Shown: positions 1-51,121 of the stretch, one piece after another
How the letters are laid out: the number at the start of each line of letters is the position of its first letter
Numbering within the stretch: position 1 is the stretch's first letter
Assembly (NCBI GenBank): GCA_023140175.1
Contig: JAGLMD010000054.1
Span: forward strand, 1-51,121
Source: Nanobdellota archaeon
GTDB lineage: Archaea > Nanobdellota > Nanobdellia > Woesearchaeales > WJIZ01
DNA: 51,121 nt
Direction of reading: 5' to 3'
Translations under genes and position numbers: made by a program
Notes under the pieces: model-generated
What the model saw: the letters and a program-made list of their open reading frames with translations, nothing else
Databases searched by the model: none
What the model was told of the DNA's origin: nothing

Positions 1-489
1 AACCCGATAGAGCAAGAGGGAACTTATCCTTTGCCAGAAGCACAACAGGACAGGTTTTTACTGAAGATATTGGTTGAATATCCTAATTATGAAGATGAGA
101 TGAAGATAGTGAACATATATTCAGAGAATAAGCCAATAGCAAAGCTAAAACCTATGCTGAACAAGACACATATTTTATCGTTACAAGGCCTGGTAAAGCA
201 GATACCTATAGCAAATGACATCAGGCAGAGGGCTGTGAAGATTGTCCGGGCAACCAGAGATAATAAGGAGCTGATACATTATGGTGCTTCGCCAAGGGCT
301 TCTATTGGCCTGGTTTTGGCAGCTAAAGCATCTGCTTTAATCAATGGAAGGAACCATGTAAGCAGCCAGGATATAGAGGATATGGCTTATCCTGTGTTGA
401 GGCACAGGCTTATCCTGAATTTTGAGGCAGAGAGAAAGGGAATGACACAGGATGATGCTATAAATGAGATATTGAAGAAAGTAAAGTAA
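1..489 (+). CDS. MoxR-family AAA+ ATPase, C-terminal part (5' end outside window)
   Basis: The reading frame is open from base 1 and starts inside the protein. Its first residues, NPIEQEGTYPLPEAQ followed by DRF, are the conserved MoxR segment after the Walker B/sensor region. The rest is the C-terminal lid domain, including an arginine-containing stretch with YGASPRASIGLVLAAKA, which is typical of this family. MoxR ATPases act as chaperones, often for proteins with a von Willebrand A domain. The next gene, 26 bases downstream on the same strand, encodes a DUF58 protein with a vWA-like motif; this is the classic MoxR-DUF58 pair and supports the call. The catalytic Walker A is upstream of the window. 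The in-frame TTG at base 31 is not a real start because conserved sequence continues upstream of it. Confidence 0.9.
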   Translation, partial: NPIEQEGTYPLPEAQQDRFLLKILVEYPNYEDEMKIVNIYSENKPIAKLKPMLNKTHILSLQGLVKQIPIANDIRQRAVKIVRATRDNKELIHYGASPRASIGLVLAAKASALINGRNHVSSQDIEDMAYPVLRHRLILNFEAERKGMTQDDAINEILKKVK

Positions 490-515
490 TAAGGTGCCTT
501 TTTGGAAGATAGAAA

Positions 516-1361
516 ATGATAGATACAAGCTTTTTGGATGGATTAGCAAGGTTTAACCTTATTATCAGAAAAAGGGTCACTTCTAATTATTCAGGACCGA
601 GGAAATCAATGGCACAGGGGAGAGGCATTATATTCAGCGACCATAGGATATATGCGCCAGGAGATGATTTTAGGGCTATAGACTGGAAGGTATATGCAAG
701 GACAGATGACCTTATGATAAAGAATTATGAGGAGGAAAGGAACCTTATTGTGCATATTATTGTTGATAAGTCACTTTCTATGGGGTTTGGAAATCCTTCT
801 AAATTTGATTATGCTGCAATGCTTGGAGTAGGGTATGCTTATCTGGCTTTGAAGAATAACGATAAATTTCAGTTTGCGGCATTTTCTGATGATATAGAAG
901 CTTATCAGCCTCAAAGAGGCTTGTCACAGCTGATGTCTATGGTCGATTATCTTAATAAGATAAAGCTGAGTGGGAAAACAGATATCTTATCGATAGCAGA
1001 GAAATACCGGAAACATATAGGATCAAGGGCGCTGGTTGTTCTGATATCTGATTTTTTAGCTCCTATTGAAAATATAAAAGAAGCACTTTATTATTTTAGC
1101 GGGCATGAGGTAAATGTAATCCAGGTGCTTGATGCAGCAGAAAGGAATCCTGAGCTTGAGGGTGATTTTAGGCTGAAAGATTCTGAAACAAGCAGCCAGA
1201 TGAGGACATATTTTTCCCCTATGTCAAGGAATGAATATATGGAGAGGTTAGAGGGACATACTGCTCAGCTGGAACATGAGTGTAATATACTGGATATGAA
1301 TTTTTTCCAGGTTACAACAGATATGCCTATTTTTGATGCTTTTTATAGGGTTTTGAGATAA
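516..1361 (+). CDS. DUF58 family protein (vWA-like), MoxR partner
   Basis: The 281-residue protein carries the DUF58 signature near residues 40-65 (GRGIIFSDHRIYAPGDDFRAIDWK). Next comes a vWA-like strand and metal-binding type motif, VDKSLSMGF, near residue 84, and a later LVVLISDF strand. DUF58 proteins are usually encoded next to MoxR and are thought to be co-assembled or activated by it, often in envelope-related functions; their biochemical role is not established. There is no signal peptide or membrane segment, so it is probably cytoplasmic. It lies 26 bases after the MoxR gene and probably shares its transcript. The ATG at 516 is followed directly by the conserved N-terminal part of the family; the ribosome site is weak. 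Confidence 0.85.
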   Translation: MIDTSFLDGLARFNLIIRKRVTSNYSGPRKSMAQGRGIIFSDHRIYAPGDDFRAIDWKVYARTDDLMIKNYEEERNLIVHIIVDKSLSMGFGNPSKFDYAAMLGVGYAYLALKNNDKFQFAAFSDDIEAYQPQRGLSQLMSMVDYLNKIKLSGKTDILSIAEKYRKHIGSRALVVLISDFLAPIENIKEALYYFSGHEVNVIQVLDAAERNPELEGDFRLKDSETSSQMRTYFSPMSRNEYMERLEGHTAQLEHECNILDMNFFQVTTDMPIFDAFYRVLR

Positions 1362-1552
1362 GCAGTTATTTGCCTGATTTTCCTGTTTTTTTGCCTAATT
1401 TTGTGAAATCTGTAAAGCTTAATTCTCATAAATTTCTGGAATATAAAGCTTTATTGCTGTTTTTTTGGGTGAAATAACAAGTATGTTTATAAACTAAATA
1501 ATGAAAGTAATGTTTGGTTATCAGTGTTTTGATAGTATGGCAGTATTTAGAC

Positions 1553-1568
1553 CGAAAGATTTAAATAT
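1553..1568 (+). promoter_or_regulatory. Archaeal BRE/TATA promoter of the S-layer gene
   Basis: CGAAAG (1553-1558) is followed at once by TTTAAATAT (1560-1568), a very good match to the archaeal BRE-TATA arrangement. Transcription would begin near 1590 and give a leader of about 80 bases before the S-layer start. The intergenic stretch 1362-1671 (310 bases) holds no gene. A second TATA-like palindrome, GTTTATAAAC, is at 1485-1494 and could be an alternative promoter. A long leader on a highly expressed surface protein mRNA fits stability control, which is inference. Confidence 0.7.
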
Positions 1569-1671
1569 GAAAAAGATGGTAAAGTGTTTAAGTTTTAGTG
1601 TGCTTTATCGACTATAACTTTATGTTTTAAGATAGCCAAAAAATAAAAAACTATATGAGGTGCGTAAAAGC

Positions 1672-4215
1672 ATGAAATTTAGGAAAACAATAAAGAAAAT
1701 TGTTGCCTTGGGTATGGGAATTACTATGCTCGGAGCAGCAGTTAGTGCTGCAGACCTTAACGACTACCCTGCGCCATTTGTATCAAATGGTAAGTTTACA
1801 GGAACCCTAGTTGTAGGAGATAATGCTGCGGCAGAAGATGTTGTAGGTGTGAGTGACATTGCAATGAGCTTACAGTATGCAGCATCTGTTAAGACAGGAA
1901 CAGGAACAAGCGCAACAACTATTATTGAAGGAGATGCGTATAAGTTTGAGAAGAGTGCAAATAAGCTGAATCTGTATCAGAACATTAGTGATATCAGGAC
2001 TACATTGACAGATGCAGACCTTAATGCATTGGCAGACGGCACTTTCAAGGGAAAAACCGCTGAAAGTTATACACAGACATTAAAGGCGCCAAATGGAACA
2101 ACACAGGTTGTGTGGGATGAATATACTGATATAAATGAAGAGCCAGCTTTGTACTTAAAATTTACAGCAACACAGGCAATCATGAACTATAAGCTAAACT
2201 TTGGTACATCAGTATCTTCTGATCTTGCCAGTGGCAGGCATGAGGATTTCGAAGACAATAAAGTAACAATTCTTGGAAAGGAATATACTGTTACAAAGTC
2301 AGAGAATCTTACAAGCAACAACATAAGATGGACTCTTATGTCAGGCTCAGTGCAGGACACTTTGGAAGTAGGGCAGACAAAGACATATACTATCAATGGT
2401 GTAGACTATGAAGTAACTGTCATGGTTGTTTCCGGAGATACAGCTGCAACAGCATTGGCAAAGTTGATTGTCAATGATGAGGTAACAAAGTCTCTGTCAA
2501 AAGACCAGACATATACACTAAAGGATGGAATTGACCTGGGAATCAAGGAAGTTTTGCCAACAAAATCTGGAGACGCTGTCCAGAACCTAGTTGAGTTCTA
2601 TCTAGGAGCTCAGAAATTGGTTCTTGATGGAAATGACAACTCTATGGATATTGGTGATAACTCAAATATTGAGGATGTCAGTGTCATTATGGGGCAGTCT
2701 GTTTCAGGCACAGAGGCTAAGCTTAGCAATATAAATATTGTTTGGGCACCAGCTTCAAACCTATATGTTCCAGTAGGCGGGACATTAAAGGAGAGTGCTG
2801 AGATTGATGAAGCGACTGACTATGTACAGTTTCTGGATAAATTAGGGCTGGACTACACTTTCAGCGGCCTTACAGCAGGCAATACTGAGACAGTCAAGCT
2901 TAAGAGATACAATGATGACGCAATACAGATTGAGTTTACAAACAAGAACGGTGTTGAGTATAAGGTGCCTATAATTACTGTACCAAGCAATGGCACTGTA
3001 TACTTAGGAAAGAGCCAGACTGATAGTCTTCGGGTGCATGAAACTGGAGCTATAAATGCGTCAACAACTGTATGCGATGAGGATACATTTATTATAGAGA
3101 GTGATGAGATATCAAGGGTATTGCAGCTGAAGAGCATAAAGAACGGCACAGACTCAAAGTATGTGAAGATTAAGGACCTAGGAACAGGAGACAGCACAAA
3201 CTATGACTTTACAGTTTCTAATGGTGTAGCTGATTTAAATATAGATGGCTATACTTACCAGGTTACTGTAGTAGGTGGGTCTAGTCCTACATGCATTACC
3301 TTGACTGAGACTACAGATGACGCTGATCATATAGCAGGGTTATGGACTAAGTATGGAACATTGATCAACCTTACTGATAGTTTGCCAGAGTACGGTGCAG
3401 GTGCAAGATATTATCCTATTGTCTTTAAAGAAGACAAGGATAAGCAGGAAGATGATGACAGCAGGGATGAGTTTGCATTTAACTTTTCCTATGAATCGGC
3501 AAAGACAAATGCAGACTTCGCTGGCGATGTTATAGAGCCAACAGCTTTTGAGTTGGTAATGCGAGCCTTAGACAGTGACTCAAAGAAATCCCAGGGTTAT
3601 ACCAAGTGGGGTACATTCCTTGAGAGAGACACTAATGGAGACCAGGATGAATGGACAATAACCATTCCAGAGGAAGAGGCTAAGGCTGAGGTATACATCA
3701 CAGCAGGTGTTACATCAATCTCAACTGGAGATGCAGTATCAGGAGATGCTGTTATCATCAACAAGATTGATGTAGGAGCTACAAAGCTGGCAAGTGAAAT
3801 TGCTGGCCTGGAAACAAGCCAAAACCTGATCATTGTTGGAGGACCATGTGCTAATGCAGCAGTTGAAGCTGCTTCAGCAGATTTCCCAACATGTTCAGGT
3901 TGGAGCCTTGAGCCAGGAGAAGCTTTGATTCAGGTAGTTGAGCAGGAAGACGGAAGTGTAGCACTATTGGTTGCTGGTACAACAGCATCTGATACAAGGA
4001 CTGCTACTGGTGTTCTTGCTGAGGCAACCAAGCTTCAGGAACTTGCTGACGATGTGACCAAGCAATTGGTAACAGTTGTTTCAGGCCAGGAAGTCTTGAC
4101 TGATGTACCTGAGGTTGTTGAAGACGTTGCAGACGCTGATGCAGTAGACGCAGACGCTGATGCAGCAGATGCTGATGCAGACGCTGATGCAGCAGACGCA
4201 GATGCAGACATCTAA
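1672..4215 (+). CDS. S-layer protein, MJ0822-like family
   Basis: The protein forms the main paracrystalline cell-surface layer. A signal peptide (basic FRKTIKK, hydrophobic core, cleavage near VSA-A) is followed by DLNDYPAPFV and GTLVVGDNAAAEDVVGVSDIA, the hallmark N-terminal segment of methanococcal-type S-layer proteins. A late segment containing LIIVGGPCANA belongs to the conserved C-terminal domain of the family. The ATG at 1672 is preferred over the in-frame GTG at 1660 because GAGGTG (1657-1662) sits nine bases before the ATG as a ribosome site and overlaps the GTG. Length is 847 residues. The last ~30 residues are an Asp-Ala tandem repeat (ADADA type), a negatively charged tail instead of a membrane anchor. 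The gene has its own promoter and terminator. Confidence 0.9.
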   Translation: MKFRKTIKKIVALGMGITMLGAAVSAADLNDYPAPFVSNGKFTGTLVVGDNAAAEDVVGVSDIAMSLQYAASVKTGTGTSATTIIEGDAYKFEKSANKLNLYQNISDIRTTLTDADLNALADGTFKGKTAESYTQTLKAPNGTTQVVWDEYTDINEEPALYLKFTATQAIMNYKLNFGTSVSSDLASGRHEDFEDNKVTILGKEYTVTKSENLTSNNIRWTLMSGSVQDTLEVGQTKTYTINGVDYEVTVMVVSGDTAATALAKLIVNDEVTKSLSKDQTYTLKDGIDLGIKEVLPTKSGDAVQNLVEFYLGAQKLVLDGNDNSMDIGDNSNIEDVSVIMGQSVSGTEAKLSNINIVWAPASNLYVPVGGTLKESAEIDEATDYVQFLDKLGLDYTFSGLTAGNTETVKLKRYNDDAIQIEFTNKNGVEYKVPIITVPSNGTVYLGKSQTDSLRVHETGAINASTTVCDEDTFIIESDEISRVLQLKSIKNGTDSKYVKIKDLGTGDSTNYDFTVSNGVADLNIDGYTYQVTVVGGSSPTCITLTETTDDADHIAGLWTKYGTLINLTDSLPEYGAGARYYPIVFKEDKDKQEDDDSRDEFAFNFSYESAKTNADFAGDVIEPTAFELVMRALDSDSKKSQGYTKWGTFLERDTNGDQDEWTITIPEEEAKAEVYITAGVTSISTGDAVSGDAVIINKIDVGATKLASEIAGLETSQNLIIVGGPCANAAVEAASADFPTCSGWSLEPGEALIQVVEQEDGSVALLVAGTTASDTRTATGVLAEATKLQELADDVTKQLVTVVSGQEVLTDVPEVVEDVADADAVDADADAADADADADAADADADI

Positions 4216-4224
4216 GGCTAGAAT

Positions 4225-4262
4225 AAAAAAGGATTAATTCCTTTTATTTTTTCTTTTTTTTC
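4225..4262 (+). terminator. Hairpin plus T-tract terminator after the S-layer gene
   Basis: AAAAGGA (4227-4233), loop TTAAT, TCCTTTT (4239-4245) form a perfect 7-bp stem starting 12 bases after the S-layer stop codon. A pyrimidine/T-rich run follows to about 4262. The next gene is on the opposite strand, so a terminator is expected here. Confidence 0.6.
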
Positions 4263-4323
4263 TTTTATTATAAAAGAATTCTAATGATATTTGAGTAGGG
4301 TATATGGTAGAATAATCTTTTAA

Positions 4324-5517
4324 TTAGGGAGGTATTCCATAGAAAACATTATACATGTCTTTGGTTATCCTGACTTTTTTCTTTTTTCTTTTAGTGAACT
4401 GGCATTTCATTGTGATAACTCTATTCTGGGCTATAGCCAATGATTCATCATTGTATCTTCCACTTGATATTATCTCTGCCTGGATTATGTCTCCTTTTTT
4501 GAATGGTTTTTCAAGTTGTCTTGTCTTGATAATACTTCCTTTCTTAATCAGGGTTATATTATATTTTTGCTCTAATTCCTTTAGGATAATATAGAATTCA
4601 TCAAATTTGAGTTCTCTTGTTGGTTTTCTGCCTTTTCTGTTTAATAGGAAGTTTTGTATCAATATCTCGAAGTTGTTTTTTTTGCAATAGGTGATCAAAT
4701 CTTCTAAATCTTTATTATTTACCTTGTTGACTAATACTGGTGTAATAATGATATTAATCTTGTCTTTTATCTTTGATAATAAAGCAGTTATTTTTCCTAT
4801 ATCATATGTATTTGTGCCTGCAATTTTATGTGCTTTGCCAGTATTTAGGGCATTTAGAGATATATTTAGCTCTGTCAGGCCTGCTTTTATCAGTTCTAAG
4901 GCCAATTTTTCAGTAAGTAAAGTGGCATTTGTTATTATTGAAACTGCTCTTATGTATTTTAAGTTAGAAAGATCTTTTACAAGCTCAACTATGTCAGCAT
5001 ATAGTAAAGGCTCTCCTTGCGGGTTGATATAGATATGAGCGGGCTGTTTTTTATATTCTAAGAGTTTTTTTGTTTCCTGTACAAGATAATCCTTTTCTAT
5101 GACTATATCCATGGTTTTTTTTGTTGATAAGCCTTCATCTACAGAACAGAATATACAGTCGATATTGCAGCTTGTAATGGGTTTTAGCTCCAGCATATCT
5201 GTACCTTTATCTATGATCCCGAAGCTCAGGCTGCCAATTAAGGGTATGCCTGAGTTTTTATGGATATATAATGCTGGATTATTTGTTATCTTGTTTTTAA
5301 GCTGGGGAAATGCCCTATTCAGAAGCCTTGAAAATAGTTTTTGTGCTTTTTCATCCGGAATATCCTGAAATGTTATCATGTTTTTATTTATTTTGAATCT
5401 GCTTATCTTTTCCAGGTCTGATTTCTTTATTAGAAAGAAGAACAGTTTTAGGAAATTGACTTTTATGTCTTTATCATGCTCTTCAAACCTGAAATCGTGA
5501 AATTTAAGTACTGCCAT
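4324..5517 (-). CDS. Radical SAM protein with C-terminal TRAM-like segment
   Basis: The 397-residue protein has the radical SAM iron-sulfur motif CNIDCIFC (CxxxCxxC) near residues 118-125, followed by INPQGEPLLY (the GGEP-like SAM-binding element) and ISLNALN. These place it in the radical SAM superfamily. The last ~80 residues (KKGDIIQAEIISSGRYNDESLAIAQ region) resemble a TRAM-like beta-barrel, often RNA-binding, so an RNA-modifying role is possible; that is inference. The end is Lys-rich. The substrate is not recognisable. It stands alone, divergent from gins51. A TATA-like stretch lies near 5545-5552 on this strand, between the gene and the palindromic repeat at 5572. Confidence 0.75.
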   Translation of the reverse strand: MAVLKFHDFRFEEHDKDIKVNFLKLFFFLIKKSDLEKISRFKINKNMITFQDIPDEKAQKLFSRLLNRAFPQLKNKITNNPALYIHKNSGIPLIGSLSFGIIDKGTDMLELKPITSCNIDCIFCSVDEGLSTKKTMDIVIEKDYLVQETKKLLEYKKQPAHIYINPQGEPLLYADIVELVKDLSNLKYIRAVSIITNATLLTEKLALELIKAGLTELNISLNALNTGKAHKIAGTNTYDIGKITALLSKIKDKINIIITPVLVNKVNNKDLEDLITYCKKNNFEILIQNFLLNRKGRKPTRELKFDEFYIILKELEQKYNITLIKKGSIIKTRQLEKPFKKGDIIQAEIISSGRYNDESLAIAQNRVITMKCQFTKRKKKKVRITKDMYNVFYGIPP

Positions 5518-5571
5518 GACTCTGAAGAAGAGCTGTTTTCTTAAAAAGGTTGCTAAAATCTATTTATGTCG

Positions 5572-5621
5572 GAGTTGAGCCTAAAACTTCGGACTTTAGT
5601 CCGTAGATACAGGCTCGACTC
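5572..5621. repeat. Dispersed palindromic intergenic element, copy 1
   Basis: The outer arms GAGTTGAGCCT (5572-5582) and AGGCTCGACTC (5611-5621) pair with one G-T wobble. They enclose an inner hairpin CGGAC-TTTA-GTCCG (5590-5603), which is extended by further pairs around one T-T mismatch. The same architecture occurs at 8851 and 14497. This copy lies between two divergent genes and lacks the adjacent AATAAATGC palindrome present in the other copies. Its sequence is GC-richer than its surroundings. Confidence 0.75.
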
Positions 5622-5683
5622 TGAGCATCCTAAAAATCCGTTTGTGAAAGAAATTGTCCGTCCAAACTATGTACTTTTAGTGC

Positions 5684-6523
5684 ATGGTTAGGATACTTTC
5701 AGCGGATTTTTATGATATTCTACTATCTAAAATTTTAAATACAAAGAATGTTTTCTATGATTTGGGGGAGATATTGGAAAACGATAAATTTGTTATATGC
5801 TATGAAACACTTTTTGAGCTTTTGAGGCTTGAGAGGTCAAGGACAGAGCTGCAGGAAGTGCCGGCTGCTTTTCTAGATGATGTTAAGGGACTGATTGATT
5901 CTGATATAAATGAGATAAGTTCTCTTGAGGATGAAAGCGAGAAGCAGAAAAATAGAATCCATCTAGACAATATGCTCAAGATAGTCAATGAGATATATGA
6001 GAGAAGAGAAAAGAAGATAGTGAATATGGCTGTTAACAAGAGCAAGACCAAATCAGCGATAATAGATTTTTCACGGTTTTTAGAGCATGAAAATGAGTTG
6101 TTCCATCAGATAGTCGGTGTTCTTGATAAATATAGGGGGGAAATGACTGATGATGTTTTGTCTAGGGGGAATGAGAAAGAAAAGGATGTTCGAAGAGATT
6201 TTTCTGATGCTTCGGATAGTACCTTGGATGCAGATGCGGGTTATGAGAAGAAAGACATTGAGGAGAAGCAGGATATTGAAGGAGGTAAGGGGGGGGCTTT
6301 AGAATCCCCGGAAGAGGGTGGATCAGAGAAAGAGGAGGTTCAGCCTGTTAAAGAGAAGGCTATAAGAACTGTAAGGTTTATTAGCCCTATACCTACTTTT
6401 ATGGGCCCTGATCTTGAAGAATATGGGCCATTTGAGGAAGAGGATATTGCCAGCCTGCCATCTAAGATAGTTAATATTCTCGTCGAGAAAAATAGGGCAG
6501 AGGAGATAGTTGTTGAGGATTAA
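5684..6523 (+). CDS. GINS complex subunit, Gins51-type, with acidic linker
   Basis: This is the replication factor that joins MCM and GAN/Cdc45-like protein in the archaeal replisome. The N-terminal helical A domain (residues 1-165: FYDILLSKI start, LRLERSR, NIYERREKKIVNMA) and the small C-terminal B domain (TVRFISPIPTFMGPDLEEYGPF ... IASLPSKIVNILVEKNRAE) are in the A-B order of archaeal Gins51/Gins15. Between them are about 60 residues of highly charged Glu/Lys-rich linker (residues ~170-225), longer than usual. At 279 residues it is larger than typical 180-200-residue homologues because of this linker. The ATG at 5684 leads straight into the conserved start. It is monocistronic and divergent from the radical SAM gene. 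Confidence 0.8.
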   Translation: MVRILSADFYDILLSKILNTKNVFYDLGEILENDKFVICYETLFELLRLERSRTELQEVPAAFLDDVKGLIDSDINEISSLEDESEKQKNRIHLDNMLKIVNEIYERREKKIVNMAVNKSKTKSAIIDFSRFLEHENELFHQIVGVLDKYRGEMTDDVLSRGNEKEKDVRRDFSDASDSTLDADAGYEKKDIEEKQDIEGGKGGALESPEEGGSEKEEVQPVKEKAIRTVRFISPIPTFMGPDLEEYGPFEEEDIASLPSKIVNILVEKNRAEEIVVED

Positions 6524-6525
6524 CT

Positions 6526-7314
6526 CTAGCCTATATAATTCATATCTCCGCCAATCTTGCTCTTTAGTTTTTGTGAGGCGGTTTCTTTGTAAACTTTTGT
6601 AATCTCTTCTGTCCTTTTTATCATCTCTTCTTCCATGTCTTTTATCTCTTTCTCCATTTTATCTATCTCTATATCAAGCCTGAACTTCCTGTTCAGGAAT
6701 CTAAGGATTTCTTTAGCACCTTTTACGCCGAGGTACATAGGATGGCCATATGTTTCAGCTAATAATGCAACAGCGTCTATATCCTTATCAGCCATTCCTA
6801 ATAATAGTCCGGATACACCCACTATAGGGCCTACAATACCATAGAGTTTATTATTTATGTTTTTATCTTTGTACTTCTCTATTGCTTTTTTTGAGTTGCC
6901 TGTACAATAAACCTTAGGTTTTTTCGGGATATCCATAAGGCCGATCCCGCCTAATGTTATTATGTCTTTGCAGATGTGTTTTTTACACAGCTTTATTATC
7001 TCATCAGAGAATTCATAGCATGAGACTTCATCAGCTGGCTGTACATCTCCTGCCAGGAATAATAAGTCATTTTTCTTATTTTTGGATTTGTAGTAATATA
7101 TCTCGATTTTTGGCAGCTCTACAAGGCTTTTTTCATTTATGAATACTGAATGGGGAAGGGAATATGAGCTTATACTATACATCTTTTTTGCGTTTAGCTC
7201 GTCTATAAGGAAATCAACCGTAATCTTGCCTACATTACCTATTCCAGGCAAGCCCTCTATCAATACAGGGTTGTTCAGTTTTTCATTTTTTAGCTGTTTT
7301 ATTTTCCAGCTCAT
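6526..7314 (-). CDS. PAC2-family protein (proteasome assembly chaperone-like)
   Basis: The 262-residue protein has the PAC2 (DUF75) pattern: an N-terminal VLIEGLPGIGNVGK glycine motif, DLLFLAGDVQP, DIITLGGIG, GPIVGVSGLLLGMA and LLAETYGHP. The ~40 C-terminal residues are predicted coiled coil (KMEKEIKDMEEEM). Archaeal PAC2 proteins are related to eukaryotic proteasome-assembly chaperones; their archaeal role is inferred. Its ATG overlaps the Nop10 stop (ATGA-type overlap). It is the last gene of the L44e-S27e-aIF2alpha-Nop10-PAC2 operon, an order conserved in many archaea. Confidence 0.85.
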   Translation of the reverse strand: MSWKIKQLKNEKLNNPVLIEGLPGIGNVGKITVDFLIDELNAKKMYSISSYSLPHSVFINEKSLVELPKIEIYYYKSKNKKNDLLFLAGDVQPADEVSCYEFSDEIIKLCKKHICKDIITLGGIGLMDIPKKPKVYCTGNSKKAIEKYKDKNINNKLYGIVGPIVGVSGLLLGMADKDIDAVALLAETYGHPMYLGVKGAKEILRFLNRKFRLDIEIDKMEKEIKDMEEEMIKRTEEITKVYKETASQKLKSKIGGDMNYIG

Positions 7315-7487
7315 AGCAAGCCCTCTTTTTTCCTTTGTTCTAATTTGCCAACTCTTCTATATTTTGCATATTTATCTACAGGAGAATATTTTGGAGGTTT
7401 TGGTGAGAGAGATTTATTTCCGCATTTAGGGCAGGGGTCTTTCATTGTATATATCCTGCATGAATTACATCTCAATAAATGCTTCAT
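7311..7487 (-). CDS. nop10: Ribosome biogenesis protein Nop10
   Basis: This is a 58-residue protein of the H/ACA RNP that guides rRNA pseudouridylation. It begins MKHLLRCNSCRIYTM, has four zinc-ligand cysteines (C7, C10, C19, C22), and ends with the Nop10 basic linker KPPKYSPVDKYAKYRR. Length and motif order match archaeal Nop10. It overlaps the aIF2-alpha stop at its start (ATGA, 7484-7487) and the PAC2 start at its end, so the three genes are translationally coupled. Confidence 0.93.
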   Translation of the reverse strand: MKHLLRCNSCRIYTMKDPCPKCGNKSLSPKPPKYSPVDKYAKYRRVGKLEQRKKEGLL

Positions 7488-8266
7488 TCTTTTTCCTTTC
7501 TTATAAATTCAGCTTCACTATCTGCCTTTTCACTAAGTACGGTGGCTTTTTTTACAGCCTTATCCAATATTTTTTCAGCATCCTTATAATTATTTGACTT
7601 AATTTCTATCTTATATGTACCGCCGCCAGAATATGTTAATGTGATACTTTTATCTATTTTCTGCACTTCTTCGAGAACTTTTTTTATTATATCTATGCCA
7701 TCTGGCTGATAGCTTCTAAGCTTCAAGGAACCCCCTATTGTGATTTCTTCTTCTTTGAACCTTACTTTTATTATCTCTATAAGCTGCCTGGCAATCTCTT
7801 TTTCAATTTCAAGTTTCTCTAATAAAGACTCGTTTTTTACAACATCCTTAAAACATGATGCAAGATTGTCATATTTCTGGAATATTTTCGGCGTTATCTT
7901 ATTATAGAGGTCTTTTAATTCACTATTGTTATTCTTTGCTACCAGTTCAATAATCTTTTCGGCTTTCTGCTCCTGCTTGATTTCATTTATCTTCTTTTTC
8001 TTTTGGTTGCCGTTGACTCTTCTTAGTGAGAGGTCGATATGGCCTGTTTTTTTATCTACTCTAAGAACCTTGCAGACTATTTTTTTCCCTTCTACGACGA
8101 AATCACGTATATTTCTGATTCTTCCCGGAGATATCTCTGAGATATGAATCAATCCAGTTTTTCCATATTCATCTAATTTTGCGAAAACAGAATGAAAGTG
8201 GATATTAGTTACAGTACATAGAACAAGCTCATCTTCTTCCGGGAATCCTTCCTTAATCAGAAGCAT
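7484..8266 (-). CDS. eif2a: Translation initiation factor aIF2, alpha subunit
   Basis: The 260-residue protein carries an N-terminal S1 domain (DELVLCTVTNIHFHSVFAKL, GLIHISEIS, GKKIVCKVLRVDKKTGHIDLSLRRVN; residues 12-88). A helical domain and a C-terminal alpha-beta domain (ITLTYSGGGTYKIEIKS) follow, as in archaeal aIF2-alpha. The factor binds aIF2-gamma and stabilises initiator tRNA binding. Its ATG directly follows the S27e stop codon and its stop overlaps the Nop10 start. Confidence 0.93.
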   Translation of the reverse strand: MLLIKEGFPEEDELVLCTVTNIHFHSVFAKLDEYGKTGLIHISEISPGRIRNIRDFVVEGKKIVCKVLRVDKKTGHIDLSLRRVNGNQKKKKINEIKQEQKAEKIIELVAKNNNSELKDLYNKITPKIFQKYDNLASCFKDVVKNESLLEKLEIEKEIARQLIEIIKVRFKEEEITIGGSLKLRSYQPDGIDIIKKVLEEVQKIDKSITLTYSGGGTYKIEIKSNNYKDAEKILDKAVKKATVLSEKADSEAEFIRKEKE

Positions 8267-8443
8267 TTATTCCAGCACCTCTAAGATTCTGGATTTTATC
8301 TTTGATTTTCCACCTGTTGGCTCTGCCAAGACCTTGTCACAGACGAGACATTTTATCTTGGTGGATGATTTTCCGAATATTATCTGTTCATTTTTGCATT
8401 TTGGGCATCTTACTTTGATAAATTTACTATTTGGTTCTTGCAT
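8267..8443 (-). CDS. rps27e: Ribosomal protein S27e (eS27)
   Basis: The 58-residue small-subunit protein has a zinc ribbon: CPKC (C13, C16) and CLVC (C32, C35). It ends with the archaeal S27e C-terminus ([16 protein letters not shown]). The ATG at 8443 is chosen over the in-frame GTG at 8452 because AGGTGA, which contains that GTG, is a ribosome site six bases before the ATG, and the protein then starts like other S27e ([14 protein letters not shown]). It is followed without a gap by aIF2-alpha. Confidence 0.92.
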
Positions 8444-8506
8444 ATGTTTCACCTATAAAATGATATTCTAAAAAGAATAAGAAATGGTTTATAAGAGTTT
8501 CTACTC

Positions 8507-8815
8507 CTATGTGAATTCTACTCTTTTTGCCCTTATGCCCTGCTTTTGCATATGGATTTTTTTGCAATTTTTACATTCATATCTTAAGTCTGTTTTTTTA
8601 CTTAGCTTTTTGCCAGTCATCTTGAACTTAGATATTGCGGGTTTGGAGTATCTGCCCAGGTTGCCTTTGCCCCTGGCTCTTCCTCTTCTTTTTGCCCTGA
8701 CTTTTGAACCATAAGTGAGGCTGGAAGGATTTTTCTTTTTATTTTGGGCTACTTTATGCTCTGTATGAGCCTTGCAATAGGGACAATATCTCTTGATTAC
8801 TTTCGGCTTTTTCAT
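8507..8815 (-). CDS. rpl44e: Ribosomal protein L44e (eL42)
   Basis: This is a 102-residue large-subunit zinc protein. The N-terminus RYCPYCKAHTEHKV and the C-terminal YECKNCKKIHMQKQGIRAKR give the paired CxxC zinc ligands, with a very basic middle (RAKRRGRARGKGNLGRYSKP). Size and motifs match archaeal L44e. It is first in the translation operon. The 54-base gap before S27e contains a TATA-like stretch, so S27e may also have its own promoter. Confidence 0.93.
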   Translation of the reverse strand: MKKPKVIKRYCPYCKAHTEHKVAQNKKKNPSSLTYGSKVRAKRRGRARGKGNLGRYSKPAISKFKMTGKKLSKKTDLRYECKNCKKIHMQKQGIRAKRVEFT

Positions 8816-8850
8816 GCGTTTTTAGAAATAGTAGACTATTTAAAAAGTTA

Positions 8851-8950
8851 TCGTTAAGTCGAGCCTAATACCTTCCACTTTAGTGGATGGATACGGGCTC
8901 GACAATAAAGCCCGACTTAATGATTCAAATAAATGCTTTGCATTTATTAT
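8851..8950. repeat. Dispersed palindromic intergenic element, copy 2 (composite)
   Basis: From left to right it contains the outer arm GTTAAGTCGAGCC (8853-8865), an inner hairpin CCTTCCAC-TTTA-GTGGATGG around 8871-8890, GGGCTCGAC (8895-8903), a second outer arm CCCGACTTAATGATTC (8911-8926), and a separate palindrome AATAAATGC-TTT-GCATTTATT (8929-8949). Copy 3 at 14497-14596 has the same five parts in the opposite orientation. This copy lies between the start of L44e and the stop of the small membrane ORF at 8947, which it slightly overlaps. Confidence 0.75.
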
Positions 8951-9210
8951 TCATCGTTTTTTCTCAATAAGAATAATACAAGAAAGAAAGTTATAACTAA
9001 TATGGAGGCTATTGCAATAATAATTGAGATAAGGGATATTGTATTTATTACAGTTAACCAGATTGGAGGGGGTGTGGAAGTAAGCGGCTTAGTAATATTT
9101 TTCCATATTATAATTGTGAGTGATGTTACTAAAAATACAGCCATTGAAATGATAAGGGTGATGGTTGAGCGTGTGAATATTCTTTTGAAGGGTATGTCTC
9201 TGAGATTCAT
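8947..9210 (-). CDS. Small two-helix membrane protein, unknown
   Basis: The 87-residue protein has two clear hydrophobic helices: STITLIISMAVFLVTSLTIII near residues 15-35 and a long one, INTISLISIIIAIASILVITFFLVLFLL, near 55-82. It starts with a positive N-terminus (RDIPFKRIF) and ends in charged RKNDE. No family is recognised. It could be a genuine short membrane protein; the hydrophobic pattern and arrangement look protein-like, but no strong ribosome site is visible. An overlapping plus-strand frame (8933-9223) looks like its shadow. Confidence 0.45.
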   Translation of the reverse strand: MNLRDIPFKRIFTRSTITLIISMAVFLVTSLTIIIWKNITKPLTSTPPPIWLTVINTISLISIIIAIASILVITFFLVLFLLRKNDE

Positions 9211-9321
9211 GTTTTGTTTTTAGATAAATGGATATTTAAGGATTTCTATTGTTGATATTATTGAGCTAAATATCTATTTTTAGCTTAGTTTTGAAGTATT
9301 GTTATTTATTCTTACCAATAA

Positions 9322-9370
9322 TTATATAAACTTTTAATATGCACTTTTTTTGTTAATATCAAAAGAGGAG
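9322..9370 (+). promoter_or_regulatory. Enolase promoter and ribosome site
   Basis: A TATA box TTATATAAA at 9322-9330 predicts transcription start near 9352. GAGGAG at 9365-9370 is a strong ribosome site seven bases before the ATG at 9378, so this gene has a short leader rather than being leaderless. Confidence 0.6.
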
Positions 9371-9377
9371 ATGTATC

Positions 9378-10676
9378 ATGGAAATAAAAAAGATTAAGGC
9401 AAGGGAGATTTTAGATTCTCGAGGAAATCCTACTGTTGAGGTGGACCTTTATACTGAAGAAGCTAGATTTGTGGCAGCTGTTCCGAGTGGAGCATCTACT
9501 GGGGTGCATGAGGCTTTAGAGCTTAGAGACGGTGATAAATCAAGATATATGGGCAAGGGAGTTCTAAAGGCTGTTGCAAATATCAATGAGAAAATATCTA
9601 AGATTGTTGCCGGGATGGATTGCACAAAGCAAGAAGATATTGACAAGGCAATGATTGAGGCAGATGGCACAGAGAATAAAAGTAATTTCGGGGCTAATGC
9701 TATCCTGGCTGTTTCTATGGCTGTATGCAAGGCTGGTTCATTCTCAAAGAGAGTTCCTTTATACAAGCACATTGCAGATCTTGCTGGAGTAGATGAATTT
9801 GTTTTGCCTGTTCCTTCGTTTAATGTAATCAATGGAGGGAGCCATGCTGGAAATAAATTAGCTATGCAGGAATTTATGATCTTGCCTGTTGGGGCCAGCA
9901 GCTTTAGGGAAGCTATGAGAATGGGTTCTGAAGTATATCATAATCTGAAGAAAGTGATTAAAGCAAAATATGGGCAGGATGCTGTTAATGTTGGAGATGA
10001 AGGGGGGTTTGCACCAAATATTCAGGATAATAAAGAAGGATTAGAGTTGTTGAAAGAAGCGATTTCTAAGGCGGGGTATGATGACAAGGTGAAGATTGGC
10101 ATGGATGCGGCTGCTTCTGAATTTTTTAAGGATGGAAAATATGATCTAGACTTTAAGAATCCTGATAATGATGGAAGTAGTGTAAAGAGTGGAGATGAGA
10201 TGATCGAATTGTATAAAGAGTTTATCGACGAGTATGGCCTTGTTTCTATTGAGGATCCTTTTGACCAGGATGATTGGGAAAATTATTCTAAACTGACATC
10301 CGAGGTTGGCAAGGGAGTACAGATAGTCGGAGATGATTTACTTGTTACCAATCCAAAAAGGATAAAGACCGGAATAGAGAAGAATGCTGTAAATGCTTTG
10401 CTTCTTAAAGTCAATCAGATTGGGAGTGTGACAGAAAGCATACAGGCATGCAAGATGGCTCAAGATGCTGGATGGGGTGTTATGGTAAGTCATAGAAGCG
10501 GAGAAACAGAGGATACTTTTATTGCTGATTTAGTTGTTGGACTGAAAACAGGACAGATAAAAACAGGAGCGCCGTGCAGAAGCGAGAGATTAGCAAAATA
10601 TAACCAGCTTATGAGGATTGAGGAAGAGTTAGAGGGAAATTGCAGATATGCTGGTGAAGGGTTTAGGAAGGGATGA
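9378..10676 (+). CDS. eno: Enolase (2-phosphoglycerate dehydratase)
   Basis: The 432-residue enzyme converts 2-phosphoglycerate to phosphoenolpyruvate. All core motifs are present: [17 protein letters not shown] at the N-terminus, the mobile loop [45 protein letters not shown] (metal ligands), the catalytic lysine in [10 protein letters not shown], and [15 protein letters not shown]. Length is standard. It is cytoplasmic and monocistronic with its own promoter. Together with the phosphoglycerate mutase at 39684 it covers lower glycolysis. Confidence 0.97.
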
Positions 10677-10742
10677 GAAAGTGATATTCTATTATGTGCG
10701 GAGCACTATTAAGTTAAAGAATAAAGGGGTAAAAACAAATAA

Positions 10743-10988
10743 TTAGAGCATACTTCTATTATTAAATGTAATTATGAAGCTGCAAGAGAAGAATGGCAAG
10801 GTGCTCTTTTTACTTGGCATTATAGGGATACACGAGAGAGAATTGTATATGAACTTCATATGGGACTTACATTTGCAGGAATGTGTCAGAGACTTTTAGA
10901 TAAACTAGAAGAGGGCACACCCCATAGCATTGATTTTGTTTGCAGAGTTCTTATCGCTTCTGCAGTGCAAACAAAACTTCTAAAATAA
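10743..10988 (+). pseudogene. Start-less 81-codon open frame, probable gene remnant
   Basis: An uninterrupted frame runs from just after a TAA (10740-10742) to TAA at 10986-10988. It has protein-like composition: YEAAREEWQGALFTWHYRDT, RIVYELHMGLTFAGMCQRL, then HSIDFVCRVLIASAV. No ATG, GTG or TTG occurs in its first 39 codons, so a full product would need a rare ATT start or is the tail of a broken gene. The family is not recognised. It lies between enolase and the toxin-antitoxin pair; the stretch 10677-11056 otherwise holds only a small GTGC-GGA-GCAC hairpin near 10696-10706. Confidence 0.35.
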
Positions 10989-11014
10989 AAGCCAAAAGAG
11001 ACGAATAAACCAAA

Positions 11015-11044
11015 ACATTTAAATGTATGACTTAATAAGTCATA
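11015..11044 (+). promoter_or_regulatory. TATA box and palindromic operator of the toxin-antitoxin operon
   Basis: ACATTTAAATGT (11015-11026) is a palindromic TATA-type box. It is followed by a perfect 19-base palindrome, TATGACTTAATAAGTCATA (11026-11044, centre A at 11035). The palindrome covers the expected transcription start region, about 20 bases before the toxin start. This is where an autorepressing antitoxin would bind; the link to the HTH protein encoded downstream is inference. Confidence 0.6.
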
Positions 11045-11062
11045 TATATAACAGATGTGCAA

Positions 11063-11392
11063 ATGAAGACACTAATAGACACAAATGAGTTTCATGACGA
11101 TGACATAAGGCTTATGAGATCTCTGAAAAAAAGAGAATCACTTGATGAATATCATGAGGTGATGAAGTGGGCATTACAAACACTTTATTTTGATGGAAAC
11201 GAATGGATTAAAATTTGTAGAATTGATAATTTCATACATGAAGGACAAAAAGGAAGCCACATTCATATTTACAAAAGAGTACAAGTGAAAAGAATTAAAC
11301 TTACTTATCAACAAGCTGAGAAATTAATAAAGAAAATTAGTGAGAGAATATTGAAAGATTATTTTAAGAAGATTATAAAATTTTATGAGTAG
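11063..11392 (+). CDS. TumE-like toxin candidate
   Basis: This is a ~109-residue soluble protein. The central part, DGNEWIKICRIDNF followed by GSHIHIYKR (residues ~50-72), resembles the 'R-x-D-x-(A/F) ... H-x-H-x-Y' core of TumE (DUF6516-type) toxins, which are encoded next to an HTH antitoxin. The basic C-terminal helix (QQAEKLIKKISERILKDYFKK) also fits. The next gene is an HVO_A0114/TumA-like HTH protein, supporting the pair. The start could be GTG 11057 or ATG 11063; the transcript seems to have a very short leader. The function rests on context and a short motif, so a different small nuclease-like or regulatory protein remains possible. Confidence 0.55.
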   Translation: MKTLIDTNEFHDDDIRLMRSLKKRESLDEYHEVMKWALQTLYFDGNEWIKICRIDNFIHEGQKGSHIHIYKRVQVKRIKLTYQQAEKLIKKISERILKDYFKKIIKFYE

Positions 11393-11404
11393 AGATTATG
11401 GTTT

Positions 11405-11423
11405 GCTCAATTCCAAGTTGAGC
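11405..11423 (+). promoter_or_regulatory. Hairpin abutting the antitoxin ribosome site
   Basis: GCTCAA (11405-11410) and TTGAGC (11418-11423) form a perfect 6-bp stem with a 7-base loop. It ends immediately before the ribosome site GGAGGT (11424-11429) of the gene at 11437. A stem touching the ribosome site could set the translation ratio between toxin and antitoxin, or mark a processing point; this is inference. Confidence 0.4.
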
Positions 11424-11436
11424 GGAGGTAGGTAAA

Positions 11437-11811
11437 ATGAATTGCGAAATTAAGATTGTGGAATCAATAAGCAAATATAATAAGGAGATTAATAGAAAAA
11501 TACATAAAGGGCTTTTAGTCAAACCTGAAAAAGGGATAATCATGACTCCTGAAATATTTAGTAAAGTGTTTAGTCCTGAAAGGATAAAACTTTTGCAAAG
11601 AATTTATAGAAATGATATTAAAAGTATTTATCAGCTTGCTAAAGATTTAGATAAGCCTTATGAAGTAGTATTTAGGAATGTGAAGTATCTTGAAGGGGTA
11701 GGATTAATTAGAATTAAGGATAAAGATAAAAAGAAGATACCCTATATTTCATGTAAGTTATCAATAGATATGTTTGCTAATGAGGGGATTGAGGCGAAAG
11801 CGAGGGTTTAA
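11437..11811 (+). CDS. Winged-helix DNA-binding protein, TumA/HVO_A0114-like antitoxin
   Basis: The 124-residue protein has a winged-helix core from about residue 42. FSPERIKLLQRIYRND and SIYQLAKDLDKPYEVVFRNVKYLEGVGLIRI give helix-turn-helix and wing, the pattern of HVO_A0114-type regulators that neighbour TumE toxins. The N-terminal 40 residues (KYNKEINRKIHKGLLVKPEKGIIM) contain the usual linker before the HTH. It has a strong ribosome site (GGAGGT, eight bases before ATG). It probably binds the palindrome at 11026 and represses the operon; that is inferred from the general behaviour of such pairs. Confidence 0.65.
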   Translation: MNCEIKIVESISKYNKEINRKIHKGLLVKPEKGIIMTPEIFSKVFSPERIKLLQRIYRNDIKSIYQLAKDLDKPYEVVFRNVKYLEGVGLIRIKDKDKKKIPYISCKLSIDMFANEGIEAKARV

Positions 11812-11845
11812 TTAAAGCCAGAAGAGATGAATAAGAAAAGAAAAG

Positions 11846-11986
11846 TTATTTTCTTTTAAGAACAAAATATAAATAATATAATGCAGTATATATTAATCCA
11901 CCAAAAAATACGAGAGCCCATTTTATTGTCATTCTTTCAATCAGAATATCAAATTTGGTTAGTATAATCCAAAGTAGAAATGCAAT
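11846..11986 (-). pseudogene. Possible remnant or start-less small membrane ORF
   Basis: On the minus strand a frame ending at TAA (11848-11846) reads IAFLLWIILTKFDILIERM and then ALVFFGGLIYTALYYLYFVLK before RK-stop, i.e. two hydrophobic segments and a basic tail. The only in-frame ATG leaves just 28 residues. It may be the tail of a broken membrane protein, or the short version may be real. The rest of 11812-12132 holds one hairpin (11995-12019) and no other gene. Confidence 0.25.
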
Positions 11987-11994
11987 GTCACATT

Positions 11995-12019
11995 CCGAGA
12001 TTTTTCGAAGAAAAATCGG
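11995..12019. other. Intergenic hairpin with GAA triloop
   Basis: GATTTTTC (11999-12006), loop GAA, GAAAAATC (12010-12017) form a perfect 8-bp stem flanked by CC and GG. It sits between the toxin-antitoxin genes and the convergent aminotransferase gene, so it may serve as a bidirectional terminator. Similar GAA/TTC-loop hairpins occur at 14470-14497 and 39486-39504. Confidence 0.5.
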
Positions 12020-12132
12020 TTTGCGACCATTATTATTTTTATTATCGACTAATATTAATACTATTTCGAAAAATTCTAAGTAATAATTATCTTATAACTG
12101 TTTATAAATGCATTATGCAATATTTTATTGTT

Positions 12133-13209
12133 TCAGTTCTCTTCCAAATATCTTCCAATTCTTTTCAGCCCTTCTTCTATTTCTTTTATGTCAAGAGCAT
12201 AACTTAATCTTATCCTGTCAGGAGCGCCAAACCAATTTCCAAGATATGTGATGACATTATACTTTTTGTAGAGATTCCAGACCGTATCTCTTGGGTTTTT
12301 TACTTTTGGGAGGACATAGAAAGCACCTTCTGGTTTCCATAAGTCGAGACCAAGATTGATTAATCCTTCATAGATGATGTCTCTTCTTTGCTTCCATATT
12401 TCTAATTGTTTTTCTATGTATGTTTTAGGAGCTTTCATTGCATTAATTGCCATGTCCTGGCCTACTAAGTTGGTGTTCATGGATGTGTGGGTTTTGATTT
12501 CTATTACTTTATTGACTATATCCATGTCATTACTCCAGAGATAGCCAACTCTGACACCACACATAGCATATGTTTTTGAGAAAGAGTTTATTGTTATGAC
12601 ATGGCTGCCCTGGATCATATAGTTTTCTCTTTCATATATGAGGTCCTTGTAAACCTCGTCTGAAACAACATAGATTCCCAGGTCTTTTGTTATCTTTTCA
12701 ATCTCTTTCAGGGTTTTTATGGATTCAACTCTTCCTGTGGGGTTGGAGGGTGAGTTGATTAAGGCGGCTTTGCAATCCTGCACTTTTTCTGTGAAATCAT
12801 CTATGTCAATCCTTCCTTTATTTAGTTCTGTGTAAACAGGTTCCATACCAGAAAATTTCAATATTTCAGGGTAGGAATAGTAATATGGCTTAGGCAGCAA
12901 TACTTTGCCTTTGTCCATTGCTCTAAAAATTAAATCGAGCGCTTCTGAAGCACCATTAGTTATGACAAAATTTTCAGCTGCTGAAGCCGGATATTCTTTT
13001 GAAAGTGAATCTCTTAATTTAGGTTCTCCCTGTATAAGGCCATATCTTAGATCTGATCTTATGTTTATGCCTTCAATGGCTTCTTTTGGTGGGGGTAAAT
13101 CGGGCTGGCCTGAGCCAAAGCTGATTATGCCGTTCCCTTGTTTTCCTATGAATACTGCGGGGCTTTTTAGTTCTGAAATATTGTTCATGAGCATTACCTT
13201 GGAGTTCAT
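12133..13209 (-). CDS. Class I/II PLP-dependent aminotransferase
   Basis: The 358-residue fold-type I enzyme has FGSGQPDLPPP near the N-terminus, the ITNGASEALDLIFRA phosphate-binding region, LINSPSNPTGRV, VVSDEVYKDLIY, the PLP-lysine motif INSFSKTYAMCGVRVGYLW, and an arginine in GAPDRIRLSYA that binds the substrate carboxylate. This is the aspartate/aromatic aminotransferase group; the amino donor cannot be told from sequence. Three in-frame ATGs occur in the first eight codons (13209, 13194, 13188). TATA-like sequences lie at about 13212-13221 and 13235-13245, so a leaderless start at any of these is possible. It is monocistronic. Confidence 0.85.
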   Translation of the reverse strand: MNSKVMLMNNISELKSPAVFIGKQGNGIISFGSGQPDLPPPKEAIEGINIRSDLRYGLIQGEPKLRDSLSKEYPASAAENFVITNGASEALDLIFRAMDKGKVLLPKPYYYSYPEILKFSGMEPVYTELNKGRIDIDDFTEKVQDCKAALINSPSNPTGRVESIKTLKEIEKITKDLGIYVVSDEVYKDLIYERENYMIQGSHVITINSFSKTYAMCGVRVGYLWSNDMDIVNKVIEIKTHTSMNTNLVGQDMAINAMKAPKTYIEKQLEIWKQRRDIIYEGLINLGLDLWKPEGAFYVLPKVKNPRDTVWNLYKKYNVITYLGNWFGAPDRIRLSYALDIKEIEEGLKRIGRYLEEN

Positions 13210-13384
13210 TATATAAAATGGTTTTGAAATGAAATATATTTAATTGAAAATATAAATTGAAACTATAATCAGAATCAGTCCGCTTTCGCTTTTATATATC
13301 TGTACTGCCTGAACAATCTGCTTGTCATGTTCTATTGTAAAAGAAGGGTATATTTAAATATTGCGGCTTATCCCTTTATAGATC

Positions 13385-14380
13385 ATGAACTTTCAGAATT
13401 TGAAACCAATAGAGAATTATCAGTTTTTCCTGGATCTAGCTTTTAGGAGAGCAAGGGATAAGGGAGATAAATTAAGATCCCAGAAACTTAAGGGGGGCAG
13501 ATTAGAGAAATCAAAATATATAGAGGTTATGAAGATGCAGGTAATTTCGGATACTCTCTTTTCGAGGATGGAATCTATTGTCAAGTCATATCCAAGCTTT
13601 GATCAATTGCCTGAGTTCTATAAAGAGATGGTAAAATTACATGTAGATTATGTGCAGCTTAAGAAGTCTTTGGCTGCTTTGAACTGGCTTGGGAAGAAAT
13701 CACTTGAGATGTTCAAGATATATCATTCTAAGCTGGATAAGAACAGGCAGTTTGATAGAATAAATATTTTAAAGAGAGAATTTTTAGGAAGAGTATCTTC
13801 TTTAGTCAAGCAGGTAAGAAAAGATTTTGTTTTTCTTGAGGAAGCAAGAAGGATAATGAAGAAATTTCCTACTATAAAGACATCTCTTAAAACTGTGGCA
13901 ATTGTGGGGTTTCCGAATGTCGGCAAGACTACATTATTGTATAAGCTTACCGGATCTAAACCCGAGATAAACTCTTATCCATTTACAACAAAGGGAGTGA
14001 ATGTTTCTTATATTGGAAAAGGCAAGGATAGGATACAGTTACTTGATACTCCCGGAACATTGAACAGATTTGAGAAGATGAACGATATCGAGAGGATAGC
14101 TTATCTTGCTGTAAGACATTGTGCAGATATGATTGTTTATGTTTTTGACCCGACTGAAGAATACCCTATCGAGAATCAGGCAAAACTTTATAAAAGGTTA
14201 AAGCAGGATTTTGGTAAGAATGTGATTGTTTATTTGAGCAAGAGAGATATGGTCGGAAAAGAGAAGGTTGAACAGTTTAGTAAGGAGTATGCTGGTATTA
14301 TAGTTGATGCTGCAGCTTTAGAGGAAGAGATAATGCTGCTTCTGAAGATGGATGGTATCATGGAAACTGAAAAAGAATAA
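13385..14380 (+). CDS. Nog1-family ribosome-assembly GTPase
   Basis: The 331-residue GTPase matches Nog1: a helical N-terminal domain (residues 1-165, with the FRRARDKGDK motif), then a G domain with G1 GFPNVGKTT near residue 178, the YPFTTKG switch, G3 LLDTPGT and a G4 position read as LSKRD instead of the usual NKxD. Nog1 acts in large-subunit assembly. The following gene on the opposite strand is ribosomal protein L10e. A TATA-like TATTTAAATAT lies about 30 bases before the ATG, so the mRNA is probably leaderless or nearly so. Confidence 0.88.
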   Translation: MNFQNLKPIENYQFFLDLAFRRARDKGDKLRSQKLKGGRLEKSKYIEVMKMQVISDTLFSRMESIVKSYPSFDQLPEFYKEMVKLHVDYVQLKKSLAALNWLGKKSLEMFKIYHSKLDKNRQFDRINILKREFLGRVSSLVKQVRKDFVFLEEARRIMKKFPTIKTSLKTVAIVGFPNVGKTTLLYKLTGSKPEINSYPFTTKGVNVSYIGKGKDRIQLLDTPGTLNRFEKMNDIERIAYLAVRHCADMIVYVFDPTEEYPIENQAKLYKRLKQDFGKNVIVYLSKRDMVGKEKVEQFSKEYAGIIVDAAALEEEIMLLLKMDGIMETEKE

Positions 14381-14383
14381 CAA

Positions 14384-14497
14384 AAATTTTCCAATATACA
14401 TAAGCTCATTCTATCTTCACGTTTTAGCGTGGAGTATTACGGAATCATATTTTAGTTAGAAAATTTTTGGAACAAATAAATCGAAGATTTATTGTTC
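14384..14497. repeat. Multi-hairpin segment in the convergent nog1/L10e gap
   Basis: CAAAAATTTTC (just after the nog1 stop, about 14383-14393) pairs perfectly with GAAAATTTTTG near 14459-14469. Inside is CACG-TTTTAG-CGTG (about 14418-14431). The segment GAACAAATAAATC (14470-14482), loop GAA, GATTTATTGTTC (14486-14497) forms a further stem. These abut copy 3 of the dispersed element. At least the T-rich outer arms could terminate the two convergent genes. Confidence 0.55.
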
Positions 14498-14596
14498 AAT
14501 AAATGCTTTGCATTTATTTGAATCATTGAGTCGAGCTATATGTCGAGCCCGTATTCACTTGCTAAAGTAAGAAGTATTAGGCTCGACTCAACGATA
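14497..14596. repeat. Dispersed palindromic intergenic element, copy 3 (inverted composite)
   Basis: In the opposite orientation to copy 2 it has AATAAATGC-TTT-GCATTTATT (14499-14519), ATTCATTGAGTCGAGC-like outer arm (14520-14535), GTCGAGCCC (14542-14550), an inner weak hairpin with a TAAA loop (14556-14574), and GGCTCGACTCAACGAT (14580-14595). Read on the minus strand it aligns with copy 2 part for part; the paired positions of the inner stem differ in both strands of the stem. Confidence 0.75.
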
Positions 14597-14605
14597 ATCT
14601 TGAAT

Positions 14606-15133
14606 CTATTTTCTTTCTTCAATATGGATAGTACAGCCGCATGCAATTTTGTAGGAAGCACGCTTTAAGGCTTTTTTTGCAAGATCAATGCTCTTTTTAT
14701 CGACATTGATTTCAAAGATTGTGTCTCCTTTTTTAAATCGTGCTGCCTGGCCTATTGGCTTGCCAAATGATTTTTTCATACCAGTTGAGAATCTGTCTGC
14801 ACCTGCACCTGATGCTATTGGATTATTTCTTAGGATATGATAAGGATACTTATTGATACGTAAGAGATAGCCTGCGGAGCCGATATTTTTTTCAAGAAGC
14901 CTGTTTGATGTCAGCCTTGCACTCTCCAGCGAATTATCTCTTATCTGGAGGTCTTCTTTAGACAATAGCTTTATACAATAGCCAAAGTCATCCTTAGCCA
15001 GGTTACCCATCATAAATTTAGTTATCCTGGTATTATAATTAGTCTTTATGTATGACTTTTTTTTGAACCTTGATACTCTTGTGTAAGGCCTTTCTAATCT
15101 TCTATAAGATACTGCTTTTCTTAGTCTTGCCAT
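14606..15133 (-). CDS. rpl10e: Ribosomal protein L10e (uL16)
   Basis: The 175-residue large-subunit protein starts MARLRKAVSYRRLERPYTRVS and contains the L10e/L16 motifs LRINKYPYHILRNNP, GADRFSTGMKKSFGKP and a basic C-terminus. It lies near the peptidyl-transferase centre and is loaded late in assembly, which is thematically linked to the convergent nog1 gene. Upstream on the minus strand is TTTATAAATG (15238-15247), which predicts transcription start near 15217 and a leader of about 80 bases beginning with a long hairpin (15189-15219). Only a weak GGTA-type ribosome site precedes the ATG. Confidence 0.95.
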   Translation of the reverse strand: MARLRKAVSYRRLERPYTRVSRFKKKSYIKTNYNTRITKFMMGNLAKDDFGYCIKLLSKEDLQIRDNSLESARLTSNRLLEKNIGSAGYLLRINKYPYHILRNNPIASGAGADRFSTGMKKSFGKPIGQAARFKKGDTIFEINVDKKSIDLAKKALKRASYKIACGCTIHIEERK

Positions 15134-15152
15134 TTTTTACCTTTGTGCCATA

Positions 15153-15247
15153 GGGTACAACCCCTGAAACGCCAAAATTTCTAATATTGTACTTAGTATG
15201 GTATTTCCATCCTCAGTACTTATCAGATTCTAGAACTCATTTATAAA
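15153..15247 (-). promoter_or_regulatory. L10e promoter and structured 5' leader
   Basis: The TATA box is at 15238-15247 (minus strand). The predicted mRNA begins near 15217 with GTACTGAG-G-ATGG, loop AAATA, CCAT-A-CTAAGTAC (15219-15189): twelve pairs with mismatches. A small GGGT-TGT-ACCC stem (15163-15153) follows. A hairpin at the very 5' end of a ribosomal protein mRNA could protect it or act in autoregulation; this is inference. Confidence 0.45.
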
Positions 15248-15316
15248 CCTTTTCTCTTTATTCTGCATTCTTACATCTAAAAACAGCGAGTGTGCCATAG
15301 TATGTTTTTGAAAGGC

Positions 15317-15433
15317 TTATTTCTCTTTTATGATGCCTTCTTCAATAGCCCTTTCTATAAGCGAAACAATAAATGGGCCTAACCTTCTCCATAATGGTTG
15401 TTCAACTTCATTATCTTTATTTGTTTTATCCAT
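15317..15433 (-). CDS. 38-residue small protein, unknown
   Basis: The ATG at 15433 is preceded, eight bases away, by a perfect ribosome site AGGAGG (minus strand, 15447-15442). This is stronger than that of most genes in the window. The product has a charged start (MDKTNKDNEVEQ) and an amphipathic helix with PLWRRLGPFIVSLIERAIEEG, ending in KEK. No family is recognised. It is upstream of, and in the same orientation as, L10e, separated by the L10e promoter, and divergent from the regulator gene at 15592. The rest of the 15134-15591 gap holds promoters only. Confidence 0.55.
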   Translation of the reverse strand: MDKTNKDNEVEQPLWRRLGPFIVSLIERAIEEGIIKEK

Positions 15434-15591
15434 TGTAATAACCTCCTAGAAATTATTGGAGTTTTTTGGGGGTGTGCTGGGTAAGAGCAAGGTGATAAAA
15501 TAGCCATATTTCTTAATAAATTTTCATATCTACAAAACAAAAACAAACATTTATAAATTATCTAACATAATTTCACTAAAAACTGAAATTT

Positions 15592-16095
15592 ATGAATAAT
15601 ATGGCAAAAGACCTAAAAAAAGTTGAGAAGACATTTATTGACAGGACAGGCAAAATCTCAAAGCAATGGGGATTGGGAGAGCCCGCAGGCAGGGTATGGG
15701 CTACCCTTCTGTTTGCGGATGCGCCCCTTTCACAAAGACAAATAGCTGAAAAAACAGAGTATAGCTTAAGTTTGGTCAGCCCGAGCCTGAAAATTCTTGA
15801 GAAATTAAATATGGTGAGGTCTATTAGGGGAAAAGGTAAGGAAAAATTGCACGAACTTGCATTATCATTTGTTGATGCATTTAATGAATTAATTAGAAGA
15901 TTCTTGGAGCAGGATGTTAAGCCTTTGATTGAGCAATTAGAGGATGTAGATGAGATTCACAATATCGAGAAAAAAAAGAAATTAATAAAATTAGTTAAGG
16001 AATACAGAAATTTAGAAATGTATCTTGGCTTATTCAACAAACTGATGACAGCAAAAAAGACAACAGCAGAAAGAATTGGCAGATTAATGGGATAA
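15592..16095 (+). CDS. GbsR/MarR-like winged-helix regulator
   Basis: The 167-residue protein starts with a helical segment. The winged helix follows near residues 25-85: GRVWATLLFADAPLSQRQIAEKT, YSLSLVSPSLKILEKLNMVRSIRGKGKE. A C-terminal dimerisation helix pair comes next. The pattern is that of GbsR/MJ1563-type regulators, which often control membrane or lipid-related operons. A TATA box (ATTTATAAAT, about 15548-15557) gives a leader of only a few to twenty bases. A second in-frame ATG is at 15601. It heads the operon that runs to 23847, and 57 bases separate it from the next gene. It probably regulates this operon; the ligand is unknown. Confidence 0.75.
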   Translation: MNNMAKDLKKVEKTFIDRTGKISKQWGLGEPAGRVWATLLFADAPLSQRQIAEKTEYSLSLVSPSLKILEKLNMVRSIRGKGKEKLHELALSFVDAFNELIRRFLEQDVKPLIEQLEDVDEIHNIEKKKKLIKLVKEYRNLEMYLGLFNKLMTAKKTTAERIGRLMG

Positions 16096-16152
16096 TTATT
16101 TTTAGCTTTGATATTTCATAAAAAACTGAAAGAAGTTAAAAATGTGATTTAA

Positions 16153-18303
16153 ATGACTACAATATTTTATTCAGTAGGTGGAGAAGGCATGGGACATGCT
16201 ACGCGCAGTGAGGTAGTTATTCGGCATTTGTTATTACAAGGCCATAACCTGATCATATTCTCATATGAACGGGCATTTGATTACCTTAAAGAGAGTTTTA
16301 AAACAGAGAAAAATATTCTGGAACTTGTAAAGATAACGGGAATAAACTTTGTTCATGAAAAAAATAAATTTGAACTAGGAAAAACGATTATTAAAGAATC
16401 AAAAAAAATACACGGTCTTCTTATTAAAAACCTTTTTATTTTTTTAGATAGGATTTTAAAATACAAACCATCTCTAATTATAACTGATTTCGAGCCTTTG
16501 TCGGGTAACATAGCAAGACTGCTAAAGATCCCCCTCATCTGTATAGATAATATAAGTTTTATTACAAAATGCCAAATAGATAATAAATTTAAAAATTCGA
16601 TTGACTGGAAATTTAATGAGCAGATTATTAAAAACTTTGATGGAAACTGCAATTTTATCACAACAGTTTTCGATGCGCCTTTAAAAGAAAAATACAAGAA
16701 TAAAACATATCTTGTCGGCCCAATAATCAGGGAATGTTTTAACAATGCAGAAGAAAAAGAGAAGAATTTTGTATTGGTATATCAAACATCCAAATCTAAT
16801 AATAAATTATCCGGCATATTAAAGCAATCTGATGAAAAATATATTGTTTATGGCTTTAACAAAGATTGTATTGACAAAAACCTGACATTCAAAAAACAAA
16901 GCAGAGATGGGTTTGCAAGAGATTTGATTTCCTGTAAAGCAATTATAACAAATGGGGGATTTACATTGATTAGTGAGGCTGTGATATTAAAAAAGCCGAT
17001 TTATTCAATACCGATAAAGCGGCAAATTGAACAGGAAATGAATGGATATTACATAGCTAAGTCTGGCTTTGGCACTTGTTCAAAGGAGATAAATAAGGGA
17101 GACTTAAATGAGTTTTTGGATAATTTAGGTGAATATCGAAAAAATTTGTCAAGACTGAGATATAATAAAAATGAATTATTCAGCCTATTAGACAAAAAAG
17201 TGAATCATCTTGCTAATTCTTACATAGAGCCTACAAGATTGAGAATGATGATTAAAATCAAGAAGATTTATGATTCCCTTATCCGGCAGCCATTAAATAT
17301 CATAGGCATAAGTAAGAGAACAAAAGATTGGATTGCTTCTGATTTATACCTGGCGACAAAGGCCTATTTGATATCCAAATTGTCTATTAAATCCAAAAAG
17401 CATGAAAGATGCCAAAGCGATGGTATGGACGAGATCCTAGATCTTGATATAATTGAAAAAAACTTAGTCTTGAATAGCAATGAGCGAATATCCTATGGCT
17501 TATATAAATCGCATTTTAAGTCAGATAAATGTTTTAACCTGTTATTTCTCCATGGGCTTGGCGGAAATAAATCGGTTTTTATTGATTTGATGCTTAAAAT
17601 ACTGGAAATTTCAAAAGAAAAGATAAATTTTAGGATCCTTATGGTAGACTTGGCCGGCCATGGAAAATCAACGAATTTTAAATCACTGGAAAAATACAAT
17701 TTTCTGAGCCAAAGCAGGTTTATCCGGAAGATAGTTGATAAAGAGTTTGAAAAGTGCTCAGAAATAAATCTGGCAGGGCATTGTTTTGGGTCATTTATTG
17801 CAATTAAATTGACAACCCTGCTCAAAGAAAGAGTTAAACATCTGTTTCTAATATCCTCTAATCCATTTTCTCCAAAATCCAAGAAAATTAATTTTGGGTT
17901 GATAAGGAATAAAGTTATGCAAAAGTCATTGAAGTTACTTTTCAAAAAGGTAAAATTACCTAAAAATCTTATAAATTATGATTATAAAGCATACCAAAAA
18001 TCAGCAGACTATAATATGAGAAGGATATTTGTAGACATAAAGAACACTTCCTTAAAGGGATACTTTGCATCATTGTATTACTTGTCATTTGATTCAATTT
18101 ATGATGATTTCCAAAAATTATTGCATCAGAAAACAAAAATAATTATGATCCATGGGAAAAAGGATAGGGTATTTCCATACAAGGAGATTGAAGAGAAAGC
18201 AAAGAAGGGAGATGTAAAGTTGGTTATGCTGCCAGAATCAAATCATTTACCTGTATTAAATTCAAGCGGGAAATTAGCTGAGATTATTCTGGGGGAATTA
18301 TAA
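16153..18303 (+). CDS. Glycosyltransferase (MJ1255-like) fused to alpha/beta hydrolase
   Basis: This is a 716-residue fusion. Residues 1-~340 look like a GT-B glycosyltransferase of the MJ1255 type: FYSVGGEGMGHATRSEVVIRHL at the start, LIITDFEPLSGNIARL, and the sugar-nucleotide end ITNGGFTLISEAVILKKPI with IEQEMNGYYI. From ~455 on there is an alpha/beta hydrolase: LLFLHGLGGNK (oxyanion loop), VDLAGHGKS, then AGHCFGSF with C544 at the nucleophile position, D671 in HGKKDRVF and H698 in SNHLP. So the nucleophile is Cys, not Ser. Both halves are cytoplasmic, with no membrane segment. The fusion suggests transfer of sugar to a lipid and acyl or thioester chemistry on the same product; this is inference from the RND and lipocalin neighbours. 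Confidence 0.75.
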   Translation: MTTIFYSVGGEGMGHATRSEVVIRHLLLQGHNLIIFSYERAFDYLKESFKTEKNILELVKITGINFVHEKNKFELGKTIIKESKKIHGLLIKNLFIFLDRILKYKPSLIITDFEPLSGNIARLLKIPLICIDNISFITKCQIDNKFKNSIDWKFNEQIIKNFDGNCNFITTVFDAPLKEKYKNKTYLVGPIIRECFNNAEEKEKNFVLVYQTSKSNNKLSGILKQSDEKYIVYGFNKDCIDKNLTFKKQSRDGFARDLISCKAIITNGGFTLISEAVILKKPIYSIPIKRQIEQEMNGYYIAKSGFGTCSKEINKGDLNEFLDNLGEYRKNLSRLRYNKNELFSLLDKKVNHLANSYIEPTRLRMMIKIKKIYDSLIRQPLNIIGISKRTKDWIASDLYLATKAYLISKLSIKSKKHERCQSDGMDEILDLDIIEKNLVLNSNERISYGLYKSHFKSDKCFNLLFLHGLGGNKSVFIDLMLKILEISKEKINFRILMVDLAGHGKSTNFKSLEKYNFLSQSRFIRKIVDKEFEKCSEINLAGHCFGSFIAIKLTTLLKERVKHLFLISSNPFSPKSKKINFGLIRNKVMQKSLKLLFKKVKLPKNLINYDYKAYQKSADYNMRRIFVDIKNTSLKGYFASLYYLSFDSIYDDFQKLLHQKTKIIMIHGKKDRVFPYKEIEEKAKKGDVKLVMLPESNHLPVLNSSGKLAEIILGEL

Positions 18304-18304
18304 A

Positions 18305-19399
18305 ATGAAAAGAATAAAATTTCCGCAGGATGAACTAGCACATGATAATATAATAGAATGGTGGTATTTTAACGGCCATTTGAAAGATAAAAAAGGAAAC
18401 AGATATGCTTTCATGAATTGCTTGTTCAAAGTGGATGTTAAAAAAGTAAAAATGCCTTTTCTGAGGAAATTTCCATTTAAAACACTCTATTTTTCACATT
18501 CAATTCTTTCAGATATAAAAGCCAAGAGATTTCTTCCTAAGGTAGATTACATATCTATAATTTCAAAAGACAGTTTCTCAAAGCCATTGCTTTTTATTAA
18601 TTATACGGGTCCATTGATTTTTAAGGATTATCTGAATAGAGTAATAGAAAAGACAAGCAAATCAAAATACCATATAAAGACAGGTAAGTTTGATTTAACC
18701 TTGACTTCAATCAAAAAGCCATTATTAGAAGGAGGCACTGGTTATATCCATCTTGATTCAAAAAAGAGTTATTATTATTCTTTAACAAACCTAAAAACAG
18801 AAGGCACTATTAAAATTGATGGCAAGCTGATAGAAGTAAAAGGCAAATCATGGATGGATCACCAATGGGCAGATGAGAGTTATAGCGCTAAAGACAAATG
18901 GACATGGTTTTCAATACAGCTGGATAATAATACAGAAATAGTGTGTTTTGAGTATATGGAGAAAAAGAAAAAAACATACTTAGCAACAATTTCTTATCCG
19001 AATAACAAACAGGTTTCAGTGAATGATGTTAAACTAACATATACTGGCACAGCTTGGCAGAGCCCTGCAACAAAAGCAAAATATCCTTTATCCTGGAGAA
19101 TTGAAATCCCTTCTGAAAATATCAGTTTAGAAGCAGAGCCTTTGCTAAAAAAACAGGAGATGCTGTTTGGCACAATAAACTATTGGGAGGGACCTTTAAC
19201 AATAAGTGGAATTATTAACAAGAGGAGGGTCAAGGGAGCCGGATTTCTAGAGTTGGTTGGTTATCCGATGAAGATGTCTAATATGGGACTTTATAAAAAA
19301 AGAATAGGAAAAATGATTGCAGAATCAATGTCTACTGCCAAGATTAAAGGAACACAATTTGTTAGAAGTATAATAAAAAATAAATCAGGAAGTGAATAA
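18305..19399 (+). CDS. AttH/CrtC-like lipocalin-fold protein
   Basis: The 364-residue protein begins FPQDELAHDNIIEWWYFNGHL, the WWYF signature of the AttH / carotenoid 1,2-hydratase (CrtC) superfamily. It also has the family's GKSWMDHQWAD motif near residues 180-190. The fold is a double lipocalin barrel binding hydrophobic molecules. CrtC hydrates carotenoid double bonds; AttH proteins have no firm function. No signal peptide is visible. It starts one base after the preceding stop, with GGGGGA as ribosome site, so expression is coupled to the glycosyltransferase-hydrolase. The context suggests an isoprenoid or lipid substrate. Confidence 0.75.
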   Translation: MKRIKFPQDELAHDNIIEWWYFNGHLKDKKGNRYAFMNCLFKVDVKKVKMPFLRKFPFKTLYFSHSILSDIKAKRFLPKVDYISIISKDSFSKPLLFINYTGPLIFKDYLNRVIEKTSKSKYHIKTGKFDLTLTSIKKPLLEGGTGYIHLDSKKSYYYSLTNLKTEGTIKIDGKLIEVKGKSWMDHQWADESYSAKDKWTWFSIQLDNNTEIVCFEYMEKKKKTYLATISYPNNKQVSVNDVKLTYTGTAWQSPATKAKYPLSWRIEIPSENISLEAEPLLKKQEMLFGTINYWEGPLTISGIINKRRVKGAGFLELVGYPMKMSNMGLYKKRIGKMIAESMSTAKIKGTQFVRSIIKNKSGSE

Positions 19400-19401
19400 G
19401 G

Positions 19402-19584
19402 ATGGAATTACCATATGCAGTATTGGCTGTTACTATCGGAATGCTGGCTGCAATAGCCTATTCCTTAAGAGTTTTGATATTAATGGAAAAAAGAATTGCC
19501 AGAATGGAAATGCATATTGAAAATCTTCTGGAGAGAGTAATGAAGAAAGAAAGGAAAATAGAAGAAAAGGTCAGCAAAAAATGA
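19402..19584 (+). CDS. Small membrane protein with coiled-coil tail
   Basis: The 60-residue protein has one N-terminal transmembrane helix (YAVLAVTIGMLAAIAYSLRVLIL). A charged coiled-coil tail follows (EKRIARMEMHIENLLERVMKKERKIEEKV). No family is recognised. It starts two bases after the AttH-like gene and its stop overlaps the start of the next gene, so it is firmly within the operon. It may be an adaptor that assembles the membrane components; this is inference. Confidence 0.65.
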   Translation: MELPYAVLAVTIGMLAAIAYSLRVLILMEKRIARMEMHIENLLERVMKKERKIEEKVSKK

Positions 19585-19928
19585 TAGAAAAAGCAAAAAA
19601 ATATTTTTTAGAAGCATTGAATAAAACAATACTAACAAAAGAGAATGCTAAACAGATTGTTAGGGAAATAGTTAATGAAGAGAAAGTAAGCATAGAAGTT
19701 GAACATAAGGATTTAAAGAGCATAGCAAACAAAATGGAAAAATCCAGTGAAAGGGTTACATTAGGCATAATTGCAGGAGCTTTTATTGTCGGCTCAACGT
19801 TAATCATGCAGGTTGATAATATCTATTTTCTTATCGGGGGCGTTGCTGGATTCATTACATCTGGCGTATTAGGCCTAAGGATTGCAATTTCAATAACACA
19901 CTCAGGAAAAGAGAAAAAAGAGGTTTAA
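19581..19928 (+). CDS. Stand-alone UbiB/ABC1-type C-terminal membrane domain
   Basis: The 115-residue protein has a helical charged N-terminal half, then VEHKDLKSIANKMEKSSERVTLGIIAGAFIVGSTLIM and a second helix, LIGGVAGFITSGVLGLRIAISI. This arrangement (EHKDL, S-S/N-R, two membrane helices with GxLGL) closely resembles the C-terminal end of archaeal AarF/ABC1/UbiB kinase-like proteins, which act in isoprenoid-lipid metabolism. The whole kinase-like domain is missing: no KxGQ or ATP-binding motif exists here or in adjacent frames. It overlaps the previous gene by four bases. Homology is judged by eye. Confidence 0.6.
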   Translation: MIEKAKKYFLEALNKTILTKENAKQIVREIVNEEKVSIEVEHKDLKSIANKMEKSSERVTLGIIAGAFIVGSTLIMQVDNIYFLIGGVAGFITSGVLGLRIAISITHSGKEKKEV

Positions 19929-19929
19929 T

Positions 19930-20178
19930 ATGAGATTAATTAATGGATTAAGATTTTATAGAGACTCTAATCCATTAAAATTTTTTGGAAGTATCGGCCT
20001 TTTCTTCATAATAATTGGATTTTTAATAGGTTTATGGCTTGTTTTTCTATTCCTCACAACAGGACAAGTAGGACATATCCCCGCAACTATACTTACAATG
20101 TTATTGATTACATCTGGTATCCAGATATTATGTTTTGCTTTTTTAGCTGATATGTGGAGACCTGAAATGAGGAGATAA
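19930..20178 (+). CDS. Stand-alone DPMS-type glycosyltransferase C-terminal membrane domain
   Basis: The 82-residue protein reads RDSNPLKFFGSIGLFFIIIGFLIGLWLVFLFLTTG, then GHIPATILTMLLITSGIQILCFAFLADM. This two-helix unit with 'PLK-FG-IG', 'TTG' and 'LADM' matches the membrane tail of archaeal GT2 dolichyl-phosphate-sugar synthases. The catalytic GT2 domain is absent. The gene is one base from its predecessor and its stop overlaps the first RND start (TAATG). It could be a membrane scaffold for the soluble glycosyltransferase at 16153; this is inference. Confidence 0.6.
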   Translation: MRLINGLRFYRDSNPLKFFGSIGLFFIIIGFLIGLWLVFLFLTTGQVGHIPATILTMLLITSGIQILCFAFLADMWRPEMRR

Positions 20179-21356
20179 TGGGATTTATAGAAAACGTGCT
20201 GGAAGGAGTAGCAAGGCTACAAAAGAAGTATGCTTGGCAAATATTCATTATTGTAGTTATTATTACAATTGTCCTGGGAATTGGCCTAAAAGACATCCAG
20301 CTTCAAACTGATATAACAAAGGAGATGCCCCAAGATTTGCCTATCTTTAAATTAAACAACAAAATTACCGATACTTTCGGGGGTCAGGATACAGTTATCT
20401 TATTATTTCAACTGGTTGATTCTTTAGACACAAAAGATGGAATAAATGACATCAGGCATCCTTATATTATCCAAAGCATGATGGCTTTAGAAACTGTTTT
20501 AAACAAGGAAAGTGCTGTTGATAGCGTTACTTCGGTTACACAGTATTTTAATGGCAAGCCATTTTATACACTTGGGCATGTGAAAGCAATTCTTGACTCA
20601 CAACCTTCTTCTAAAGCATTTTTCAGCAGAGATTATAAGTCAACATTTATGTATATTCAGGCTGATGTTGGATCAAGTGAAGATAAAATCATTAAGCTTG
20701 CCAAGCTTATTCAAAATGACCTTGATTCTGTTCCTGGAATTCCAGGTGTAAAAGTATCTATAACTGGGAATCCGGCTATGCGAGTAACTATTTTTACTTT
20801 GCTTAAACATGATGCTATCTTTACACTGTTTATAGCAGCACTGATTATTCTTGTTTTGTTATTTATAATGGAGAAGTCATTCACCAAAGGATTGCTTATT
20901 TTTATTCCCTTGCTTCTTGGTCTAATATGGACAATGGGGGCAATGGGTTGGCTGGGCATTCCTTTATCTATCGCTACAGTTGGCATGGGAGCCATGATTC
21001 TAGGCTTGGGAGTTGAATACGGTGTTTTTATGCTTACAAGATACAAAGAAGAAAGAGAAAAAGGAAAAAATCAGCTTGACTCATTAACTATTGCTGTTCC
21101 TGGTGTAGGCAGTGCAATATTTGGCTCAGGCCTGACTACAATCGTTGGATTTCTTGCATTGACTATTTCGTTCATGCCGATAATTCAACATCTAGGGGTT
21201 AGCCTTGCTTTAGGAATAGCTTTCTCACTTATTTCAGCAATATTCGCAGCTCCTGTAATAATTTTATTAGAGGAAGATTTCGAGTATTGGCATACTTTCC
21301 ACAAGCATAAAAGATTGTCTGTTAAGAGCGAAAATCACCAGAGGATAGGAAGATGA
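20178..21356 (+). CDS. Half-size RND superfamily transporter subunit (first half)
   Basis: The 392-residue protein has one N-terminal membrane helix (residues ~19-38). A ~170-residue extracytoplasmic domain (QTDITKEMPQDLPIFK, FGGQDTVILLFQL) comes next. Five further helices follow, including LGIPLSIATVGMGAMILGLGVEYGVFMLTRYKEE and a late pair ending APVIILLEEDF. This is half of a 12-helix RND/MMPL hydrophobe exporter. The charged residue in the fourth helix is Glu (GLGVEYG). Its stop overlaps the start of the second half by four bases, so the two probably form a heterodimer. RND proteins of this type move lipids, hopanoids or terpenoids out of the membrane. Confidence 0.85.
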   Translation: MGFIENVLEGVARLQKKYAWQIFIIVVIITIVLGIGLKDIQLQTDITKEMPQDLPIFKLNNKITDTFGGQDTVILLFQLVDSLDTKDGINDIRHPYIIQSMMALETVLNKESAVDSVTSVTQYFNGKPFYTLGHVKAILDSQPSSKAFFSRDYKSTFMYIQADVGSSEDKIIKLAKLIQNDLDSVPGIPGVKVSITGNPAMRVTIFTLLKHDAIFTLFIAALIILVLLFIMEKSFTKGLLIFIPLLLGLIWTMGAMGWLGIPLSIATVGMGAMILGLGVEYGVFMLTRYKEEREKGKNQLDSLTIAVPGVGSAIFGSGLTTIVGFLALTISFMPIIQHLGVSLALGIAFSLISAIFAAPVIILLEEDFEYWHTFHKHKRLSVKSENHQRIGR

Positions 21357-22600
21357 GTTTGAAAAAAATAATTCAGGGCTATTCCAATTTTGTATCGCAT
21401 CATCCTTATATAATTGTCTTGATGGTAATATTAGCTTTAGTTATCGCAGTTTTTGGGGCCAGAAATATCAGGATGGAAAGTATAGATTATAAGGACATAC
21501 TGCCTGATGATACTGAAGTTATGCAGACTTTAGATATAATTGGAAACGAATTTGGGGGAACAGATATGGCTATGATAGCAGTGGAGATAGCCCCTAACTA
21601 TAAAGGGTCGGATGAAATCAGGGATGTTAGAGATCCTGAGATGATAAAGTACCTATATCTGCTCACTGAAAGTATCATGTACATTGATGATGTTATTAGT
21701 GCAACAAGTGCAGGCTCAATAATAAAAACACTGAATAACGATACGTTACCAAAAACCAAAAACAAGGTGCATAAACTTGTAAGTGATAGCCCAACGTTAA
21801 GTAATTATATCAGTTCAGATTACAAAATTGCTTTAGTCAAGATAAGCCTTTCTGATGATTATGATGAAGATGAAATGTTAGCTGACCTAAACAAGGTAAT
21901 TGAGGAAGTCCCCATGCCAGTCGGAGTTAAGGCTGATGTTGCTGGACAGGAACTGGCATTGTCAGTTGTTAAGCAAAATCTTAGTTCTGATATGTTAAAA
22001 ACATCGGGAATATCTTTGATAGGTATTTTAATTGTTTTGTTTTTACTTTTTAGGTCAGTAAGATATGGATTAACACCTCTTGCTACTATTGGTGTAGGTG
22101 TTTTATGGGCTTTTGGGTTTATTGGATTTATTGGTATGGGAATGAATCCTGCTACTTCAGGAGTAATCTCTATGATAATAGGTATTGGTATCGATTTCGG
22201 GATTCAGACTGTTGTGAGATTCAGACAGGAACTTAAAAAGCAAAACCCCAATGAAGCGATTAATGTAACATTGAATGCTGTCTTTATGCCAATGGCAACA
22301 ACAACATTAGCTGCATTAATAGGTTTCCAGGCAATGTCACTTGGAGAGCTTACTGTGATGGCTGATATGGGAACAATGATGAGCTACGGCATTGCTTGCT
22401 GCTTTCTTGCTGCGATAACTATTGTTCCTGCTATTTTAGTCATAGGAGAAAGATTAACGAATAAAGAAATGAGAATTGAAGATGAAAAGAGATTACTGGA
22501 AGAGGAGAAGGAAATAGTGAGTGAGGAAAGGAAAATTTTTCATATGCTATTCAATAAGTTTCTTAAAAAGAAAAATAAGAGAAGAGGTAAGAAAAAATGA
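21353..22600 (+). CDS. Half-size RND superfamily transporter subunit (second half)
   Basis: The 415-residue protein has the same topology as its neighbour: one helix, an extracytoplasmic domain (ESIDYKDILPDDTEVMQ, EFGGTDMAMIAVEI), then five helices. The fourth-helix motif is GIGIDFGIQTVVRFRQE with an Asp, unlike the Glu of the partner. The cytoplasmic C-terminus is strongly charged (EEEKEIVSEER, KKKNKRRGKKK). The two half-transporters are clearly paralogous but diverged, as expected for a split heterodimeric pump. It overlaps both neighbours by four bases. Confidence 0.85.
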   Translation: MSLKKIIQGYSNFVSHHPYIIVLMVILALVIAVFGARNIRMESIDYKDILPDDTEVMQTLDIIGNEFGGTDMAMIAVEIAPNYKGSDEIRDVRDPEMIKYLYLLTESIMYIDDVISATSAGSIIKTLNNDTLPKTKNKVHKLVSDSPTLSNYISSDYKIALVKISLSDDYDEDEMLADLNKVIEEVPMPVGVKADVAGQELALSVVKQNLSSDMLKTSGISLIGILIVLFLLFRSVRYGLTPLATIGVGVLWAFGFIGFIGMGMNPATSGVISMIIGIGIDFGIQTVVRFRQELKKQNPNEAINVTLNAVFMPMATTTLAALIGFQAMSLGELTVMADMGTMMSYGIACCFLAAITIVPAILVIGERLTNKEMRIEDEKRLLEEEKEIVSEERKIFHMLFNKFLKKKNKRRGKKK

Positions 22601-23847
22601 AAATAAAAAATATAGTTGTAGGATTGATTGTAATGATTGTTTTGAGTATGGGAGTTTATGCAGAGTATAATAGTTATGATTACGCCACGATAGGCATAAC
22701 TTTACTCAATCAAGATCCTGATCCTGCAAATCAAGGCGAGTATCTTGATATTAGGTTTAAAGTAATCAAGAAAGGAAATGAAGTATTAGAAGATTTAACT
22801 TTCCTTTTAGATGCAAAATATCCATTCTCTTTTGATGGTGCAGATAACCCAGAAAAGGAAATTGGTAATTGGTATGGATATCCTAATAGTGATGATGAAT
22901 ACTATACACTTCATTACAAAGTAAGGGCGGCAGATGATGCACTAGAAGATATCTATAAATTAAAGCTCAAGTATCAGCATAGCAAAAGCAACGGATGGGT
23001 GTTTAATGAGTATGATATTCGTGTAGGTGATAAGAATGAGTCTGAATTCGTGTTTGGAACATTAACAACTTCTCCGACAAAACTAATTGCAGATTATGAT
23101 GAAGCTCAATTGGATGTTGAATTGGAGAATATTGGAGATGGGGATGCACAGAATGTTAAATTGGAGATTGAGCTTCCAGAAGGTTTTGAGCCTACATATA
23201 GCTATTCTGATAGAGCAAACATAGGCACTCTGGCTGCTGATAGCTCTGAAACTGCTACATTTTACGTTGATACTGCTGAAGGATTGAAAGCTGGCATTTA
23301 TGAAGCTAAATTAAATCTGGAATATAAAGAAGCTAGTGATGATGACAATGAAATTAAGTATGCTGTAATGCCTCTAAAAATTCCAATTAGTGGTATGCCT
23401 GTCTTTAGTGTTGAGAGTGTGAAAACCATTCCTGAAAAAATTAAAGAGGGAACAAATGTTCAGCTTCTAATTACAGTGAAGAATGTAGGGAGCAAGGAAG
23501 CAGAAGCTGTTTCATTAAGGGCATATAAAGAAAGCTCTCAGCCTTTTGAATTTGATGAGAAATCTGATTTTGTTGGAAAGCTGAAGCCAGGTGAAACTGG
23601 AGAGGCAGTACTAAAGTTTAGCGTGGATAAAAGTGCGACAGTAAAGACCCATATTCTGGATTTAGAGATAAGGGGAGTCTATAATGATGAGGTAATTACT
23701 GATGATGCTATTGCTACGATAAGGGTTGAGAATGGGGAGAAGAAAGGTTTATTTGGTAGTGGTGCTTCACTAATTATTGGATTAGTAATAGTATTAGTTG
23801 TTGTTGGAGTGGGGCTGTTGATTTATTTTAAGAGAAAAAGAGAATAG
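22597..23847 (+). CDS. Anchored extracellular Ig-like (COG1361/CARDB-type) protein
   Basis: The 416-residue protein has a signal peptide (residues 1-~22, cleaving near VYA). It then has three beta-sandwich domains with the CARDB/NEW3 pattern (ELENIGDGDAQNVKLEIELPEGF, ITVKNVGSKEAEAVSLRAY). A C-terminal membrane helix (ASLIIGLVIVLVVVGVGLLIYF) is followed by KRKRE, so it is anchored outside the cell. COG1361-like proteins are commonly encoded next to archaeal RND or ABC exporters and may act as a periplasmic or S-layer-facing partner. It ends the operon. Confidence 0.8.
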   Translation: MKIKNIVVGLIVMIVLSMGVYAEYNSYDYATIGITLLNQDPDPANQGEYLDIRFKVIKKGNEVLEDLTFLLDAKYPFSFDGADNPEKEIGNWYGYPNSDDEYYTLHYKVRAADDALEDIYKLKLKYQHSKSNGWVFNEYDIRVGDKNESEFVFGTLTTSPTKLIADYDEAQLDVELENIGDGDAQNVKLEIELPEGFEPTYSYSDRANIGTLAADSSETATFYVDTAEGLKAGIYEAKLNLEYKEASDDDNEIKYAVMPLKIPISGMPVFSVESVKTIPEKIKEGTNVQLLITVKNVGSKEAEAVSLRAYKESSQPFEFDEKSDFVGKLKPGETGEAVLKFSVDKSATVKTHILDLEIRGVYNDEVITDDAIATIRVENGEKKGLFGSGASLIIGLVIVLVVVGVGLLIYFKRKRE

Positions 23848-23895
23848 TTAATAAATCAATTTTTGTTACAATTAAAAAATATAAAAACAGCAGGA

Positions 23896-24870
23896 TTAGA
23901 TAAAAAGATAAGCCATATATGATATGTACATAGCTAAAAGAATAACTCCATAAGGCCGTTTTATTTTCCTGGATTTTGCAGCGAAGAGCAGAAATACCAG
24001 AGTGAAAAGCATCATTATCATTGAGTCTATGTAAATGACATTTGGGCTGGCAATTTTTACATCTTTTATCATGCTAACTAGTCCGAGAACCCAGGCAATA
24101 TTGAAGATGTTGCTGCCTACTATTGTGCCAACTGCGATGTCAGTCTGCTTCTTTAGGGCTGCAGCTGCTGCAGCGAAAAGTTCCGGAAGAGATGTACCTA
24201 TTGCAACTATAGTTAGGCCTATTACTACTTCACTTATGCCAAATAATCTCGCTATTTCTGAGCTTGATTCAACAAATAGTTTTGTGCCTATAAATAGCAT
24301 TAAGGAGCCAGTGGTTAGAAAGATTATATTTTTCCATAATGGATTCTTATTCTTATATTTTTTTTCAAATTCTTTTTTTAGCGGGTCTTTTCCTCTTTTT
24401 GTTGATTGGTATATATAATATAGGAAGATGATGAATACTCCGATGAATATTACGCCGTCGAATTTTCCAAAGAAGAATTCATTTCTGCCAAAGATATAAT
24501 TCTTATTTCCTAATATTATCAGGAAAAATGAGAGTATCACCATTATCGGCGCTTCATATGTTATTGTTTTTCTTTGAACAGCTAATGGGTAGATTAAGGC
24601 AGCTATACCCATAACAAGGCCAATATTAGCGATATTGCTTCCGATTATATTTCCTATAGATATGCCGGGTTTGCCTGTAAGTACGGCGAAAAGACTTACA
24701 ATAAGCTCTGGCAAGGAAGTGCCGAATGCTACAACTGTTAATCCAACATAAATGGGAGAGATTTTCAAGTAAGCTGCCAAGTCAGAAGCTCCATCTACAA
24801 GCCAGTCTGCTCCTTTTATCAGCATTATTAGGCCTGCTATTAATAATAGAATAATTATTAGTATTGTCAT
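23896..24870 (-). CDS. Calcium/sodium antiporter family (CaCA, YrbG-like)
   Basis: The 324-residue membrane protein has about ten helices in two inverted halves. Each half carries an alpha-repeat: GLTVVAFGTSLPELIVSL with NIIGSNIANIGLVMG, and GLTIVAIGTSLPELFAAAAAAL with TIVGSNIFNIAWVLG. The GTSLPE motifs hold the ion-binding Glu residues. A Lys-rich cytoplasmic loop separates the halves. It is convergent with the RND operon. Na/Ca exchange is the usual activity; the ion has not been defined in this subgroup. Confidence 0.9.
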   Translation of the reverse strand: MTILIIILLLIAGLIMLIKGADWLVDGASDLAAYLKISPIYVGLTVVAFGTSLPELIVSLFAVLTGKPGISIGNIIGSNIANIGLVMGIAALIYPLAVQRKTITYEAPIMVILSFFLIILGNKNYIFGRNEFFFGKFDGVIFIGVFIIFLYYIYQSTKRGKDPLKKEFEKKYKNKNPLWKNIIFLTTGSLMLFIGTKLFVESSSEIARLFGISEVVIGLTIVAIGTSLPELFAAAAAALKKQTDIAVGTIVGSNIFNIAWVLGLVSMIKDVKIASPNVIYIDSMIMMLFTLVFLLFAAKSRKIKRPYGVILLAMYISYMAYLFI

Positions 24871-24940
24871 TAGATTAGGTTTTGAGAAAGAGCTTTATAA
24901 ATTTTGTTGAAAGAAATTTAAAAATAAATTAATAAATAAT

Positions 24941-26587
24941 TTACATCTCACCCATTCCTGGCGGCATTCCTCCCATTCCTGGCGGCATTCCACCAGGCGG
25001 CCCTCCGCTTCCTGAGCTTGCGATGACATCGTCTATCCTTAATATCATCACTGACACTTCTGCTGCAGAACTTATTGCCTGGGTCTTTATCTTTAATGGC
25101 TCTATGACTCCATTTTTCCATGCATCCATTGCTTTGCCTGTAAAGACATTTATTCCTGACCATTTCTGGCCTTTGTCATGCTGTGATTTTAGGTCAGTCA
25201 GTACATCTATGGGGTCAAGGCCTGCGTTTTCTGCCAGAGTTCTTGGGATGATATCCATCGCATTTGCGAAAGCAAGGACAGCAAGCTGCTCTCTTCCTGA
25301 TAATGATTGGGCATATTTGTTTAGGCCTTTTGAAAGCTCTACTTCTGTAGAGCCAGCGCCAGCAACAACTTTGCCAGTTGTCAAGGCAGAGGCTACATCT
25401 CCGATAGCATCTTCCATTGCTCTTTTTACTTCATCAACAACATGCTCAGTACTGCCCCTGATCAATATAGTTACTGATTTTGGATTTTTGCAGTTTTTGA
25501 CATAAGTCATCTCTTCATCTCCAACCTTAATCTGCTCTACAATACCTGCTTTTCCAAGGTCTTCTGCTGTCAGGTCTTTTATGTTTGATATGATATTTGC
25601 TTGTGTTGCCCTGGATAATGCTTCCATGTCTGATTTTTTAGCTCTTCTTACTGCGTAAACTCCTTTCTTAACTAAGAAATGTTGGGCTATGTCATCAATG
25701 CCTTTCTGGCATATAAGAACATTGGCACCTGTAGAGGTAATAGATTCTACTTTTTCTCTAAGCATCTTTTCTTCCTGATCCAGGAAAGCCTGGAGCTGTT
25801 TAGGGTCAGTTATCTGTATCTTTGCATCTATTTCTGTGTTCTTTATCTCGATTGCAGCATCTACCAAAGCTATTTTTGCATTAACTATGTTTTTTGGCAT
25901 CCCTGAATGGACTCTTTCCTTATCCAGGACTATGCCTTCAATAAGCTCAGAATCTTCTACGGAATTGCCCATTTTTTTCTCCAGCTTTATGTTTTCTGAG
26001 TCAATGCTAATTCCTTTCTCATCTTTTTCAAGCACTAATCTTATAGATTTAACTGTGAGTTCAGCTAGTTTTTCTTTAGCATTTTCTGCACCTTTTCCTG
26101 TCATTGCAGTCATGGCTATTTTTTTCAGTGTTGCATCATCTTTTTCAGTCACAGGCTCTGCGATTTTGTTCAATATTTCCTGAGCTTTAGTTTCTGCCAA
26201 CCTATAACCGCGGGCTATGACTGTAGGGTGAACTTCCTTCTCTATGAGGTCTTCTGCATTTTTAAGCAATTCTCCTGCAACTACGACTGCTGTTGTTGTG
26301 CCGTCACCGATCTCATCTTCCTGGGTTTTGGCAATCTCAACCAGCATCTTGGCTGCAGGATGCTCTATCTGCATCTCTTCGAGTATTGTAACGCCATCAT
26401 TTGTTACTGTAACATCTCCCATAGAATCAACAAGCATCTTGTCCATTCCTTTTGGGCCTAAAGTAGTCCTGATAGTTTCAGCTACTAGCTTTGCAGCCAT
26501 TATATTTGTTTTTTGCGCGTTTCTTCCAGTTGTCCTTTGGGTATTTTCCGGAAGGATAAATATTGGTTGTATTTGATTATTTGACAT
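24941..26587 (-). CDS. thsA: Thermosome (group II chaperonin) subunit
   Basis: The 548-residue ATP-dependent folding chaperonin has all group II signatures: [44 protein letters not shown] (ATP/Mg site), a helical-protrusion apical domain, and [14 protein letters not shown] near the end. It closes with the Gly-Met-Pro-rich tail typical of archaeal thermosomes. It stands alone with a GAGGAGG ribosome site and a promoter containing a 16-base tandem repeat (26614-26645). The prefoldin alpha gene at 49428 is its functional partner. Confidence 0.96.
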
Positions 26588-26596
26588 TTTTATTTG

Positions 26597-26645
26597 CCTC
26601 CTCGTTCTAATATATTATACAATGGTTTAATTATACAATGGTTTA
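26597..26645 (-). promoter_or_regulatory. Thermosome promoter with 16-bp tandem repeat
   Basis: ATTATACAATGGTTTA occurs twice without a gap (26614-26629 and 26630-26645). On the minus strand each copy gives a TATA-like TTGTATAAT. Initiation ~25 bases from the distal copy would leave a leader containing the GAGGAGG ribosome site (26603-26597), while the proximal copy would give an almost leaderless mRNA. It could be a duplicated promoter or twin regulator site for a stress gene; this is inference. Confidence 0.5.
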
Positions 26646-26800
26646 GTATAATCCCCCAAATTTGTAAAAAAGGTAACGAGGGAGTAATATAAAAACCTTA
26701 TTGTTTTTAAAATTGTGCTAAGAATATATTATAAAACAATAAACCTTAAATATTCTGCAATTATAGGAGCATTATATCATTTTTAAGGAGGGCTTAAAAG

Positions 26801-28030
26801 ATGGATGATGAGCAAAAAATAACCCAGCTTGCAAATACTTTATTTTCTAAAGGTTTAGCTGCATCTTTGTGGGATGCAAAGAATAAGGCAGGGGATATCC
26901 TTGGCTTGAGTAAAAATAATGAGGTGCCAGTTTCCTTTGATAAGGATGTCGATGAACATTTAGAAGAAGGCACTGGAGAAAAAGGTTCTTTGAATAATCT
27001 TATGGAGAATGCAGGAGTAGATATGGATGAATTAAAGAAAGCAGAGGATGATAAGATTGATGAGATTAAAGAAGATTTCCAAAAGACCATAGATGAATCT
27101 AAAGAAGGGAGAACATTTGATAACATTGAGCAAAGCACTATTGTTGAAGAAGGTTCTTCAGTGGTGGATATACAGGAACCAATTAAGGATGATGTACCAA
27201 TGGAGATTGAGCCAGTTGGTGAGGGGATTGGTAGTATTGAAAATGTGGAACTTCCAGAGAACCTATTTGATAATTCTGTTGAGGGAGCTAGTCCTGAGAT
27301 GCTTGTTGGAGAGGCAAGTGATACTGGGACAATAGCAGAGAATGAATGTATTCCTGATGATGTTGCTGATATTTCTCCTGATGAGACTCAATCTGAGTCA
27401 GAGGAATTGTCCAGCGAATATCCTGATTTAAGCGGCTCTGTTGAAGATAGTAATAAAATAAGTGAAGAAAGCAATTCGCAATTTGATTCTGAAAGAGGGG
27501 TTGAGGAACAAAGCGAGATTAGCGAAAATATAGATGAGAAAAGTGATGTCGAGATAATTGATGATGATAAGTTGATTAATAGTGATGATATGATTGATTC
27601 TGAGAAACCCTTATCTGAGGAAAATACAGAAGAAACAAATCCGGAAATTGTTGTGTCTGATGAGTTGAAGAGTTTAGAACAGGACGAAAATCAAGAAACT
27701 GATGTTATGGATGAATCTAGCGAGGCAACTGGAGAGACTAATATTGATGAAGATAAAGATGATGAACAAGCAGATAGTGTTGTTGATGAAGAGAATGATT
27801 ATATATACATAGGAAATAACAATGATAATGAAAATAGTGATTCTCAAGATGATGGGGAAGAAGATGATTCTAGTGGGGTAGGTGGAGATTCTGAAGTGCC
27901 GCCTGAGGATAAGCCAGATGAAAATGTTTTTTCTGATTTAGATAATAGTGATGCTGATGATACTACTTCTTCTGATGAAGCTGTGCAGCCCTCAGCTCAA
28001 GAAGAAGAAAATTCTGAGAAATTTGTTTAA
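26801..28030 (+). CDS. Acidic low-complexity protein, unknown
   Basis: The 409-residue protein has a short ordered-looking N-terminal helix region (residues 4-38: ITQLANTLFSKGLAASLWDAK, ending GDILGLS). The rest is almost wholly Asp/Glu/Ser/Asn-rich sequence with no hydrophobic segment and no Cys cluster. It has no signal peptide, so it is probably cytoplasmic and disordered. The start is well defined: AAGGAGGG (26785-26792) is eight bases before ATG 26801. The N-terminal helix may be the functional part and the acidic tail a spacer or nucleic-acid mimic. It precedes the surface-protein cluster and is divergent from the thermosome gene. No function is assigned. Confidence 0.7.
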   Translation: MDDEQKITQLANTLFSKGLAASLWDAKNKAGDILGLSKNNEVPVSFDKDVDEHLEEGTGEKGSLNNLMENAGVDMDELKKAEDDKIDEIKEDFQKTIDESKEGRTFDNIEQSTIVEEGSSVVDIQEPIKDDVPMEIEPVGEGIGSIENVELPENLFDNSVEGASPEMLVGEASDTGTIAENECIPDDVADISPDETQSESEELSSEYPDLSGSVEDSNKISEESNSQFDSERGVEEQSEISENIDEKSDVEIIDDDKLINSDDMIDSEKPLSEENTEETNPEIVVSDELKSLEQDENQETDVMDESSEATGETNIDEDKDDEQADSVVDEENDYIYIGNNNDNENSDSQDDGEEDDSSGVGGDSEVPPEDKPDENVFSDLDNSDADDTTSSDEAVQPSAQEEENSEKFV

Positions 28031-28094
28031 TCACTCATAAATAACAATAACCTTTTTAAATGAAATATGATTTATAGGGTTTTGTGGGTATAAT

Positions 28095-29012
28095 ATGAAG
28101 AAATATTTATTACTATTAGTAATGGTATTTAGTTTACCGCTTGTTTTTTCTGATGCACCTCCAGCATTACCTATGGAGATATGGGGAGAAGCAACTATAG
28201 ATGGTGGTTCTGCTTCAGATGGATTAAATGTTGAGGCTGTTATTGATGGGCAGAATTACGCTCAATATTCTGTTACCGAGGATGGTTATTATGATGTTAT
28301 TATAACTGGTTTAGACAAACCTTTGACGTATAATAATGATTCTGATTGTTCTACTCATTGGGGGAATGGAGAAGCATGTGTTCAATGCACTCAGGATGTT
28401 GATTGTGTAGAGGGACCACAGGATGAGGAGAATGTAAAGATTAGTATTGATGGAGATGATGCAGAAGAGACTTTTTCTTTGGAAAGGGGGAGTATATTGA
28501 ATGAGGATGTAACTGTTATTGTTATTGTTGTGTTTACGAAGGATTTACCAATGGGATGGAACTTGTTTTCTTTGCCATTAAATGTAGGGGCGGCTTCTTT
28601 GTCAGATGTTTTGATATCAATAAATGGAAATTATACTATTGTATGGACAATTGTTGATGGCAACTGGAAATCTTCTACTTCAAAGATATCTCCAATAACG
28701 ACAATAGAACCTGATAAGGGATACTTAATCCATATGAATGCTACTGATACTCTTGAGTTAGAAGGGACACCAGTAAATGGGACAATCATTTCCACAATAC
28801 CCATATGGAATACTGTTGGGTATCCTTCTCTTATAGATAGGTTAATAACTGGGGTCTTGGCAGGATTAGACTATGAGATTGTATGGACTCTTGTGAATGG
28901 TAATTGGAAGAGCTCTACCTCAAAGATAAATCCAATAACAATGATGCAATCAGGGTATGGATATTTGCTTTCGACTCAGGTTGGCGGTAATTATACTGTA
29001 AATAATGATTAG
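28095..29012 (+). CDS. Secreted protein with two GWN-type surface modules
   Basis: The 305-residue protein has a signal peptide (KKYLLLLVMVFSLPLVFS, cleaving before DAPP). An N-terminal beta-sandwich (residues ~25-150) carries four Cys. Two tandem ~75-residue modules follow, the first starting PMGWNLFSLPLNVGAASLSD. Each module has the order 'IVWT(I/L)V(D/N)GNWKSSTSK', 'P(D)KGYLIHMN' or 'GYGYLL', and ends in a short strand. Several N-x-T/S sequons suggest N-glycosylation. There is no C-terminal anchor. The C-terminal half is nearly identical to the end of the protein at 37382. Its stop overlaps the ribosome site of the next gene. Confidence 0.75.
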   Translation: MKKYLLLLVMVFSLPLVFSDAPPALPMEIWGEATIDGGSASDGLNVEAVIDGQNYAQYSVTEDGYYDVIITGLDKPLTYNNDSDCSTHWGNGEACVQCTQDVDCVEGPQDEENVKISIDGDDAEETFSLERGSILNEDVTVIVIVVFTKDLPMGWNLFSLPLNVGAASLSDVLISINGNYTIVWTIVDGNWKSSTSKISPITTIEPDKGYLIHMNATDTLELEGTPVNGTIISTIPIWNTVGYPSLIDRLITGVLAGLDYEIVWTLVNGNWKSSTSKINPITMMQSGYGYLLSTQVGGNYTVNND

Positions 29013-29022
29013 GTGGGGAAAA

Positions 29023-32000
29023 ATGAAAATATTTTTTAAATTAATGATGGGGTTTTTTATGTTAGTTATTCTTGTTTCTGGAGTATATGCTGGACTAAAT
29101 TTGCCTCTACAGATTGATGTCAATGCTTTTGAGGATGGAAATAATATTAATACTAATCTTAAGGTGATTGTTTATTACTACTATTATGCCGGTGATAATC
29201 TTGTAGAGGGAAGTTATAATACTATTGATGACCCAAGCACAATCGTGTTCTTTATTTATGACGGTAAATCGAATATTTTTGCAGAATTCGGACATGCTTA
29301 TGGAAACCCCATTACACTAAACATTGAGGGTTATGAAAATTATACATCATCTTCAGTTAGTAATAAGTTGGGTCCTATTGACGTAAACTTTACATTATTT
29401 TCATATCCTTTGGTTTTAGTCAATGAATTCGAATCAAATCCTGATACTGGACATGAATGGATTGAATTATACAATCCAAATAGTTATAGTGTTGATATAA
29501 CTGGCTGGGAATTATGGGATACTCTTTCAATCCCTAGTTTATTGTATACATTTCCTTCAGACACTGTGATTGATGCTTATTCATATCTTGTTTATGAATT
29601 GAGTGTTACTAAACTGAATAATGCAGGAGAAAAAGTTGTTCTCAAACATCCTTCTGGAGATGTTATAGATGAGACAGCACAGAAATCTGATGGTTCTGGG
29701 GATGATAGATGCTGGGCAAGACTGCCTAATGGAGCAGATACTGATGGTGATTCAGACTGGACTTTCCAGACATGCACTAAAGATAGAACAAATAATGATA
29801 AGGATAATGATGGTTATGATGATAAAGATGCTCCTGTAAATGGAGATGATTGCGATGATAATGATGCTTCAATACATCCAGGTGCTACAGAAACATGCAA
29901 TAATAAAGATGATGATTGCGATGATTCTGTGGATGAGGATCTGGCTCAAGGTTGTGGGGCTGGTGTTTGTGAAGGGACAGAGACATGCTCTGCTGGAGTA
30001 TGGTCTGATTGTTCAACAAAGAATAATGATGCAGGAATTTGTGCTGAATGTAATGCTGATGGGAATATAGCTTATGATGATACACAGGATAGTGATTGTG
30101 ATTCCAATGATCTTAGTGAGGTTGCTACATGTTTCTATGACCCAGATTCAATTGATGAGACTTATGATTATTATGCTGGTTTTGATTCACAATGTGCAGA
30201 TATTGATAGCTGCACCTCAGCTCCAGCAAACTGGCAGGATGATATAACCCATACATGCGACCAAAATCAATGTGGAGCTGAATGCGATTCTTCAAATCCA
30301 TGCGATGATAAATGTGTAGGAGATATATATTATTCTAACGGTGCATGCCAGGGAGATTGTACTTGTTCTTATGATACACAAAACTGTAATCTCCAGGATG
30401 ACTGGTATGATACAGACAGCACTCAATGGGTAGAAGATACCCAATGTACAGAAAAAGAACAGAAAGAGCAGGAATATAGGGATTATACCTGTGGCTTATC
30501 TGGTTGTGAATACTCTGTAATAAACACACAATGGGTTGATACAGGCTCAACAAGAAATAATCAGGATGGAACAGCATGTGATGATAGTTTATACTGTAAT
30601 GTCGGAGAAACATGCCAGTCAGGAACCTGTACTGGTGGAACAGCAAGAGATTGTTCAGGAGATGATGTCTTGGTAGACCAATGTTTCTATAATCCTGATG
30701 CAGTTGATGAAACTTATGACTATTACTCATTCACATCAAGCTGTGATGAAGGCAGTAATAGCTGCACATCAGCTCCAGCTAACTGGGAAGAGGATATAAT
30801 ACATACATGCTCTACCTCTCAATGTGGAGCTGAATGCGAGTCTGATGGAGATTGTGCTGAGAATGAATGTTCTGTAAGCTATGATGATTACTGCAATGAT
30901 AAAAAACTTGTAGAGTATGATTCTGATAAGATTAAGGATTCAACTTTAGTTGATAATAGTTGTGGCAATACTTGTGAAGGAGACTGCTCATGCACAGATT
31001 GTGCTGTAGATTGTTCTGCTCCTGCAACAAATGAATATTGTGTCAAGGATGTATGTAATGCAGAATGTAGTATAGATGCAGACTGTGATGATAGTGATTC
31101 AAGAACAACAGATACATGTAATGCAGGCTGTGTATGTGAGAATGTACAAGCTAATGAATGTCTGACAGATGCTGATTGTCTTGACAGCTTATATTGCAAT
31201 GGAGAAGAGTATTGTGATGTAGATGGATATTGCCAATCAGGACAAACAATAGATTGTTCAGCTGGTGATGTCTTGGTAGATCAATGCTTCTATAACCCTG
31301 ATGCAGTTGATGAAACTTATGACTATTATTCTTTCAGTTCAAGCTGTGATGAAACCAATGATGCATGCACATCAGCTCCAGCAAACTGGCAGGATGATAT
31401 AACACATACATGCGACCAAAATCAGTGCGGTGCTGAATGTGATTCTTCAAATCCATGCGATGATAAATGTGTAGGAGATACATATTATTCTAACGGTGCA
31501 TGCCAGGGAGATTGTGCATGTTCTTATGATACACAAAACTGTAATCTCCAGGATGACTGGTATGATACTGGCAGTACTCAATGGATAGAAGATACTCAAT
31601 GTACAGAAAAAGAACAGAAAGAACAGGAATACAGAGATTATACCTGCGGCTTGTCTGGATGTGAATATTCTGTGACAAATACACAATGGGCAGATACTGG
31701 CTCAACAAGAAATAAACAAGATGGAACAGCATGTGACGATACTTTATATTGTAATGTTGGAGAAATATGCCAGTCAGGTGCTTGCATAGGTGGAATAGCA
31801 AGAGATTGTTCAGGGGATGATGTCTTGGTAGACCAATGTTTCTATAATCCTGACAATGTTGATGAAACTTATGACTATTACTCATTCGATTCAGTCTGTG
31901 ATGAAGATAATGATGTATGCACATCAGCTCCTGCAAACTGGGAAGATGATATAACCCATGATTGCGATATCACTAATTGCGGAGCAGATTGTGAAGACAA

Positions 32001-33759
32001 TAATGGCTGCTCATTGAATGACTGCTCAGTATCATATAATGATTACTGCAATGATAAAAAACTTGTAGAGTATGATTCAGACAAAGTGAAAGACTCTACA
32101 TTAGTTGAAGATGATTGTGATAACACCTGTCAGGGAGACTGCTCATGCACAGATTGTGCTGTAGACTGTTCAGCACCATCAACAAACGAATATTGTGTAA
32201 AGGATGTATGTAATGCAGAATGTAGTATAGATGCTGATTGCGATGATAGTGATTCAAGAACAACTGATACATGTAATGCGGGTTGTGTATGTGAGAATGT
32301 ACAAGCTAATGAATGTCTGACAGATGCTGATTGTCTTGATAGCTTATATTGTAATGGAGATGAATATTGTGATAATGATGGATATTGCCAATCAGGACAA
32401 ACAATAGATTGTTCAGCTGGTGATGTCTTGGTAGATCAATGCTTCTATAACCCTGATGCAGTTGATGAAACTTATGACTATTACTCATTCGATTCAGTAT
32501 GTGATGAAACCAATGATGTATGCACATCAGCTCCTGCAAACTGGGAAGATGATATAACACATGATTGCGATATCACTAATTGTGGAGCAGACTGTGTAGA
32601 TAATAATGATTGTGCAGATTTAGATTGTAATGGTTCAGATGGGTGCTATAATGGTGTTTATAGGGATTATCATGATGTAACAAACGATTGTCTGGATTGT
32701 TTATGCGAGCAGAATACCTGTACTGTTTATGATGAATATCCTGATGATCCAAGATGCGGGGTTGTAGCTGATGCTAATGGGCCTTATCAATGTGATGAGG
32801 GTAATTCAATAACATTGGATGGTTCTGGTTCATATTCAATTGATGGAACTATAACTGATTATTTATGGGATTTAGATAATGACGGAGACTTCGACGATGC
32901 GATTGGAGTAAGCCCTAATTATGATTGTGAAGATGATTATGATGATAAGATAAAGCTCAAAGTAATTGATTCAAATGGAAAAGAGGGCATTGATGAGGCT
33001 GATTTAAGAGTTGATAATGTTGATCCTATGCCTCATGCAGATGGCCCTTATGAAGGCGATGTTGGGGTGCCTGTTCAGTTTAATGGCAGTGCCCAGGATG
33101 TTCATGCAGATACTTTAAGTTATTTATGGGATTTTGGTGATGGCACAACCTCAACCCAAAAGAATCCTTTACATACATATACTACTGCAGGTTATTATGA
33201 AGTTGCTTTAACAGTTACAGATGATGATGGCGGTTCAGATACAGATACTAAAGATATAGACATATATGAAACAAGGAAGATTGCTTTAGATTCTGGGGTT
33301 TCGATGTTCTCATTGCCTTTAGTTCCTAGAGATGCTGTGACATTCAATGATATACAAAATGGCTGTAATTTATTGGGCTTGGCTTACTGGAACCCGGCTA
33401 CTGAATCTTATAATATGATAAATGGTGCAATTCAGTTGTATCCTGGGCAGGGGTATTTTGTAAATCTTGGTGGTGACTGTGATTTTTCAATGAGGGGCAC
33501 ACCATTTGATTATGACGAAGATATTGTAGGTTATGAGGGCTCTGGGACTTTGAAATCAGGCTGGAATATGCTAGGATCAGCTTCTAAGAGAACTCATTAT
33601 TGGTATGTTAAGGGTGATTGTGTTGTTACTTCAGGTCCCTGGTATTATACGTCTACTGGAGATGTTCCTTATGAACTGACTGCATTCCTGGATCCTGGAG
33701 ATGCTTATTGGATAAGAGTTCAGGATGACTGCAGTATGGACGGGAATGCTAAGGTTTGA
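29023..33759 (+). CDS. Giant Cys-rich secreted surface protein (LTD, MopE-like, PKD, repeats)
   Basis: ATG 29023 is chosen over 29005 because AGGTGG (29011-29016) lies six bases before it and the protein then starts with a clean signal peptide (MKIFFKLMMGFFMLVILVSGVYA). Domain order over 1578 residues: a paralogous N-domain (25-125); a lamin-tail domain (~129-235, VNEFESNPDTGHEWIELYNP); a MopE-like metal-binding motif (DCDDNDASIHPGATETCNNK, ~264-310); Cys-rich tandem repeats (~365-1226); two PKD domains (~1249-1415, second with LWDFGDGTTS); and two C-terminal GWN-type modules. It has over a hundred Cys, implying an extracellular disulfide-rich rod. No membrane anchor is visible. Adhesion or cell-cell contact is an inference from architecture. 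Confidence 0.8.
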   Translation: MKIFFKLMMGFFMLVILVSGVYAGLNLPLQIDVNAFEDGNNINTNLKVIVYYYYYAGDNLVEGSYNTIDDPSTIVFFIYDGKSNIFAEFGHAYGNPITLNIEGYENYTSSSVSNKLGPIDVNFTLFSYPLVLVNEFESNPDTGHEWIELYNPNSYSVDITGWELWDTLSIPSLLYTFPSDTVIDAYSYLVYELSVTKLNNAGEKVVLKHPSGDVIDETAQKSDGSGDDRCWARLPNGADTDGDSDWTFQTCTKDRTNNDKDNDGYDDKDAPVNGDDCDDNDASIHPGATETCNNKDDDCDDSVDEDLAQGCGAGVCEGTETCSAGVWSDCSTKNNDAGICAECNADGNIAYDDTQDSDCDSNDLSEVATCFYDPDSIDETYDYYAGFDSQCADIDSCTSAPANWQDDITHTCDQNQCGAECDSSNPCDDKCVGDIYYSNGACQGDCTCSYDTQNCNLQDDWYDTDSTQWVEDTQCTEKEQKEQEYRDYTCGLSGCEYSVINTQWVDTGSTRNNQDGTACDDSLYCNVGETCQSGTCTGGTARDCSGDDVLVDQCFYNPDAVDETYDYYSFTSSCDEGSNSCTSAPANWEEDIIHTCSTSQCGAECESDGDCAENECSVSYDDYCNDKKLVEYDSDKIKDSTLVDNSCGNTCEGDCSCTDCAVDCSAPATNEYCVKDVCNAECSIDADCDDSDSRTTDTCNAGCVCENVQANECLTDADCLDSLYCNGEEYCDVDGYCQSGQTIDCSAGDVLVDQCFYNPDAVDETYDYYSFSSSCDETNDACTSAPANWQDDITHTCDQNQCGAECDSSNPCDDKCVGDTYYSNGACQGDCACSYDTQNCNLQDDWYDTGSTQWIEDTQCTEKEQKEQEYRDYTCGLSGCEYSVTNTQWADTGSTRNKQDGTACDDTLYCNVGEICQSGACIGGIARDCSGDDVLVDQCFYNPDNVDETYDYYSFDSVCDEDNDVCTSAPANWEDDITHDCDITNCGADCEDNNGCSLNDCSVSYNDYCNDKKLVEYDSDKVKDSTLVEDDCDNTCQGDCSCTDCAVDCSAPSTNEYCVKDVCNAECSIDADCDDSDSRTTDTCNAGCVCENVQANECLTDADCLDSLYCNGDEYCDNDGYCQSGQTIDCSAGDVLVDQCFYNPDAVDETYDYYSFDSVCDETNDVCTSAPANWEDDITHDCDITNCGADCVDNNDCADLDCNGSDGCYNGVYRDYHDVTNDCLDCLCEQNTCTVYDEYPDDPRCGVVADANGPYQCDEGNSITLDGSGSYSIDGTITDYLWDLDNDGDFDDAIGVSPNYDCEDDYDDKIKLKVIDSNGKEGIDEADLRVDNVDPMPHADGPYEGDVGVPVQFNGSAQDVHADTLSYLWDFGDGTTSTQKNPLHTYTTAGYYEVALTVTDDDGGSDTDTKDIDIYETRKIALDSGVSMFSLPLVPRDAVTFNDIQNGCNLLGLAYWNPATESYNMINGAIQLYPGQGYFVNLGGDCDFSMRGTPFDYDEDIVGYEGSGTLKSGWNMLGSASKRTHYWYVKGDCVVTSGPWYYTSTGDVPYELTAFLDPGDAYWIRVQDDCSMDGNAKV
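30117..32640 (+). repeat. Tandem super-repeats inside the Cys-rich protein
   Basis: GATGTCTTGGTAGA recurs at 30664, 31267, 31819 and 32422, giving alternating spacings of 603, 552 and 603 bases, i.e. an exact 1155-base (385-residue) period made of two different modules. A diverged first copy starts at 30117 (ATGTTTCTATGACCC), and a partial last copy ends near 32640. Long stretches are nearly identical at DNA level, which points to recent duplication or gene conversion. Confidence 0.85.
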
Positions 33760-33821
33760 TTTTTTTTAAAAAAGAGAGTGAGAATTGATAAGATAGGTTG
33801 AGGAATGTAAGGGTGGAAGAA

Positions 33822-35183
33822 ATGGAAGATAATTATCAAAGTTTAGATTCAGATGTTCAGGAAGCTTATAGTTCAGATGATTTAGTGAGAAAACCTCTTT
33901 CTCTTGGTATGAGGACTATAAGCGGTTTGCTTGGAATATATTTAGTTGCAAGAAGCGTGTTTGCTTTTGCTGGAGAAGCTCAAGTTCCTAAAAAAATTTC
34001 TATGGATGATAAGCCTTCTCATTCAATTGAGCAAACAATTTCCCCTGAGGAAGCAGCTAGTTATAATTCAGATAAGTTATATAGTTTGAAAGATGTGCCT
34101 AAATACTCTATTGATGCAACCTCTGGTGCTACAGATGAAGAAGGCAATGGATCCATAGGGGGAAAAGCTGTTTTAATGGGAGATGATGATTATTGTATTG
34201 TATTTGGAGGACTTTATAGGAATCAGGATGGGAAGGGTGCTGGGAATTTGGAGATTGGTTATAGTCGTCTTCTAAATGATAATCTTCTTGATGTTGATCT
34301 TGCATGGATACATAATGATGGGCTTAATAGCTTATTGGCTGAAATAGGCTTCTATGATAATAAGGGGGGAATGTCTATTACCGTAGTCAAAGGACTTGAT
34401 GATGAGAGAGATAATACATATAAGACATTAGAGAACTCACTGAGCCAGACTGAAGTGTCTAAAATAGGAGAGAATGATGATTATAATTTTTATGAGGGAA
34501 AAACCACCACAATAGATAATCACCTGATAAGAGAGAACTGGCGAGAAGCCAGGGATGGTGTTCGTCTTGGATTTACAAGAGAGGTATTGGAGAAAATAGT
34601 AGCAGATGGGGGAATATCTGGTTGGACTGGAAGAGATGAAGATGTCGTGGGACTTGATTTAAGTTTGATGAAATTTTCTAAGGATGATAATATAAGTACC
34701 GGAATCAGTGGAGCATATACTAGCGATGGAGTTTGGAATGTGTTTGTAAGAGCTACACTATATTTTGGCGGTGATGGAAAGGATGTTAGAAATGTTCCTG
34801 TAATATATAATGCTAAGGTACTTGATCTGAAGCACCTGCCAAGGAATTTCCTAGTTGGTGAGTATAGTAAAGAGGGGATTGAGACTGAAGTAAGTACGCA
34901 GACAGAAGAATTTAGAGAAAGGAAACCCAGACAAGAGGAACCTCCTCCTGATAATGGTGGAGATGAAGGAGATGGTGGAGAACCACAACCACCAGTAGGC
35001 AATCCAGACGATGGGCCTCCAGATCAACCTTTTAAGCAGTTGGAATTGGGTTTTGTCAAAGAAATAGACGACCAAGCAGCAGTGTCTTATAGACAGAGAG
35101 AGTTTGACTTTGACAAGAGAATAGTAGAGTATACAGGACCACAGCATGAGCAGTTAGAATTGGAGTTTAAGAAGACAGTATAG
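33822..35183 (+). CDS. Beta-rich protein with N-terminal membrane segment and Pro-rich tail, unknown
   Basis: ATG 33822 is preferred over the in-frame TTG at 33798 because GGGTGG (33811-33816) is a ribosome site just before it. The 453-residue product has an acidic N-terminus, one hydrophobic segment (ISGLLGIYLVARSVFAFAGEA, a membrane anchor or internal signal), then ~280 residues of alternating beta-type sequence (VFGGLYRNQDGKGAGNLEIGYS, VDLAWIHND, LLAEIGFYDNKGG). A disordered Pro/Gly/Asp-rich linker (~residues 365-410) follows. The C-terminus has a motif repeated three times: QLELGFVK, QREFDFDK, QLELEFKK. No family is recognised. It is embedded among the surface genes, in the same orientation. 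Confidence 0.65.
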   Translation: MEDNYQSLDSDVQEAYSSDDLVRKPLSLGMRTISGLLGIYLVARSVFAFAGEAQVPKKISMDDKPSHSIEQTISPEEAASYNSDKLYSLKDVPKYSIDATSGATDEEGNGSIGGKAVLMGDDDYCIVFGGLYRNQDGKGAGNLEIGYSRLLNDNLLDVDLAWIHNDGLNSLLAEIGFYDNKGGMSITVVKGLDDERDNTYKTLENSLSQTEVSKIGENDDYNFYEGKTTTIDNHLIRENWREARDGVRLGFTREVLEKIVADGGISGWTGRDEDVVGLDLSLMKFSKDDNISTGISGAYTSDGVWNVFVRATLYFGGDGKDVRNVPVIYNAKVLDLKHLPRNFLVGEYSKEGIETEVSTQTEEFRERKPRQEEPPPDNGGDEGDGGEPQPPVGNPDDGPPDQPFKQLELGFVKEIDDQAAVSYRQREFDFDKRIVEYTGPQHEQLELEFKKTV

Positions 35184-35212
35184 CTGGCTAATTTAATTTT
35201 TCTTTTTTTAAA

Positions 35213-37315
35213 ATGAAAAAAATATTTTCTTTTATTTTATTGTCTTTGTGTTTTCTTAGTTATGTTTCTGCAGCTGATGTTGATTTTACTGGAACATTTT
35301 CTGATTCTGGGAGAGATACTAATGCTGATGGAAAGTATAATTTTTTGGATATATCTTTTAATGTAAATGTAAACTCGGAGAATGATTATTATTTTTATGG
35401 ATTGTTGAAGAATAATAATGGGGATTATATTGAAGCTAGAAATGAATATGATTTGGGTATAGGGTTATTCAATATTATGTTGCCTTTTTCTGGAGAGGAG
35501 ATATATTCTTATGGGGAAAATGGCCCATATATTCTGGAGTATGTAGAGATTTCAAAACCAAATTCCCCCTATCCTCCAATTAAGGTGAATAGCCAATATC
35601 CTATCTATCCTATAGGTTCATATCTTTATACTGATTTTGATAAACCAGAGAGCAGTGATATCGTTTATTGTTTAAGTTCACCTTGTGTAGCTTCTTCTTT
35701 GAGATTATCTTCTAGGGATAACATTGCTGGTAAATCGGAATTAAATGCTCCTAATACTATAGATGGCTGCCAGGATGGAGATAAAGGAATATATCTTTCA
35801 GATGAATCAATAGAGAATATAACAATCACAGACATTTATGGAAGTGATTTTAGGATGGGTGATAAAGTAAAGGTTGAGGCTGTTGTTTACTGCTGGTCTG
35901 CTATAGACAGGCTGAATTTTGTTTATACTAATAATACTAACTTTCCAAGGTGGAAAGTCATGGGATATGAATTCTGTGGCTCATCAGGATTTAAAATACT
36001 CTCAAAGGAGTTTTATCTTGACAATATTGAAGGAAACCATACTATGAGGGGTGTTTTTCAGAATTCCGGTTCAGTTACTGAGACATGCGGACAAGGAGAT
36101 TATGATGATAATGATGATGTGACTTTTTTAGTAAAGGATGCAACATGTTATGATGGAGATGGAGATGGTTATGGATTTCCGGGCAGCTCTTTATGTGCTT
36201 ATCCTGAATTGGATTGTGATAATTCTGATGCAAGTATAAATCCTGGTAAAAATGAGATATGCTGGAATGATATAGACGATAATTGCAATGGCCTTGCTGA
36301 TTATGATGATGCAGCATGCAGGCAGAATTCTATTCAGTTGAAAGAAGGATGGAACCTTATATCCATTGCTTATGAACTGGATAACGATAGTGTTGAAACT
36401 GTGATGGATTCAATAGATGGAAACTATAAGCATATCTTCAGTTATGAAAATAGTGAATGGAAATTTTTTGATCCTTTGAATATTGAAAACTCAAATCTTG
36501 ATAAGATAAAGCCAGAGCTTGGATACTGGGTAGAGATGACTGGTGATGATACTTTATTTATTTCAGGCAATAAATTGGGTACTGTCAGCTATAATTTGGT
36601 AGATGGTTGGAATCTTATCAGCTATCCTTCGAATATAACCAGGAATGCAGATATTGAGTTAGCTGGAGCAGCAGGAAATTTTGAATCTGTTCTTGGCTAT
36701 GATGGAACATGGCTTTCCTATTCTGGATTAAAGCCCCATAATAATCTGGTTAATCTGGAATTTGATTCTGCTATTTTTGTAAAGGTTAATGATAGTATGA
36801 CTTGGATATATGATGATGGATATAATGTTATAGATAGTGAATTAAGATATAGGATCAGGCTTTTGGAAGGATGGAATATGTTTTCTATTCCTATCGCGCT
36901 AGAGAATAGATCTATTGATAATTTGCTTGCACCAATAGTTGATTGTTATGATATAGTTTGGACTATGGAAGATGGAAAATGGCTATCAACAAAAAATAAA
37001 ATTAATCCTTTAGTAGAAATAAAGCCAACAAATGGATATCTTATCGATATGAATGCTAGCTGTAGTTTAGATGTTAATGGGTATTTAATTAATTCAACTA
37101 CCCTTCACCTTAATGATAATGTGAATTTAATGGGATGGCCTTCATATAGAAGTAGAGAAATTAATAGTTTATTTGATAATGCTACAGTATGGATTATAAA
37201 GAATGGAAACTGGGTATCAAATGAGAATCAATATAATCCCCTATCCATGTTTGAGCCAATATATGGTTATTATATAACTCTGAATTCGTCTATTAATATA
37301 ACGATAACCAATTGA
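35213..37315 (+). CDS. Secreted protein with MopE-like motif and four GWN-type modules
   Basis: The 700-residue protein has a signal peptide (KKIFSFILLSLCFLSYVSA, cleaving before ADVDF). A beta-rich N-terminal region of ~300 residues contains a few Cys. A MopE-like Ca/Cu-binding type motif follows near residues 305-360 (DGDGDGYGFPGSS; DCDNSDASINPGKNEICW; DDNCNGLADYDDAAC). Four tandem ~80-residue modules come next, starting KEGWNLISIAYE, VDGWNLISYPSN, LEGWNMFSIPIA and LNDNVNLMGWPS. It ends in INITITN with no membrane helix or sorting tail. N-x-S/T sites are frequent. It shares the C-terminal module type with the genes at 28095, 29023 and 37382. Confidence 0.75.
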   Translation: MKKIFSFILLSLCFLSYVSAADVDFTGTFSDSGRDTNADGKYNFLDISFNVNVNSENDYYFYGLLKNNNGDYIEARNEYDLGIGLFNIMLPFSGEEIYSYGENGPYILEYVEISKPNSPYPPIKVNSQYPIYPIGSYLYTDFDKPESSDIVYCLSSPCVASSLRLSSRDNIAGKSELNAPNTIDGCQDGDKGIYLSDESIENITITDIYGSDFRMGDKVKVEAVVYCWSAIDRLNFVYTNNTNFPRWKVMGYEFCGSSGFKILSKEFYLDNIEGNHTMRGVFQNSGSVTETCGQGDYDDNDDVTFLVKDATCYDGDGDGYGFPGSSLCAYPELDCDNSDASINPGKNEICWNDIDDNCNGLADYDDAACRQNSIQLKEGWNLISIAYELDNDSVETVMDSIDGNYKHIFSYENSEWKFFDPLNIENSNLDKIKPELGYWVEMTGDDTLFISGNKLGTVSYNLVDGWNLISYPSNITRNADIELAGAAGNFESVLGYDGTWLSYSGLKPHNNLVNLEFDSAIFVKVNDSMTWIYDDGYNVIDSELRYRIRLLEGWNMFSIPIALENRSIDNLLAPIVDCYDIVWTMEDGKWLSTKNKINPLVEIKPTNGYLIDMNASCSLDVNGYLINSTTLHLNDNVNLMGWPSYRSREINSLFDNATVWIIKNGNWVSNENQYNPLSMFEPIYGYYITLNSSINITITN

Positions 37316-37323
37316 TTACAATA

Positions 37324-37374
37324 ATATTTAAATATAACTTATGATTAACTATCAAGTAATAACAATTTTGGAGG
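37324..37374 (+). promoter_or_regulatory. Promoter and ribosome site of the Ig/GWN protein gene
   Basis: ATATTTAAATATAA at 37324-37337 is a strong, palindromic TATA box. Transcription should start near 37357, and GGAGG (37370-37374) lies seven bases before ATG 37382. So this gene is transcribed separately from the one upstream. Confidence 0.55.
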
Positions 37375-37381
37375 AAATATC

Positions 37382-39322
37382 ATGAAATGTTTAAAGTTAT
37401 TTATTTTATTATTATTGTCTTTAGTTTTGACTTCATCGTTATGTACAGCATTGGATCTTCCTGTTCAGGTGGATATTTTTGCATTGCATAAAAATGGTAC
37501 TAATATTGATACAAATCTTAAGGTAACTATTTATTATTATAATTCCTCTTTTGAGTTAAATAGCTATAATACAGTTGATGACCCTGCAGAAGTAGTTTTT
37601 ATTATATATGGGGGTAAATCAAATGTTTTTGCAGAATTTGGTCATACTTATGGTACTCCTATCGTTATTCATATTAATGGTTATGAAAATCAGACTAACC
37701 CCTCAGTTGATAATCGATGGGGACCTGCTAATGTAAATTTTAGTAGAAAGCCCATAGTGAGTGATGTTTATATAACTCCTGACCCTGCTTATACTACCAG
37801 TACTTTGACAGGTTTTGGTACCTACTATGACGCAGATGATGACCTTGAATTAGGGAGTAGTTATAAATGGTATAAGAATTTTGGGGAGATTGTTGGTGAG
37901 ACTGGTATAACTCTATCCTCTGATAATTTTGTAAAGGGAGATGTCGTAATTTTTGAGTATACTTCTGGTGATGGTGATTATCAAGGAGACCCTGTTAATT
38001 CTTCTCCTTTGACAGTACAGAATACTGCTCCTACTCAACCAACTGTTGATGTTACTCCAAACAGCCCTGTAACAACTGATGATCTAACATGTGATGCATC
38101 AGGTTCTATTGATGATGATAGCGATACTGTCATTTATGGTTATGCATGGTACAAAGATGATGTCTTACAGCCTGCATTGACAACAGATACTGTTTCAAAT
38201 ACCCTTACAGCAAAGGCTGAGGTATGGGAATGTGTTGCTACTCCAAATGATGGAGAAGAGGATGGTCCAAGCAATGAGGATTCTGTTACAGTACAGAATA
38301 CTGCTCCTACTCAACCAACTGTTGATGTTACTCCAAACAGCCCTGTAACAACTGATGATCTAACATGTGATGCATCAGGTTCTATTGATGATGATAGCGA
38401 TACTGTCACTTATGGTTATGCATGGTACAAAGATGATGTCTTACAGCCTGCATTGACAACAGATACTGTTTCAAATACCCTTACAGCAAAGGCTGAGGTA
38501 TGGGAATGTGTTGCTACTCCAAATGATGGAGAAGAGGATGGTCCAAGCAATGAGGATTCTGTTACAGTAGTTAATAGTCCCCCTATTATAACTCCAATAT
38601 CAGATATAGAGGTCAATGAAACTGAAGAAGTAGTTATCTCTGTTATAGTTAATGATGCGGATGAAGATTCATTGACAATCACAATAAATGATTCAAGGTT
38701 CACTAAACAAGGTGATTCCATATTTACATGGACACCTGGTTATTTAGATTCTGGTATATATGCTGTTCTTGTAACTGTTGAGGATACTCAGTCTGCTCAA
38801 GATACTCAAATTGTAACTATTACTGTAAATGAGCATTATGACTTTTTTAGCAGGGAGCTTCAAGAAGGATGGCGTCTGTTTTCTGTTCCATTAAATGTGG
38901 GAACGACTTCTTTGCCAGATGTTTTATCTTCAATTGAGGAGAGCTATGATATCGTATGGACAATTGTTGATGGAAACTGGAAATCTTCTACTTCAAAGAT
39001 ATCTCCAATAACAACAATAGAACTTGATAATGGATACTTAATCCATATGAATGCTACTGATACTCTTGAGTTGGAAGGGACACCAGTAAATGGGACGATC
39101 ATTTCCACAATACCCATATGGAATACTGTAGGATATCCTTCTCTTACAGATAAATTAATAACTGAGGTCTTGACAGGATTAGACTATGATATCGTATGGA
39201 CTCTTGTGAATGATAACTGGAAGAGCTCTACATCGAAGATAAATCCAATAACAATGATGCAATCAGGATATGGATATTTGCTTTCGACTCAAACAGGCGG
39301 GGACTACACTATTGAGTCTTAA
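37382..39322 (+). CDS. Secreted Ig-repeat protein with two GWN-type modules
   Basis: The 646-residue protein has a signal peptide (residues 1-~24). An N-domain paralogous to that of the giant protein follows (LDLPVQVDIFALHKNGTNID, GGKSNVFAEFGHTYGTPI). Next come an Ig-like domain, two 92-residue Ig-like repeats that are identical except for one residue (VIYGY versus VTYGY), and a cadherin/Ig-like domain (PPIITPISDIEVNETEEV). Two C-terminal GWN-type modules start EGWRLFSVPLNVG. There is no anchor. The C-terminal ~150 residues are almost the same as those of the 305-residue protein at 28095, so the two have recently exchanged or duplicated this part. Confidence 0.75.
   Translation: MKCLKLFILLLLSLVLTSSLCTALDLPVQVDIFALHKNGTNIDTNLKVTIYYYNSSFELNSYNTVDDPAEVVFIIYGGKSNVFAEFGHTYGTPIVIHINGYENQTNPSVDNRWGPANVNFSRKPIVSDVYITPDPAYTTSTLTGFGTYYDADDDLELGSSYKWYKNFGEIVGETGITLSSDNFVKGDVVIFEYTSGDGDYQGDPVNSSPLTVQNTAPTQPTVDVTPNSPVTTDDLTCDASGSIDDDSDTVIYGYAWYKDDVLQPALTTDTVSNTLTAKAEVWECVATPNDGEEDGPSNEDSVTVQNTAPTQPTVDVTPNSPVTTDDLTCDASGSIDDDSDTVTYGYAWYKDDVLQPALTTDTVSNTLTAKAEVWECVATPNDGEEDGPSNEDSVTVVNSPPIITPISDIEVNETEEVVISVIVNDADEDSLTITINDSRFTKQGDSIFTWTPGYLDSGIYAVLVTVEDTQSAQDTQIVTITVNEHYDFFSRELQEGWRLFSVPLNVGTTSLPDVLSSIEESYDIVWTIVDGNWKSSTSKISPITTIELDNGYLIHMNATDTLELEGTPVNGTIISTIPIWNTVGYPSLTDKLITEVLTGLDYDIVWTLVNDNWKSSTSKINPITMMQSGYGYLLSTQTGGDYTIES
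38015..38566 (+). repeat. Two 276-bp direct repeats coding for Ig-like domains
   Basis: Copies at 38015-38290 and 38291-38566 are identical except for one T/C difference (ATTTATGG versus ACTTATGG context). The single mismatch over 276 bases means a very recent tandem duplication, or homogenisation; such repeats can also be collapsed or expanded by assembly. Confidence 0.9.
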
Positions 39323-39350
39323 TTCTTTATTTTGCTTTTTTATTTATTAG

Positions 39351-39431
39351 ATTCGATTAGAGAAATTCGAGCCTACTAAAGGTTATCAGATATATATGAA
39401 TGAAGAAGCTAATATAACAATTAACAATTAA
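39351..39431 (+). pseudogene. Decayed C-terminal remnant of a GWN-module protein
   Basis: A 26-codon frame ending at TAA 39429-39431 reads FEPTKGYQIYMNEEANITINN-stop. This matches the end of the module in its paralogs ('EPDKGYLIHMN', 'EPIYGYYITLNSSINITITN-stop'). No start codon or earlier module remains. It lies 28 bases after the intact paralog at 37382, so a fifth copy or an alternative C-terminus was once here. Confidence 0.6.
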
Positions 39432-39435
39432 TATG

Positions 39436-39638
39436 TCAGGAATATACCATCAGTCTCATAAAAATCAAAGAGATTTTTAGGACACCAGAAATCTTCGATT
39501 TCTGCGTGTATTTGACTGATGGACAAAGTCCAATTTCCTTTGTGAATATGGTATATTCCTGAGCATGCTCAAGAACCACCCATAAGTCATGCTACCCGTC
39601 TATAGCGACTGAAAGGTTCGGTGATTGGTGGTTCTTGA
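39436..39638. other. Multi-hairpin intergenic element, possible structured RNA or small mobile element
   Basis: P1: TCAGGAATATACCAT (39436-39450) pairs perfectly with 39548-39562. Inside are P2 CCATCAGTC/GACTGATGG (39447-39455/39514-39522), P3 AAAAATC/GATTTTT (39460-39478), P4 ACAC-CAGAAATC/GATTTCTG-C-GTGT with a TTC loop (39482-39509) and P5 ACAAAG/CTTTGT (39523-39543). Next to it P6 TCAAGAACCACC pairs with GGTGGTTCTTGA (39569-39580/39627-39638), with GAGCATGCTC between P1 and P6. No reading frame covers it. The remaining 39639-39683 is the AT-rich promoter of the mutase gene. Confidence 0.65.
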
Positions 39639-39683
39639 CAAATTTTAACAAATTTTAAAAATAACCAGTTTATCTGTTCTATT

Positions 39684-41222
39684 ATGCAGCCGAAACATAG
39701 AGTAATGCTAATAGTAAGAGATGGGTGGGGCCATGGGGAGCATTATAAGGGAAATGCTATATCTCATGCGAAAACTCCAAATCATGATTATTATAAGGAG
39801 AATTTTCCTGTTTCTGTGATTAAATGCACAGGGAATGCTGTAGGCAATCCTGAGGGAGTTCAGGGGGGTTCTGAGGTTGGCCATTTGACTATGGGTGCAG
39901 GAAGAATTGTCTGGCAGCCATATGAACTGATAAACAGGGAAATTAAGAGTGGAAGTTTTTTTGAGAACAAGGCCTTAATTGATGCAATAGAGAACTGTAA
40001 AAAAAATAATTCTGATTTGCATATGAGTGGATTATTTTCAACACAGGGAGTGCATGCTGATTATAAACATATGTTTATGCTGCTTGAGTTATGCAAGCAA
40101 CAGAATTTTGATAGGGTTTTTCTTCATCTATGCCTGGATGGAAGGGATATGCCTGAAAAATCTGCGATTCCTTTGGTTGAAGAGACTGAAAAAAAGATGA
40201 GTGAATTGGGTATAGGAAAGATTGCTTCTGTAATCGGCAGATATTATTGTATGGATAGAGACAGAAATTGGAACAGAACAAAGGAAGCATATGATTTAAT
40301 GGTTGAAGGAAAAGGTTTTAAGGCTAAAACAGCAAAGGAAGCAATCGAAGAAGCTTATAAGAGGGGAGCTAAGACTGATTATTATGTCAAGCCAGCTGTT
40401 ATAATTGATGATAATGATAATCCTATTGCTTTGCTGGATGATAGTGATTCTTTTATATGGTATAACTTTAGATCTGATAGGTCAAGGCAGATAACTGCAA
40501 TGATAAATAATCTTGATTATTGCAGTGAAAAAACAGGGCATAAGGTTAAAGTGCATTATGTATGTTTTTGCAGCTATGATTCAGGCTGGAATTTAGCTGT
40601 AGCTTTTCCACAGGAGAAAGTAAAGAATAATCTTGGAAATGTTATTGGTGCTAATGGTTTAAAGCAATTGAGGATTGCTGAGACTGAAAAATATGCACAT
40701 GTTACTTTTTTCTTTAATTCACAGGTTGAGGCTCCTAATAAAGGAGAAGACAGGATATTAGTGAATTCGCCTAAGGTACCTTCATATGATGAAAAGCCAG
40801 AGATGTCTGCTTATGAAGTTACTGAAAAGCTTATGCCTGAGATAGGGAAATATGATTTCATTTTAGTGAATTATGCTAATTCTGATTTAGTGGGTCATAG
40901 CGGTGTTTTTGAAGCTGCTGTTAAGGCATGTGAGGTGGTGGATGAGTGTGTTGGTAAGATTGTTACTAAGGCTCTTGAGAAGGATTATGTGATTTTCCTT
41001 ATGGCAGATCATGGAAATTCAGATCACATGCTTTATGATAACGGTGAACCAGATCCTAGCCATGGATTTAATCCTGTTTTATTGATCCTTATAAGCAATG
41101 ATGAAGAGCTTAAGAAAGTTAAATTAAAAGATGGCAGGCATGCAGATATTGCTTCAACAATTCTTGGTATTATGGGAGTAAATAAGCCAGAAGAAATGAC
41201 TGGTCAAAATTTGATTAGGTAG
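39684..41222 (+). CDS. gpmI: 2,3-bisphosphoglycerate-independent phosphoglycerate mutase
   Basis: The 512-residue enzyme interconverts 3- and 2-phosphoglycerate. It is the bacterial-type GpmI, not the shorter archaeal ApgM: LIVRDGWGHGEH with metal ligand Asp, catalytic serine in GGSEVGHLTMGAG, HLCLDGRDMPEKSA, IGRYYCMDRDRNW, FRSDRSRQI, NYANSDLVGHSG and MADHGNSDHML. A TATA-like AATTTTAAAAATA about 30 bases upstream suggests a leaderless mRNA. The enzyme feeds the enolase encoded at 9378. The bacterial-type family in an archaeon suggests old transfer. Confidence 0.93.
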   Translation: MQPKHRVMLIVRDGWGHGEHYKGNAISHAKTPNHDYYKENFPVSVIKCTGNAVGNPEGVQGGSEVGHLTMGAGRIVWQPYELINREIKSGSFFENKALIDAIENCKKNNSDLHMSGLFSTQGVHADYKHMFMLLELCKQQNFDRVFLHLCLDGRDMPEKSAIPLVEETEKKMSELGIGKIASVIGRYYCMDRDRNWNRTKEAYDLMVEGKGFKAKTAKEAIEEAYKRGAKTDYYVKPAVIIDDNDNPIALLDDSDSFIWYNFRSDRSRQITAMINNLDYCSEKTGHKVKVHYVCFCSYDSGWNLAVAFPQEKVKNNLGNVIGANGLKQLRIAETEKYAHVTFFFNSQVEAPNKGEDRILVNSPKVPSYDEKPEMSAYEVTEKLMPEIGKYDFILVNYANSDLVGHSGVFEAAVKACEVVDECVGKIVTKALEKDYVIFLMADHGNSDHMLYDNGEPDPSHGFNPVLLILISNDEELKKVKLKDGRHADIASTILGIMGVNKPEEMTGQNLIR

Positions 41223-41228
41223 AGAATT

Positions 41229-42074
41229 CTAAAAGGCTAGAGTAGCAGCACCAATTAAGCCGCCTTCTCTCATCTTACTTTTGATTATCTTTGTCTTAAA
41301 GAGTGTTCTTTTTTTCACCTCTTCCTCCAGGGTTTTCTTAAAGAAGCCATATGCATTGCTTATCTCTCCACCTAATATGATAACATCGGGATTAAATATA
41401 TTAATGAAGTTTGAGATAGCTATACCGAGATATTTACCATAATCAGAGAATTTCTGTAAAGCTGCATCATCATTAATAAGCGCTTTTTTATATACTTCCA
41501 GAGGGGTTGTCCCAAAACATTTTCTCCCAATATATGATTCTATACAGCCATCATTACCGCAGCATTTTGCTTCCGGGCCATCGAAGTTTATTGTTGTGTG
41601 GCCTAGTTCAGGCGCACCATTATTTGAGAATAGCTTTCCATCAATTATTATTCCTGATCCCACACCAGTTCCAAGGGTTAAGGTAATGATTGTTTTATGT
41701 CCTCTGCCTGCACCAAAGCGATGTTTTGCAAGAGCAAAGTTGTCTGCATCATTACCAAAGACTATTTTCTTTATTTTTAGGCTTTTTCTTAATTCTTTTC
41801 CGAGATCATACTTTGATAATGGTATATTTGGGGTATATGTTATATATCCTTTTTTATCAACTGTTCCGGGAATGCCGACTCCGATCGCTTTTACATCTTT
41901 ATACTTATTTAGGAAATATTTTGCTATTTTTACTATATTAGATACAATAGCAGCTCTTCCTTTTTCAGCGTCAGTCATAATAACTTCTTTTTCTCTTATG
42001 ATGCCTTTTTTTGTTACTATTCCTGCTTTGATTGAATGTCCGCCCACATCTATACCGATAGCTGTCATAGTCAC
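41229..42074 (-). CDS. ROK-family sugar kinase (glucokinase-like)
   Basis: The 281-residue protein has the ASKHA ATP-binding start GIDVGGHSIKAGIV, the catalytic Asp in VFGNDADNFALA, LGTGVGSGIIIDGKL, and the ROK zinc region from GHTTI to CCGNDGCIESY. The zinc motif is irregular: the first two Cys are adjacent (CCG) instead of CxCG. It likely phosphorylates a hexose to feed glycolysis, next to and convergent with phosphoglycerate mutase. The substrate is not readable from sequence. The length is at the short end for ROK kinases, with only a minimal C-terminal domain. Confidence 0.85.
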   Translation of the reverse strand: MTMTAIGIDVGGHSIKAGIVTKKGIIREKEVIMTDAEKGRAAIVSNIVKIAKYFLNKYKDVKAIGVGIPGTVDKKGYITYTPNIPLSKYDLGKELRKSLKIKKIVFGNDADNFALAKHRFGAGRGHKTIITLTLGTGVGSGIIIDGKLFSNNGAPELGHTTINFDGPEAKCCGNDGCIESYIGRKCFGTTPLEVYKKALINDDAALQKFSDYGKYLGIAISNFINIFNPDVIILGGEISNAYGFFKKTLEEEVKKRTLFKTKIIKSKMREGGLIGAATLAF

Positions 42075-42115
42075 TTTCTAGAATAAAGGTTATAAAAATG
42101 TTTCTAATTTTTTAC

Positions 42116-43183
42116 TCAACAGAACTTTTTAATCCTAATCTCGTCTTTTTTAGCAGTCAAACACACTTCATGCTTCTCGTTTAGCTTTGATATTTTGGTG
42201 GCAACCAATGGCAGAAGAATCCTGTCGCCTCTGAAATCTAACTGGGTGATGATGTCATGGCCTTCTGCAGTGTTTATGTCTTTCATAATTTCTTTTGCTT
42301 CTGTTTTATTTTTCTTATCCTTTTTTTCTTTTGTCTTTTCATGGAGATATTTAGCAATCTTATCTGCTACATCAATCTTGGTTGCTTCTGTTATGCCTTG
42401 CAGGCCGGGTGAGATATTCAGCTCTATCACTACCGGCCCTTTTACACTTTCCAGCATATCCACTGCACAGATTTCTGCTCCTATAGATTTTGCAGACTCT
42501 ATAGCAATCTTTTTTGTATATGCATCTGGTAAGTATGCTTCTCCTATGCCGCCAGCATGGATGTTTGCTCTTTTCTCACCAATCTCTGCTCTTCTTTTCA
42601 TTGCTGCAACTACTTTATCACCAACAACAATCACTCTTATATCTACGCCTCCTGTCTCGATATATTCCTGTATAAGGAAAGGTTGTTTTAAAGTATCCAA
42701 TGCATCAAGGATAGATGAAGCAGAGGCAAATGAGTCAGCGAACATGACTCCTTTTCCTTGAGTACCATGGGGAAATTTCATGATAATAGGATAATTTACT
42801 TTTTTGAGTATATTCTTGGCTGCAGGTATTGTTGCTGAAAGGTATGTTGTTGGCATTGGTGTTTTATTTTGCTGGATATTAATCTGGGTATAGATTTTGT
42901 CATGAGCAATATTAAATGCAATTGGCTTGATCGGCATATATGTCTTGTTATAGAGAGAAGCTGTTATGGCTCTAAGAAGCTGTTCATATTTATGCGAGCC
43001 TTTTACATATATGCAGTCATATTTCTGGATAGGCTTGCCTTCGTAAAGAACCTCCATCTCTTTTGATAGATTGACTTCTATATTCCTTAGATCGAGCATA
43101 TCTACTGTTGTAAAATATTTTTCCATAGCTTCTGCCAGCATAACTGTGCTTTTGCTTCCTAATGATATTATTGCTGTTCTCAT
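42116..43183 (-). CDS. RimK-like ATP-grasp ligase with C-terminal extension
   Basis: The 355-residue protein has a RimK/LysX/MptN-type ATP-grasp core (residues 1-285): KPIAFNIAHDKIYTQI, PIIMKFPHGTQGKGVMFAD (P-loop lysine), QEYIETGGVDIRVIVVGD, AAMKRRA and the metal-binding VVIELNISPGLQGITEAT. These enzymes add an amino acid (often glutamate) to a carboxylate of a protein or cofactor. A Lys/Glu-rich linker and ~50-residue C-terminal domain (GDRILLPLVATKISK; VCLTAKKDEIRIKKFC) are extra. The start overlaps the stop of the retropepsin-like gene (ATGA, 43180-43183), so the pair acts together. Confidence 0.85.
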   Translation of the reverse strand: MRTAIISLGSKSTVMLAEAMEKYFTTVDMLDLRNIEVNLSKEMEVLYEGKPIQKYDCIYVKGSHKYEQLLRAITASLYNKTYMPIKPIAFNIAHDKIYTQINIQQNKTPMPTTYLSATIPAAKNILKKVNYPIIMKFPHGTQGKGVMFADSFASASSILDALDTLKQPFLIQEYIETGGVDIRVIVVGDKVVAAMKRRAEIGEKRANIHAGGIGEAYLPDAYTKKIAIESAKSIGAEICAVDMLESVKGPVVIELNISPGLQGITEATKIDVADKIAKYLHEKTKEKKDKKNKTEAKEIMKDINTAEGHDIITQLDFRGDRILLPLVATKISKLNEKHEVCLTAKKDEIRIKKFC

Positions 43184-43533
43184 TTTGGGTTTTTGGATGG
43201 GTCAATAAGGAAATATTTTTTTAATGCGTTTTGCCCTACTAATACTTTATATTTCATATGATCTCTGTCTGCTAATGTAAACTCTGATATTATCTTCTTT
43301 TTTGCAAGATTTATTTCACATTCTATGACAGGCCTTACTCTTGAGCCATGTGCAGATTTAACCATCTTAGACTTTATTATAGGGCCAAGATGCAACTCTG
43401 AGGCAAGGTTAAGGTCTATGGAACTTTTTGTGGCACCAGTATCAATCTTTGCTTTTATTTTTTTATTCTTTTTTTTACCGTAAATTGTAATAGTTTCTAT
43501 CAGTCCTATGATTATTTTTCTCTCTCCAGGCAT
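43180..43533 (-). CDS. RimK-associated retropepsin-like (Zn_protease/DUF785-type) protein
   Basis: The 117-residue protein has the aspartic-protease-like motif AKIDTGATKSSIDL near residue 29 and HGSRVRPVIECEINLA, then DRDHMKYKVLVGQNAL. This matches the small family found beside RimK-type ligases, once annotated as ATP-dependent zinc protease but retropepsin-like in fold. A single-domain protein would have to dimerise to cleave. A plausible role is trimming the tail added by the neighbouring ligase; this is inference from gene pairing. It is the first gene of the two-gene unit. Confidence 0.8.
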   Translation of the reverse strand: MPGERKIIIGLIETITIYGKKKNKKIKAKIDTGATKSSIDLNLASELHLGPIIKSKMVKSAHGSRVRPVIECEINLAKKKIISEFTLADRDHMKYKVLVGQNALKKYFLIDPSKNPK

Positions 43534-43555
43534 GGTGCAGTAAAGGATTGTTTGA

Positions 43556-43565
43556 TTTATAAATA
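43556..43565 (+). promoter_or_regulatory. TATA box of the truncated helicase gene
   Basis: TTTATAAATA (43556-43565) lies 26 bases before the ATG at 43586, the spacing expected for a leaderless transcript that starts at that ATG. Confidence 0.5.
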
Positions 43566-43585
43566 TTGCGTATGTTTGTGTTGTG

Positions 43586-44293
43586 ATGATAAATATTATA
43601 AAACAATCAGCAATATCTTTTTTTATGAAGCTTCAAGGGATAAAGGATAAGCTGCCTGATAGGCTTTTTGCTGTTCTATCTGAGGAGATTACTGAATTAA
43701 GGCCTGCACAGAAAAAGGCAGTTAATTCTGGATTGTTTGAGGATAAGAATCTTCTTGTGTGCACTCCTACTGCTTCTGGAAAAACACTTATAGCTGAGAT
43801 GGCTGCAGTTAAGAATATTCTTGAGGGAGTCGGGAAGGCTGTCTATATAGTTCCTTTAAAGGCATTAGCAAATGAGAAATTCAAGGATTTTAAGAAGAAA
43901 TATGGTGGTATGTTCAGGATTGCTTTATCTATAGGAGATATGGATTCTGCTGATTCTTATCTTATGGATTATGACCTGATTTTTACTACAAGTGAAAAGC
44001 TGGATTCTCTGATAAGGCATCATAGCCCATGGCTTAAGTATGTGAAAACTGTTATAGTTGATGAGGTGCATTTATTGAATGATGCTGGGAGAGGACCTAC
44101 TCTTGAGATATTGATAACTATATTAAGGAGTTTGTTGGCGAATGTTCAGATAATTGCACTGTCTGCAACTATTGGGAATCCAGAGGAATTGGCAGAATGG
44201 TTGGGTGCTAACCTGGTTATTGATGACTGGAGGCCTGTTAAATTAGAACAGGGAGTTTATCTGGGTGGAGAGATTGAGTTTGTTGAGAAATGA
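43586..44293 (+). CDS. Truncated Ski2/Hel308-type helicase (RecA1 domain only)
   Basis: The ~235-residue product has the Q-motif region LRPAQKKAVNSGLF, motif I CTPTASGKTLIAEMAA, Ia VPLKALANEKF, motif II VDEVHLL and motif III ALSATIGNPEELAEWL, ending at DDWRPVKLEQGVYLGGEIEF-VEK. Full-length Hel308-type helicases are about 700 residues; the second RecA domain, winged helix and ratchet are all missing. No continuation follows in any plus-strand frame because the aminotransferase gene occupies the next bases on the other strand. It could be a 3'-deleted pseudogene or a rare stand-alone ATPase domain. The start is set by the TATA spacing. Confidence 0.75.
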   Translation: MINIIKQSAISFFMKLQGIKDKLPDRLFAVLSEEITELRPAQKKAVNSGLFEDKNLLVCTPTASGKTLIAEMAAVKNILEGVGKAVYIVPLKALANEKFKDFKKKYGGMFRIALSIGDMDSADSYLMDYDLIFTTSEKLDSLIRHHSPWLKYVKTVIVDEVHLLNDAGRGPTLEILITILRSLLANVQIIALSATIGNPEELAEWLGANLVIDDWRPVKLEQGVYLGGEIEFVEK

Positions 44294-44318
44294 AATAATA
44301 TAATGAAAAAATAAAAAA

Positions 44319-45404
44319 CTAAAAATATTTTTCGAGTTCGGCTGTGACTTCTTTCACTTCATCTAATGTCAAATCACCCATATGCGCTATCCTAAATGTT
44401 GTTGGTTTGCCTTCTTTTTCCAGGTTTTCGTTCAGTTTACCATATCCAGAGTCAATGGAGTATCCTTTTGCTGCTAAGTCTTTTTTCATTGCTTTGAAGT
44501 CAAGCTTTTTTGTGTTTTTCATGCAGGATACTGTGTCAGATTCATAGCCTTGCTCTGAGAACATCTCAAAACCATTATCTTTTGCCCAATCTCTTACATA
44601 TGCTGCCATTTCCTTGTGTCTTTTGTATCTGTTTTCCAAGCCCTCTTCCTCAATCCTTTCAAGTTGTTTTTTCAGAGCATAGAGATGGGGGATTGAAGGT
44701 GTGTAAGGAGTCTGATCTTTATCGTACATCTTTTTTAGTTCCAGAAGATCAAAATAATATCCCCTTCCTTCTACTGTTTCTGCTTTTTTGTAAGCTTTTT
44801 CGCTTATTGATGCTACAGCTATGCCTGCAGGAAGTGCCAGTGCTTTTTGTGATGATGCTAAGCAGATATCTATGCCTAATCTGTCTACTTCAATCTTCAT
44901 TCCAGCCAGGGATGAGACAGCATCTACAAACCATAACACCTCTGGATATTTTTTCATCACTTTAGCAATTGGCTCAAGATCTGAGGCAACTCCTGTTGAT
45001 GTCTCGTTGTGGACCATGCAAAAAGCCTCATAATCTCCTTCAGATAATGCCTTGTCTATGTCTTCTGCTTTGACTGCTTTTCCCCATTCATAATCTATTT
45101 TTTCGACTTCTCTGCTGCATCTTTTTGATACATCTGCCCATTTTTTTGAAAATGAGCCATTTACAGCATGCAGAACTTTTTTATTTACACAATTTCTTAT
45201 ACATGCTTCCCAGAAACCAGAGCCAGAGGAGGTAGATATCAATACGTCATTCTCTGTATGGAATACTTTCTTTAGTCCGGGCCTTAGGCTTGCAAAGAGC
45301 TCTTTGAACTCCTGTGTCCTATGGCCTATCTGCGGGTGTGTCATTTCATCCAATATCTCTTTCCTTACCTCTGTAGGTCCGGGAATAAATAACTTATTTG
45401 CCAT
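44319..45404 (-). CDS. Class V PLP-dependent aminotransferase (serine/alanine-glyoxylate type)
   Basis: The 361-residue protein starts FIPGPTEVRKEILDEM, with IGHRTQEF, STSSGSGFWEA, VHNETSTGVASDL, WFVDAVSSLAGMKIEVD and the PLP lysine in LASSQKALALPAGIA. This places it with alanine-glyoxylate / serine-pyruvate aminotransferases; the archaeal members may serve in serine or alanine synthesis. The gene begins one base after the DUF1015 stop on the same strand, so the pair is an operon. Confidence 0.88.
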   Translation of the reverse strand: MANKLFIPGPTEVRKEILDEMTHPQIGHRTQEFKELFASLRPGLKKVFHTENDVLISTSSGSGFWEACIRNCVNKKVLHAVNGSFSKKWADVSKRCSREVEKIDYEWGKAVKAEDIDKALSEGDYEAFCMVHNETSTGVASDLEPIAKVMKKYPEVLWFVDAVSSLAGMKIEVDRLGIDICLASSQKALALPAGIAVASISEKAYKKAETVEGRGYYFDLLELKKMYDKDQTPYTPSIPHLYALKKQLERIEEEGLENRYKRHKEMAAYVRDWAKDNGFEMFSEQGYESDTVSCMKNTKKLDFKAMKKDLAAKGYSIDSGYGKLNENLEKEGKPTTFRIAHMGDLTLDEVKEVTAELEKYF

Positions 45405-45405
45405 T

Positions 45406-46683
45406 TTATTTTTCCTCCTCTAGCTTATTCAATACTAAGCCCGAAAATATTTTCGGGTAGAAATATGTTGATTTCTGCGGCATTGTCTCATTTGCTCTCG
45501 CAGTAAGAAAGATTTCCCTCATCAAAGGGGGGTTTAATAGAAATGCGGCTTTGTATTTTTCTTCTTTCAGTTTGATTAGTGTTTCTTCGCTGCCTTTTAC
45601 AAACTTTATCTTTGTGCCCAGGCTTTGTTCTTCTTCTGTAATCCCTAATATTTTCTCGAAAATTAACTTATGCAGTATGTTGACATCAAGTTTCCTGTAT
45701 ATTCCTGTTGAGTCTGGGAGAAGTTTATTCATTATTTCTGTATTCCTTAGATTAAGTGAGTAAAATTTTTTATTTACATTATCTATAAAACCAATTACAT
45801 GATTCTTAATGTTCTTAGTTTTATCTATCATTATCTCCTTGGAGCTTATTTTTTCTATAAGCCTATCAGCATCTTGGACTTCTTCTATTGTAAAATATTC
45901 ATTTATTTTTTTTAGCAAGCCATCAAAGTTTATATCGATGTTAAATAATACTCTGTTTGTGGGCAATATTATCATCCCTTCATTGAAAGAATTCACAAAA
46001 CAAGCCATCCTATATCCGGCATTTTCAATTTCAGGATGCTGTCTTTTAAATTCAAGGGCGGTTTTATACCTATGATGGCCGTCTCCTATTATCACGCTAT
46101 ACTGCATCATTTCTTCGCTTATTTTCCTGATATTTTCGTTATCTCCTATTTTCCAGAACTTATGGACTACATCAGAGTTATCTATAAACTCAAATTCCGG
46201 TCTATCTTTTATGCTTTCATATAGTATTTTATCAATAATTTTGTGCTTGTCATCATATAAGAAAAGAACCAATCCAGTATTAAATTTGGTTTTATTCATT
46301 AAGCCTATCCTGTCGCTTAATGGTTTTGCAAGAGTTTTTTCATGCGGCAGGATATTCCTGCCTAGTTCTTCTAACTCTATTAATGCAACAAATCCAGTTC
46401 TTGTATATTCCTTTTCGCCTTTCCTGAATATTTGAGAGTAGACATAAAGACTTTCTTCATTATCTTGTTTTATTATCTCTTGTTCCTGCCACTTTTTTAA
46501 TAGATCGGCAGCTTCTTTATGGTCTTTATTCAATATTATATTGACATAATTGTATTTTGATTTGTTTTTATATTCTTCAATCTGAGAGTTTGATATTACA
46601 TCATAAGGGGGTGTAATTACAGAATCTATCTCAACTTTTTCTGAATTATACCTTATTCCTTTAAACGCTTTTATGTTGACCAT
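45406..46683 (-). CDS. DUF1015 family protein
   Basis: The 425-residue protein has the DUF1015 pattern: AFKGIRYNSEKV, VITPPYDVIS, LPHEKTLAKPLSDRIGLM, IIGDGHHRYKTALEF (conserved HHR) and MACFVN. It ends with FYPKIFSGLVLNKL. The family is widespread and often sits next to class V aminotransferases and phosphoglycerate dehydrogenase, as here; I assign no reaction. No membrane segment is present. It is followed at once by the aminotransferase. A long upstream region (46684-46892) may be its structured leader. Confidence 0.85.
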   Translation of the reverse strand: MVNIKAFKGIRYNSEKVEIDSVITPPYDVISNSQIEEYKNKSKYNYVNIILNKDHKEAADLLKKWQEQEIIKQDNEESLYVYSQIFRKGEKEYTRTGFVALIELEELGRNILPHEKTLAKPLSDRIGLMNKTKFNTGLVLFLYDDKHKIIDKILYESIKDRPEFEFIDNSDVVHKFWKIGDNENIRKISEEMMQYSVIIGDGHHRYKTALEFKRQHPEIENAGYRMACFVNSFNEGMIILPTNRVLFNIDINFDGLLKKINEYFTIEEVQDADRLIEKISSKEIMIDKTKNIKNHVIGFIDNVNKKFYSLNLRNTEIMNKLLPDSTGIYRKLDVNILHKLIFEKILGITEEEQSLGTKIKFVKGSEETLIKLKEEKYKAAFLLNPPLMREIFLTARANETMPQKSTYFYPKIFSGLVLNKLEEEK

Positions 46684-46892
46684 TTTTTTGTGTTACAGCG
46701 CCTTTCTGGCTGTCATCTGAGAAGACAACCGAAAGAATGAGTTATTTAGCAGGAGGAATTACAGCCAGAGTTTATAGATGATGCCATAAAAGAATTTTCA
46801 GTAACGGCATTATTTTTCATTCCCTTACACCGTTAGTAATTTCTTAAGTTGCTTATATTTAAATATTTGTATCTTTTAAGATATGGGAAATT
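46684..46892 (-). promoter_or_regulatory. Promoter and possible structured leader of the DUF1015 operon
   Basis: Read on the minus strand, a TATA box AAATATTTAAATATA lies near 46854-46868, leaving a leader of roughly 150 bases. In it CTGGCTGT and ACAGCCAG (plus-strand positions about 46708-46715 and 46771-46778) can form an 8-bp stem around a loop containing TTCCTCCT, and AACGG/CCGTT a second small stem. No gene is seen. Whether this is a regulatory leader or a separate small RNA cannot be told. Confidence 0.35.
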
Positions 46893-47714
46893 TTATTTTA
46901 CTTCGCCGTAAGCCTGGCCCAATATTGTATATCCTATGACTGTTATGGCAAAAGCGTATATCAGGAACAGAAACGGCAGGAGTATTATCCCTATGATTGT
47001 GACTGCTAATAGTATGGATACCAGGGAGATACAGATAATTGATCCTATGCCTATCAGTGTCATTATCAGAAAGGCTAAGATGTATTTAGGTGAGAAGGAT
47101 ATCCTGAAGATTGAGGATAAGACAAATGAATCTTTTAAATTTTTCTTGTCCATAAATCTTAATAATGCAACAGAGACTATTAACCACCATACCATATATA
47201 TAAGGAACATCACTGGAATTAATATAGGTAATTTCTGGATGAGTCTTGAATATACCTGTTCTTCTTTTGCCCGGGATTCTGGAGATGCTTCATCCATTAT
47301 GGAATGGGCAGATATCTCTTTAAATTCAGCATATAATGAGGGACCCAGTATGGATGTTGATACAGAACTCAATATGAGCATAAAAGGAATCGAGTAGATT
47401 AGTGATATTATCCCCAGCTTTATCCCGTCATTGAATAGAGCACCAAAATCTGACCAATTAGGCAATGAAAATTTCTTTTTTGATGCTGTAAAACCGCATT
47501 TTATAAAGTAGGCTGTAGGAACGGCAAAAACAAATATTGAAATTATGTTTGGTACATACTTAAGAATAAAATTCTTAGTAAGTATTGTCGATAATGTAAA
47601 TGGAATCATCATTATAAATGACGCTATTCCCACCCCTAATAATATCAGGCATCCTATACCTAATTTTTTCCAGTCAGAAAAAGGCCTTTTTATTGCGATA
47701 ATGTAATTTACCAT
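46893..47714 (-). CDS. DUF4013-type integral membrane protein
   Basis: The 273-residue protein has about six membrane helices: LGIGCLILLGVGIASFIMMIP, NIISIFVFAVPTAYFI, LGIISLIYSIPFMLIL, LIPVMFLIYMVWWLIVSVALL, ILAFLIMTLIGIGSIICISL and a C-terminal pair. The start VNYIIAIKRPFSDWKKLGIG and LPNWSDFGALFNDGIKL match the DUF4013 pattern (short cytoplasmic 'P-x-W' segments). No function is known. It lies downstream of ftsY on the same strand, with a small gap. Confidence 0.7.
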   Translation of the reverse strand: MVNYIIAIKRPFSDWKKLGIGCLILLGVGIASFIMMIPFTLSTILTKNFILKYVPNIISIFVFAVPTAYFIKCGFTASKKKFSLPNWSDFGALFNDGIKLGIISLIYSIPFMLILSSVSTSILGPSLYAEFKEISAHSIMDEASPESRAKEEQVYSRLIQKLPILIPVMFLIYMVWWLIVSVALLRFMDKKNLKDSFVLSSIFRISFSPKYILAFLIMTLIGIGSIICISLVSILLAVTIIGIILLPFLFLIYAFAITVIGYTILGQAYGEVK

Positions 47715-47755
47715 TAACTATAATTTTAGAATGAATCTATTTAAATATTTGGGTT

Positions 47756-49426
47756 TCAGGTTTCAAGGCCAAGGCTCTTGATTAATTCCTGCTTATCAAA
47801 TAATTTTATATCTGTATATTCCTGGCCTGTGCCTATATAGAGAATTGGCTTTTTTGTTACATAGCTTACTGAAATGGATGCACCCCCCTTTTCATCAATA
47901 TCAGCCTTTGATAATATCATGGCATCAATATCAATGGCTTCATTGAATTTAGTTGCTTGCTCTACGCAATCATTTCCGGTTATTGCTTCACCAACAAAAA
48001 CTTTTAAATCGGGTTTAGCTACTCTTATTATCTTTTTCATCTCATCCATCAGATTAGTGTTTGAATGTAGCCTTCCTGCTGTGTCTACTAATACAGCATC
48101 AATATCCTTTGCCTCTGCATACTTTATTGCATCGAAAGCCACAGCAGCAGGATCTGAGCCATAGTCATGCTTTATCATCTTTATTCCAAGATTATTGGCA
48201 TGTATCTGCAACTGGTCTATTGCAGCTGCCCTGAATGTATCTGCAGCAGCGAGAGTGACTGTTTTGTTTTTTTCGAGAATCATCTTGGCAACTTTTGCTA
48301 TAGTTGTTGTTTTTCCAGAGCCATTTATGCCGACAAAACATATGACATATGGTTTTTTGCTGCTCATCTTTTCAAAAATATCAATCTGGTCGGATGAGAG
48401 AACTTCTTCAATGCTCTTCTTTAGTGAATTTATAATTGTCTCTTCTATCTTGCTCCTTCTTATGGGCTTATCCACAATTCCATTCTTGAGATCTTCTTTT
48501 ATCTTCTCAATGACTTCTACTGCAATATTGTTTTCCAGCAGAACAAGCTCAAGGTCCCAGAAAATATTATCGAATTTTTCAGCATTTATCTTTTTTGTCA
48601 CGACTTTTTCAGTTAGTTTACCGAAGAAACCCTTCTTTTTTTGTTCTTCTTCTTTTTCAGGCTCTTTTATTTCAGTATCTTCTTTTGGTAATAATGATTC
48701 TTCTGGTTTTTTCTCCTCTTCAATCTTTTTCGGGATTTGTTCTTCTTTTTTTATGATTGTTTCTTCTGGCTTTTCTTTAATAACTGTTTCTTCCTGAGAT
48801 AATCCTTTTGTTTCTTCCTTTGCCTCAATAATCTCGATTTCTTTTTCTTCTTCAATCTTTTCTGGAATGGATTCTTCTTTCTCAACAGGAGTTTCTGCTT
48901 TTTCTTCTTTAGTTTCTTCGACTTCTTCCTGCTTCTCTATTTTCTGCGGTTCTTCTATGATTGTTTCTCCAGGCTTTTCTAGTTCTTCTTTTTCTTTCTT
49001 CCTGAACAGTTTTTTGAAGAACCCTTCTTTTTTTGGCTCTTCTTCTTTCTCAACCGGAGTTTCTATTTTTTCTTCTTTAGTTTCTTCGATACTTCCTGCT
49101 TTTTCGACTTCTTCCTGCTTCTCTATTTTCTGCGGTTCTTCTTCTATGATTACTTCTTCCGGCAACTCTTCCTCAGCCTTTTCTAGTTCTTCTTTTTCTT
49201 TCTCAGAAACCGGCTCTTTTATAGTGGGCTTCACTTCCGGCTCAGGTTTTCTCTCTATTTCTTCTTCAGCAATAATTTTCTCAGGAGTGCTTTTTTCTAA
49301 TATCTCATCCCTCTTTTCTTCTACCTGAACTTTCTGCTCAATAATCTCTTCTTCTCCAGAATCTTCTACTTTCCTGCTAAATATAGAAATGCTTTTCTTC
49401 AGCTTTTCCTTTAGAAATTTGAACAT
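47756..49426 (-). CDS. ftsY: Signal recognition particle receptor FtsY
   Basis: The 556-residue SRP receptor targets ribosomes to the translocon. The NG domain is at residues ~285-556: N-domain FDNIFWDLELVLLENNIAVEV, P-loop GINGSGKT (367-373), DTFRAAAIDQL, DTAGRLHSN, AITGNDCVEQATKF and SKADIDEKGG. It is preceded by an unusually long acidic region (21-262) with internal duplications (EPQKIEKQEEVE, ETPVEKEE occur twice). Three amphipathic basic-hydrophobic segments recur: 1-20 (MFKFLKEKLKKSISIFSRKV), 132-144 (EGFFKKLFRKK) and 264-279 (KGFFGKLTEKV). It starts one base after the prefoldin alpha stop, an archaeal gene order. Confidence 0.95.
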   Translation of the reverse strand: MFKFLKEKLKKSISIFSRKVEDSGEEEIIEQKVQVEEKRDEILEKSTPEKIIAEEEIERKPEPEVKPTIKEPVSEKEKEELEKAEEELPEEVIIEEEPQKIEKQEEVEKAGSIEETKEEKIETPVEKEEEPKKEGFFKKLFRKKEKEELEKPGETIIEEPQKIEKQEEVEETKEEKAETPVEKEESIPEKIEEEKEIEIIEAKEETKGLSQEETVIKEKPEETIIKKEEQIPKKIEEEKKPEESLLPKEDTEIKEPEKEEEQKKKGFFGKLTEKVVTKKINAEKFDNIFWDLELVLLENNIAVEVIEKIKEDLKNGIVDKPIRRSKIEETIINSLKKSIEEVLSSDQIDIFEKMSSKKPYVICFVGINGSGKTTTIAKVAKMILEKNKTVTLAAADTFRAAAIDQLQIHANNLGIKMIKHDYGSDPAAVAFDAIKYAEAKDIDAVLVDTAGRLHSNTNLMDEMKKIIRVAKPDLKVFVGEAITGNDCVEQATKFNEAIDIDAMILSKADIDEKGGASISVSYVTKKPILYIGTGQEYTDIKLFDKQELIKSLGLET

Positions 49427-49427
49427 T

Positions 49428-49847
49428 TTATTGTTGATTATTTTTTGAGATTGATGAGCTGATTTGCTGCTCGATTAATGATGCCTGCACGACTAATTTA
49501 TCCATGTTTTCTGTTATTTTTACCTTTATCTCTTCCATTTCTTTCTTCTGTTTTTCTATCAATTCTTTTGTTTCTTTTATTGATTTATCCACGATTACAG
49601 AAGCACCTACATTTACAAGCAGCTTGTCTTCTTTTTTTAGGGTTGCTTTTGCAAATATGCCGTTGTTTATCGGAACTAGAATTTCAGGTTCATCTTTAAC
49701 AGAATCATAATCGTCAATACTCTGCAAGGTTGCCATAATCTCTATAAGCTGCTGGTCTACTAATTGTGCTTGCTGCTGTATCTGTTTTATTTTCTGATCC
49801 AACATCTGGTATTCTAGGTATTTTTGCTGTATTTCTTTCTGGTCCAT
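49428..49847 (-). CDS. pfdA: Prefoldin subunit alpha
   Basis: The 139-residue jellyfish-shaped holdase subunit has two long coiled-coil helices (residues ~3-50, QQKYLEYQMLDQKIKQIQQQ; and ~92-130, IKETKELIEKQKKEMEEI) around beta-hairpins (EILVPINNGIFAKATL; KLLVNVGASVIVDKS). This is the alpha-type prefoldin fold, with two hairpins. It delivers unfolded proteins to the thermosome encoded at 24941. It lies between the PRPP synthetase and ftsY genes, separated from them by eight bases and one base. Confidence 0.92.
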   Translation of the reverse strand: MDQKEIQQKYLEYQMLDQKIKQIQQQAQLVDQQLIEIMATLQSIDDYDSVKDEPEILVPINNGIFAKATLKKEDKLLVNVGASVIVDKSIKETKELIEKQKKEMEEIKVKITENMDKLVVQASLIEQQISSSISKNNQQ

Positions 49848-49855
49848 TTTAGCTC

Positions 49856-50821
49856 TTATTTTTGATTAATTTCTTCGTATTTCTTTTCTACAATTATGCC
49901 TAAGGGTTTGCCTTCGAATATGCAGTTTATCGTTTCTGCAATAAATGGTGCTAACGAAACGACCTTTATTTTTGGAATCATATTCTCTTCTGGTATTTTT
50001 ACTGTATCAGTCACTATGACTTCTTTGATATCGCTGCTTTTTAATTTCTCAATAGCATTTTTTGAGAATACAGGATGGGTAGCGCATATATACACTTCTT
50101 TTGCTCCTCTTTTTTTCAATTCTGATGCAGCAGCACTAATTGTGCCGGCACTGTCAATTATATCATCTATTAAAATAGCAGTCTTTCCTTCTACTTCTCC
50201 GATAAGGTGCATCACTTTTGCCTCACCATGAGCCGGCCTTCTTTTATCAATTATGGCCATATCTGAGTAAAGGGCTTTTGTTAAACTTCTTGCTCTTTTT
50301 GTGCCGCCAACATCTGGTGAGACAACTACAACATTATCCAGTTTTTTTTCTATTATTGATTTTGCAATTGTCGGCATGGCTTTCATATTGTCTACTGGAA
50401 TATTGAAGAAACCGGCTATCTGGTCAGCATGCAGGTCAAAAGTGACTACCCTATCAATGCCTGCTTTTTCTATCAAATCAGCAACTAATTTGGCTGTAAT
50501 TGCTTCCCTGGATACTGTTTTTCTGTCTTGTCTTGCATATCCGAAGTAGGGCACTATTGCAGTTATCTCTTTTGCAGAGGCTCTTTTTAATGCATCTACC
50601 AGGATCAGAAGTTCCATTAAGCTGTCATTGGCCGGCCTTGATGTAGGCTGGATTATAAATACATGAGATCCTCTGACGGATTTTGATACGCGAATATATA
50701 TTTCACCATCATTGAATCTCTTTGTCTCAACAGGGGTCAATTCTATGCCGAGATGCTCTGAAACTTTTTTAGATAATTCGGGATTTGAAGTTCCGCTGAG
50801 TAAGGTAATATGTTTTTTCAT
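49856..50821 (-). CDS. prs: Ribose-phosphate pyrophosphokinase (PRPP synthetase)
   Basis: The 321-residue enzyme makes PRPP from ribose 5-phosphate and ATP. Motifs: the flexible-loop/ATP region FIIQPTSRPANDSLMELL, IVPYFGYARQDRKT, VVTFDLHADQIAGFF, VVSPDVGGTKRA, the PRPP-binding loop AILIDDIIDSAGTIS, and a C-terminal beta-hairpin. It is of normal length. A TATA box (about 50846-50856 on the minus strand, overlapping the end of scpA) predicts a transcript start within a few bases of the ATG, so the mRNA is likely leaderless. Prefoldin alpha and FtsY may share this transcript. Confidence 0.96.
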   Translation of the reverse strand: MKKHITLLSGTSNPELSKKVSEHLGIELTPVETKRFNDGEIYIRVSKSVRGSHVFIIQPTSRPANDSLMELLILVDALKRASAKEITAIVPYFGYARQDRKTVSREAITAKLVADLIEKAGIDRVVTFDLHADQIAGFFNIPVDNMKAMPTIAKSIIEKKLDNVVVVSPDVGGTKRARSLTKALYSDMAIIDKRRPAHGEAKVMHLIGEVEGKTAILIDDIIDSAGTISAAASELKKRGAKEVYICATHPVFSKNAIEKLKSSDIKEVIVTDTVKIPEENMIPKIKVVSLAPFIAETINCIFEGKPLGIIVEKKYEEINQK

Positions 50822-50860
50822 TGTGTGTTTTGAGAATAGAAAACCCTTTATATAACTTTC

Positions 50861-51121
50861 TTATGCTTCAATTCCAGAATTCAATTCTTTATCTAATTCT
50901 ATTTTCTGTCTTAGTATTATTTCAATCTCGCCAAATGGCTGGTATTGCTCTATGTCTATCTTTCTCTGATTAGTGAGATGCAATAATGGGATAAATGTGT
51001 ATATTTTGTCTTCTTTTGTTTCTGATGGCACTAATGTTGAGAATGTTAATCTAGTATTATTGGTAGTAAAAAATGTTTTTATCTTTATGTACATCTCCCT
51101 GATTACTTCGCTTATGTCTTT
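50861..51121 (-). CDS. scpA: Kleisin ScpA, C-terminal part (start outside window)
   Basis: The frame is open to the right edge and reads KDISEVIREMYIKIKTFF ... FIPLLHLTNQRKIDIEQYQPFGEIEIIL. The 'F(I/L)PLL(H/E)L...-K-(I/V)-x-(I/V)-x-Q-x-PFG-(E/D)-I' pattern is the C-terminal winged helix of ScpA, which binds the SMC head in condensin. Only the last 86 residues are in the window; the ATG at 51094 is internal. It is on the same strand as prs but upstream of it. Confidence 0.8.
   Translation of the reverse strand, partial: KDISEVIREMYIKIKTFFTTNNTRLTFSTLVPSETKEDKIYTFIPLLHLTNQRKIDIEQYQPFGEIEIILRQKIELDKELNSGIEA

Follow-up and report, generated by a model that had tools for sequence, protein, structure and literature searches.

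The window, the whole 51,121-nucleotide stretch that was analyzed, is one complete contig of a Woesearchaeota-type (DPANN) archaeon whose 2.07 Mb genome is rated 100% complete. It carries a gene for a regulator of the MJ223/GbsR type followed by eight more genes on the same strand. Large genes were assigned to families by Pfam and NCBIfam profile searches. The features are listed below.

15550..15557, + strand: TATA-like box TTTATAAA in the promoter of the regulator, read from the sequence; the midpoint of operator 1 follows about 25 bp downstream
15571..15588, + strand: candidate operator 1, TTTCACTAAAAACTGAAA, 0 mismatches, 3 bp before the regulator start codon and over the expected transcription start
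15592..16095, + strand: MJ223/GbsR-type winged-helix regulator, 167 aa (profile and structure matches)
16114..16131, + strand: candidate operator 2, TTTCATAAAAAACTGAAA, in the gap that separates the regulator from the first operon gene
16153..18303, + strand: MJ1255/VC2487-family glycosyltransferase (about residues 1-350) fused to an alpha/beta hydrolase (about 440-716) (profile matches)
18305..19399, + strand: AttH/CrtC-superfamily double lipocalin-like protein (Pfam, homolog alignment and AlphaFold model)
19402..19584, + strand: 60-aa protein with a single TM segment (ORF and TM prediction)
19581..19928, + strand: 115-aa counterpart of the UbiB/AarF C-terminal tail (2 TM), lacking the kinase part (alignment)
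19930..20178, + strand: 82-aa 2-TM protein resembling an AglJ-type C-terminal membrane tail (profile match, E 2e-14)
20178..21356, + strand: half-size HAE3/MMPL RND subunit R1, relay motif GLGVEYG with Glu (profile matches)
21353..22600, + strand: half-size HAE3/MMPL RND subunit R2, relay motif GIGIDFG with Asp (profile matches)
22597..23847, + strand: surface Ig-like CARDB/NEW3 protein with N- and C-terminal hydrophobic segments (profile matches)

An ORF check and the Pfam and NCBIfam searches bore out the nine-gene operon of the initial annotation in coordinates, strand and gene content, and with it the identities given to the large genes (glycosyltransferase-hydrolase fusion, AttH/CrtC-like protein, split RND pump and Ig-like protein). 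Tight packing had been described for the last seven genes. The packing stands but its extent had to be corrected, as all eight genes after the regulator abut, with seven junctions of +1, +2, -4, +1, -1, -4 and -4 bases; the gap between the regulator and the first of them is 57 bp. Nowhere in the window is the AT content higher than in the first half of the operon. Our comparison set was 353 genomes of the same order, and the neighboring loci in relatives were all read from fragmented MAGs.

The regulator matches MJ223 (1ku9) with an E value of 1.7e-12 over profile positions 3-145 of 162, in agreement with its earlier description as GbsR-like. MJ223 served as the structural template for GbsR, and bacterial GbsR/OpuAR is a repressor released by small ligands (PMC6207618). 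The score of the window protein with the CudC model was far below the cut-off, and in all the loci read, where the neighbors were checked, the regulator was not linked to choline or betaine genes. Orthologs with 65-76% identity are encoded in five other genomes of the order.

Comparing the regulator flanks among relatives yielded a candidate 18-bp motif, TTTCANWAAAARCTGAAA (TTTCA-N8-TGAAA). The window genome has only two such sites in its 2.07 Mb, one on either side of the regulator gene, the second coming after a T-rich run. Six whole genomes each have two sites flanking the regulator, 11 of the 12 being perfect and one having a single mismatch, while composition predicts about 0.009 perfect sites per genome. 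Away from the locus, one-mismatch matches in the six genomes number three, close to the level of a reversed-pattern control, which gave one. The loci of G082, G144, and G149 also have perfect or one-mismatch copies, as do those of MAGs labelled Nanohalarchaeota and Diapherotrites. Next to more distant regulators the palindrome is shifted to TTTTA-N8-TAAAA, so the candidate operator and the regulator appear, judging from sequence, to change in parallel. Since operator 1 lies over the expected transcription start, its position suits a repressor role for the regulator. Viral contigs gave 25 single operator matches and no pairs, which we read as chance.

The first gene after the regulator codes for a glycosyltransferase that exceeds the cut-off of TIGR00661 (MJ1255/VC2487), with 199.3 to 200.9 bits vs 195.9. 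In its hydrolase domain the nucleophile motif is GHCFG, with Cys in place of Ser; stand-alone hydrolases in relatives have either Ser or Cys at this position. Among 99 relatives, the full fusion is encoded only in the window.

The CrtC N-terminal and Lipocalin_9 domains of the AttH/CrtC protein score 107.5 and 106.1 bits against Pfam cut-offs of 22.5 and 26.2. Its AlphaFold model (pLDDT 80) matches 2ich in Foldseek with an E value of 1.5e-21 and a TM score of 0.70-0.78, consistent with a double lipocalin-like fold. The nearest structure to the model is the AttH protein NE1406, followed by kievitone hydratase, fungal pericyclases and a 25-phosphosteroid lyase. The carotenoid hydratase CrtC is reported to require a catalytic D268 together with W110, W283, and W285 (PMC12402844). 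Residues D185, W199, W201, W19, and W20 of the window protein are invariant in 11 archaeal homologs, and D185, W199, W201 and W19/W20 correspond to these CrtC residues by motif and spacing rather than by structure-based alignment. Neither a transmembrane stretch nor a signal-peptide-like segment was found in the protein. Most genomes that carry AttH have it as a solitary gene among housekeeping genes.

All three small membrane proteins described before are present, and for two of them the identity could be refined to a UbiB/AarF tail and an AglJ-type tail. In alignments, the 115-aa UbiB tail scores higher with the UbiB of the G268 cluster (140) than with the intact copy encoded elsewhere in its own genome (99). 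The G018 cluster has the 82-aa protein as a stand-alone copy, with 59 of 77 positions identical. Beyond the AglJ tail, Pfam and NCBIfam matches of the small proteins were at chance level, as were those of small protein s3 to solved structures.

Both RND halves contain an MMPL domain (120 and 115.8 bits, cut-off 20.5). With the full-length HAE3 model TIGR00921, for which either half is too short, they reach 231 and 211 bits vs 351.9; a single-chain form of the pump with 784 aa occurs in G005. The proton-relay acid in the fourth helix is Glu in all six R1 and Asp in all six R2 proteins examined. The heterodimeric pump, its two partner halves being conserved, and the surface-anchored Ig protein are both supported. 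Among the nearest solved structures to the pump are MmpL4, MmpL5, HpnN, and MmpL3. The CARDB protein is the usual neighbor of the pump in relatives, and R1-R2-CARDB forms a cassette that occurs with varied regulators and neighbors.

AttH was found in 16 of the 353 genomes and the close split pump in seven, and the two lists overlap in the window genome alone. We therefore rejected AttH and the RND pump as a conserved pair. Conserved linkage of the AttH or glycosyltransferase gene with the RND pair, which the initial annotation had looked to as support for one system, did not hold up, the fusion being unique among the relatives. Its absence had been named as grounds for giving up the single system; pair by pair the genes are indeed unlinked, but this does not extend to the system as a whole because the regulator links both modules.

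The sister loci within the order illustrate this link. In G018 the regulator is followed by a radical SAM/SPASM protein, a 43-aa membrane peptide, a patatin, a 145-aa protein, the 82-aa protein, and AttH. The order in G038 is regulator, radical SAM protein, 43-aa peptide, patatin, AttH, CARDB protein, and a LolE-like permease at the contig end. G268 encodes after the regulator the 43-aa peptide (with an in-frame stop), a radical SAM protein, a UbiB with its kinase, a phasin, a patatin, the 145-aa protein, R1, R2, and CARDB. The regulator of G045 precedes the 43-aa peptide, a patatin, and a CARDB protein at the contig end, and a radical SAM gene comes after the regulator in G060, G144, G149, and G082. 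Across the order, seven genomes besides that of the window have a radical SAM protein of one and the same family behind the regulator. The glycosyltransferase-hydrolase occupies the corresponding slot in the window, whose operon has neither a radical SAM protein (in a scan of operon proteins) nor a patatin, both typical of the sister loci. This difference counts against the lipid-locus reading that we favor below, as do the joining of AttH and pump in the window only and the mostly solitary AttH elsewhere.

These gene orders bear on two other explanations. Two unrelated modules, an AttH/regulator cassette and a stand-alone RND-CARDB cassette, may have been joined by chance and share no pathway, consistent with the lack of overlap between AttH and RND sets in other genomes, with the frequently solitary AttH and with R1-R2-CARDB cassettes under other regulators. 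RND-CARDB is nevertheless found under the same regulator and candidate operators in G268, a full RND pump follows the regulator in a Thermoplasmatales MAG, the UbiB tail is common to the window and the G268 cluster, and the seven window junctions are within a few bases; we regard a chance join as quite unlikely. Alternatively, the glycosyltransferase and the AglJ-type tail could build a glycosylated polyprenol that the pump flips, exporting a glycolipid or polyprenyl-phosphate carrier for surface glycans. An MJ1255-family glycosyltransferase over its cut-off, the AglJ-type tail and a polyprenyl synthase in the genome would fit such a role, which we hold to be improbable as the operon codes for no oligosaccharyltransferase or further glycan genes and the sister loci lack the glycosyltransferase.

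Beyond the order, a Diapherotrites locus (L121) has a homologous regulator followed by the tetraether synthase Tes, two CrtC-fold proteins, and a UbiA prenyltransferase. The Tes is bona fide (652.8 bits, cut-off 450). L122 encodes the regulator, the same two CrtC-fold proteins, and UbiA; although labelled Chloroflexota, it is probably a mis-binned archaeal contig. Regulator and CrtC-fold protein are together in L118, labelled Nanohalarchaeota, and in L128 from the Theionarchaea, where an HpnJ-like B12 radical SAM protein is encoded between the two. The Thermoplasmatales locus L125 codes for a patatin, a CmpB-like membrane protein, the regulator, and a full-length RND pump. The CrtC-like family near the distant regulators gave a model with a pLDDT of 70 and a TM score of about 0.5, and its 21 significant Foldseek hits are all to the CrtC superfamily, predicting with moderate confidence that this second family has the CrtC fold. 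A sequence-profile link between it and the AttH family was rejected, the profile comparison not being significant and the resemblance being one of fold only, and the WMDHQW motif that holds the AttH Asp was not seen in the second family.

Between the window and L118 the regulators are 62% identical whereas ribosomal protein L10e of the same contigs is 39% identical, a sequence comparison that suggests spread of the regulator by horizontal transfer. As the same regulator heads other lipid-modifying and lipid-moving gene sets in several archaeal lineages, it has the appearance of a modular switch for lipid modification and export. The recurrence of regulator and candidate operator beside lipid genes in other lineages strengthens a lipid-linked reading.

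A phytoene/squalene synthase (SQS_PSY) was found in none of the six regulator-bearing genomes, while the same search matched in seven control genomes; the substrate is therefore probably not a home-made carotenoid. On the same ground we rejected a pathway to carotenoids or other C30-C40 terpenoids with the CrtC protein as hydratase. Even though this CrtC-superfamily protein keeps the hydratase Asp and Trp residues, no desaturase is encoded nearby, and we give such a pathway hardly any credence. Families linked to lipids and isoprenoids do share one regulated operon, as annotated at the outset; a terpenoid in the sense of a carotenoid was not supported.

No convincing GGGP synthase was found in the six regulator-bearing genomes, a result from one Pfam model and MAGs. 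The weak match in the window genome is HisF beside HisA, as read from the sequence. This genome does have a prenyl synthase (polyprenyl synthase) and MEP genes. Since no GGGP synthase was convincingly found, the lipid handled by the operon may come from a host. How DPANN archaea acquire and modify membrane lipids is an open question, and one DPANN symbiont has been shown to be selective in recruiting lipids from its host, by a mechanism that is unknown (PMC11035636). The locus could accordingly serve an archaeon without ether-lipid synthesis to acquire and remodel host lipids: the phospholipase or hydrolase would trim acyl chains or head groups, and transport of lipids between leaflets or cells would fall to AttH and the pump. 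Patatins recur among the loci, in keeping with such trimming. The known RND relatives export, however, and in Diapherotrites a regulator of the same type heads Tes, which speaks for lipid modification generally and not for uptake only. A locus for host-lipid acquisition thus seems unlikely to us.

On balance, and with modest confidence, we favor a modular locus that regulates itself and serves to modify and translocate membrane lipids of the isoprenoid type, with substrate, direction and activity being what we infer. The MJ223/GbsR-type protein would bind the TTTCA-N8-TGAAA operators flanking its own gene and keep both that gene and the operon repressed until released by a signal from a lipid or the membrane. 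Once made, the fused glycosyltransferase-hydrolase, which is soluble, and the AttH/CrtC-fold protein would work on a lipid taken out of the membrane. AttH may bind the isoprenoid chain of this lipid and could hydrate it or change it in another way, the glycosyltransferase would add a sugar, and the Cys-nucleophile domain would transfer acyl groups or take them off. The two tail proteins, of UbiB and AglJ type, are possibly detached pieces that dock to the membrane. The heterodimeric RND pump, with one relay acid in each half, would move the product to the outer face, an outward direction assumed from bacterial relatives, where the anchored CARDB protein may be its partner. At the sister loci the same regulator would head interchangeable enzymes and exporters. 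The initial annotation had proposed that a hydrophobic molecule is glycosylated or acylated and exported. Its regulated operon, lipid families, pump and Ig protein are retained here; a carotenoid-type terpenoid and a conserved linkage of AttH or glycosyltransferase with RND genes are not.

A broader interpretation is tentative and somewhat doubtful. The regulator-operator pair might define a horizontally transferable archaeal lipid-remodelling regulon that crosses phyla with exchangeable lipid enzymes and exporters, through which lipid-auxotrophic DPANN archaea rework and display host-derived membrane lipids. Tes, radical SAM proteins, patatins, CrtC-fold proteins, UbiA/UbiB, and the glycosyltransferase would be the exchangeable enzymes. 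The analysis yields a specific regulator, an 18-bp candidate operator, and a small set of candidate enzymes and exporters for lipids, all of which could be tested in model archaea; it also connects a switch of this type with a bona fide tetraether synthase in a different lineage. In the literature searched, with partial coverage, we found no description of the regulator-operator pair, of a link to Tes and other lipid genes or of an exchangeable exporter module, nor of a regulator of this kind for archaeal tetraether synthesis.

Like GbsR/OpuAR, which has the MJ223 fold, the window regulator is a MarR-superfamily winged-helix protein matching 1ku9, but it adjoins lipid genes and not betaine or choline genes. 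The Tes locus of Diapherotrites resembles the window in being headed by a homologous regulator. It differs in that Tes is found only there, whereas the window operon has no Tes and a glycosyltransferase-hydrolase in the radical SAM slot. The pump shares the MMPL/HAE3 core and the relay-helix acid with the lipid exporters HpnN, BstA, and MmpL3/4/5. Unlike these, it consists of two half-size chains with a CARDB surface partner in an archaeal host, and in contrast to the hopanoid exporters it is encoded in an operon without hopanoid genes. In bacteria, the genome context of NE1406 places AttH-type (DUF2006) proteins with LolD-type ABC transporters (PMC2954199). An AttH-fold protein likewise adjoins a lipid-type exporter in the window, and AttH is accompanied by CARDB and a LolE-like permease in G038 and by an FtsX fragment in G207, the only two genomes with such a permease beside it. 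The window has no ABC transporter next to AttH; its exporter is instead a split HAE3 RND pump, and at the head of its operon stands a GbsR-type regulator that has a candidate operator of its own. The families are thus individually known, and the pairing of AttH with an exporter, known from bacteria with ABC transporters, is here made with an RND pump.

Four of the sister clusters, headed by the same type of regulator as the operon under study, encode a conserved single-TM micropeptide of 43 aa, MAITENLPAFAANPWFIGGAVVVVLAIIGGVLWWLSKEGKLPF, whose G268 version is interrupted by an in-frame stop. No copy was found in a search of the window. Its length is below what usual annotation picks up. Conserved between two of these clusters (L113 and L114) is also a one-TM protein of 136-145 aa, carrying a CxxC motif and the segment YWCGIKHKKY, that matched nothing in Pfam or NCBIfam.

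L106:6091-6219, 43-aa micropeptide
L114:11985-12113, 43-aa micropeptide
L009:11068-11196, 43-aa micropeptide
L113:12893-13024, 43-aa micropeptide
L113:8124-8534, one-TM CxxC protein
L114:12944-13381, one-TM CxxC protein

Tyrosine recombinase/integrase-like genes (L114:15160-17321) come immediately after the lipocalin-like AttH of the G018 cluster, a hint that this cluster is mobile. The archaeal-type regulator and its neighbours are also present on two contigs labelled Planctomycetota and Chloroflexota (L120 and L122), which are probably mis-binned.

The window encodes other putative surface proteins.

1660-4215, S-layer-like protein
29005-33759, protein of 1584 aa containing PKD and lamin-tail domains

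Further large proteins, one with Ig domains, come after the 1584-aa protein, suggesting a separate cell-surface locus.

Elsewhere in the same genome, reading of contig C112 (L159) identified IspE-like and IspH-like sequence as one frame. This frame adjoins a polyprenyl synthase, suggesting that this archaeal genome encodes the bacterial-type MEP pathway. In a Diapherotrites MAG, a bona fide tetraether synthase, Tes (L121:10667-12133), lies directly 3' of a regulator homolog, in a locus that also holds two predicted CrtC-fold proteins and the prenyltransferase UbiA.
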